Shown piece after piece: positions 1 through 34,263 of a DNA stretch of 34,263 nucleotides. The notes beneath the pieces were generated by a model, which worked only from the letters and a program-made list of their open reading frames with translations, did no database searches and was not told where the DNA came from. The position numbers and the translations under genes are program-made. Source of the DNA: Candidatus Zixiibacteriota bacterium. GTDB taxonomy: Bacteria; Zixibacteria; MSB-5A5; UBA10806. The stretch's first letter is position 1. Each line of letters begins with the position of its first letter. The DNA is taken from positions 1,438,694 through 1,472,956 of the forward strand of contig CP070813.1 in the NCBI GenBank assembly GCA_020344055.1, written 5' to 3'.

Positions 1-1221
1 GGCCGAAGAAGGGTAAAAAAGGCGAAACCTGTTCTGGGCGGAACTCCATCTGCGACAGGCAATTCCGACGACAAAACCGATCAAGGCGCAGCAGCGAAAG
101 CAACGGAAATTGATAAGAAACCGGCAATAAAGGACGAGCGAAGCGCCGTATCGGCCGACGATAAACCGGAACGCCTCAGAACGCCTGCGGAGAGAGACCG
201 GAGGACCGAGAGAAGACCGGCGGGCAAAACCGACCGGAAATCAAAAGACTATTACGATAAAAAAAGAGAAAGATCTTTTACCAAACGCGAAAAACCCTCC
301 GGCAGAGACAGGAAAAAAACCAGGGTAAATGTAAGCGTTATTATACCCGCTTATAACGAAGAGGAGAACATCAAACCTCTGGCTGAAATGTTTGATGAGG
401 TTATCAGAAAAGAGGGCAGAGATTGGGAGGTGGTTCTGGTCAATGACGGTTCCACCGATAGGACGCTGGAACGTAGCAGGGAGATGTCGGAGAAATACCG
501 CTGGCTGCGCGTAGTTGGATATTCCAGGAACAGGGGATTGACCGCGGCTCTGAATACCGGGTTTGAAGCCTGCCGGGGATCAATACTGGTGTTTTATCCC
601 GCCGACCTTCAATACCATGCCCAGGATATACCGAAAATGCTGGCCAGAATACATCGGGGCGCCGATCTAGTGGCCGGGTGGAAACAGGGTAAATACCGGA
701 AAAGGTTGGTTTCTTATATTTACAACAAACTTTGCCGAATCCTGTTCCATCTCAAAATCCATGATCTGAATTCCGTGAAAGCGTTTAAAAAAGAGGTTGC
801 CAGAAGCCTGTCCCATAGAAAAGACTGGCATAGATATATGGTGGTAACGGCCGCCGAGAGCGGATTCGCAATAGACGAGGTGAAAGTCAATCTTTATCCT
901 CGAAAGCACGGCAAGAGCAAATTCGGGATCGGTCGAATACTGGGAGGAGTCCTGGATCTCTTTTCGGTGAAATTCCAGCTAACGTTTCTGAAAAATCCGC
1001 TCAGATTTTTCGGCACCTGGGGAATCATCACCGGCGGGGCCGGCTGCGTTCTGGGCATAATAGCTCTGTATCTTCGATTTTTTACATCCTACGGCTCCCG
1101 AACGTTGCTTTTTCCTACAATACTCCTGATTCTGGCCGGGTTAATGTTGTTTATGATCGGATTTCTGGCCGAGGTCCTGGTAGGTTTGAAAGAAGAGATA
1201 GAATCCCTGAAATCGAAATAA
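1..1221 (+). CDS. GT2 polyprenol-phosphate glycosyltransferase (DPM1/ArnC-like), 5' end outside window
   Basis: The frame is open from base 1, so this is a 3' partial gene of at least 406 codons. The catalytic GT-A domain begins at the VSVIIPAYNEEENI motif (about 328-370), upstream of the first ATG at 388, so an ATG-388 start would cut the nucleotide-binding strand and is wrong. VLVNDGSTD and YPADLQ supply the usual metal/nucleotide Asp motifs. Two hydrophobic segments near the C-terminus (about 1000-1080 and 1105-1190) fit the membrane anchor of dolichol/undecaprenyl-phosphate mannosyl- or glucosyltransferases. The family moves a sugar from a nucleotide donor to a polyprenyl phosphate at the inner face of the membrane. 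About 105 residues before the domain are Lys/Arg/Asp/Glu-rich and look disordered, which is unusual for the family. Sugar specificity cannot be read. Confidence 0.85.
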   Translation, partial: GRRRVKKAKPVLGGTPSATGNSDDKTDQGAAAKATEIDKKPAIKDERSAVSADDKPERLRTPAERDRRTERRPAGKTDRKSKDYYDKKRERSFTKREKPSGRDRKKTRVNVSVIIPAYNEEENIKPLAEMFDEVIRKEGRDWEVVLVNDGSTDRTLERSREMSEKYRWLRVVGYSRNRGLTAALNTGFEACRGSILVFYPADLQYHAQDIPKMLARIHRGADLVAGWKQGKYRKRLVSYIYNKLCRILFHLKIHDLNSVKAFKKEVARSLSHRKDWHRYMVVTAAESGFAIDEVKVNLYPRKHGKSKFGIGRILGGVLDLFSVKFQLTFLKNPLRFFGTWGIITGGAGCVLGIIALYLRFFTSYGSRTLLFPTILLILAGLMLFMIGFLAEVLVGLKEEIESLKSK

Positions 1222-1284
1222 TATTCCGACCGGGTGTTTAAAATCCAATTTCCTCTTTTTTAGATTTTAAAGGCAGATAATCGG

Positions 1285-1314
1285 TTGACCGCGCAATTAT
1301 TTTATAACTATTAT
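1285..1314 (+). promoter_or_regulatory. Candidate sigma-70-type promoter
   Basis: TTGACC (1285-1290), 18-nt spacer, TATTAT (1309-1314), in the 147-nt gap before the second glycosyltransferase gene. A second -10-like TATAAT lies at 1355-1360, only 8 nt before the ATG at 1369, and there is no Shine-Dalgarno. Transcription could start at either; the downstream one would give an almost leaderless mRNA. Confidence 0.4.
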
Positions 1315-1368
1315 TATTTCCATGACTTATACGGATTCGGACAGCCTTAACTTTTATAATTAATCCAG

Positions 1369-2232
1369 ATGGAATATCGTGACGGAATATCCTGCATTAT
1401 TGTAAGCTATAAGTCATTGGATAATCTCAAGGAGTGCATAGAATCACTACTGCGGCAGGAGGGGATCGCGTTCGAAATCGTGGTCGTCGATAATGATTCG
1501 CGCGATGGAACCGATCAGTATCTGGACGAGCTCGATATAAAGAGTATCCAGCTGAACGAAAATCGAGGATTCGGCGCGGCCGTCAATCTGGGTGCCCAAA
1601 AGGCGGAATACAAATACCTTTTTATCCTGAATCCCGATACGATTGTCCCGCAGGGTTCATTAAAAAGGCTTTTTCATTTCGCCGAATCAGGTGATGAGTA
1701 CGGTCTCATCGCTCCGGCATTGGAATATCCTGACGGTAGGCCGCAGATTTCAGCGAGAAAATTACCGAGGCGCAGGGATTTTCTTTTAAGCAGGGGATCT
1801 CCTCTGTTCAGAATCGGTATAACCGGCGAAAAAGAGGCGGGGTATATAATGCCGGAAGGCGGTGGTCCCGTTAAAATTCCAGCCGTTTCCGCAACAGCCT
1901 TATTGATAAAGACGGAGCTTTTTAATGATATCGGCGGCTTTGACCAGAGATTCTTTATGTACATGGAAGACCTCGACTTGTGCCGCAGAATAAGGAACAT
2001 GGGGCTGCCTGTAATATTCCTGCCGGATGTTAGAATAAAACATTCCTGGCGAAAATCGTCATCGAGAAGGCCGTTTTTCACCGCCTATCATCACCATTTA
2101 TCGGTGTTGAAATATTTCGTTAAATATGATAAAAACCGGTTTATAATGAATCTGTTTCTGGGATTCGCAGTGGGAGCGGGATTTATATCCAGCGTTGCCG
2201 TCATTCTTGTCAGAAAGGCTCTCGGTCGATGA
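1369..2232 (+). CDS. GT2 family glycosyltransferase (WbbL/rhamnosyltransferase-like)
   Basis: 287 residues. The GT-A fold is visible as CIIVSYKSLDNLKECIESL near the start, VVVDNDSRDGT, ENRGFGAAVNLG and the metal-binding LNPDT motif, followed by the acceptor-side GGFDQRFFMYMEDLDLCRR motif typical of WbbL-like enzymes that add a deoxysugar to a lipid-linked glycan. A hydrophobic C-terminal stretch (about residues 258-282) may be a membrane anchor. The last four bases overlap the WecA-like gene (ATGA), which links the enzyme to assembly of an undecaprenyl-linked polysaccharide. No Shine-Dalgarno precedes ATG 1369, while a TATAAT lies 8 nt upstream, so the mRNA may be nearly leaderless. Donor and acceptor are not determinable. 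Confidence 0.88.
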   Translation: MEYRDGISCIIVSYKSLDNLKECIESLLRQEGIAFEIVVVDNDSRDGTDQYLDELDIKSIQLNENRGFGAAVNLGAQKAEYKYLFILNPDTIVPQGSLKRLFHFAESGDEYGLIAPALEYPDGRPQISARKLPRRRDFLLSRGSPLFRIGITGEKEAGYIMPEGGGPVKIPAVSATALLIKTELFNDIGGFDQRFFMYMEDLDLCRRIRNMGLPVIFLPDVRIKHSWRKSSSRRPFFTAYHHHLSVLKYFVKYDKNRFIMNLFLGFAVGAGFISSVAVILVRKALGR

Positions 2233-3278
2233 ACAGACAGATTCCGGCTTATTTCATCGTAATCATAATTTCCGGCTACCTGACTTATTTATTTGTACCG
2301 CTGGTAAAATCCTATTGCGTTAAAAAGGGATTGCTGGATAAGCCCGGCCCCCGGAAAATTCATCCCATTGCTGTCCCCCGGCTCGGTGGCGTGACGTTTA
2401 TAGTAGCCTTTACGGTCGCCCTGGCGCTCGGCTTCATAGCCGCTCCGGATTTGTGGTTGGAAAACTGGAAAAGCGTTTTGGGCCTGCTCTTGGGCGGTAT
2501 CGTAATTTTCTCCCTCGGCATTACCGACGATATCAAATCTATCTCGCCCTTACCAAAATTCCTGTGGCAGATTGCCGCGGCGCTGATACCGGTTCTTGCC
2601 GGCATAAGGCCGGACGTCATAAATATCCCATATTATAAGGTCGTCTCACTCGAGCTGTGGAGTATCCCCTTGAGCGTGTTCTGGGTTGTTATTATTACCA
2701 ATACCTTTAATCTTCTTGACGGCCTCGACGGACTTGCTGCCGGTGTGGGAGCCATAGCCTCCATAACGTTTGTTATCCTGAGCATCGTTCTGGATATACC
2801 TCTGGCCTCGCTTCTGGCGGCGGGCGTTTTCGGTATTTGCATCGGTTTTCTCAAATATAACTACCATCCGGCGCAGATTTTTATGGGTGATACAGGATCG
2901 CTTTTTATAGGCTATGTGCTCGGCGTCCTTTCTCTGTACTGGCCCAAAAGCTACGCGTCTATCGTTATGTTTGTCCCTCTCCTCGCCCTGGGACTGCCGG
3001 TTCTCGAAATTGTTTCAACAACCATTCGCAGGCTGATGACGGGTAGAAGAATTTACGTTGCCGATAAGAGACATCTATTCCATTTCTTGCTGGATCAGGG
3101 TTTCGGGCATAAATGGGTGGTGCTGTTTTTCTACTTCGTAAGCATTCAATTCTCGGTGATGGCGGTGGGATTCGTGGTCGGAAGGGTGAATATAATACTT
3201 GTCTTGGAGACCGTTTTTATTATATTTATCGCCATATTTTTATCCCGGAAAATAAAATCCGGAGGACGTAATGGATGA
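2229..3278 (+). CDS. wecA: Undecaprenyl-phosphate N-acetylhexosamine 1-phosphate transferase (WecA/MraY superfamily)
   Basis: 349 residues, polytopic membrane protein. Family signatures are present in order: GPRKIHPIAVPRLGG in the first cytoplasmic loop, the catalytic DD pair in GITDDIKSISP, NTFNLLDGLDGLAAG, MGDTGSLFIGY, and the late His-rich loop KRHLFHFLLDQGFGH. These enzymes transfer HexNAc-1-phosphate from a UDP sugar to undecaprenyl phosphate, the first membrane step of O-antigen, enterobacterial common antigen or capsule synthesis. The KIHP and HLFH motifs resemble WecA/TagO more than MraY, and no mur genes are nearby. It overlaps the upstream glycosyltransferase by 4 nt and accA by 8 nt, so translation is coupled. 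The exact sugar is uncertain, so the symbol names the superfamily branch. Confidence 0.87.
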   Translation: MNRQIPAYFIVIIISGYLTYLFVPLVKSYCVKKGLLDKPGPRKIHPIAVPRLGGVTFIVAFTVALALGFIAAPDLWLENWKSVLGLLLGGIVIFSLGITDDIKSISPLPKFLWQIAAALIPVLAGIRPDVINIPYYKVVSLELWSIPLSVFWVVIITNTFNLLDGLDGLAAGVGAIASITFVILSIVLDIPLASLLAAGVFGICIGFLKYNYHPAQIFMGDTGSLFIGYVLGVLSLYWPKSYASIVMFVPLLALGLPVLEIVSTTIRRLMTGRRIYVADKRHLFHFLLDQGFGHKWVVLFFYFVSIQFSVMAVGFVVGRVNIILVLETVFIIFIAIFLSRKIKSGGRNG

Positions 3279-4254
3279 TAAGTATTATCTCGAATTCGAG
3301 AAACCGATAATTGAACTGGATAAAAAAATCAGAGAGATCAGAGATCTGGCAGGCAGCAGCGGGGCGGACCTCGACGAAGAAATAAAAAACCTGGAGAAAA
3401 AAAGAAACAAGCTCCAGGATGACGTTTACTCCCGGCTGAATAGATGGCAACGCGTGCAGCTCGCCAGACATCCCCTGAGGCCCTATTCCCTGGATCTTGT
3501 CTCCTTGATTTTTGATGATTTTATCGAGCTTCACGGCGATAGATATTTTTCCGAAGATAGAGCGGTGATTGGCGGCTTCGCCATGCTGAACAACCAGGCG
3601 GTTATGCTGGTGGGGCAGCAAAAAGGAAGAAACGTCAAACAAAGGCAATACCGGAACTTCGGCATGAGCCATCCCGAGGGGTATCGCAAGGCCTTGAGGT
3701 TATTCCGTCTGGCGGAGAAATTCGGCAGACCTATAATCATTTTCATAGACACTCCCGGCGCATATTGCGGAATAGGCGCCGAGGAAAGAGGGCAGGCGGA
3801 GGCCATCGCGAGGAATATTCGAGAGATGTTTACCATTGAGGTCCCCATTGTGATCGTAATAATTGGCGAGGGCGCCTCCGGCGGCGCCCTGGGTATCGGA
3901 ATAGGGGATATCGTCCTGATGCTTGAGAACTCATGGTATTCGGTTATCTCCCCGGAAGGCTGCGCCGCCATATTGTGGAAATCAGCTGACGATCCCAAAC
4001 AGCTCGAGGCCAACCGCATCCAGGCCGCCGAATCATTGAAGCCTACATCCTCCGACCTCCTTAATCTGGGCATAATAGATGACGTAATCCCCGAACCCCT
4101 GGGAGGCGCTCATCGCGATTATTCGGCCACCGCCGAGAATATTAAAGACAGACTGGTGGACGTTTTACCGGGCCTTTTGAGTAAAAATTCGCAGGATCTT
4201 CTGGCCGAAAGATTGAGAAAATACAGGGTGATGGGGGAATTTTCAGAAATCTGA
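3271..4254 (+). CDS. accA: Acetyl-CoA carboxylase carboxyltransferase subunit alpha
   Basis: 327 residues, close to the usual length for bacterial AccA. An N-terminal helical region with LEFEKPI and paired coiled helices (residues about 1-55) precedes the crotonase-fold carboxyltransferase domain, with GDRYFSEDRAVIGG, IIIFIDTPGAYCGIGAEERGQ and the oxyanion-type GEGASGGALGIGIGD motif. With AccD it transfers carboxyl from biotin to acetyl-CoA to give malonyl-CoA for fatty acid synthesis in the cytoplasm. AccD, AccB and AccC are not in the window, so the partner is encoded elsewhere. Start at ATG 3271 is supported by GGAGG at 3261-3265 and an 8-nt overlap with the upstream gene. Placement inside an envelope operon may couple lipid supply to surface growth (inference). 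Confidence 0.95.
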   Translation: MDDKYYLEFEKPIIELDKKIREIRDLAGSSGADLDEEIKNLEKKRNKLQDDVYSRLNRWQRVQLARHPLRPYSLDLVSLIFDDFIELHGDRYFSEDRAVIGGFAMLNNQAVMLVGQQKGRNVKQRQYRNFGMSHPEGYRKALRLFRLAEKFGRPIIIFIDTPGAYCGIGAEERGQAEAIARNIREMFTIEVPIVIVIIGEGASGGALGIGIGDIVLMLENSWYSVISPEGCAAILWKSADDPKQLEANRIQAAESLKPTSSDLLNLGIIDDVIPEPLGGAHRDYSATAENIKDRLVDVLPGLLSKNSQDLLAERLRKYRVMGEFSEI

Positions 4255-4266
4255 CGGAGGCAATTC

Positions 4267-4431
4267 ATGCTTAATAAAAAACTCCTGGATATACTGGCCT
4301 GCCCCAAATGTAAAGGGGATCTGGAATACAAAAAAGAGGAAAATACCCTTATTTGCCATAAATGCAGGCTTCGCTACAGAATTGAGGAAAATATTCCTAT
4401 AATGTTGGTGGATGAAGCCGAAAAGTTCTGA
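4267..4431 (+). CDS. Trm112/YcaR-like small zinc-binding protein
   Basis: 54 residues. ATG 4267 follows a GGAGG at 4257-4261. The sequence starts MLNKKLLDILACPKCKGDL and has four cysteines as two CxxC pairs (C12/C15 and C30/C33), followed by a YRIEENIPIMLVDEA tail. This is the pattern of the UPF0434/Trm112 family: a zinc-ribbon knuckle ending in the conserved 'IPxML.DEA' strand. Bacterial members are small proteins of unsettled function; eukaryotic Trm112 activates methyltransferases. In many genomes the family lies next to lipid A or nucleotide-sugar genes. It sits 12 nt after accA and 10 nt before the PTS gene, within the same transcript. Confidence 0.85.
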   Translation: MLNKKLLDILACPKCKGDLEYKKEENTLICHKCRLRYRIEENIPIMLVDEAEKF

Positions 4432-4441
4432 TGGAGGATTG

Positions 4442-4897
4442 ATGATTAAGCTTTCGAAGTTTTGTGAAGATGATGTGATCTCTTTTAACCTCAAGGGTGA
4501 AACCAAGGAAGATGTTATCGCAGAACTCGTGGAGATCGCCTCAAGATCCAAAATGGTCAAAAACAAAGAAGATCTTTTGAAAGCGGTCCTGGAACGCGAA
4601 AAACTTGTAACCACCGGCGTCGGTTACGGCATCGCGTTTCCTCATGCCAAGACACGTGCGGTAAAAGGAATCGTCATAGCTTTCGGAAGGAAAAACGAAG
4701 GCGTTGATTTCGATGCCATGGATAGAAAATCCGTATATCTGTTTTTCCTGATCGCCGCCCCCGAGGATGCCATCGGAGCTCATTTGAACGTCATGGCGAA
4801 ACTTTCTTATCTGATGAAAAGCGAGAAAAATCGCCAGAAGCTATTGAAGGCCAAATATAAGGAGGACCTCATAGAGGTTCTCGATTCCAACGAATAA
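4442..4897 (+). CDS. PTS EIIA type-2 (fructose/mannitol/PtsN-like) domain protein
   Basis: 152 residues from ATG 4442, chosen because GGAGG lies 4 nt upstream; an in-frame ATG at 4412 lies inside the preceding gene and has no ribosome site. The domain is a stand-alone EIIA-2: LLKAVLEREKLVTTGVGYG leads to the phospho-acceptor His68 in GIAFPHAKT, then the FLIAAPEDAIGAHLNVMAKLSYL segment. Such proteins accept phosphate from HPr. With no EIIB/EIIC permease here, a regulatory role like PtsN (EIIA-Ntr) is more likely than sugar transport (inference). It ends directly at the mreC ATG, so it is co-translated with the cell-shape genes, raising the possibility that phosphorylation state is tied to elongation. 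Confidence 0.88.
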   Translation: MIKLSKFCEDDVISFNLKGETKEDVIAELVEIASRSKMVKNKEDLLKAVLEREKLVTTGVGYGIAFPHAKTRAVKGIVIAFGRKNEGVDFDAMDRKSVYLFFLIAAPEDAIGAHLNVMAKLSYLMKSEKNRQKLLKAKYKEDLIEVLDSNE

Positions 4898-5695
4898 ATG
4901 AGGATTTCTCTAAGGGGGATATACAGAAATCCCGGTTTCCGGCAGGTTTCGATTGTAACGATTTTGTCAATATTGCTGATCGCCCTGCCTCATCAAGTAA
5001 AGACATCGATATCGAGAATAGTCTCCTATTCCGTCCTTTATCCTTTCATTGAAATAGACAGGTTCCTTTTGAAGGTCGATTCCACGTTCGAGATAAACCG
5101 GCATCTCAACCGACGGCTCAATTTCCTGGCCACCACGCTCTCCACGGTAATGGAGAACCGGTATGAAAATGAGCGCTTGAGGATGATGCTGGGATTTGAT
5201 CTGATGCTTCCCTATGAACTAAAACCCGCGGAGGTGAAAGCATATTCACCCACCGCCCGATTTAAATCAATCCTCATAAACGCCGGTATGGAGAAAGGGG
5301 TATTTAAAGACATGCCCGTCATATCGCCCTCCGGTGTCGTGGGCAAGACCGTATCGGCGGACAGGAATTCGGCCGTAGTGCAATTGCTGTTCGATCCCGC
5401 ATGCAAGGTCGCGGCGAGACTGCAGTCGAGCAGGACGCAGGGCATCGTAGCCTATCTGGGCGGGCGTTACCTTTCGTTGACAAACGTCCCTTCCGATCAG
5501 AGCGTAACTGCCGGAGACAGCGTTATATCTTCCGGCCTGGGCGGGATATTTCCAGAGGGATTATTCGTCGGGCGGGTAGTCGATGTCAGGGCTAAAGAGG
5601 GAGAGATGTTCTTCGAGATAGATATTGAACCGGGGGCCAATTTTTCTCTGCTGGAAGAGATTTTTGTGGTCACATCCATACCCGGAGAAGAATGA
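4898..5695 (+). CDS. mreC: Rod shape-determining protein MreC
   Basis: 265 residues. A short cytoplasmic N-terminus is followed by one transmembrane helix (about residues 17-35), a helical coiled-coil linker (about 55-100, including ENERLRMMLGF) and the beta-rich periplasmic MreC domain. Family landmarks are the NAGMEKGVFKDMPVISPSGVVGKT stretch, split here by the usual loop, and VISSGLGGIFPEGLFVGRV. MreC is the bitopic scaffold that activates PBP2/RodA in the elongasome. The start codon abuts the PTS stop codon and the end overlaps mreD by 4 nt. MreB, normally just upstream, is absent from this position. Confidence 0.93.
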   Translation: MRISLRGIYRNPGFRQVSIVTILSILLIALPHQVKTSISRIVSYSVLYPFIEIDRFLLKVDSTFEINRHLNRRLNFLATTLSTVMENRYENERLRMMLGFDLMLPYELKPAEVKAYSPTARFKSILINAGMEKGVFKDMPVISPSGVVGKTVSADRNSAVVQLLFDPACKVAARLQSSRTQGIVAYLGGRYLSLTNVPSDQSVTAGDSVISSGLGGIFPEGLFVGRVVDVRAKEGEMFFEIDIEPGANFSLLEEIFVVTSIPGEE

Positions 5696-6180
5696 TGCCG
5701 TACTTTTATTATTTCATGGCCTGGTTTTTTATCGTCTTCTGCCAGGTGGTGATCTCCCCGCGCATCGCCATCGGGGATATTTACCCGGACGTGGTGCTGG
5801 CGGTGACAGTGTTGATAGGGTTGAAGCAGGGATGGAAACGTGGACTCTGGTTCGGCTTCGCGTTTGGATTAACCCTGGATTTAATGAATCCCCAGAACTA
5901 TGGCTGGACGACCATACTGGTATCGCTTTCAGGATACTGCGCCGGATACGTGCGGGAAAAAATCTTTCTCGATAATATTCTTTACCAATCATTGACCGTC
6001 TTCACTTTTACTCTGGTATATCAATTATTATTTCAGCTTATTAACTGGCCGTTTTATTTCATCGGCAACTTCGTTCAATTGTTGCTGGATTCGCTGTTTA
6101 TATCTCTGTATACGGCCGCGCTGGGCCTGTTTGCTTTGTTCGCTCTGGGTCAGCGCTCCAGGCTCAGGGAGCTATTATGA
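5692..6180 (+). CDS. mreD: Rod shape-determining protein MreD
   Basis: 162 residues, almost entirely hydrophobic with about five predicted transmembrane helices. Sequence conservation in MreD is low, but size, topology, the 'GLKQGWKRGLWFGFAFGLTLDL' type loop (positions about 5815-5880) and location between mreC and the PBP2 gene make the call firm. MreD is an integral membrane component of the elongasome, thought to balance MreC activation. It overlaps both neighbours by 4 nt (ATGA), so translation is coupled on both sides. Confidence 0.9.
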   Translation: MMPYFYYFMAWFFIVFCQVVISPRIAIGDIYPDVVLAVTVLIGLKQGWKRGLWFGFAFGLTLDLMNPQNYGWTTILVSLSGYCAGYVREKIFLDNILYQSLTVFTFTLVYQLLFQLINWPFYFIGNFVQLLLDSLFISLYTAALGLFALFALGQRSRLRELL

Positions 6181-7988
6181 TTGCAGATAGTCCTGAAAGA
6201 CGTAAAACGAATTACCGGATATTGATCCTGGCCATACTGGCATTTATGCTGTTTATAGTGGTGAAATTATTCGGCATGCAGCTTTTTTCAGGCGGCGTGT
6301 ATAAAAAGGCATCCGAACGAAACAGCGTCAGGATCGTGCCCATATCGGCGCCCAGGGGTCTGATTAAAGACAGAGACGGTACAACGCTGGTTAAAAATCG
6401 GCCATCCTATTCAATGTATATGGTTCCCTATGAGGTCAAAAACCTGGATTCGATGTCAATAAAGATTGCCGAAGTCTTGAAAGAAAACCCGGAAGAGATC
6501 AGAAATAGAATCAGTCAGGGCTGGAAGGGCAGATTTCAGCCAATACGGTTGAAACGGGATGTCGATTTCGGAACGGTTTGCCATTTCGAGGAACATGCCC
6601 TTGATTTTCCCGGGATCATGTTCCAGGTCGAGCCCACCAGGCTATATCCCCAATCCAATCTCGGTTCTCATATCTGGGGTTATGTGGGGGAGGCCACCGC
6701 GGAGGAACTCGAAGAGGATGCCGAAAACCGCTACGCCCTCGGAGATATAGTCGGCAAAGAAGGATTGGAAAAACAGTATGAAGAGTATCTGCGGGGCGTG
6801 AATGGATTGAAATATATCGAGATCACGGCAGCAGGGAAGATGCTGGGCGAATTGACCGACAAAGAAAGGATCAAGCCTGTCCGGGGATCGGAGCTTGTTC
6901 TGGAACTTGACTGGGAACTACAGAATATCGCCGAAAAAGAATTGCTCGAAAGAGGATCGGGCGCGGTCGTAGCCCTTGACCCGCGCGACGGGGCCGTTCG
7001 GATTATGGCATCGGTTCCCAATTTTGACGCTAACCTGTTCTCCGGCGTCGTTTCCAGGGAAGCCTGGGACGCGGTTATGTCCGATTCTCTTCACCCTCTT
7101 TACAACAGGAGCATAAAGGGAACCTACCCGCCCGGTTCCACCATGAAGCTTTTTACGGCGGCCGCCGGGCTGGAAAACGATATTGTCGTGGAAAATTCCA
7201 CTTTCGATCCCTGTCTCGGCGCCAGGAGATTCGGGAACCGGCCTTTCAGATGCTGGCGGCCGGGTGGACACGGTAAATTGGATCTGGTCGGAGCTATAAT
7301 TCAATCGTGCGATATTTATTTTTATCAACTTGGAGTCCAGGAAGGTTTAGATATCTGGAGCAAATTCTGCAAAGATTCCAGGTTTGGAATGCGCACCGGG
7401 ATAGATCTTCCCGGGGAAGTTACCGGTCTTGTTCCATCCGCCAGATACTTCGACAAAAGATACGGTAAAAGCGGCTGGACAAGATATCTGGTAGTCAATC
7501 TTTCGATAGGTCAGGGGGAATTGCTGGTGACGCCTTTACAAATGGCCGTGCTGTTCGCCGCGCTTGGTAACGGCGGTATAATTTACAGTCCCCGCCTGGC
7601 TTCCCGCATTATAACCTATGGCGGTGATATAATTAAAATCGAGCCGGAGATCGTGGGCAGCTTGCCGGTATCGGAGGAGAATCTGGAAATCCTCAAAAAG
7701 GGCCTGTTGGGGGTTACAACGCACGAAAGAGGTACGGCGCGGGTGGCCGCACTCAAGGATATCGATGTCGGCGGAAAAACCGGTACGGCCCAGAATCCGC
7801 ATGGGGAGGATCACGCCTTGTTTATCTGTTTCGCGCCTTTAGAAAATCCGGAAATCGCCATAGCCGTCATTGTCGAAAACGCGGGACATGGAGGATCCGT
7901 CGCCGCCCCTCTGGCCAAAAAGATTCTGCTGAAATATTTCGAGGAGTACCGGGCCGATATAAACCCTGTAAAAAAGATAGATATCTGA
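6177..7988 (+). CDS. mrdA: Penicillin-binding protein 2, elongation-specific transpeptidase
   Basis: 603 residues, typical for class B PBP2. One N-terminal transmembrane helix (about residues 14-34) is followed by the pedestal/dimerisation domain (starting at the APRGLIKDRDG motif) and the transpeptidase domain. Active-site motifs are intact: Ser321-T-M-Lys324 in PGSTMKLF, S377-C-D as the SxN-equivalent typical of PBP2, and K534-T-G in GGKTGTAQ. The enzyme makes peptide cross-links in lateral peptidoglycan, working with RodA in the periplasm. It overlaps mreD by 4 nt and is separated from rodA by one base, the classical mreCD-mrdA-rodA order. Confidence 0.95.
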   Translation: MIADSPERRKTNYRILILAILAFMLFIVVKLFGMQLFSGGVYKKASERNSVRIVPISAPRGLIKDRDGTTLVKNRPSYSMYMVPYEVKNLDSMSIKIAEVLKENPEEIRNRISQGWKGRFQPIRLKRDVDFGTVCHFEEHALDFPGIMFQVEPTRLYPQSNLGSHIWGYVGEATAEELEEDAENRYALGDIVGKEGLEKQYEEYLRGVNGLKYIEITAAGKMLGELTDKERIKPVRGSELVLELDWELQNIAEKELLERGSGAVVALDPRDGAVRIMASVPNFDANLFSGVVSREAWDAVMSDSLHPLYNRSIKGTYPPGSTMKLFTAAAGLENDIVVENSTFDPCLGARRFGNRPFRCWRPGGHGKLDLVGAIIQSCDIYFYQLGVQEGLDIWSKFCKDSRFGMRTGIDLPGEVTGLVPSARYFDKRYGKSGWTRYLVVNLSIGQGELLVTPLQMAVLFAALGNGGIIYSPRLASRIITYGGDIIKIEPEIVGSLPVSEENLEILKKGLLGVTTHERGTARVAALKDIDVGGKTGTAQNPHGEDHALFICFAPLENPEIAIAVIVENAGHGGSVAAPLAKKILLKYFEEYRADINPVKKIDI

Positions 7989-7989
7989 C

Positions 7990-9195
7990 ATGGGGAAGAC
8001 GTTTGATTGGAGCCTGTTTGTTGCGGCTTTGCTTTTGAGTATTATCGGGATCGTACTTATTTATGCGGCCTCCTATTATTCCTTACAGCCGGAAACCAAA
8101 GCTCTTTCTCTAAAGCAGCTAATCTGGCTGGGAATCGGCCTGGGAGTTTGCGCGGGGATCTATTTCACCCCCCTGAAAATCCATGAGGCTTTTTCATTCG
8201 TATACTATTTCTCGATCATTGTGGTTCTAATTATTTTACTGGCGACAACGGGCGGAGTGGCAACTAGATGGTTCCGTCTGGGGGGATTCAATATCCAGCC
8301 CTCGGAATTGGCCAAATTGGCGGTCGTCCTGGCGGTATCGAGATATATAGCCTTTCGGAAAATCAAACCCGGCGATCTATCCTGGATTTTTGTCATACTT
8401 CTTTTTATTTCCGTGCCGGCGGCATTAGTCTTAGTCCAGCCCGATCTCGGCAGCTCCCTGGTATTTTTTGCTATTTTTATCGCCATGCTGTTCTGGTCGG
8501 GGTTGCCTCTGACAAAAATAATCCTGATTATATCTCCCATTATCAGCCTGATATGCGCCTTTCACTGGTTTTCCTGGGCGGTCTTTTTCTTTCTCCTTCT
8601 GGTTCTTGTTTTTGTTTCTCGCCTGAGAATTTCGCAGGGTTCCTTTTTTGTTACGGTTAACCTCGCGGTCGGAATGATCACCCCCATAATGTGGAACAAG
8701 CTTCATGATTATCAGAAAATGAGGATAATTACGTTTCTCGATCCCGGTCAGGATCCCCGGGGAGCGGGTTACCAGATTATCCAGTCCAAAATTGCGGTAG
8801 GAGCAGGAGGCTTGTTCGGACAGGGCTTTTTGCAGGGCACTCAGACTAAACTCAACTTCCTGCCGGAGCAGCATACCGATTTTATATTCTCCGTCCTTGC
8901 GGAGCAATTCGGTTTTGTGGGGTGCCTTATCGTCCTGATTTTATTTGCGTGGATTATCTATAGAGGTTTCGCCATTGCCTTAAAGGCCAGAAATCAGTTT
9001 TACAGTTACGCCGCCTGCGGCCTGACGGCGGTGCTGGTTTTCCAGGCTATCATTAATATCGGCATGACCATTGGGCTTATGCCGGTAACCGGATTGCCCC
9101 TCCCTTTCATGAGCTACGGAGGTTCTTCGATGGTGTTTTTCTGGGCGTCCATAGGTTTGCTGTTGACAATTAACCGCAACTGGCAGGAGTATTGA
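7990..9195 (+). CDS. rodA: Peptidoglycan glycosyltransferase RodA (SEDS)
   Basis: 401 residues with about ten transmembrane helices. SEDS signatures include FDWSLFVAALLLSIIGIVLIYAAS at the N-terminus (split across helix 1), GGFNIQPSELAKLAVVL, VQPDLGSSLVF, the extracellular loop DPGQDPRGAGYQIIQSKIA with the catalytic-loop Asp, and LNFLPEQHTDFIFSVLAEQFG followed by TGLPLPFMSYGGSSM. RodA polymerises lipid II glycan strands as partner of PBP2. Only one base separates it from mrdA, and its stop shares bases with the lgt start (TGATG). Confidence 0.95.
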   Translation: MGKTFDWSLFVAALLLSIIGIVLIYAASYYSLQPETKALSLKQLIWLGIGLGVCAGIYFTPLKIHEAFSFVYYFSIIVVLIILLATTGGVATRWFRLGGFNIQPSELAKLAVVLAVSRYIAFRKIKPGDLSWIFVILLFISVPAALVLVQPDLGSSLVFFAIFIAMLFWSGLPLTKIILIISPIISLICAFHWFSWAVFFFLLLVLVFVSRLRISQGSFFVTVNLAVGMITPIMWNKLHDYQKMRIITFLDPGQDPRGAGYQIIQSKIAVGAGGLFGQGFLQGTQTKLNFLPEQHTDFIFSVLAEQFGFVGCLIVLILFAWIIYRGFAIALKARNQFYSYAACGLTAVLVFQAIINIGMTIGLMPVTGLPLPFMSYGGSSMVFFWASIGLLLTINRNWQEY

Positions 9196-10028
9196 TGTAT
9201 CCCCAACCGCTGAAATTCATTGGAATCGAGTTTATCCGTTCATACGGAGTTATGCTGGCATTGGGATTTCTCATCGGAATCCTCTGGGCCAGAAAAAGAG
9301 CCGTGAAAGCAAGTATTCCTTCGGAACATGTGATTGATCTCTCTTTTATAGTCCTGATCGCCTCGGTCATAGGATCGCGTTTCTTTTATGTCGTTTACCA
9401 CCTCGACGAGTTCTCAAACAACCTCTTAAATATGGTAAATCCCTTTCAGGCGGGGACTGTCGGTATAGCCGGCCTGTCCATGATGGGCGGGATAATCCTG
9501 GCGCTGGCTTCGGCCGTAATTTTCTTAATTGTGAAAAAAATCAATCCCTGGCCTTTATTCGATGCCATGATGCCGATGTTCGCCCTTGGCCTGGGAATAA
9601 CCCGTGTGGGATGTTTTCTTAACGGCTGCTGCTACGGCCTCCCGGCTCACGATCATTTCGGGCTGGTTTTCCCGATGGAATCGCCAGCCGGCTTTCACTA
9701 TCCGGGAATACCGATAATTCCCACCCAGTTGTATTCCTCCATCGCCGGATTCATAATCTTGGCTGTTGTCCTTATAAGCGAGAGATACAAGAGGTTCGAC
9801 GGTCATTCTTTCTGGCTGACGATCGGGCTTTATTCGATCTGGCGGTTCATTATAGATTTTTTCCGCTATTACGAGGGTTCCATGATTTTCGCCACAATAG
9901 GTGATCAGGCATTTTCCAAGAATCAATTTTTAACTGTATTGTTATTTTTGCTTTCTGTGATCGCTTATATTATCATGTATCTAAGGAATAAGAAAAAGAC
10001 TGCCCGTAATGATAAAGGGAATACTTGA
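9195..10028 (+). CDS. lgt: Prolipoprotein diacylglyceryl transferase (divergent Lgt)
   Basis: 277 residues from ATG 9195, chosen over the in-frame TTG at 9192 because GGAG lies upstream at normal spacing and the TGATG overlap with rodA is the usual coupling form. Seven hydrophobic helices are visible. The Lgt signature region reads GITRVGCFLNGCCYG, matching the RIGCFLxGCCYG form of divergent Lgts rather than the E. coli RIGNFINGELWG form; the key Arg and Asn are present. The usual HGG motif is replaced by MMGG. The enzyme adds diacylglycerol to the lipobox Cys of prolipoproteins in the inner membrane. A plausible substrate, the FN3 lipoprotein, lies 5 kb downstream. Lgt overlaps comF by 20 nt. 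Confidence 0.88.
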   Translation: MYPQPLKFIGIEFIRSYGVMLALGFLIGILWARKRAVKASIPSEHVIDLSFIVLIASVIGSRFFYVVYHLDEFSNNLLNMVNPFQAGTVGIAGLSMMGGIILALASAVIFLIVKKINPWPLFDAMMPMFALGLGITRVGCFLNGCCYGLPAHDHFGLVFPMESPAGFHYPGIPIIPTQLYSSIAGFIILAVVLISERYKRFDGHSFWLTIGLYSIWRFIIDFFRYYEGSMIFATIGDQAFSKNQFLTVLLFLLSVIAYIIMYLRNKKKTARNDKGNT

Positions 10029-10764
10029 CCGATCCGGTGTAATCGCCCGCGGAATTTTCGAAGATTTCAAACAGCTCCTATCGCCCCCTTTGTGCATCGG
10101 CTGCGACGGCGATCTGGCGGACAACGATCCGGTTTTCTGCGAATCGTGCCTGGAATCGTTGAAATCGAAATGCCGGGGAGTACGCCCGATCTGCCCTTTT
10201 TGCGGACGCCTTGATTCCACCCGCAAAAACAATGGTTGCTGCAGCCGGTCGTCGGCAATAAGGCTTTATTACTGGGGCAGGTATGAAGACGAGATGGTGG
10301 AATATATTTTGAAATTTAAATTCCATGGCGTTCTGGAACTGGGAATTCGATTGACCAACGAAGCTTTGAATCAACTCGGGGAACTCCTGCGAAAAAACGA
10401 TTATGATTATGTTATTCCTGTCCCTTTGCACGGCAGGAGACAGCGCAGAAGGGAATACAATCAATCTGAAATAATCGCCAGAACCGTTTCCAGAACCATA
10501 GGGGCCGAATATATACCCGATTCGATTTTCAGGGTGCGATCCACAAAGCAGCAGGCCAAGATCCACTACGAGAACGAAAGATGGGAGAACGTAGAAAACG
10601 CCTTCAGCCTCTTATCGAAAAAGGGTGTTGATTTCGTGGGCAGAAGGGTTTTGATTGTCGATGATATCGTTACGACCGGGGCGACCGTCTACGAAGTTTC
10701 GAGGCCGATTCGAGAACAGAATCCTGACAGAGTCGATGTTTTCAGCCTGGCTTACGCCGGATAA
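10009..10764 (+). CDS. comF: ComF family protein (zinc-finger plus phosphoribosyltransferase)
   Basis: 251 residues. The N-terminal part carries three CxxC pairs (LCIGC, FCESC, ICPFCG) forming a zinc-finger region. It is followed by a type I phosphoribosyltransferase domain with VIPVPLHGRRQRRREYNQSE, KQQAKIH and the PRPP-binding RVLIVDDIVTTGATVYE motif. Members assist DNA uptake in naturally transformable bacteria and may act as PRPP-dependent or DNA-handling proteins; the biochemical role is unsettled. No other competence genes are present, so competence is not implied by context. It overlaps lgt by 20 nt and precedes the archease gene by 11 nt. Confidence 0.9.
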   Translation: MIKGILDRSGVIARGIFEDFKQLLSPPLCIGCDGDLADNDPVFCESCLESLKSKCRGVRPICPFCGRLDSTRKNNGCCSRSSAIRLYYWGRYEDEMVEYILKFKFHGVLELGIRLTNEALNQLGELLRKNDYDYVIPVPLHGRRQRRREYNQSEIIARTVSRTIGAEYIPDSIFRVRSTKQQAKIHYENERWENVENAFSLLSKKGVDFVGRRVLIVDDIVTTGATVYEVSRPIREQNPDRVDVFSLAYAG

Positions 10765-10775
10765 GGGGTATTAGT

Positions 10776-11198
10776 ATGGGTTTCAGGATACTCGAGGATA
10801 TCGTCTCCGGAGACTTCGCGTTCGAGGCCTTCGGAGAAACCCTGGAGGATCTATTTTCCAGTTGCGGCGAGGCATGTTTCAGCGCCATGGCGGAATTATC
10901 GAAAGTGGAACCCAGAATCGACCACTCCATAGATATCAGCGCCGATAGCATCGATGATCTTCTGGTTGGTTTCCTTTCAGAACTGATCTATCTGAAAGAC
11001 GCCGAAAAGGTCTTCTTTTCAAGGTTCGATATCAAAATAGATAACGTAAAAAATTCTTTGATCGCTGTTGCGCGGGGGGAGAGGATAGATTATAATAAGC
11101 ATGAAATCAAGGTTGACGTAAAGGCGGCGACTTATCACGGTCTTGAAATCAAGCGGCATGAAAAGGGATTTAAAGTAAGGGTGATTCTGGATCTTTAG
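10776..11198 (+). CDS. Archease, RtcB cofactor
   Basis: 140 residues, the normal length for archease. The N-terminus (FRILEDIVSGDFAFEAFGETLEDLF) aligns with the family opening, but the usual DHTAD metal motif is degenerate. The C-terminal VDVKAATYHGLEI stretch and the final IxLDL are clearly family-like. Archease speeds RtcB guanylylation and allows multiple turnovers of RNA ligation. It lies 3 nt before rtcB, and this pairing is the strongest support. An AAGGGG precedes ATG 10776 at suitable spacing. The degenerate metal motif could mean altered cofactor handling (inference). Confidence 0.85.
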   Translation: MGFRILEDIVSGDFAFEAFGETLEDLFSSCGEACFSAMAELSKVEPRIDHSIDISADSIDDLLVGFLSELIYLKDAEKVFFSRFDIKIDNVKNSLIAVARGERIDYNKHEIKVDVKAATYHGLEIKRHEKGFKVRVILDL

Positions 11199-11201
11199 GA
11201 C

Positions 11202-12647
11202 ATGGAAAGAAAAAAAGTAGCGGAAAATATCTGGGAGATTCCGGTAAGTCATAAGCAAGGGATGAGAGTCCCGGCGCGGATAGTGGCTTCGGATAATCTC
11301 ATGAATAACATGGATGAAGGCGTTATCAACCAGATCACCAATGTCGCCTGTTTGCCGGGAATCAAAGGATATGCCTGGTGTATGCCGGATGGCCATCACG
11401 GGTACGGTTTTCCCATCGGCGGCGTGGCCGCGTTCGATACCGAAAAGGGCATTATCTCTCCGGGCGGAATCGGATTCGACATCAATTGCGGCGTCAGGAT
11501 GATGAGCACGAACCTGACCGAGGAGGAGGTCAGGCCCAAGCTCAGGCAGCTTATAGACGGCATATTCAGTTCCGTTCCGGCCGGAGTGGGTAAAAGCGGA
11601 TTCGTGAGGTTAAATAGAAAATCGTTTGAGGATATCATGACTTCCGGGGCGACGTGGTGCCACAAGAACGGATACGCCTTCGAATCGGACCTGGATCATA
11701 TAGAACAGCGCGGCAAAATTCCCGGCGCCGACCCCTCGGCGGTATCGGATAAAGCGTTCAAGCGAGGCGTCGATCAGATGGGCACGCTCGGTTCCGGCAA
11801 TCATTATCTGGAAATTCAAACCGTCCGCTTCGATGAAGGCTGCGATAGGGATATCGCCGAGAAACTCGGAGTGAGAGAGCCCGGGCAGATCGTGATCATG
11901 ATTCATTGCGGTTCGCGAGGCTTCGGTCATCAGATAGGAACTGATTATCTTCAAAGTTTCGGCGGGGCTATGCAGAAATACGGTATCAAGACCAACGACA
12001 GGGAGCTGGCCTGCGCCCCGATAGGTTCCCCCGAGGGCAAAGCCTATTTTGGCGCCATGGCCTGCGCCGCCAACACCGCTTTCGCCAACAGGCAGGTGAT
12101 CACCGATTCGATCAGGAAATGCTTCTCTAAAGCCTTCGAAAAGCCGGTGGATCGTCTCGGTATGAGTCTTATCTATGACGTCGCCCACAATATCGCCAAA
12201 TTCGAGAAATACGATTTCAACGGTAAATTGACGCCGGTTCTGGTTCATCGCAAAGGGGCGACCAGGGCGTTCGGGCCCGGGAATCCCGAGTTGTCAGGGC
12301 TATTCAGAGAAATCGGCCAGCCGGTACTGGTCGGCGGCTCTATGCAAACCGGTTCTTATCTCTTGGTGGGCACCAAAAAGGCCGAACAGCTTACCTTCGG
12401 GTCAACACTGCACGGGGCCGGACGGGTCATGTCACGATCCCGGGCAAAAAGGCAAATTAGAGGATCCAACCTGCAACAGATAATGGAAAAAGAGGGGATA
12501 ATCGTGAAGGCCGCATCTTTCGCGGGGCTCGCCGAGGAGGCCGGATTCGCCTATAAGGACGTTTCCGAAGTCGTGAAAGTCGTTGATAAGGTTGGTATTT
12601 CTAAAAAGGTGGCCCGCCTTCTGCCTCTGGCGAATATAAAGGGTTGA
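11202..12647 (+). CDS. rtcB: tRNA-splicing/RNA repair ligase RtcB
   Basis: 481 residues, full length. Mn-binding residues are visible as D93 and C96 in GIGFDINCGVRMM, His in LGSGNHYLEIQ, His in IHCGSRGFGHQIG and His in YDVAHNIAKFE. The nucleophile that is guanylylated is His404 in TLHGAGRVMSRSRAKRQ. The enzyme joins 2',3'-cyclic phosphate (or 3'-phosphate) to 5'-OH RNA ends using GTP and Mn2+. Bacteria lack spliced tRNAs of the archaeal type, so repair of damaged tRNA/rRNA is the usual proposal. Together with archease it forms a complete ligation module, here appended to an envelope operon rather than an rtcA/rtcR locus. Confidence 0.96.
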   Translation: MERKKVAENIWEIPVSHKQGMRVPARIVASDNLMNNMDEGVINQITNVACLPGIKGYAWCMPDGHHGYGFPIGGVAAFDTEKGIISPGGIGFDINCGVRMMSTNLTEEEVRPKLRQLIDGIFSSVPAGVGKSGFVRLNRKSFEDIMTSGATWCHKNGYAFESDLDHIEQRGKIPGADPSAVSDKAFKRGVDQMGTLGSGNHYLEIQTVRFDEGCDRDIAEKLGVREPGQIVIMIHCGSRGFGHQIGTDYLQSFGGAMQKYGIKTNDRELACAPIGSPEGKAYFGAMACAANTAFANRQVITDSIRKCFSKAFEKPVDRLGMSLIYDVAHNIAKFEKYDFNGKLTPVLVHRKGATRAFGPGNPELSGLFREIGQPVLVGGSMQTGSYLLVGTKKAEQLTFGSTLHGAGRVMSRSRAKRQIRGSNLQQIMEKEGIIVKAASFAGLAEEAGFAYKDVSEVVKVVDKVGISKKVARLLPLANIKG

Positions 12648-12732
12648 ACATCAATCCTGATTAATCCTGCAACATGGATTACCATTAATATTTTAAAAAA
12701 AAAGCTTATTTTGGTCTTACCGTATTATTTTC

Positions 12733-12760
12733 TTGTCATATTTTCCGAAATATGTATTTA
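12733..12760 (+). promoter_or_regulatory. Promoter with embedded 7-bp palindrome
   Basis: TTGTCA (12733-12738), 16-nt spacer, TATTTA (12755-12760). A perfect inverted repeat CATATTT-TCCG-AAATATG (12737-12754) fills the spacer, a position suited to a repressor or activator operator, although it could also form a small hairpin. It drives the zinc-ribbon gene starting at 12774. Confidence 0.4.
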
Positions 12761-12773
12761 GAGGAAATCGACT

Positions 12774-12986
12774 ATGTTCCAACGATTCAAATCATATCGT
12801 GAATTAAAGTCGTCCCTTTCCCTTGACAACTTCGAAATCTTGCCTATCGATTCGGAAAGCAGATGCGTTTACTGCGGCTTGGATTTATATGAAATTCTTT
12901 ATGAGGACGGGCACAATGCCTACGTACGATGCAATCTTTGCAGCGCCTTCTGGATAATGCCCAGCAAATCCTTGGATTTCGCCTGA
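12774..12986 (+). CDS. Small zinc-ribbon protein of unknown function
   Basis: 70 residues, start ATG 12774 with GAGGAAA upstream at good spacing. Two CxxC pairs (C31/C34 in CVYCG and C53/C56 in CNLC) are spaced 18 residues apart, as in a single zinc ribbon. A helical acidic/basic N-terminus precedes it and a short WIMPSKSLDFA tail follows. I do not recognise a named family. It stands alone between the rtcB operon and pfkA with its own promoter. Size and fold suggest an adaptor or a nucleic-acid or protein-interaction module (inference only). Confidence 0.65.
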   Translation: MFQRFKSYRELKSSLSLDNFEILPIDSESRCVYCGLDLYEILYEDGHNAYVRCNLCSAFWIMPSKSLDFA

Positions 12987-13017
12987 TAACCTCATATCGC
13001 CAATCTTATCGCACTTC

Positions 13018-13044
13018 AGCTTTCCGGCAATATTACGGGAAGCT
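13018..13044 (+). terminator. Hairpin without U-tract, possible terminator
   Basis: AGCTTTCCG (13018-13026) pairs with CGGGAAGCT (13036-13044) through one G-U pair, loop 9 nt. No U-run follows, so termination is uncertain. It lies between the zinc-ribbon gene and the pfkA promoter. Confidence 0.25.
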
Positions 13045-13066
13045 TCATGTATATTGGCAAAAAAGC

Positions 13067-13096
13067 TTGACTATATAATCAATCCGCGAGTATAAT
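13067..13096 (+). promoter_or_regulatory. Strong sigma-70-type promoter of the glycolytic cluster
   Basis: TTGACT (13067-13072), 18-nt spacer, perfect TATAAT (13091-13096). It precedes pfkA by 45 nt and is the only strong promoter seen before the pfkA-gap-pgk-tpiA run. Confidence 0.65.
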
Positions 13097-13141
13097 CTTT
13101 CGCTGTCGTTTCGGAGATTTGTGGACGGGAGTTTTTAGGTG

Positions 13142-14104
13142 ATGATGAGAAGGATTGCGATTCTGACCTCCGGCGGAGATGCCCCGGGAATGAATCCCTG
13201 TATCAGGGCCATTGTACACGAGGCGGAAGATAAAGGTATTGAAATATACGCCGTAAGACGCGGCTTCCTGGGGCTTCTGGATAACGATATTTCACACATG
13301 GAGATTAAGGAAACCAGCGGTATCATTCAACGCGGCGGGACCATTCTCCGCTCCGCTCGTTGCGAGGAGTTTAAATATGAGGAAGCGCAAAAAGAGGGGA
13401 TAAAAAACCTGATAGATCATGATTGCGACGGCTTAATCGTTATCGGCGGAGACGGATCGTTAAGGGGCGCATCCGCCATCTCGGATAGAGGCGTTAGCGT
13501 GATAGGAATTCCGGCATCCATTGATAACGATATTTACGGCACGGACATGGCCCTGGGGGTCGATACGGCCCTCAACAACATCGTTGAGGTAATCGACAAG
13601 ATCAAGGATACCGCCTCATCTCATGAAAGGACTTTTATTATCGAGGTTATGGGCAGGGGAGCCGGGTATCTGGCCATAATCTCCGCCATAGCCACCGGGG
13701 CCGAGGCAGCGATTATCCCGGAGGTGGAATACGACCTGGAGAAAATCGCCGGCCGTATCCTGGAAAGGTACAAAAGGCATAAGACCGCCAATATCATAGT
13801 GGTAGCGGAGGGAGCCTCGAGCGGTTACCAGATAGGCCGAAAACTTTCGAAAATCGCGAACATAGTATCGAAGATAACCGTGCTCGGACATCTTCAAAGG
13901 GGCGGCTCCCCGTCCTCTTTCGACAGGCTGCTCGGTTCCAGGTTGGGCTCCGCCGCCGTTAATAGACTGATAAACGGCGAATCAAACGTGATGGTCGGGA
14001 TTGTAAAGGGTGAGTTGAAAACGACCTCCTTTGAGGATGTGCTCGGCAAGAAAAAAGAATTTGACGAAAACCTGATAAAACTTGCTAAAACGCTCGGAAA
14101 ATAG
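13142..14104 (+). CDS. pfkA: 6-phosphofructokinase, ATP-type
   Basis: 320 residues from ATG 13142, preferred because GGGAG lies about 10 nt upstream; an in-frame GTG at 13139 and an ATG at 13145 are alternatives. Motifs are RIAILTSGGDAPGMN (nucleotide site), VIGGDGSLRGA, PASIDNDIYGTD with the catalytic Asp, and LGHLQRGGSPSSFDR. The glycine after GGD (GGDGS rather than GGDDT) marks the ATP-dependent rather than the PPi-dependent form. The residue before SIDND is Ala, where E. coli has Gly and PPi enzymes have Lys. It phosphorylates fructose 6-phosphate in the committed step of glycolysis and heads the glycolytic cluster. Confidence 0.94.
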   Translation: MMRRIAILTSGGDAPGMNPCIRAIVHEAEDKGIEIYAVRRGFLGLLDNDISHMEIKETSGIIQRGGTILRSARCEEFKYEEAQKEGIKNLIDHDCDGLIVIGGDGSLRGASAISDRGVSVIGIPASIDNDIYGTDMALGVDTALNNIVEVIDKIKDTASSHERTFIIEVMGRGAGYLAIISAIATGAEAAIIPEVEYDLEKIAGRILERYKRHKTANIIVVAEGASSGYQIGRKLSKIANIVSKITVLGHLQRGGSPSSFDRLLGSRLGSAAVNRLINGESNVMVGIVKGELKTTSFEDVLGKKKEFDENLIKLAKTLGK

Positions 14105-14138
14105 ATTAAGAAATGATCCGGAGAATCTGTATAAATGG

Positions 14139-14156
14139 GCCGAATTGAATTTCGGC
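14139..14156 (+). terminator. Weak hairpin between pfkA and gap
   Basis: GCCGAA and TTCGGC form a 6-bp stem with a 6-nt loop, followed by TGTTTTAATT. It could be an attenuating terminator or an RNA processing site that gives gap its own expression level. Confidence 0.3.
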
Positions 14157-14177
14157 TGTTTTAATTAAGGAGGATTT

Positions 14178-15176
14178 ATGCCCGTTAGAGTTGGAATTAA
14201 CGGTTTCGGTAGAATCGGTCGTTTAGTCACCAGGGCTGGATTTAAGGATCGGGATCTGGAATTCGTGGCCGTCAACGATATTACCGATGCGAAAACCCTG
14301 GCGCATCTTTTTAAATACGATTCCGTTATGGGACCCTATAAGGGAGAGGTGAATGCAGTTGATGGGGGCATAACCATTGATGGCAAATCGCTGAAGATTT
14401 TTTCCGAGCGCGATCCCGCCAATATCCCCTGGAAAGATGTTGGAGCCGAGGTCGTAGTCGAATCCACGGGGCTTTTTAGAACCCGCGAGGCCGTGGAAAA
14501 GCATATAAGCGGAGGCGCCAAAAGGGTACTGATCTCAGCCCCGGCGAAAGGCCATGACGGCACTTTTGTCAAAGGCGTAAACTTCGATCAGTTTGATAAA
14601 TCCAAACACAAGATAATCTCCATAGGTTCTTGCACCACAAACTGTTTGGCTCCTGTAGTTAAAGTATTAAATGATAGCTTTAAAATAAAACAGGCGTTCA
14701 TGACCACCATACATGCCTATACCAATGATCAACGGATTCTGGACGCGCCCCATAAGGACCTGCGCCGCGCGCGATCAGCGGCCTTATCGATGATACCCAC
14801 CACCACCGGCGCCGCCAAAGCGATATCCGAGGTTATACCTGATGTTAAGGGTAAAATCGACGGTTGTGCCATACGGGTGCCGACCCCCGTCGGTTCGCTT
14901 GTGGATCTGGTGGCGGAACTGGGAAAAAGCGTCTCTATCGAGGATGTCAACGCCGCCATGAAAAAAGCGGCAAACGGCCCCATGAAGGGAGTGCTGGAAT
15001 ATACCGAGGATCCCATCGTATCAGTCGATATTATCGCCAATCCTCATTCGTCTATTTTCGACGCCCTTGCTACCATGAAAGTCGGGGATAGTTTCGTTAA
15101 AGTATTTTCATGGTACGATAACGAATGGGGATTTTCCAATCGCATGGTCGATATGTTGAAAATGATGGGGGATTGA
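14178..15176 (+). CDS. gap: Glyceraldehyde-3-phosphate dehydrogenase
   Basis: 332 residues, full length. An NAD-binding GINGFGRIGRLV motif opens the protein; catalytic Cys152 is in SIGSCTTNCLAP, where the first residues differ from the common SNASCTTN; WYDNEWGFSNRMVDM closes it. The enzyme oxidises glyceraldehyde 3-phosphate with NAD and phosphate to 1,3-bisphosphoglycerate. A very strong AAGGAGG precedes ATG 14178 at good spacing, in keeping with high expression. It lies 73 nt after pfkA; pgk follows, but only after an intervening lipoprotein gene. Confidence 0.97.
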   Translation: MPVRVGINGFGRIGRLVTRAGFKDRDLEFVAVNDITDAKTLAHLFKYDSVMGPYKGEVNAVDGGITIDGKSLKIFSERDPANIPWKDVGAEVVVESTGLFRTREAVEKHISGGAKRVLISAPAKGHDGTFVKGVNFDQFDKSKHKIISIGSCTTNCLAPVVKVLNDSFKIKQAFMTTIHAYTNDQRILDAPHKDLRRARSAALSMIPTTTGAAKAISEVIPDVKGKIDGCAIRVPTPVGSLVDLVAELGKSVSIEDVNAAMKKAANGPMKGVLEYTEDPIVSVDIIANPHSSIFDALATMKVGDSFVKVFSWYDNEWGFSNRMVDMLKMMGD

Positions 15177-15216
15177 AAATAATTAACCGTTAATCCTATT
15201 TCCGGGGAGGGGTATT

Positions 15217-17469
15217 ATGGCGCGGATACTATTAATTGTCCCGTGTATTCTCATAATCGTTCTGGGGATACCCGGTTGTGAAAAAACCGTCAGACAGGAG
15301 AACGGCTACGTCGCCGGAACCGTCACTGTCGAAGGGGCGGGAATCGACGGCGTTACGGTTACGGTTTCATCCTATGCCATCTCTACCGGGAACGCCAAAC
15401 CGTTGTCGGGAATATATTCGGCAAAAGTAGCAGCAAGAGGAGACTACAGGATTGAGCTTCTGCCCGGGCAATACCGGATCGATTTCGATCTGATTCTCGA
15501 TGGCGAGCCGCTTCATACCGCCCGATATCCTGTCTCTATCAGTATTGGCGCGGAGACAGTTGTCAATGTCGATCTGAAAGACCCGGTACCCCGGAACCTT
15601 ATCGGCCGGGATGATGATGCTTCGGTGCTTCTAACATGGGAACACGCTTACGGAGCGTCGTCTTACAACATTTATCGGGCCACCGAACCGGAGGGAATAT
15701 TCACGCCGGTCGCGATCGTTGATTCCACCTTCGGTACGGTCAGATACGTGGATACTCCTCCGGCCATAGATACCTACCGGTATAAAGTTACCGGGGTCTC
15801 AAACCAGGTCGAGTCCGATCCTTCAGAACCGGTAATTGTCGAATTCAGCGGTACCATATCTCCTCCGACAGGCTTTTCGGCCTCCGATAACGTCACCCAT
15901 GTCTCCCTTGAATGGACGCCGAAATTGAACGCCACCCGTTATAAGATCTACAGGAGTTCCTCCGGAAGTCCCTCTGAATGGATCGTTATCGATTCCACCG
16001 CGCAGCCTCAGTACCAGGATATACCCGAATCGTATGACACTTATTCCTACTACGTAACGGCGGTTTCCTATCTTGGAACGGAATCGGTTCCTTCCGCAAG
16101 CAGGGTGGTCGAGTTCGACGGCCTGTTTGATCCGCCGTCGGGCGTAATACTGATCGACAGGGGCTCGAGCCTCTATTTGACCTGGATGCCGGAAGAAAAC
16201 ATCGGTTACTATAATATCTACCGTTCGGATATTCCCGATAGCGATTTTGTGAAGATCGATAGTTCCCTGGTTCCCAACTACGTGGATTTCCCCGCCTTGT
16301 TCGGGTATTATTATTATCGCGTTACCATAGTCGGCCCCAACAATCTTGAATCCGAGATGTCGGACGCTGTCGGCACTTATTTCGACGGCAGACTCGATCC
16401 CCCGGATCAGGTCTTCGCCGTCGACCTGGGATTATCGGTAGAGGTCAGCTGGAGCCAGGTGCTCTGGGCGGCCGCCTATATAGTCTATCGCTCGGATGAC
16501 GGTGGGGATACCTTTAATCAGATATATAGGGTAAGCGGCGAAAATCTGAGTAAGATCGATTCTCCTCCGCAAGCCGGTAATTATTATTATAAAATCGCTA
16601 CCGAAACTCTCGACGGTGTGATAGGCGCCTTATCTTCGGCCGCCGATGTCTATTTTAGCGATAATCTGCCGCGACCGGCCAACGTGGTGGCGGTAAACTT
16701 CGGGATTTTTGTGGAAATTACCTGGGATGAAGTTCCCGGCGCGAACGACGGCTATAGGATCTACAGGTCTACGACCCCCACCGGCACCTATTCGCAAATC
16801 GGGTCGTCTCCCGAACCGCTCTATATCGATACCCCGCAGATCGCCGGCGCCTATTATTATAAAATAACCGCCGTCGACACTCTCGGTCATGTCTCGCCCT
16901 ACAGCCTCTACGCCTACGCCTATTTCACCGATCAACCGCAGGCGCCTTTTAACGTTTTCGCCGAGAATCTTCTTTACAGGGTGAGGGTCAGCTGGGAGAG
17001 CATGGATTCTTCATTCATTTTCATAATATACAGGTCGAGCTTTGCCGACGGAGAGTACGTTCCGATCGATACGGTGGAAGCCGAGCTGGAGATAATAGAC
17101 TGGCCCTCGAGTTCCGGCCATTACTATTACAAAGTGCAGGCGCAACATCCCTCCCACGGTTCCTCGGATCTTTCTCAGTACGGGCACGTATACTTTACCG
17201 GGATTCTGGATAGCCCTTCGAACCTGGTTGTGACAGACGAGGGCTCCTATGTTTCCATCTCCTGGGATGATGTCGAAGGGGCATCGGAATACGATGTTTT
17301 CCGGGGCGTAGATGTGAATGAATTGATTGCCATTCAAACAGTCTATGTATCGCAGACCACCGATGTTCCCGATTCCGCGGGAACATATTATTACGCGGTA
17401 TTGGCAAAAACTCAAGGCGGATTGGAATCGCCAAGATCAGCCCCGGTCGGCGTTGATTTTAATCCCTGA
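15217..17469 (+). CDS. Lipoprotein with seven fibronectin type III-like repeats
   Basis: 750 residues. A hydrophobic signal (residues 4-18) leads to a lipobox IPGC with Cys21, so the mature protein should be lipid-anchored, presumably through the Lgt encoded at 9195. Residues about 30-115 look like a carboxypeptidase-regulatory (CarboxypepD_reg) beta domain (VAGTVTVEGAGIDGVTVTV). Seven repeats of about 90 residues follow, starting near nucleotides 15585, 15859, 16129, 16396, 16668, 16939 and 17212. Each has a Pro-rich entry, a central Trp and an IYRS-type strand, ending with YYYKV-like sequence. No enzyme domain or sorting domain is visible. It lies 40 nt after gap and 12 nt before pgk with strong ribosome sites (GGGGAGGGG), so it is apparently co-transcribed with glycolysis. 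Likely surface or periplasmic scaffold or adhesin (inference). Confidence 0.85.
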   Translation: MARILLIVPCILIIVLGIPGCEKTVRQENGYVAGTVTVEGAGIDGVTVTVSSYAISTGNAKPLSGIYSAKVAARGDYRIELLPGQYRIDFDLILDGEPLHTARYPVSISIGAETVVNVDLKDPVPRNLIGRDDDASVLLTWEHAYGASSYNIYRATEPEGIFTPVAIVDSTFGTVRYVDTPPAIDTYRYKVTGVSNQVESDPSEPVIVEFSGTISPPTGFSASDNVTHVSLEWTPKLNATRYKIYRSSSGSPSEWIVIDSTAQPQYQDIPESYDTYSYYVTAVSYLGTESVPSASRVVEFDGLFDPPSGVILIDRGSSLYLTWMPEENIGYYNIYRSDIPDSDFVKIDSSLVPNYVDFPALFGYYYYRVTIVGPNNLESEMSDAVGTYFDGRLDPPDQVFAVDLGLSVEVSWSQVLWAAAYIVYRSDDGGDTFNQIYRVSGENLSKIDSPPQAGNYYYKIATETLDGVIGALSSAADVYFSDNLPRPANVVAVNFGIFVEITWDEVPGANDGYRIYRSTTPTGTYSQIGSSPEPLYIDTPQIAGAYYYKITAVDTLGHVSPYSLYAYAYFTDQPQAPFNVFAENLLYRVRVSWESMDSSFIFIIYRSSFADGEYVPIDTVEAELEIIDWPSSSGHYYYKVQAQHPSHGSSDLSQYGHVYFTGILDSPSNLVVTDEGSYVSISWDDVEGASEYDVFRGVDVNELIAIQTVYVSQTTDVPDSAGTYYYAVLAKTQGGLESPRSAPVGVDFNP

Positions 17470-17481
17470 TGAGGAGGTTTG

Positions 17482-18684
17482 GTGAATAAGCTGACCATTG
17501 ATGATATCGAATTGACTCAAAAACGGGTCCTGACCAGGGTAGATTTTAACGTACCGCTCGCGGACGGCAAAGTGGCGGACGATACCCGCATAAGCGCCTC
17601 CATACCGACCATACACAAGATCGTAACCTCCGGCGGGAAAGCGATACTGATGTCCCATCTGGGACGCCCCAAGGGAGAGGTAAAACCCGAATTCAGTCTC
17701 GAACCGGTCGCAAGACGGCTTTCCCAGCTGATGGGCAGGCAGGTGCAGTTCGTCAATGATTGTATAGGCGACGAGGTCGAAGATAAAATAAACAGCCTCC
17801 CGGATGGGGGAATCATCCTCCTTGAAAACTTGAGGTTTCATAAAGAGGAGGAGAAGAACGATCCCGATTTCGCGAAGGCCCTGGCCCGGCTCGGAGATGT
17901 CTATGTTAATGACGCCTTCGGCTCCGCTCACCGGGCGCACGCCTCCACCGAAGGTGTAACGAAATTTATTTCTCCGTCCGCGGCCGGTTACCTGATGAAA
18001 AAGGAACTCGATTACCTCGGCGTGGCTCTGGAACATCCCGCCAGGCCCTTTGTGGCCATCCTGGGCGGAGCCAAGATTTCGGGTAAGATCGATGTTATCG
18101 AGAACCTCATGAACAAAGTGGACTCGCTTTTAATAGGCGGCGGAATGGCCTTTACCTTCTTTAAAGCCAGGCAGTACGAAATCGGCCAATCGCTTCTTGA
18201 GGAAGATAAGGTCAATGAAGCGTCCAACATATTGATGCTGGCGGAAAAACGGGGAATTGATTTTATTCTGCCCGTTGACGTGGTGGTCACGCCAGATCCC
18301 GACGCCGATCCGCCTATAACCGATACCGTCACACCGGTTGGAATAAACCCCGACGTGATCGGTGTGGATATCGGCCCCAGGACCGTGGAACGGTTTAAGA
18401 AGATTATTCAAGCGGCCGGCACGGTAGTCTGGAACGGGCCGATGGGGATTTTCGAAAAGAAACCGTTCGCTACCGGCACTTTTGAGGTGGCGAAGATACT
18501 GGCCGAGGCCAGCAATTCCGGCTGCATATCGATAGTGGGAGGCGGCGATTCGGCGTCGGCTGTCGCCAAAGCGGGGCTGACCGAACAGATGTCGCACGTT
18601 TCCACCGGGGGCGGGGCCTCGTTGGAGTTCCTGGAAGGAAAAGTGCTTCCCGGCGTAGCCGCATTAACCAATAGGGGGGCTTGA
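17482..18684 (+). CDS. pgk: Phosphoglycerate kinase
   Basis: 400 residues from GTG 17482; AGGAGG sits just upstream and the neighbouring TTG at 17479 would be too close to it. Motifs are [56 protein letters not shown] and GGGDSASAV with the nucleotide-binding glycines. The enzyme moves phosphate from 1,3-bisphosphoglycerate to ADP. Only one base separates it from tpiA, so the two are co-translated. Confidence 0.96.
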
Positions 18685-18685
18685 T

Positions 18686-19435
18686 ATGAGAACCCCTCTT
18701 GTCGCCGGTAACTGGAAGATGTATACGACCCCGTCCACGGCCGCTGAGCTGGCCGCCCGTATAAAGCTTGATACGGTGAATGTCGATTTCGCGGACATAG
18801 CCGTATTCCCGCCTTATATCTGCATCGCCGCGGTTGCGGAAGCGTTAAAAGGCTCCAATATCGAAATCGGCGCCCAGGATATCTTCTGGGAGCCTGAGGG
18901 CGCCTATACCGGCGCCATATCGGCCAGAATGATTGCCGAAAGCGGTTGTGCCAGAGTCTTGGTAGGGCATTCGGAAAGACGTACCTATTTCGGAGAGACC
19001 GACGAAAAAGTATTGAAAAAAACTGTGGCTGCTTTATCTGAGGGATTGAAACCTATCGTCTGTATCGGCGAAACCCTGGAGCAAAGGGAAGCCGGGATCA
19101 CCGAAACCATACTGGATACTCAACTCAAAGACGGGATCGGCGCGTTAAAGAATATCGACGCCTTAACTATAGCCTACGAGCCGGTCTGGGCCATCGGCAC
19201 CGGCAAGACTGCCACACCCGACCAGGCGGATGAGGCGCATAAATATATCAGGGGCCTGATCGCCGGCAGATGGGGCGATAACGTTTCCCGGAACATCAGG
19301 ATACTCTACGGCGGTTCTGTAAAACCGGATAACGCCCGTTCCCTGTGGGAACGCGAGGATATCGACGGGTTCCTGGTGGGCGGGGCGAGCCTTAAGGCCG
19401 ATTCCTTTCGCGATATCGTGAATTCGGTTAAATAG
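18686..19435 (+). CDS. tpiA: Triosephosphate isomerase
   Basis: 249 residues, full length. N-terminal AGNWKMY supplies the catalytic Lys11, [14 protein letters not shown] the electrophilic His, [15 protein letters not shown] the catalytic Glu, and [10 protein letters not shown] the phosphate-gripping loop. The enzyme interconverts dihydroxyacetone phosphate and glyceraldehyde 3-phosphate. It closes the glycolytic run and is followed by a separate promoter for secG. Confidence 0.97.
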
Positions 19436-19439
19436 GCTC

Positions 19440-19467
19440 TTGACAACCGGTTAAATTCAAGTATTTT
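19440..19467 (+). promoter_or_regulatory. Promoter of secG
   Basis: Perfect TTGACA (19440-19445), 16-nt spacer, TATTTT (19462-19467), 41 nt before the secG ATG. It begins four bases after the tpiA stop codon. Confidence 0.55.
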
Positions 19468-19508
19468 AATCCGATGTCGAAAAATAGAGCGGAGGTTTAC
19501 GATAAATT

Positions 19509-19922
19509 ATGAGTATTATTTATCCGATTCTTTTAGTAATTCACGTTATCATCGCCCTGGCGCTGATTGTGGCGGTGTTGATGCAGTCATCCAAGGGTGA
19601 GGGGCTCGCGGGGGCCTTCGGGGGCGGCGCCTTAACCGGCGCGGTATTCGGCGGCCGGGGCGCGGCGACGTTCCTCTCGAAAGCAACCACCATGCTGGCT
19701 ATCGGCTTCATGTCCACCAGCATTCTGCTGTTCCTGTCGTTTGGAATCAGGTCCGGCGGAGGGCCGGCTTCCGGGGTGATGGAAGAGCTCCAAGAAACCG
19801 GAACCGATCTGGCTCCGCCACCTGCCACAACCGTGCCCGGCGAAGCCCAGCCGACCGATCCGGGAGCCGCCGACGACCTTTTCCAGCAGGTGCCGCAACG
19901 TCCCGATACCTCCGGCAATTAA
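19509..19922 (+). CDS. secG: Preprotein translocase subunit SecG
   Basis: 137 residues. Two transmembrane helices (about residues 4-24 and 58-78) flank the conserved cytoplasmic loop MQSSKGEGLAGAFGGGALTGAVFGGRGAATFLSKAT, split here at residue level into VLMQSSKGEGLAGAF and GRGAATFLSKATTMLA. This is diagnostic for SecG, a component of SecYEG. The last 45 residues form a Pro/Thr/Ala-rich, acidic tail that is longer than in E. coli SecG. GGAGG lies at 19491-19495, a rather long 13 nt before ATG 19509. tpiA-secG-tRNA-Leu is a common order in bacteria. Confidence 0.93.
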   Translation: MSIIYPILLVIHVIIALALIVAVLMQSSKGEGLAGAFGGGALTGAVFGGRGAATFLSKATTMLAIGFMSTSILLFLSFGIRSGGGPASGVMEELQETGTDLAPPPATTVPGEAQPTDPGAADDLFQQVPQRPDTSGN

Positions 19923-19935
19923 AGATTTCATTTAA

Positions 19936-20017
19936 GCGGAAGTGGTGGAATCGGTAGACACGCCATCTTGAGGGGGTGGTGCCGAAAGGTGTGGGGGTTC
20001 AAATCCCCCCTTCCGCA
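19936..20017 (+). tRNA. tRNA-Leu (anticodon GAG)
   Basis: 82 nt with a complete cloverleaf. Acceptor GCGGAAG pairs with CTTCCGC and the discriminator is A. The anticodon stem is CCATC/GGTGG with loop TTGAGGG, giving GAG, which reads CUC and CUU. A long variable arm (TGCC GAAA GGTG) marks it as a class II tRNA, and the T arm has five G-C pairs around TTCAAAT. CCA is not encoded (GGT follows). It follows secG by 13 nt and is probably co-transcribed with it, ending at the terminator at 20033. Confidence 0.95.
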
Positions 20018-20032
20018 GGTTAATAATTGAGT

Positions 20033-20054
20033 GCCCGCCAACGCGGGCTTTTTT
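20033..20054 (+). terminator. Rho-independent terminator after tRNA-Leu
   Basis: GCCCGC (20033-20038), loop CAAC, GCGGGC (20043-20048), then six T. A textbook intrinsic terminator for the secG-tRNA transcript. Confidence 0.85.
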
Positions 20055-20060
20055 ACTTGC

Positions 20061-20089
20061 TTGACAAGTAATTTTTTAATTGCTATTTT
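20061..20089 (+). promoter_or_regulatory. Promoter of the FG-GAP protein gene
   Basis: Perfect TTGACA (20061-20066), 17-nt spacer, TATTTT (20084-20089), the same pair of hexamers as in front of secG. A TATAAT at 20095-20100 is nearby but 28 nt from the TTGACA, with no good -35 of its own. Confidence 0.5.
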
Positions 20090-20111
20090 TATTCTATAAT
20101 CAGGAGGCGGT

Positions 20112-21650
20112 TTGAAAACGCTGATATTGATAACGGTTTTTCCTGTTCTGGTGATGGCATGGGAATTGCCGCCCGGCCTCGAGCTTGTATCTGCGGACGG
20201 CAATCATGTGACAGTGAAAGACACCAGAACCGGCATATTAAGCGCCTATCTTATTGAGGGCGAACCGGTTATAAATGGGTGGGCAGTGGAACCGACTGAA
20301 GATAGCCTGATTTTTGAGCAAGTGGCCTTTTTCGATATGCGGTTTGCACAGAAATTACAGGTTTTCGATTATAATGAAAATTTACTGCCAGAGCTTATTG
20401 TCTGCAATGTTTCAAATGGTGGTAGAGTGAATATTTATGAAAATCAGGGGAATTTTAATTTTGTTGAAGTTTATGAAACCGATCCGGGTATAGTATATGA
20501 TTCGGGAGATCCGGACGCAGACGGCTTGAATGAGCTTTTGATCAAACTTGACCGGAGCATATATCTTTATGAGCAATTTGAATTTGCTTCATTTCCTGAA
20601 AGCCTGGCCTGGTTTATTACCCCATTACCCGGAAATCACCAATGTTGGCCCCAGATATCAGATTTCGATAATGACGGTTTAAAGGAAATTACTTTTTCTA
20701 TGCAAGATACGCATAATAAGATACGTATTTTTGAAAACAATGGCGATAATAGCTATATCGAAAGATCTCCGATAATCTGGCTTGTACCGACATATCCGGC
20801 TGATTATGCCTATGGCGATTTTGATGGAGATGGCAATAACGAAGTCTTATGCGGAGGAATATATGGTCATCTTGCTATTCAGGAGAACGTTGCCGATGAC
20901 TCATTCGAAGTATCCTGGGAAGCCGAACTTGGACATCCGAATGCCCTTCTTCATGAGAATATTGGCGATTATGATCAGGACGGACGAGATGAATGGGTAT
21001 CGGCAGGAAGAGATTTTTCGGCAGGCGGTTTCTTTTTTAAGGTCTTCAATTCGGTCGGGGATAATCAATATGAAGCGGTCTATTATGATTCCCTCCCGGG
21101 GAATACATGGGATGAGGGTGGTATTTCCGCGGGCGACGTGGACGGCGACGGTATCAATGAATTTTTAGTTTCATCAAATAACAATATTGGTCTTTATAAA
21201 TATACTTCCGATTATGGGTGGAATCGCGTTTGGTTAACCGAGGAAGGCACAGGAGCCGCTTTGACGCTACCGTTTCTACTTGACATAGATTATGATGGCC
21301 TTGATGAGATAGTATTAACGGGGGATTATATTAGAACGAGGATTTACGATCTAGTTCCAACTCATATATTTCAATCTACCGAGCCAAAAACATATTTTAA
21401 TCTTCGGGTTTATCCTAACCCGGCCAACAATAAAATCATTTTTACATATAATCTCCCAAACTCGGCCGATATAACACTCGAAATCTACGACATTCTAGGC
21501 CGCAAGGTCCAAACATTGATCGACGAATTCCAATCTCCCGATTCGTATGCGGTAACCTGGGACGCATCTCATATCGCCTCCGGCATGTATTTCTACCGGC
21601 TTCAGGCAGAGAATTATACAGCTACCCGTAGAATGAGCATAATTAAATAG
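20112..21650 (+). CDS. Secreted FG-GAP/VCBS-repeat protein with C-terminal sorting domain
   Basis: 512 residues starting at TTG 20112, supported by AGGAGG at 20102-20107; no ATG fits the signal peptide. MKTLILITVFPVLVMA is a Sec signal. The central part has several calcium-loop-like repeats of FG-GAP type (PQISDFDNDGLKEIT, YGDFDGDGNNEV, DYDQDGRDEW, GDVDGDGINEFL, DIDYDGLDEIVL), which build a beta-propeller. The last about 80 residues (VYPNPANNK through LEIYDILGRKVQTL and SGMYFYRLQ) match the type A sorting domain that sends cargo through type IX secretion. Its terminator follows at 21666. Ligand unknown; it stands alone with its own promoter. Confidence 0.85.
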   Translation: MKTLILITVFPVLVMAWELPPGLELVSADGNHVTVKDTRTGILSAYLIEGEPVINGWAVEPTEDSLIFEQVAFFDMRFAQKLQVFDYNENLLPELIVCNVSNGGRVNIYENQGNFNFVEVYETDPGIVYDSGDPDADGLNELLIKLDRSIYLYEQFEFASFPESLAWFITPLPGNHQCWPQISDFDNDGLKEITFSMQDTHNKIRIFENNGDNSYIERSPIIWLVPTYPADYAYGDFDGDGNNEVLCGGIYGHLAIQENVADDSFEVSWEAELGHPNALLHENIGDYDQDGRDEWVSAGRDFSAGGFFFKVFNSVGDNQYEAVYYDSLPGNTWDEGGISAGDVDGDGINEFLVSSNNNIGLYKYTSDYGWNRVWLTEEGTGAALTLPFLLDIDYDGLDEIVLTGDYIRTRIYDLVPTHIFQSTEPKTYFNLRVYPNPANNKIIFTYNLPNSADITLEIYDILGRKVQTLIDEFQSPDSYAVTWDASHIASGMYFYRLQAENYTATRRMSIIK

Positions 21651-21665
21651 GCCGTAAAAGACGGC

Positions 21666-21697
21666 AAAAAGCCCCGGCCGCGCGGTCGGGGCTTTTT
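21666..21697 (+). terminator. Strong bidirectional intrinsic terminator
   Basis: An 11-bp stem AAAAAGCCCCG / CGGGGCTTTTT with a GC-rich apical part. It carries A-run and T-run on the two sides, so it can work on either strand. Confidence 0.85.
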
Positions 21698-21708
21698 CAT
21701 TTAACCTG

Positions 21709-21736
21709 TTGCGTTTAACGAAATTTTGTCTAATTT
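21709..21736 (+). promoter_or_regulatory. Possible promoter placing the start close to the ATG
   Basis: TTGCGT (21709-21714), 16-nt spacer, TAATTT (21731-21736). The ATG at 21745 is 8 nt beyond and no Shine-Dalgarno is seen, so the mRNA may be nearly leaderless. Confidence 0.3.
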
Positions 21737-21744
21737 AGCGTTTA

Positions 21745-22848
21745 ATGAAAACCAGAATCCTTCAAAAAAGATCGGGTTGCCGGGGAGTTGTCGACGGCAG
21801 GGATGTCATCATATTCAGTTCCAACGATTATCTCGGACTATCCTGCCACCCGGAGATTATTAAGGCGGCATCCGAAGCGGCAAAAAGATACGGTATCGGC
21901 ACCGGCGGCGCGCCGGGAACGACCGGCACAACCGACTTGCATCAGGAACTTTCGCGGGCCATCGCGGACCTTAAGTCGCGTGAAAAAGCGGTCCTGTTTC
22001 CGTCGGGATATCAGGCCAATATAGCTATCCACAACTCTCTGGCTTCGCCGGAAACGGTCTATTATCTCGATAAAAGACATCATCCATCGGCGGTTGACGG
22101 GGCTCGCCTGGGAAGCGGATCGGAGATCATCAGATTTAATCATAATGATCTGACAGACCTGGAGGATAAACTGAAATCCAGTGAAGGCAGGACCAACGTG
22201 GTAAGCCTCCCCTCGGTCTTTACCGTGGACGGCGACATAGCCCCGCTGGATAAAATCGCCGATCTGAAAAGTAAGCATGATTTTTCGCTTATTCTCGACG
22301 AGGCCCACGCCACCGGTTGCGTGGGGAAGTCCGGCCACGGGCTCGAGGAACATTTCAATCTTCACGGTGTCGCAGATTTCATTATGGGCTCATTTTCCAA
22401 AGCGCTGGGCTCGCAGGGAGGTTTTGTCGCCTATAACAGTATATCGGAAAAGCAGTTAAAATCGGGGTTCAGGCAATTTTCATATTCGACATCACTGTCC
22501 ACGGTTTCCGTGGCCGCCGCCTTGAAGGCGTTGAGAATATTCAAGTCCGATGAGGATTTATATAAATCTCTACAGAAAGCGAAATCGTCTATTATAGAAG
22601 AATGTAGAAAACAAAATATTGAGATAATCTCGCATGAAAGCATGATTCTCCTGGTACCCTGCGAAAATCTTACTGAAGCGCTGGAAAAACTGCTTGAGGA
22701 CGGTTTTTTTGTGGTGCCAGCGAAGGCGTATATAAACGATCGGAGACAGGATTGCCTGCGGATTACCCCCATGTCGCTACACAGCGGGAATGACATTAAG
22801 GCTTTCGCGGACTATATAGCCAAAAGTGTAATCCAGAAGCGAAGTTAG
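21745..22848 (+). CDS. PLP-dependent alpha-oxoamine synthase family enzyme (BioF/Kbl-like)
   Basis: 367 residues, a little shorter than BioF or Kbl. Fold type I aminotransferase motifs are present: SSNDYLGLSCHPEI, a glycine-rich region GTGGAPGTTGTTDLHQEL, DKRHHPSAVDGARLGSGS, LILDEAHATGCVGKSGHG with the cofactor Asp, and the PLP-binding Lys219 in GSFSKALGSQGG. The family condenses an amino acid with an acyl-CoA, releasing CO2 and CoA; members make 8-amino-7-oxononanoate (biotin), 2-amino-3-ketobutyrate, 5-aminolevulinate or sphingoid bases. The glycine-rich region differs from the usual SRLxSGYxxxHxxLE of BioF, and there are no biotin or threonine genes nearby, so I do not assign a substrate. 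The ATG has no ribosome site. Confidence 0.85.
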   Translation: MKTRILQKRSGCRGVVDGRDVIIFSSNDYLGLSCHPEIIKAASEAAKRYGIGTGGAPGTTGTTDLHQELSRAIADLKSREKAVLFPSGYQANIAIHNSLASPETVYYLDKRHHPSAVDGARLGSGSEIIRFNHNDLTDLEDKLKSSEGRTNVVSLPSVFTVDGDIAPLDKIADLKSKHDFSLILDEAHATGCVGKSGHGLEEHFNLHGVADFIMGSFSKALGSQGGFVAYNSISEKQLKSGFRQFSYSTSLSTVSVAAALKALRIFKSDEDLYKSLQKAKSSIIEECRKQNIEIISHESMILLVPCENLTEALEKLLEDGFFVVPAKAYINDRRQDCLRITPMSLHSGNDIKAFADYIAKSVIQKRS

Positions 22849-22882
22849 CGAAAAAATATGATCCATTTTCACCTATTTTTAG

Positions 22883-22888
22883 TATAAT
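22883..22888 (+). promoter_or_regulatory. -10 hexamer implying a leaderless transcript
   Basis: Perfect TATAAT with only five bases before ATG 22894, so a start at the normal distance would fall on or next to the A of the ATG. There is no Shine-Dalgarno and no clear -35. Confidence 0.45.
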
Positions 22889-22893
22889 AGACT

Positions 22894-23808
22894 ATGTTTC
22901 AGAACGGAACCGGAAGAGAAGACTACCGAAAATACCTGAATCCCGAGGTTGTCAGCCGGCTGTCATCCATAGAACTTAAAGCCAGGCTTGTAGTTGAGGG
23001 ATTCATAGTGGGTCTGCACCGTTCGCCGTATCACGGTTTTTCGGTGGAATTCGCCGAACACCGGCAATATATGCCCGGCGATGATTTCAAGCATATCGAC
23101 TGGAAGGTTTACGGCAAATCGGACAGGTTTTTTATCAAGCAGTTTGAGGAGGAAACCAACCTCAAGAGCTATATCCTCCTGGACGCCTCGAACTCCATGG
23201 GGTATAAATCCGACGGCATTACGAAGCTCGAATACGGATCTTATCTGGCGGCGTCGCTATCTTACCTGATGCTTCGCCAGCAGGACGCTCCGGGGCTTCT
23301 GGTCTATGACGAGAGAATCAGGTCGTATATACCGCCCAAAGGGGCCCGTTCCCACATCAACCCGATTTTAAGGCAGCTAAATAATACATTGCCTTCCAGT
23401 AAGACCGATGCCTCGGTCGCCTTTCATGAGCTGGCGGAGCGGGTAAAGAGGCGGGGTCTGATTATTGTCATCTCGGATCTTCTGGACGACCCCGAAAAAG
23501 TCCTTCTGGGATTAAAGCATTTCCGTCACCGGCAGCACGAGGTCATTGTCTTTCAGGTTCTCGATCCCTACGAGCGGAATTTCGCGTATAAATCCGAGGC
23601 GAGATTCAAAGACATGGAGACCGGGAAAGAGCTTTTAACCGATCCCTGGCAGATAAGGGGCGATTATATTTCACGCTTGAGCGATTATCTGGGTTGGATA
23701 TCCAAATCCTGCAGGGATTCTCATATAGATTATCATTTACTGGACACCTCGATACCTTTTGACCGGGCGTTGTTCGGATATCTTGCCAAAAGGTCGAAAT
23801 TGGGTTGA
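22894..23808 (+). CDS. DUF58 (von Willebrand A-like) protein
   Basis: 304 residues, soluble. The diagnostic DUF58 core is visible as GFSVEFAEHRQYMPGDDFKHIDW and GKSDRFFIKQFEEETN, followed by a MIDAS-like ILLDASNSMGY motif (DxSxS) and a second VIVISDLLDD strand, giving a VWA fold. DUF58 proteins normally lie next to a MoxR AAA+ ATPase and VWA/BatA membrane proteins, where they are thought to serve as metal-dependent chaperone or assembly factors. None of those partners is present here, so the gene is detached from its usual locus. It probably starts leaderless from the TATAAT at 22883. Confidence 0.88.
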   Translation: MFQNGTGREDYRKYLNPEVVSRLSSIELKARLVVEGFIVGLHRSPYHGFSVEFAEHRQYMPGDDFKHIDWKVYGKSDRFFIKQFEEETNLKSYILLDASNSMGYKSDGITKLEYGSYLAASLSYLMLRQQDAPGLLVYDERIRSYIPPKGARSHINPILRQLNNTLPSSKTDASVAFHELAERVKRRGLIIVISDLLDDPEKVLLGLKHFRHRQHEVIVFQVLDPYERNFAYKSEARFKDMETGKELLTDPWQIRGDYISRLSDYLGWISKSCRDSHIDYHLLDTSIPFDRALFGYLAKRSKLG

Positions 23809-23832
23809 CAGGGGTCTCTTATTGCATATATT
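23805..23832 (+). promoter_or_regulatory. Promoter of the DUF1573 gene
   Basis: Perfect TTGACA (23805-23810), overlapping the DUF58 stop codon, a 16-nt spacer and TATATT (23827-23832). It gives a leader of about 55 nt before ATG 23897. Confidence 0.6.
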
Positions 23833-23896
23833 AAAGAAAGAGAGAAATACTTCCGAATAGAAGTTAAAGGTGAGATTAATCTTAAGGATGCAACTT

Positions 23897-24883
23897 ATGA
23901 GAAAAACAGTTCTGATTTTGGCGATTGTCGCCGGAGTTGCCGCGTTGGCATACGCGGATCCCAGGCTGGTGATTCCTGAGAAAAGCTGGGATTTTGGCTA
24001 CGTGCCGCAGCAGGGTACGTTCACGCATGATTACTGGATCAAGAATACCGGCACCGATACGCTGAGGATAATTAAAGTAAAGCCCGGGTGAGGTTGCACC
24101 AGTGCGCCGATAAGGAAGGACGTATTGGCGCCGGGCGAATCCACGGTCGTGGAGCTGATATTCAAAACCAGATCCTATAAAACAAGAATAAGCAAATACG
24201 CCACCATCTATTCGAATGATCCGGTGCAATCTACCGACAAGATCCACCTTTCCGCAAACGTGTATGCGTCAACCGATACCGCTTTGCCCTTTACGCTGCC
24301 TCCCGGAAACGTGAGCCTTTCCAAAGACAGCAAGAAAGGCAAAATCGTTTTAGAGAATAAGGGCGATTCAAGATTGTGGATTGAACCGGCAGGCGGTCTT
24401 CTGGAGGGTCTTTCGCTGAAGGTAAAGAATGATGACCCGAAGCCGGGGCAGAAATCCGAATTGCGATTTGAGTGGAAGGACGATTTCGAGAAAGAAAACG
24501 TTGAAAGATCGGTTACATTTCTGGTGTACGGCGAGGGGGCGGATTCCACCAGGTTCTCGGTACCGATAGTCTTGCAGGGGACCGATCCCGCGCCACCTCC
24601 CAAGGTGACAAGACCCAAAAGAACAACGACGGGGAAATCAATCGATGCCAAAAAGCGAACAGTCCGCAGGCCGGCGAGGCGGACAACGTCAGCGACAGAA
24701 GATCCCAGAGTAGTAAAACCGGCTAAAACCGAAAAAGCTGAAACCACAAAACCGGTTGACGCGGAAAAACCTGTGCCTTCACCGACTGCCAAAGAAAAGC
24801 TATCATTAGAGAAGAAAACCGAGGAGAGCAAATCGAAAAATTCCCCGCAACCGGCTGGTATCGAATCCGAAGAAAATCAATAG
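23897..24883 (+). CDS. Candidate selenoprotein: exported DUF1573 protein with in-frame UGA (Sec65)
   Basis: Read through the TGA at 24089-24091, the frame encodes 328 residues. ATG 23897 is chosen because AAGGA lies 8 nt upstream; ATG 23888 and GTG 23870 are in-frame alternatives. MRKTVLILAIVAGVAALAYA is a Sec signal peptide. Then comes a DUF1573 beta-sandwich: VIPEKSWDFGYVPQQGTF, DYWIKNTGTDTLRIIKVKPG, then U-G-C-T-S-A-P, and LAPGESTVVELIF with FKTRSYKTRISKYATIYSND. The family has a conserved CGCT motif at exactly this place, so TGA replaces the first Cys. A SECIS-like hairpin follows at 24104-24131. From about residue 235 the protein is a Lys/Thr/Pro/Glu-rich low-complexity tail. A sequencing error or nonsense mutation (TGC/TGT to TGA) is the alternative. 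DUF1573 function is unknown; a U-x-C pair suggests redox chemistry (inference). selA/B/C/D are not in the window. Confidence 0.75.
24089..24091 (+). other. In-frame UGA, proposed selenocysteine codon
   Basis: TGA sits between codons for KVKPG and GCTSAP in one uninterrupted frame. Other genes here (rodA, mrdA, pgk, lgt) end with TGA, so the codon is not reassigned generally. Confidence 0.65.
24104..24131 (+). promoter_or_regulatory. SECIS-like hairpin in the coding sequence
   Basis: GCGCCGATA (24104-24112) pairs with TATTGGCGC (24123-24131) over nine base pairs, including one G-U. The loop is AGGAAGGACG (10 nt), with G at its second position. The loop begins 21 nt after the TGA. As I recall the bacterial SECIS rules, the loop should start about 16-37 nt after the UGA and have a G in its first two bases; both hold. 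The loop also contains a Shine-Dalgarno-like AAGGAAGG, so internal initiation at TTG 24125 is a competing reading. Confidence 0.6.
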
Positions 24884-24904
24884 CTTCGTAAACCGGTAAA
24901 ATTT

Positions 24905-24939
24905 AAGCCGTGGAAATATAATCTTCCGCGGCTTTTTTT
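24905..24939 (+). terminator. Intrinsic terminator between convergent genes
   Basis: AAGCCGTGGAA (24905-24915) pairs with TTCCGCGGCTT (24924-24934) with one G-U pair and an 8-nt loop; seven T follow the CGGC. It ends the DUF1573 transcript, and the T-rich left flank may serve the convergent GNAT gene. Confidence 0.8.
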
Positions 24940-24968
24940 ATGATACGCAATTTTTATTCTATTCGAAA

Positions 24969-25871
24969 TTAGTACATGGCCAGGCTGGCCGGCGCGTAAC
25001 GGGATAGATCGGAATATGGTTTTGTAGACAAAAATACGGTCATCTCGGATATTTTAAAGCCGTGCGATTTTAATCTTTGAAATAAGGCGGCGTTATTGGC
25101 GCCGACATTGATTTCTATCTCTTTTGGTTTTGCCCCGATACATTCCCTGATAGATTCAGTGAGGATATCCGGAAGATATTTCGGGTAAGGCGAGCCCGCC
25201 GGCATGATATGGGAGTTCCTGATAACCGCCGAATACCCGACCCATCTGGAATTTTTATAAAAGTTGAGGATTTTGGCATGAGGGCTTCTGGCATAATAAC
25301 GAAGGTCTATAAGACGGGAATATCCCCTGATTTTCTTCTCCAGCCGGTTAATCCTTAAAATCGATTTGTTGGAATTATCCTCCACTACCTTGAGGCCGGT
25401 GGGGCGGACCCTGAAATTCTTGTTGATTTTCCGGTACATGACGAAGATCGGGTACAGGGGCATGATACCGAAAGAGGAATAAAGGGCCAGGGATACCTCA
25501 TTATAGGAAAATGTGCACAGAGAGTAGGAGTCGGCCTTATCTTTGCCGTATCTCAAGCATCTTTTCAAGAGCTCGTTTCCGACACCCTTGACCTGCGACC
25601 CGGGAGCGACGAAAAGGTTGGCCAGATACCATTGCTTTCCCCGCATGATGGCGTGTCCGAAACCGATCATCCTTCCGTTTTCGAACGCTCCCCAGTAACC
25701 GTCCCTGTCGGTCTTATACTTATGATCGAAGAACGGCGAGACCTCGGTGATTTTCTCGTCGAAGGTGGGCCGGTTGTTTTTTCTCCGGAGATGATTGAAC
25801 GAGCGCTGAAACAGCCTGGAGGCTTCCAGAAGCTCGTCTCGCCCAAGATGCCTGTAAGTAATCCTGGCCAT
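24969..25871 (-). CDS. Tandem GNAT-fold N-acetyltransferase
   Basis: 300 residues, the only clear gene on the minus strand. An AGGAAAG precedes the start codon at 25871. The N-terminal half has a GNAT core: GYWGAFENGRMIGFGHAIM, WYLANLFVAPGSQVKGVGNELLKRCL with the acetyl-CoA pyrophosphate loop (QVKGVG), and a late FSYNEVSLALYSSFGIMPL strand. The C-terminal half (RYYARSPHAKILNFYKNSRWVGYSAVI onward) looks like a second, degenerate GNAT domain without a clear CoA loop. Acceptor unknown. Its promoter region (right of 25871) adjoins the palindrome-rich intergenic region. Confidence 0.75.
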   Translation of the reverse strand: MARITYRHLGRDELLEASRLFQRSFNHLRRKNNRPTFDEKITEVSPFFDHKYKTDRDGYWGAFENGRMIGFGHAIMRGKQWYLANLFVAPGSQVKGVGNELLKRCLRYGKDKADSYSLCTFSYNEVSLALYSSFGIMPLYPIFVMYRKINKNFRVRPTGLKVVEDNSNKSILRINRLEKKIRGYSRLIDLRYYARSPHAKILNFYKNSRWVGYSAVIRNSHIMPAGSPYPKYLPDILTESIRECIGAKPKEIEINVGANNAALFQRLKSHGFKISEMTVFLSTKPYSDLSRYAPASLAMY

Positions 25872-25972
25872 AATATCTTTCCTACGTGATAATGGACGGA
25901 ATAGTTTAGTTTATTTTTCGTTTTATCGCAAGCATGAAATAGCCGGCAATTCGGGTACCGAGCATTCCGGGC

Positions 25973-26056
25973 GGCATGCTTTTGCCGAAGGCATAAGCAT
26001 GCTAAATAATTCGTGTCGTAATACATGCTTATCCATCTTCGGTGGAAAAGCATGCC
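25973..26056. repeat. REPIN-like inverted doublet of palindromes
   Basis: First hairpin: GCATGCTTTTGCC (25974-25986), loop GAA, GGCATAAGCATGC (25990-26002), one mismatch. Second hairpin: CATGCTTATCCA (26024-26035), 7-nt loop, TGGAAAAGCATG (26043-26054), one mismatch. The outer arms GGCATGCTTTT (25973-25983) and AAAAGCATGCC (26046-26056) are exact inverse complements, and the inner arms ATAAGCATG and CATGCTTAT also match. The whole 84 bp can fold as two small hairpins or one long one. Confidence 0.7.
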
Positions 26057-26092
26057 ACCCCTATATCCGAAGTTCCTTATACCTCTTCATTC

Positions 26093-26117
26093 GTCAGGAG
26101 CCCTGCGGGCTCCTGAC
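26093..26117. repeat. Palindrome of the GTCAGGAGC family, single copy
   Basis: GTCAGGAGCCC, loop TGC, GGGCTCCTGAC: a perfect 11-bp inverted repeat followed by CTAC. The same core occurs twice at 33128-33214. Confidence 0.8.
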
Positions 26118-26123
26118 CTACAG

Positions 26124-26150
26124 ATTCCCGTGTTTTGAGAACACGGAAAT
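26124..26150. repeat. Imperfect hairpin upstream of the LVIVD gene promoter
   Basis: ATTCCCGTGTT (26124-26134) pairs with AACACGGAAAT (26140-26150), one mismatch, loop TTGAG. No U-run follows. It sits four bases before the TTGACA at 26154. Confidence 0.6.
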
Positions 26151-26153
26151 TCC

Positions 26154-26182
26154 TTGACAGCGGAATCCATGATATTTAAATT
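26154..26182 (+). promoter_or_regulatory. Promoter of the LVIVD-repeat gene
   Basis: Perfect TTGACA (26154-26159), 17-nt spacer, TAAATT (26177-26182), about 48 nt before ATG 26231. Confidence 0.45.
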
Positions 26183-26230
26183 GAAAATGTGTAGGATATT
26201 CCGTTCGGCGGAAGACATAAAGGGGGAGCG

Positions 26231-28426
26231 ATGGTTCGAGCGAAATTAATTATAGGGGCGGTGTTGATATTGCTGTGCTTGGCCCTGTCTACCTCCGCGC
26301 AGGATATCGAGTTCGTGAGTTCGACGCTGCATCATAATCTGTACAGAGGTATTGGGAGAATAGGGGATTTTGTTTATTGCGGCGGGCCGTACGGGATTCA
26401 TATTTTTGATATAGGCGACCCTTCTAATCCATTTCTGGCAGGAATCTACGACTCAATCTATGTGTCTCGATTTTTTATAGAGGGAAATTTTGCCTACGCG
26501 TTCGGCAGTCCGCCCGGATTGTGGATTTTTGATGTTTCGGATCCATTGGATCCCCAGGTGATTAGCTCGTCGAGTTTTCCACTTGAGTATCCAGGCCAAG
26601 TGGCATACTATAATAATACATTCTATTCGGCTATAGAATCAGATTCCCTGGGCTTTCCTATCGGGATTATATATGTTGTGGATGTCTCAGATCCTTATTC
26701 TCCGGTAGTTTCCGATTCAATGCGATATTCGTATCTTGTGGGGAGCATGTGGGCTGCCGATGGTTATTTGCAGGTACATTTGTACGAATATGGTTTTTGG
26801 GATAATAGCTGGGCAGTATACTCTCTGTCCGATCCGGCCCATCCATATTACCTTACAGGGATGGGATTTGGCCTGAGCTTCATTTTTGGTCTAACGGCTT
26901 GTGATCATTATGCATATTTGTGTTTTGACCAAGTGGTGAATATATATGATTTTTCCACTCCATATGATCCAACACTGGTAAGAATAGACAGCACCGGTAG
27001 TTTCCCGAATTTAGTCATGACGGTTGACAGCATTGGATATGCTTGGACAAATTATGGAATCAGGACTTATGATATGAGTAATCCCGTATTTCCAGTTCAG
27101 ATGGGTTATGCTTATATCTCAGACAATGTATGCTTTTTCGCATACCATGGAGATACGTGTTTTACAACCACTATAAATTCAGTATTGGACGATGATGAGG
27201 CCAAGTTTAACATAATTGATTTTACCGATCTTTACAATCCCTCAGTAATTGGAGAATACTGGTCGCCGGGGACTTCGTATGACGTCCAACTGAGGGGCAA
27301 TTATGCCTTCATTGCGAACGGCACAAACGGGATCGTTATTCTTGATATCAGTATACCTGAACAACCTATGATTTGGGATATTTTCGAAGTCCCTGTAGTT
27401 GCGCTGGATTTATATATTGACGGTAACAGATTATATTTGCTTAGCAATCGTAGTAGATTCAGCATATATGAAATTTCCGAAGACAACCATTTATTCCTGC
27501 TCGGTTATATTAACAATTATTCTGCGGTCACCCGGAACTTCTATGTTGACGGTGATTATGCTTATTTGACCGAAGACGAACGCATAAATCCGGGGGGCGA
27601 CTTTGTCGGGGTATTGGATATCAGTGACCCCACAAATCCAATAGTGGTTGACACTATAGGAAATGTTGTTAATCCGAATTATATTGTAGTTGATAACGGA
27701 TATGCCTATCTGACGACCTCAAATGATTTAAGAATCTATAACGTATCAAATCTCGATTCAATTTCCTTGGTGTCTATATATCCTTATCAAAACTATGGCA
27801 GCCAAATAGTCATTGAATATCCTTACCTGTATATGGCCTGCGCCAATACCGCTTTTGAAATCATAAATATTTCGGATCCAGCCAATCCCTTTTGTGTTGG
27901 TACCTATGATTCTCTATCTTCATCGAATATTACTCTTTATGAAAATTACGCAATATTGAAATATGGAAGCCGATTATATATCATGGATATTTCAGATCCC
28001 GAAAATCCCGAATTAATTTCCTTATATATTATGCCCCCTGTCTGGTATTCGACAGAAGAGGTATACGTACGCGGTCAATATATATACGTTCCGGCTTATA
28101 GCAGATTCGAAATCCTCCGCCTTACCCCTACCGGGATCGAGGAGGTCAGCTCTCTAAATCTCGGGGGCTTCTCTCTCCCCCAGAACTACCCCAACCCCTT
28201 CAACGCCTCAACAACCATCAGCTACAGCCTGCCGGAACCGGCCGATATCCGGATCGAGATATTCGATATCCTGGGGCGCAAGGTGGAGACGCTCTTTTCC
28301 GGGCTGCAAGAGGCGGGGGAGCATACGGTTAGCTGGAGGCCGGGTGATATCTCGTCTGGTATCTATTATTATAGAATAGGATCGGAGGATTTTGGTCAAA
28401 GCAGGAGTTGTTTGCTGATTAAATAA
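26231..28426 (+). CDS. Secreted LVIVD-repeat beta-propeller protein with C-terminal sorting domain
   Basis: 731 residues. ATG 26231 follows AGGGGGAG at good spacing. The N-terminus VRAKLIIGAVLILLCLALSTSAQ is a Sec signal peptide. About a dozen repeats share the pattern 'Y..G..GI.I.DISDP..P...G' (for example VCYGGPYGIHIFDIGDPSNP-like near residue 55 and AFIANGTNGIVILDISIPEQP near residue 360), typical of LVIVD beta-propellers. The last about 85 residues (LPQNYPNPFNASTTISYSL, IFDILGRKVETLF, SGIYYYRIG) form a type A sorting domain for type IX secretion. Base composition changes sharply near 28130, AT-rich in the propeller and GC-rich in the sorting domain. No catalytic site is seen; likely a surface or extracellular binding protein. 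Confidence 0.85.
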   Translation: MVRAKLIIGAVLILLCLALSTSAQDIEFVSSTLHHNLYRGIGRIGDFVYCGGPYGIHIFDIGDPSNPFLAGIYDSIYVSRFFIEGNFAYAFGSPPGLWIFDVSDPLDPQVISSSSFPLEYPGQVAYYNNTFYSAIESDSLGFPIGIIYVVDVSDPYSPVVSDSMRYSYLVGSMWAADGYLQVHLYEYGFWDNSWAVYSLSDPAHPYYLTGMGFGLSFIFGLTACDHYAYLCFDQVVNIYDFSTPYDPTLVRIDSTGSFPNLVMTVDSIGYAWTNYGIRTYDMSNPVFPVQMGYAYISDNVCFFAYHGDTCFTTTINSVLDDDEAKFNIIDFTDLYNPSVIGEYWSPGTSYDVQLRGNYAFIANGTNGIVILDISIPEQPMIWDIFEVPVVALDLYIDGNRLYLLSNRSRFSIYEISEDNHLFLLGYINNYSAVTRNFYVDGDYAYLTEDERINPGGDFVGVLDISDPTNPIVVDTIGNVVNPNYIVVDNGYAYLTTSNDLRIYNVSNLDSISLVSIYPYQNYGSQIVIEYPYLYMACANTAFEIINISDPANPFCVGTYDSLSSSNITLYENYAILKYGSRLYIMDISDPENPELISLYIMPPVWYSTEEVYVRGQYIYVPAYSRFEILRLTPTGIEEVSSLNLGGFSLPQNYPNPFNASTTISYSLPEPADIRIEIFDILGRKVETLFSGLQEAGEHTVSWRPGDISSGIYYYRIGSEDFGQSRSCLLIK

Positions 28427-28486
28427 TCAGGTTTATTACGGAGAATAAAATTTCAGGGGTTATGCGTGGGTGATCCCTACAGCGTT

Positions 28487-28514
28487 TGTTTCGGGAATCG
28501 TAGTTCCCGAAACA
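28487..28514. repeat. 11-bp perfect palindrome
   Basis: TGTTTCGGGAA (28487-28497), loop TCGTAG, TTCCCGAAACA (28504-28514). It lies in the 279-bp gap between the LVIVD gene and pepF and has no U-tract, so a repeat or operator is more likely than a terminator. I see no good promoter hexamers in this gap. Confidence 0.7.
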
Positions 28515-28705
28515 CAGAGGATTGAATCGGTATTCACCTTCTTTTTGAATATATAATTCGCGGAATATAGATGTCTAGTTTGTAGATCGCCTGGACCTCA
28601 AAATCTCATTTTTATGAAACCATTTTTCGATATTTTGTGTATTTAAAATGTGATAATACGTTGGCCGCAGTGTGTTTTCCATTTAACAGATTCAAGGAGT
28701 ACCGG

Positions 28706-30601
28706 ATGAAGAGAGTTTTGATTGGCGCTGTTGTGTTATCGGTGGTCGTATTCGCTTTTGTGGTGAGCGGTTTCGATTTCTCGACGGCCGAAGTGCAGAA
28801 AGCCCGGCAGAGATCGGAGATCGATGACAAATACAAGTGGAGCCTGGAGGATATCTTTGCCGACACCGCCGCCTGGCAGGCAGATTTCGATCTTCTGCAA
28901 TCGCGTATGGGCGAGCTTGAAAATTATAAGGGGAGACTGGGCGAATCGGCGGAGACCTTATATGAGTGTTTATCACTGCAGGATAGCCTGAATATAATAC
29001 TGGGCCGCCTGTATGTTTACGCCTTTATGAAACAGGATGAGGATACCCGCATATCCGAATATCAGCAGCTGGGTGGGAAAATAATGACTCTTAACACTCA
29101 GTTCGGGAGTATAGAATCTTATATTAACCCGGAAATTCTGCAGATGCCGGACGAGAAGTTGAGGGGATTTGTGGATTCCGATTCCAGAATGGAAACATAC
29201 CGTTTCTATATCGAAGACCTGATCCGTTCCAAGGAACATATTCTATCTCCCGAAGAAGAGAAGATATTAGCCCTGGCCGGCAACGCCACTCAAGGCACCA
29301 AGAATATTTTCCGAATGATGTATAACGCCGATATTAAATTTCCGACCATAACCGACCCGGACGGCAACGAGATCGAGATTACGCGGCAGCGTTTCCAGGA
29401 AATTATGAAACATTCCAATCGCGATTATCGCAGAGAAGCGCATAAAAAATATAACGAAGCTCAGCTCGGCTATTTCAATTCATTCGGGGCCATTATGGCC
29501 TCCACCATAAACAACAACTGGTTTTACGCGCAGGCCAGGAAATATAACTCCTGCCTGGAGGTTTCACTCGATAGCGATAACATACCGCCCGCCGTTTTAA
29601 CCAACCTTATTGACGGCGTCAACGCCAATTTCGCGCCGCTTCATAAGTGGATGTCTATCCGCAAGCGGATCATGGGCCTCGACGAGCTGCACGGGTACGA
29701 CGGCTCGGTTCCGCTGGTACCGGAAGCCGATAAGAAAATACCGTATGATGAAGCCACAAAAATACTGGTGAAGGCTCTAAAGCCGATGGGCAAGGATTAT
29801 GTCAAAGACCTCGAGATGGGAATGAACTCCAGCTGGATTGACGTTTACGAATCCGAGGGGAAACGTTCCGGCGGGTATAACTGGGGTTCCTATTCCACGC
29901 ATCCCTACATACTGATGAACTATAACGATGAAATCATTAACGTGTTTACGCTGGCGCACGAGATGGGGCACGCCCTTCACAGTTATTATTCCAAGAGAAC
30001 GCAGCCTTACCGAACCGCCTATTCCACCCTGTTTGTTGCCGAGGTTGCCTCCACCACCAACGAATCGATTCTGATAGACTACATGCTCGAAAACACCAAG
30101 GATAAGAAAGAGAGGATGTATCTATTGGATTTCTTTATCGAAGAGATCATAAACACCTTTTATTTCCAGACCATGCTTTCGGAATTCGAGCTGAAAATAT
30201 ACGAGACGGTGGAAAAGGGCGGGGCGGTGTCATCGGAATCGATGCGGCAGATGTATACCGAGCTGACCCAGAAGTACTGGGGGCCGGATTTCGTTATCGA
30301 CGAATGGGGCGGTTGGGGCGGAATCAGGGTTCCGCATTACAATACTCATCCCCCTTACTATGTCTACAAGTACGCCACCGGATTCGCGTCGGCGCAGGCC
30401 ATTTCCAAGAAAATCCTTGAGGGCGATGAGAAGGCCCGGGCTAAATATCTCGAATTCCTGACCTGGGGCGGTAACGATTACCCGGTGGAACAGTTGAAAA
30501 AGATCGGCGTCGATCTGACCACTCCCGATCCGGTGAATGCCACCATCGCCGTGTTTTCCAACCTGGTGGACGAAATGGAAAAACTGCTGGACGAAAGTTA
30601 A
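28706..30601 (+). CDS. pepF: Exported M3 family oligoendopeptidase F
   Basis: 631 residues from ATG 28706. AAGGAG lies 8 nt upstream; an in-frame ATG at 28637 lacks a ribosome site and would bury the signal sequence. The N-terminus MKRVLIGAVVLSVVVFAFVV is hydrophobic, followed by SGFDFSTAEV, so the protein should be exported or membrane-anchored. The PepF N-terminal helical region begins at DDKYKWSLEDIF. The zinc site is HEMGH (418-422) in FTLAHEMGHALHSYYS, and the third ligand Glu lies downstream in VAEVASTTNESILIDYML. PepF cleaves peptides of roughly 7-17 residues and is usually cytoplasmic, so export is the odd feature. A strong terminator follows at 30621. Confidence 0.9.
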   Translation: MKRVLIGAVVLSVVVFAFVVSGFDFSTAEVQKARQRSEIDDKYKWSLEDIFADTAAWQADFDLLQSRMGELENYKGRLGESAETLYECLSLQDSLNIILGRLYVYAFMKQDEDTRISEYQQLGGKIMTLNTQFGSIESYINPEILQMPDEKLRGFVDSDSRMETYRFYIEDLIRSKEHILSPEEEKILALAGNATQGTKNIFRMMYNADIKFPTITDPDGNEIEITRQRFQEIMKHSNRDYRREAHKKYNEAQLGYFNSFGAIMASTINNNWFYAQARKYNSCLEVSLDSDNIPPAVLTNLIDGVNANFAPLHKWMSIRKRIMGLDELHGYDGSVPLVPEADKKIPYDEATKILVKALKPMGKDYVKDLEMGMNSSWIDVYESEGKRSGGYNWGSYSTHPYILMNYNDEIINVFTLAHEMGHALHSYYSKRTQPYRTAYSTLFVAEVASTTNESILIDYMLENTKDKKERMYLLDFFIEEIINTFYFQTMLSEFELKIYETVEKGGAVSSESMRQMYTELTQKYWGPDFVIDEWGGWGGIRVPHYNTHPPYYVYKYATGFASAQAISKKILEGDEKARAKYLEFLTWGGNDYPVEQLKKIGVDLTTPDPVNATIAVFSNLVDEMEKLLDES

Positions 30602-30620
30602 TTTCGGGAAAATTTTGTTT

Positions 30621-30649
30621 AAGGCGGGTCTGAAAGGCCCGCCTTTTTT
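30621..30649 (+). terminator. Intrinsic terminator after pepF
   Basis: AAGGCGGGTC (30621-30630), loop TGAAA, GGCCCGCCTT (30636-30645), 10-bp stem with one G-U pair, followed by T to 30649. Confidence 0.85.
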
Positions 30650-30673
30650 ATTGGGAACCTGCGTAAATTAATT

Positions 30674-30684
30674 TATAGTATATT
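30674..30684 (+). promoter_or_regulatory. -10-like hexamers close to the copA start
   Basis: Overlapping TATAGT (30674-30679) and TATATT (30679-30684). A TTGGGA at 30651-30656 lies 17 nt before the first. TATATT is only 6 nt from ATG 30691, no Shine-Dalgarno is present, and the transcript may be leaderless. I see no CueR- or CsoR-type operator. Confidence 0.35.
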
Positions 30685-30690
30685 GTTTTA

Positions 30691-33114
30691 ATGAGTACTT
30701 CAAATCTGACAATACCGGTTTCCGGTATGCAATGCGCATCCTGCGTGGGCCGGGTGGAGAAATCGCTGAAGGATGTCGAGGGAACGGTCGAGGTTAACGT
30801 CAACCTGGCTACCCAGCAGGCGTCTATTACCTATGATCGAGATAAGGCTAGCATTAACGATTTCGTGGAAAGCGTTAAGGCGGTCGGTTACGATGTCCCG
30901 TTACAGAAAACCGAGATAAAAATATCCGGCATGAGCTGCGCTTCCTGCGTAGCATCCATCGAAAAATGGCTTCTGGATATGGACGGCGTTGTTGACGCCT
31001 CGGTGAACCTGGGCGCCGAAACGGCCTATGTTACCCATATCCCCGGCGTGAAGTTCGAGGATCTCAAGGATGTAATAGAATCGGTTGGTTATAAGGTTGT
31101 GAGTACGCCCGCGGAGGAAACCGAGGATTTTGAGAAAAAAGCGCATGATGAATTTTACAAAAAGTTAAAAACGCAGTTTATAGTCTCCGCAATACTAACC
31201 GCTTTGGTGCTGATATTCGCTATGACGCCTCTCCTCCCGGCAGGTATCAGCCGATACGCCCAGTTGATAGTCACCATACCTATCGTTTTCTGGGCGGGAT
31301 CGAGGTTCTATATCGGATTTATAAAGGGACTGAAGCATAAAACCGCCGACATGAACACCCTGGTGGCGGTAGGAACCGGTTCGGCGTTTCTCTATAGCGT
31401 GGTGGCAACGTTTTTCCCGGGATTATTCGAATCGGCCGGTAGGGCCGCCGATGTCTATTATGATACCGCTGCGGTGATTATAACCCTGATACTTCTGGGT
31501 CGCACGCTGGAGGCCCGCGCCAAGAGCCACACCTCCGACGCGGTCAGGAAGCTGGCGGGGCTGCAGGCCAAAACCGCCAGGGTGATCCGGGACGATAACG
31601 AAATCGATATCGATATAAAGGATGTTGTTGTAGGGGATATTGTGATTGTGCGGCCGGGCGAGAAGATACCGGTGGACGGGGAGATAATTGATGGTTTTTC
31701 CGCCATCGACGAATCGATGCTGACCGGTGAGTCGATCCCGGTGGATAAAAGTATCGGCGATAAGGTTATCGGCGCCACCATAAACAAGGTGGGGAGTTTC
31801 AAATTCAAGGCCACCAGGATCGGCAAGGATACGGCCTTAGCGCAGATAATCCAGATGGTGAAACAGGCGCAGGGATCAAAGGCGCCGGTACAGAGGCTGG
31901 CCGATAAGATCGCGGGGATATTCGTGCCGATCGTTATCGGGATAGCGGTGGTGACGTTTATCGTCTGGTTTTTTGCCGGGCCGGAGCCGGCGTTGACCAT
32001 CGCGCTTTTGAATTTTGTTTCGGTTATGATAATCGCCTGCCCCTGCGCGCTGGGGCTGGCGACACCAACGGCGGTGATGGTGGGAACCGGTCTGGGGGCC
32101 GAGCACGGGATATTAATAAAAGGCGGTGAAATACTGGAGAAAGCCCGCGAGATAGACACCGTGGTTTTCGATAAGACCGGAACATTAACAAAAGGAACTC
32201 CCGAGGTCACCGATATTGTTGCGTCCGATAATTTCGACGAAGATAAGATATTGTATTACACCGCTTCCCTCGAAAAAAGATCGGAGCATCCACTGGGAAT
32301 GGCGATAGTTAAAAAAGCCGAAGCGAAGAATGTAAAATTGGCAGAACCGGAAAACTTTCTGGCGATTGAGGGAAAGGGGATATCCGGAAGTGTGGATGGT
32401 AACCGAATCCTCCTGGGGAAGACCGGGTTTTTGACCGAAAAGGAGATTGATCTCTCCGGTGTAGAGAATAAAATTAAAGAGCTATCCGAAGAGGGCAAGA
32501 CGGTGATGATTCTCGCCGTCGATAAGAAAGCGGCCGGCGTCATCGCCGTGGCCGATACGTTGAAAGATGAGGCGCCGGGAATAATAGACCAGTTGAATAA
32601 AAGCAAGATCGTACCGGTGATGATAACCGGCGATAACGCCCAGACCGCTCAGGCCATCGCCGGGAAAGCCGGGATAATCGAGGTGGTCGCCGAGGTCCTG
32701 CCGCAGGAGAAGGCGGAGCGGGTGAAGCAACTGCAATCTGAGGGCAAGAAGGTGGCCATGGTGGGTGACGGGATCAACGACGCGGTGGCTCTCGCCCAGG
32801 CCGATATCGGGATAGCGATCGGCACCGGCACCGACGTGGCGCTGGAGGCGTCCGATATCACGCTGGTGGGCGGCGACCTGGCGGGGGTGCCCAGGGCCAT
32901 CAGGCTGTCGAAAAAGACGCTGGCCACCATCAAATGGAATCTTTTCTGGGCGTTTATTTATAATATCATTGGTATCCCCATCGCGGCGGGGATATTATAT
33001 CCCGTGTTTGGGACCGCCGGATTTTTGAGCCCCATGATAGCGTCGGGGGCCATGGCGTTCTCGTCGGTGTTTGTGGTGACGAATTCTCTCAGATTGAAAA
33101 AAGCGAAGATATAG
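30691..33114 (+). CDS. copA: Copper-translocating P1B-type ATPase
   Basis: 807 residues, full length. Two N-terminal heavy-metal-associated domains carry GMQCASC (C15/C18) and GMSCASC (C83/C86). The membrane metal site is CPC (450-452) in [13 protein letters not shown], and the last helix has [13 protein letters not shown], the MSSxxVxxNxLRL signature of the Cu+ (P1B-1) group. Phosphorylated Asp494 is in [12 protein letters not shown], the P1B-specific HP in [10 protein letters not shown], the TGES loop in [12 protein letters not shown], and the hinge in [17 protein letters not shown]. It exports Cu+ from the cytoplasm at the cost of ATP. No copper chaperone or regulator gene is adjacent, and the ATG has no ribosome site. 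Confidence 0.95.
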
Positions 33115-33127
33115 AGTAAGCGCTAGC

Positions 33128-33214
33128 GGTAGGTCAGGAGCCCCCCGCCGCAGGTGGGGCTCCTGACAAATTAAATAATAAGAAGCGTCAGGAGCTTCCA
33201 GCTCCTGACCTACC
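33128..33214. repeat. REPIN-like inverted doublet, GTCAGGAGC family
   Basis: First palindrome: GTCAGGAGCCCC (33133-33144) and GGGGCTCCTGAC (33156-33167), 12 bp. Second: GTCAGGAGCT (33187-33196), loop TCC, AGCTCCTGAC (33200-33209), 10 bp. The outer ends GGTAGGTCAGGAGC (33128-33141) and GCTCCTGACCTACC (33201-33214) are exact inverse complements over 14 bp. Total 87 bp, close to the 84 bp of the unrelated doublet at 25973. It lies directly after copA and could also act as its transcript end. Confidence 0.75.
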
Positions 33215-33390
33215 ACTTCAAGTGAATTAGATTTTTGAAACCGTTAAAATAATCGATGGAAACGGGGGAATTTTAATGTAGATTATTGGTATTATGTAAT
33301 GGGAAATATTATTGAGAACTAAATAAACTTTATTCTTGATCAAACAGGTGTAAAGGAATGGATGATAATAATACCTGAGGAGTAGTAAAG

Positions 33391-34200
33391 ATGATTAGAG
33401 GAATAATTATTTCAATTTACATTACTTTTGCTTTTTTTCAAATATGCCTAAGTGAGGTTGACAAATGTCATATTGGCTGGAAATTGTTTTTTCCTGAAAA
33501 ATCTCGCAATAGCTTTATGTATACCTTATATGAATATAATGTAAGCGATGAAATATTAGCAGAAGACGAGGATTTTTTAATAACATATTATAGAAACGAG
33601 GGAAATGATTATTTGGCTAACGCCCGATATTTTCTAGGCGGTGCGGTGAAATTATTCAATATGGATTCCATATATGTTCGTAGATATGAGCCTCATGTTT
33701 TCCATCATAGTTATCAATATATCCTTGTCGATTTAGCGCATAAAAATAGAATTTTACTAAATACTTTCTCAAAAGATGATTTCAACCTTTTGATAAAGAA
33801 TTTTGTGGTAGATGATTATATTTATCTCTCCCAATTATATATCGTATTAAGTAATATTGATAAAACTGTATATCTTTTGAGTCACGGAGCTAGTATATTT
33901 CTTGCCGCTGATGCAATAGATCCTTGTCTTTTGGTGTCGAATACTGAGGAAGTTTTGGATAGATATGACGAATTTGAAAAAAAATATTGCCAGGGAATAA
34001 AGCCGCCAGTTCTTCAGAATGTAAATGATAAATATATAGTGGAGTTATATGCATATATTTGGAGTGACTATAAGATACTTAAATATACATTTACATTTCA
34101 AGATAAGAGTATAACGAGCATAGATAGCGAACTGCTTGTCGACAGACGGAAGGTGGCGAAATTGCGGGGGATAGATCCGGATTATATTAGAGATGAATAA
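33391..34200 (+). CDS. Orphan exported protein, AT-rich
   Basis: 269 residues. ATG 33391 is preceded by GAGGAG at about 10 nt. The N-terminus (RGIIISIYITFAFFQICLS) is a signal peptide, with a Cys just before the likely cleavage site and another soon after. The rest is rich in Tyr, Asp and Ile with no repeats or membrane segment after the signal, and I do not recognise a domain. The gene is clearly more AT-rich than copA and its other neighbours and lies directly after a palindromic repeat doublet, which suggests recent arrival or weak codon selection (inference). A strong hairpin follows the stop codon. Confidence 0.65.
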   Translation: MIRGIIISIYITFAFFQICLSEVDKCHIGWKLFFPEKSRNSFMYTLYEYNVSDEILAEDEDFLITYYRNEGNDYLANARYFLGGAVKLFNMDSIYVRRYEPHVFHHSYQYILVDLAHKNRILLNTFSKDDFNLLIKNFVVDDYIYLSQLYIVLSNIDKTVYLLSHGASIFLAADAIDPCLLVSNTEEVLDRYDEFEKKYCQGIKPPVLQNVNDKYIVELYAYIWSDYKILKYTFTFQDKSITSIDSELLVDRRKVAKLRGIDPDYIRDE

Positions 34201-34209
34201 ATTACGGTG

Positions 34210-34236
34210 CTGCCGGGTCACCCGACCCGGCAGTTT
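34210..34236 (+). terminator. Hairpin terminator after the orphan gene
   Basis: CTGCCGGGTC (34210-34219) pairs with GACCCGGCAG (34224-34233), loop ACCC, a perfect 10-bp stem followed by TTTCATAT. The T-run is short. Confidence 0.6.
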
Positions 34237-34263
34237 CATATATTCAAAAAGCGCCGGGTGAGG

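What the first reader, a model, noticed from the sequence alone, without database searches (positions are those of the whole stretch)
23897..24883. Probable new selenoprotein family: DUF1573 with UGA replacing the first Cys of CGCT
Seen: one frame of 64 codons, TGA (24089-24091), then 263 codons to TAG, with domain sequence continuous across the TGA (KVKPG-U-GCTSAP). Known: DUF1573 members carry a conserved CGCT at this point, so TGA falls exactly on a Cys, the hallmark of Sec replacement. A 9-bp hairpin with a G in its loop starts at the right distance. Inference: an exported protein with a Sec-Gly-Cys redox pair. I do not recall DUF1573 among the standard bacterial selenoprotein families but cannot verify that.
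Basis: partly seen in the sequence, partly recalled or inferred. Interest (0 to 1): 0.93.

Follow-up and report, generated by a model that had tools for sequence, protein, structure and literature searches.

The report
Exported DUF1573 selenoprotein with Sec-Gly-Cys
A gene in a bacterium of the Zixibacteria group carries an in-frame UGA codon that is very likely read as selenocysteine, giving a predicted exported protein with a likely redox pair; this kind of selenoprotein was already listed in print, but here its motif occurs in 104 of 132 genomes of one class, often beside cysteine twins.

Summary
In detail: window 23897-24883 is one frame with a single in-frame TGA (24089-24091) inside an unbroken DUF1573 domain. 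The selenocysteine reading is strongly supported: the genome has tRNA-Sec(UCA), selA, selB and a selD that itself holds a TGA. In 113 DUF1573 domains from 54 genomes of the class, the codon at this column is TGA 53, TGC 47, TGT 13, nothing else. A tree of 109 needs 17 Sec/Cys changes. RNA after the TGA folds better than synonymous recodings (mean z -1.53); after Cys codons it does not (-0.03). The motif with TGA occurs in 104 of 132 genomes, with TAA/TAG in 5. The claim of a NEW family fails: DUF1573 with UxC/UGC (OS_HP2, pfam07610) stands in tables of 2008, 2022 and 2026, and NCBIfam has a model. Added here: the window protein scores below that model's cut-off (72 of 100 bits), relatives lie in Sec/Cys arrays (26 of 45 TGA loci), and its nearest database entries cover only about 77% of it. 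Against: two assemblies with TGA genes show no Sec genes. Likely an envelope thiol-redox protein on an Ig-like fold; substrate unknown, no redox gene recognised beside it.

The parts
23897..24883 (+). DUF1573 selenoprotein gene, 328 residues with predicted Sec at 65, stop TAG
   Evidence: 72% identical same-genus relative with the TGA at the same place
24089..24091 (+). in-frame TGA, predicted Sec codon (residue 65, first position of the CGCT motif)
   Evidence: (53 TGA and 60 Cys codons of 113, no other)
24104..24131 (+). predicted bSECIS hairpin, 9 pairs; its seven outer pairs hold in 5 of 5 TGA members of the own family, the two inner in 4 of 5
23897..23956 (+). predicted signal peptide (residues 1-20, AYA before DP)
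   Evidence: read from the sequence; helix 2-17 in the model; no signal-peptide program was run
23975..24262 (+). DUF1573 / HYDIN-type Ig-like domain, residues 27-122
24287..24574 (+). second Ig-like domain, about residues 131-226
   Evidence: model strands 139-226; PapD-like chaperones align over 131-228; PF07610 gives a second, weaker stretch whose place is not shown
24587..24880 (+). Lys/Pro/Thr-rich tail, residues about 231-328, low confidence in the model
   Evidence: pLDDT block means 44-71; composition
23805..23832 (+). promoter-like site TTGACA-16-TATATT, 11 of 12, between the DUF58 gene and this gene
   Evidence: 3 such sites in the region, shuffled mean 3.0
24905..24934 (+). terminator-like hairpin, 11 pairs, followed by a T run
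   Evidence: 6 in the region, shuffled mean 2.8

Best explanation
The gene at 23897-24883 has one in-frame TGA exactly where DUF1573 relatives have the first cysteine of CGCT, and this TGA is very likely decoded as selenocysteine, giving a predicted exported protein with a likely Sec-Gly-Cys redox pair. Steps. (1) Shown: the frame, the domain, the TGA/Cys alternation across relatives, the Sec genes in this genome. (2) Inferred: SelB with Sec-tRNA reads the TGA, helped by the hairpin right after it. (3) Predicted: the protein is exported by its signal peptide and folds as two Ig-like domains with U65-G66-C67 in the loop after strand 56-63, plus a disordered basic tail. (4) Inferred: U65 and C67, the only selenocysteine and cysteine of the protein, form a selenenylsulfide and exchange with thiols or disulfides of envelope partners, Sec65 being the attacking residue. 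The kind itself, a DUF1573 selenoprotein with UxC, was already known.
For: Machinery in G000: tRNA-Sec 68.8 bits, cut-off 47, ARAGORN tRNA-SeC anticodon tca, selB 365.5 bits, selA 452.2, selD 342.9 with one TGA, in CAG-U-AAK. Codon at the column in 113 domains: TGA 53, TGC 47, TGT 13; no TGA elsewhere in any of the 113; Cys at +2 in 113 of 113. Tree of 109: 17 Sec/Cys changes, at least 13 forced by starred branches. Downstream RNA: mean z against synonymous recoding -1.53 in 53 TGA genes, -0.03 in 60 Cys genes, Mann-Whitney p 3.5e-10; stem of 7 or more pairs in 47 of 53 against 26 of 60. Motif TGA-GGN-TGY-ACN-NNN-GCN-CC in 104 of 132 class genomes (123 sites listed); its backwards control 8 sites in 7 genomes; the motif with TAA/TAG 5 sites in 5 of 132. 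TGA is otherwise a stop here: the DUF58 gene just upstream ends in TGA at 23806-23808. dN/dS 0.098 after the TGA. selB at E up to 1e-60 in 51 of 58 genomes, 50 over the cut-off; tRNA-Sec in 52 of 58.
Against: No protein-level proof of Sec. Two assemblies with TGA genes, G025 (100% complete, 110 contigs, 1 TGA gene) and G034 (94%, 540 contigs, 3 TGA genes), show no selB or tRNA-Sec, and no selA (G025) or only a 20-bit match (G034); a missing contig is likely, not shown. My crude bSECIS rule did not separate TGA from Cys genes (35 of 53 against 30 of 60, p 0.09); RNAalifold found no common hairpin; covariation per pair is weak except at one pair, the hairpin lying in different registers. For the redox step: no redox gene among the 10 of 16 listed recurrent neighbour groups that I named, each by one representative, nor among the ten window neighbours scanned; no activity is known.
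Confidence: 0.87

Rival explanations
1. The TGA is Sec, but U65-Gly-C67 is a metal site (soft metals such as copper or mercury) rather than a thiol-exchange pair.
For: CxC and UxC motifs can hold soft metals (general knowledge, recalled); only two chalcogen residues in the window protein; a heavy-metal P-type ATPase gene lies about 6 kb downstream at 30691-33114.
Against: The second position is never TGA while the first often is (53 of 113), which fits an attacking residue. Whether the ATPase recurs beside relatives was not tested.
Confidence: 0.2
2. The TGA is a true stop and the gene is a pseudogene, or the TGA is a sequencing error.
For: Database prediction splits the gene: P0002, 252 residues, 100% identical over 77%, equals the frame that starts at 24125; two assemblies with TGA genes lack Sec genes.
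Against: TGA at this codon in 53 of 113 domains, motif in 104 of 132 genomes against 5 for TAA/TAG; dN/dS 0.098 after the TGA; full Sec machinery in the same genome.
Confidence: 0.02
3. The genome reads TGA as another residue everywhere (a changed code).
For: Only that the frame is open if TGA is read as any residue.
Against: The DUF58 gene upstream ends in TGA at 23806-23808, as do many DUF1573 genes of the class; the genome has a tRNA with anticodon TCA that scores as tRNA-Sec; only Cys codons alternate with TGA.
Confidence: 0.01

Closest known systems
OS_HP2 / DUF1573 selenoprotein (pfam07610, motif UxC or UGC; PMC2398784, PMC9312934, PMC13188914; NCBIfam NF041425)
   Same: Same Pfam domain, Sec at the first position of U-x-C, Cys homologues known.
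   Different: Window protein scores 72.1 bits against NF041425, cut-off 100; Zixibacteria instead of the gutless-worm symbiont and marine samples named in print; Sec/Cys arrays in relatives; long basic tail. No direct comparison with the sequences of those papers was made.
Cys-form DUF1573 proteins (PF07610)
   Same: Same domain and CxC motif; 60 of the 113 domains in this class.
   Different: Cys instead of Sec, no excess folding downstream.
HYDIN/CFA65/VesB-type Ig-like domains (PF22544) and PDB 2qsv
   Different: A shared fold shows no function; Sec is not among the features reported for these entries in the calls.
N-terminal domain of DsbD (recalled, from no call)
   Same: As recalled, a periplasmic Ig-like domain with a redox-active Cys pair, so thiol exchange on such a fold has a precedent.
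   Different: Not compared here; as recalled, its Cys pair is spaced differently and has no Sec.

Membership tests
Bacterial selenoprotein | in-frame UGA inside a conserved domain | tested here: met
Bacterial selenoprotein | Cys in homologues at the UGA position | tested here: met
   TGA 53, TGC 47, TGT 13 of 113
Bacterial selenoprotein | SelA, SelB, SelD and tRNA-Sec in the genome | tested here: met
Bacterial selenoprotein | SECIS hairpin just after the UGA | tested here: inconclusive
   hairpin present and folding enriched over Cys homologues, but my bSECIS-like rule did not discriminate, no consensus fold was found, and no program made for bSECIS was at hand
Bacterial selenoprotein | selenium in the protein shown by experiment | not testable with these tools
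   none
DUF1573 (PF07610) | score over the gathering cut-off | tested here: met
   81.1 against 26.1
DUF1573 UxC selenoprotein as tabulated in print (OS_HP2, pfam07610) | pfam07610 with in-frame UGA at the first position of UxC | tested here: met
NCBIfam NF041425 OS_HP2_seleno | score over the curated cut-off of 100 bits | tested here: not met
   72.1 bits for the window protein; all 23 members of A1 match at E up to 1e-5, best E 3.1e-23, whose bits are not shown and are inferred to be under 100
Thiol-disulfide oxidoreductase | thiol exchange activity | not testable with these tools
   motif only
Thiol-disulfide oxidoreductase | thioredoxin-type fold | tested here: inconclusive
   the model is two Ig-like beta domains; no direct comparison with thioredoxins was made

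The most novel reading that the evidence does not exclude
Zixibacteria run a dedicated envelope redox system built on Ig-like domains: neighbouring DUF1573 paralogues, often one with Sec-Gly-Cys and others with Cys-x-Cys, pass electrons to one another or to shared partners, a multi-copy thiol-exchange relay without a thioredoxin fold, in which Sec and Cys have been swapped many times within one class.
Probability: 0.25. Interest if true: 0.66.

Novelty: new member of a known kind. Interest (0 to 1): 0.42.

Why it matters
It turns a scarcely described entry in selenoprotein tables (2 Sec and 354 Cys sequences in PMC2398784, as I read its columns) into a widespread feature of one class: the motif is in 104 of 132 genomes. 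Sec and Cys copies side by side in one genome (26 of 45 TGA loci), with at least 13 changes on the tree, give natural pairs to ask what selenium buys in an envelope protein of unknown function. It also shows that gene prediction can lose nearly the first quarter of such a gene (P0002), and that the curated NCBI cut-off misses at least the window protein.

Tried and rejected
New-family claim: rejected on the printed tables and NF041425. The original 2007 paper is not held; its title was seen in a reference list only, so I rest on passages of later papers that cite it.

Consensus fold over the TGA genes with RNAalifold gave no structure, probably since the stem lies in different registers: stems of 7 or more pairs have column sums of 47 in 20, 46 in 12, 63 in 10, 53 in 6 and 44 in 6 of 53. 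The crude bSECIS rule did not discriminate. A neighbour tally looked for a redox partner; among the groups named, each by one representative, were DUF58 directly upstream in 5 of 45 TGA loci, LexA divergent in 16, a Y-family polymerase in 10, GWxTD in 15, MacB/FtsX in 13, and an ABC ATPase in 10; 6 of the 16 listed groups were not named. Rfam finds only the tRNA-Leu in the window at gathering cut-offs. By sequence no solved structure matched well: with the profile, HYDIN and 2qsv at E about 1e-5, the 2qsv stretch (profile 145-216) not covering the motif. No thioredoxin-fold chain is among the 50 rows shown in each, which excludes nothing. Held papers with Zixibacteria and selenocysteine or selenoprotein: one, the same for both searches, where in the passages seen Zixibacteria is a binned genome; another with DUF1573 lists it in an iron-response table (passage).

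The scan of genome contigs was seeded by a CGCT pattern and so started from Cys forms only (147 of 234 stretches confirmed, 80 kept); it served for organism names and alignment rows, not for counts.

Full report
What is there. DUF1573 (PF07610) matches residues 27-122 across the TGA at 81.1 bits. A promoter-like site (23805-23832; 3 such sites in the region, shuffled mean 3.0) and an 11-pair terminator-like hairpin (24905-24934) frame the gene, so it may be a single-gene unit behind a DUF58 gene that ends in TGA at 23806-23808.

Is the TGA read as selenocysteine? The genome (one contig, 3.83 Mb, 90% complete) has tRNA-Sec (68.8 bits, cut-off 47; anticodon TCA by ARAGORN), selB (365.5 bits), selA (452.2) and selD (342.9), the last three side by side at 1600362-1604601, and selD has one TGA in CAG-U-AAK, where the active-site Cys or Sec of SelD stands as I recall. 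So the organism very likely makes selenoproteins.

Relatives. A search of 58 genomes found homologues in 57. I fetched 60 regions from 54 of them and read the DUF1573 domains with E up to 1e-8 with TGA left open: 113 domains including the window. The codon at the column of U65 is TGA in 53, TGC in 47, TGT in 13; no other codon occurs, and no TGA occurs elsewhere in any of the 113 domains. The residue two places on is Cys in all 113, the next is Thr in all 53 TGA domains and 48 of 60 Cys domains. On a tree of 109 of them Sec and Cys change at least 13 times by starred branches, 17 in the best tree (the bootstrap had not settled). Of 45 loci with TGA (window included), 26 also hold a Cys copy and 5 hold two or three TGA copies only (counted). 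A motif scan of 132 genomes of the class gave TGA sites in 104 genomes (123 sites in the listing, not each checked to lie in a DUF1573 gene); the backwards control gave 8 sites in 7 genomes, the motif with TAA or TAG 5 sites in 5 genomes. So a few of the 123 may be chance. Against the same-genus relative dN/dS is 0.143 before and 0.098 after the TGA, dS close to saturation; against the next relative dS is saturated and pN/pS is 0.32 and 0.38.

RNA. After the TGA comes a stem of nine pairs (24104-24112 with 24123-24131) with G in second loop position. Of four stretches folded, three are lower than most shuffles (1, 10 and 0 of 200 as low) and the 62-base one is ordinary (29 of 200). In the class, the 45 bases after a TGA fold better than synonymous recodings of themselves (mean z -1.53, n 53); the same bases after Cys codons do not (-0.03, n 60; p 3.5e-10); 45 bases taken 150 bases downstream of the codon fold about alike in both (-7.6 and -7.5 kcal/mol). 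A stem of at least 7 pairs is present in 47 of 53 against 26 of 60. Against: a crude bSECIS rule gave 35 of 53 and 30 of 60 (p 0.09), RNAalifold found no common structure, and pair counts show a clear excess at one pair only (15-32: 34 of 48, expected 20.6). In the five TGA members of the window's own family the seven outer pairs hold in 5 of 5.

Results against. selB (E up to 1e-60) is found in 51 and tRNA-Sec in 52 of 58 genomes. Five lack both: G019, G038 and G048 have no TGA site, as expected, but G025 (1) and G034 (3) do, with no selA in G025 and a 20-bit match in G034. They have 110 and 540 contigs; I take this as missing contigs, not shown. Of three that lack one of the two, G046 has no TGA site, G054 (tRNA-Sec, selA fragment at a contig end) has one, and G055 (selB only) has two.

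Known or new. It is not a new selenoprotein family. PMC2398784 (passages) lists OS_HP2, pfam07610, motif UxC; PMC9312934 (passages) lists DUF1573, pfam07610, UGC, citing Zhang and Gladyshev 2007; PMC13188914 (passages) lists it again. NCBIfam NF041425 is named OS_HP2 family (seleno)protein; the window protein scores 72.1 bits there, cut-off 100, and all 23 proteins tested match with a best E of 3.1e-23. So the kind is known and this is a new, divergent member. In the held library one paper joins Zixibacteria with selenocysteine or selenoprotein, and in the passages seen it names Zixibacteria only as a binned genome. The organism is placed in Candidatus Zixiibacteriota by the name of the 70% identical protein P0005 and by the record title of L107, which has the length and match place of contig C86 of G004, a genome of the window's family. 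The database entry of this gene, P0002, has 252 residues and equals in length and place the frame that starts at 24125; most of the next ten entries cover 74-77% of the query, as if they too began after the TGA, though I did not check each. No name listed or 82 (120 of 123 rows listed there) says selenoprotein; most rows bear none.

Verdict. Selenocysteine reading about 0.95; envelope redox role about 0.6; new family rejected.

Noticed in passing
L054:7980-11268, L055, L056, L058, L067, L089 and others: Clusters of two to four neighbouring DUF1573 genes, with Sec and Cys copies side by side in 26 of 45 TGA loci; three TGA copies in G013 (L055) and G034 (L067).
   Followed up: partly
L061:9912-10604 and 15 other loci: A LexA-group gene (named by one representative) lies divergently next to the DUF1573 genes in 16 of 45 TGA loci, with a Y-family polymerase group nearby in 10; shared regulation or mere synteny.
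   Followed up: no
G025 and G034 (L061, L067): Assemblies with TGA DUF1573 genes but without recognisable selA, selB or tRNA-Sec: assembly gap, or loss of Sec decoding with the genes still open.
   Followed up: partly
window 20112-21650 and 26231-28426: Two proteins with Por_Secre_tail sorting domains, which hint at a type IX secretion system in this organism.
   Followed up: no
window 30691-33114: Heavy-metal P-type ATPase with two HMA stretches, about 6 kb downstream of the selenoprotein gene.
   Followed up: no
G000:C1:3688504-3689109 (L090): The same genome has a second DUF1573 gene with TGC (Cys) at the Sec position.
   Followed up: partly
L065 and L071: Two TGA domains have His instead of Gly between Sec and Cys (U-H-C-T).
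   Followed up: no
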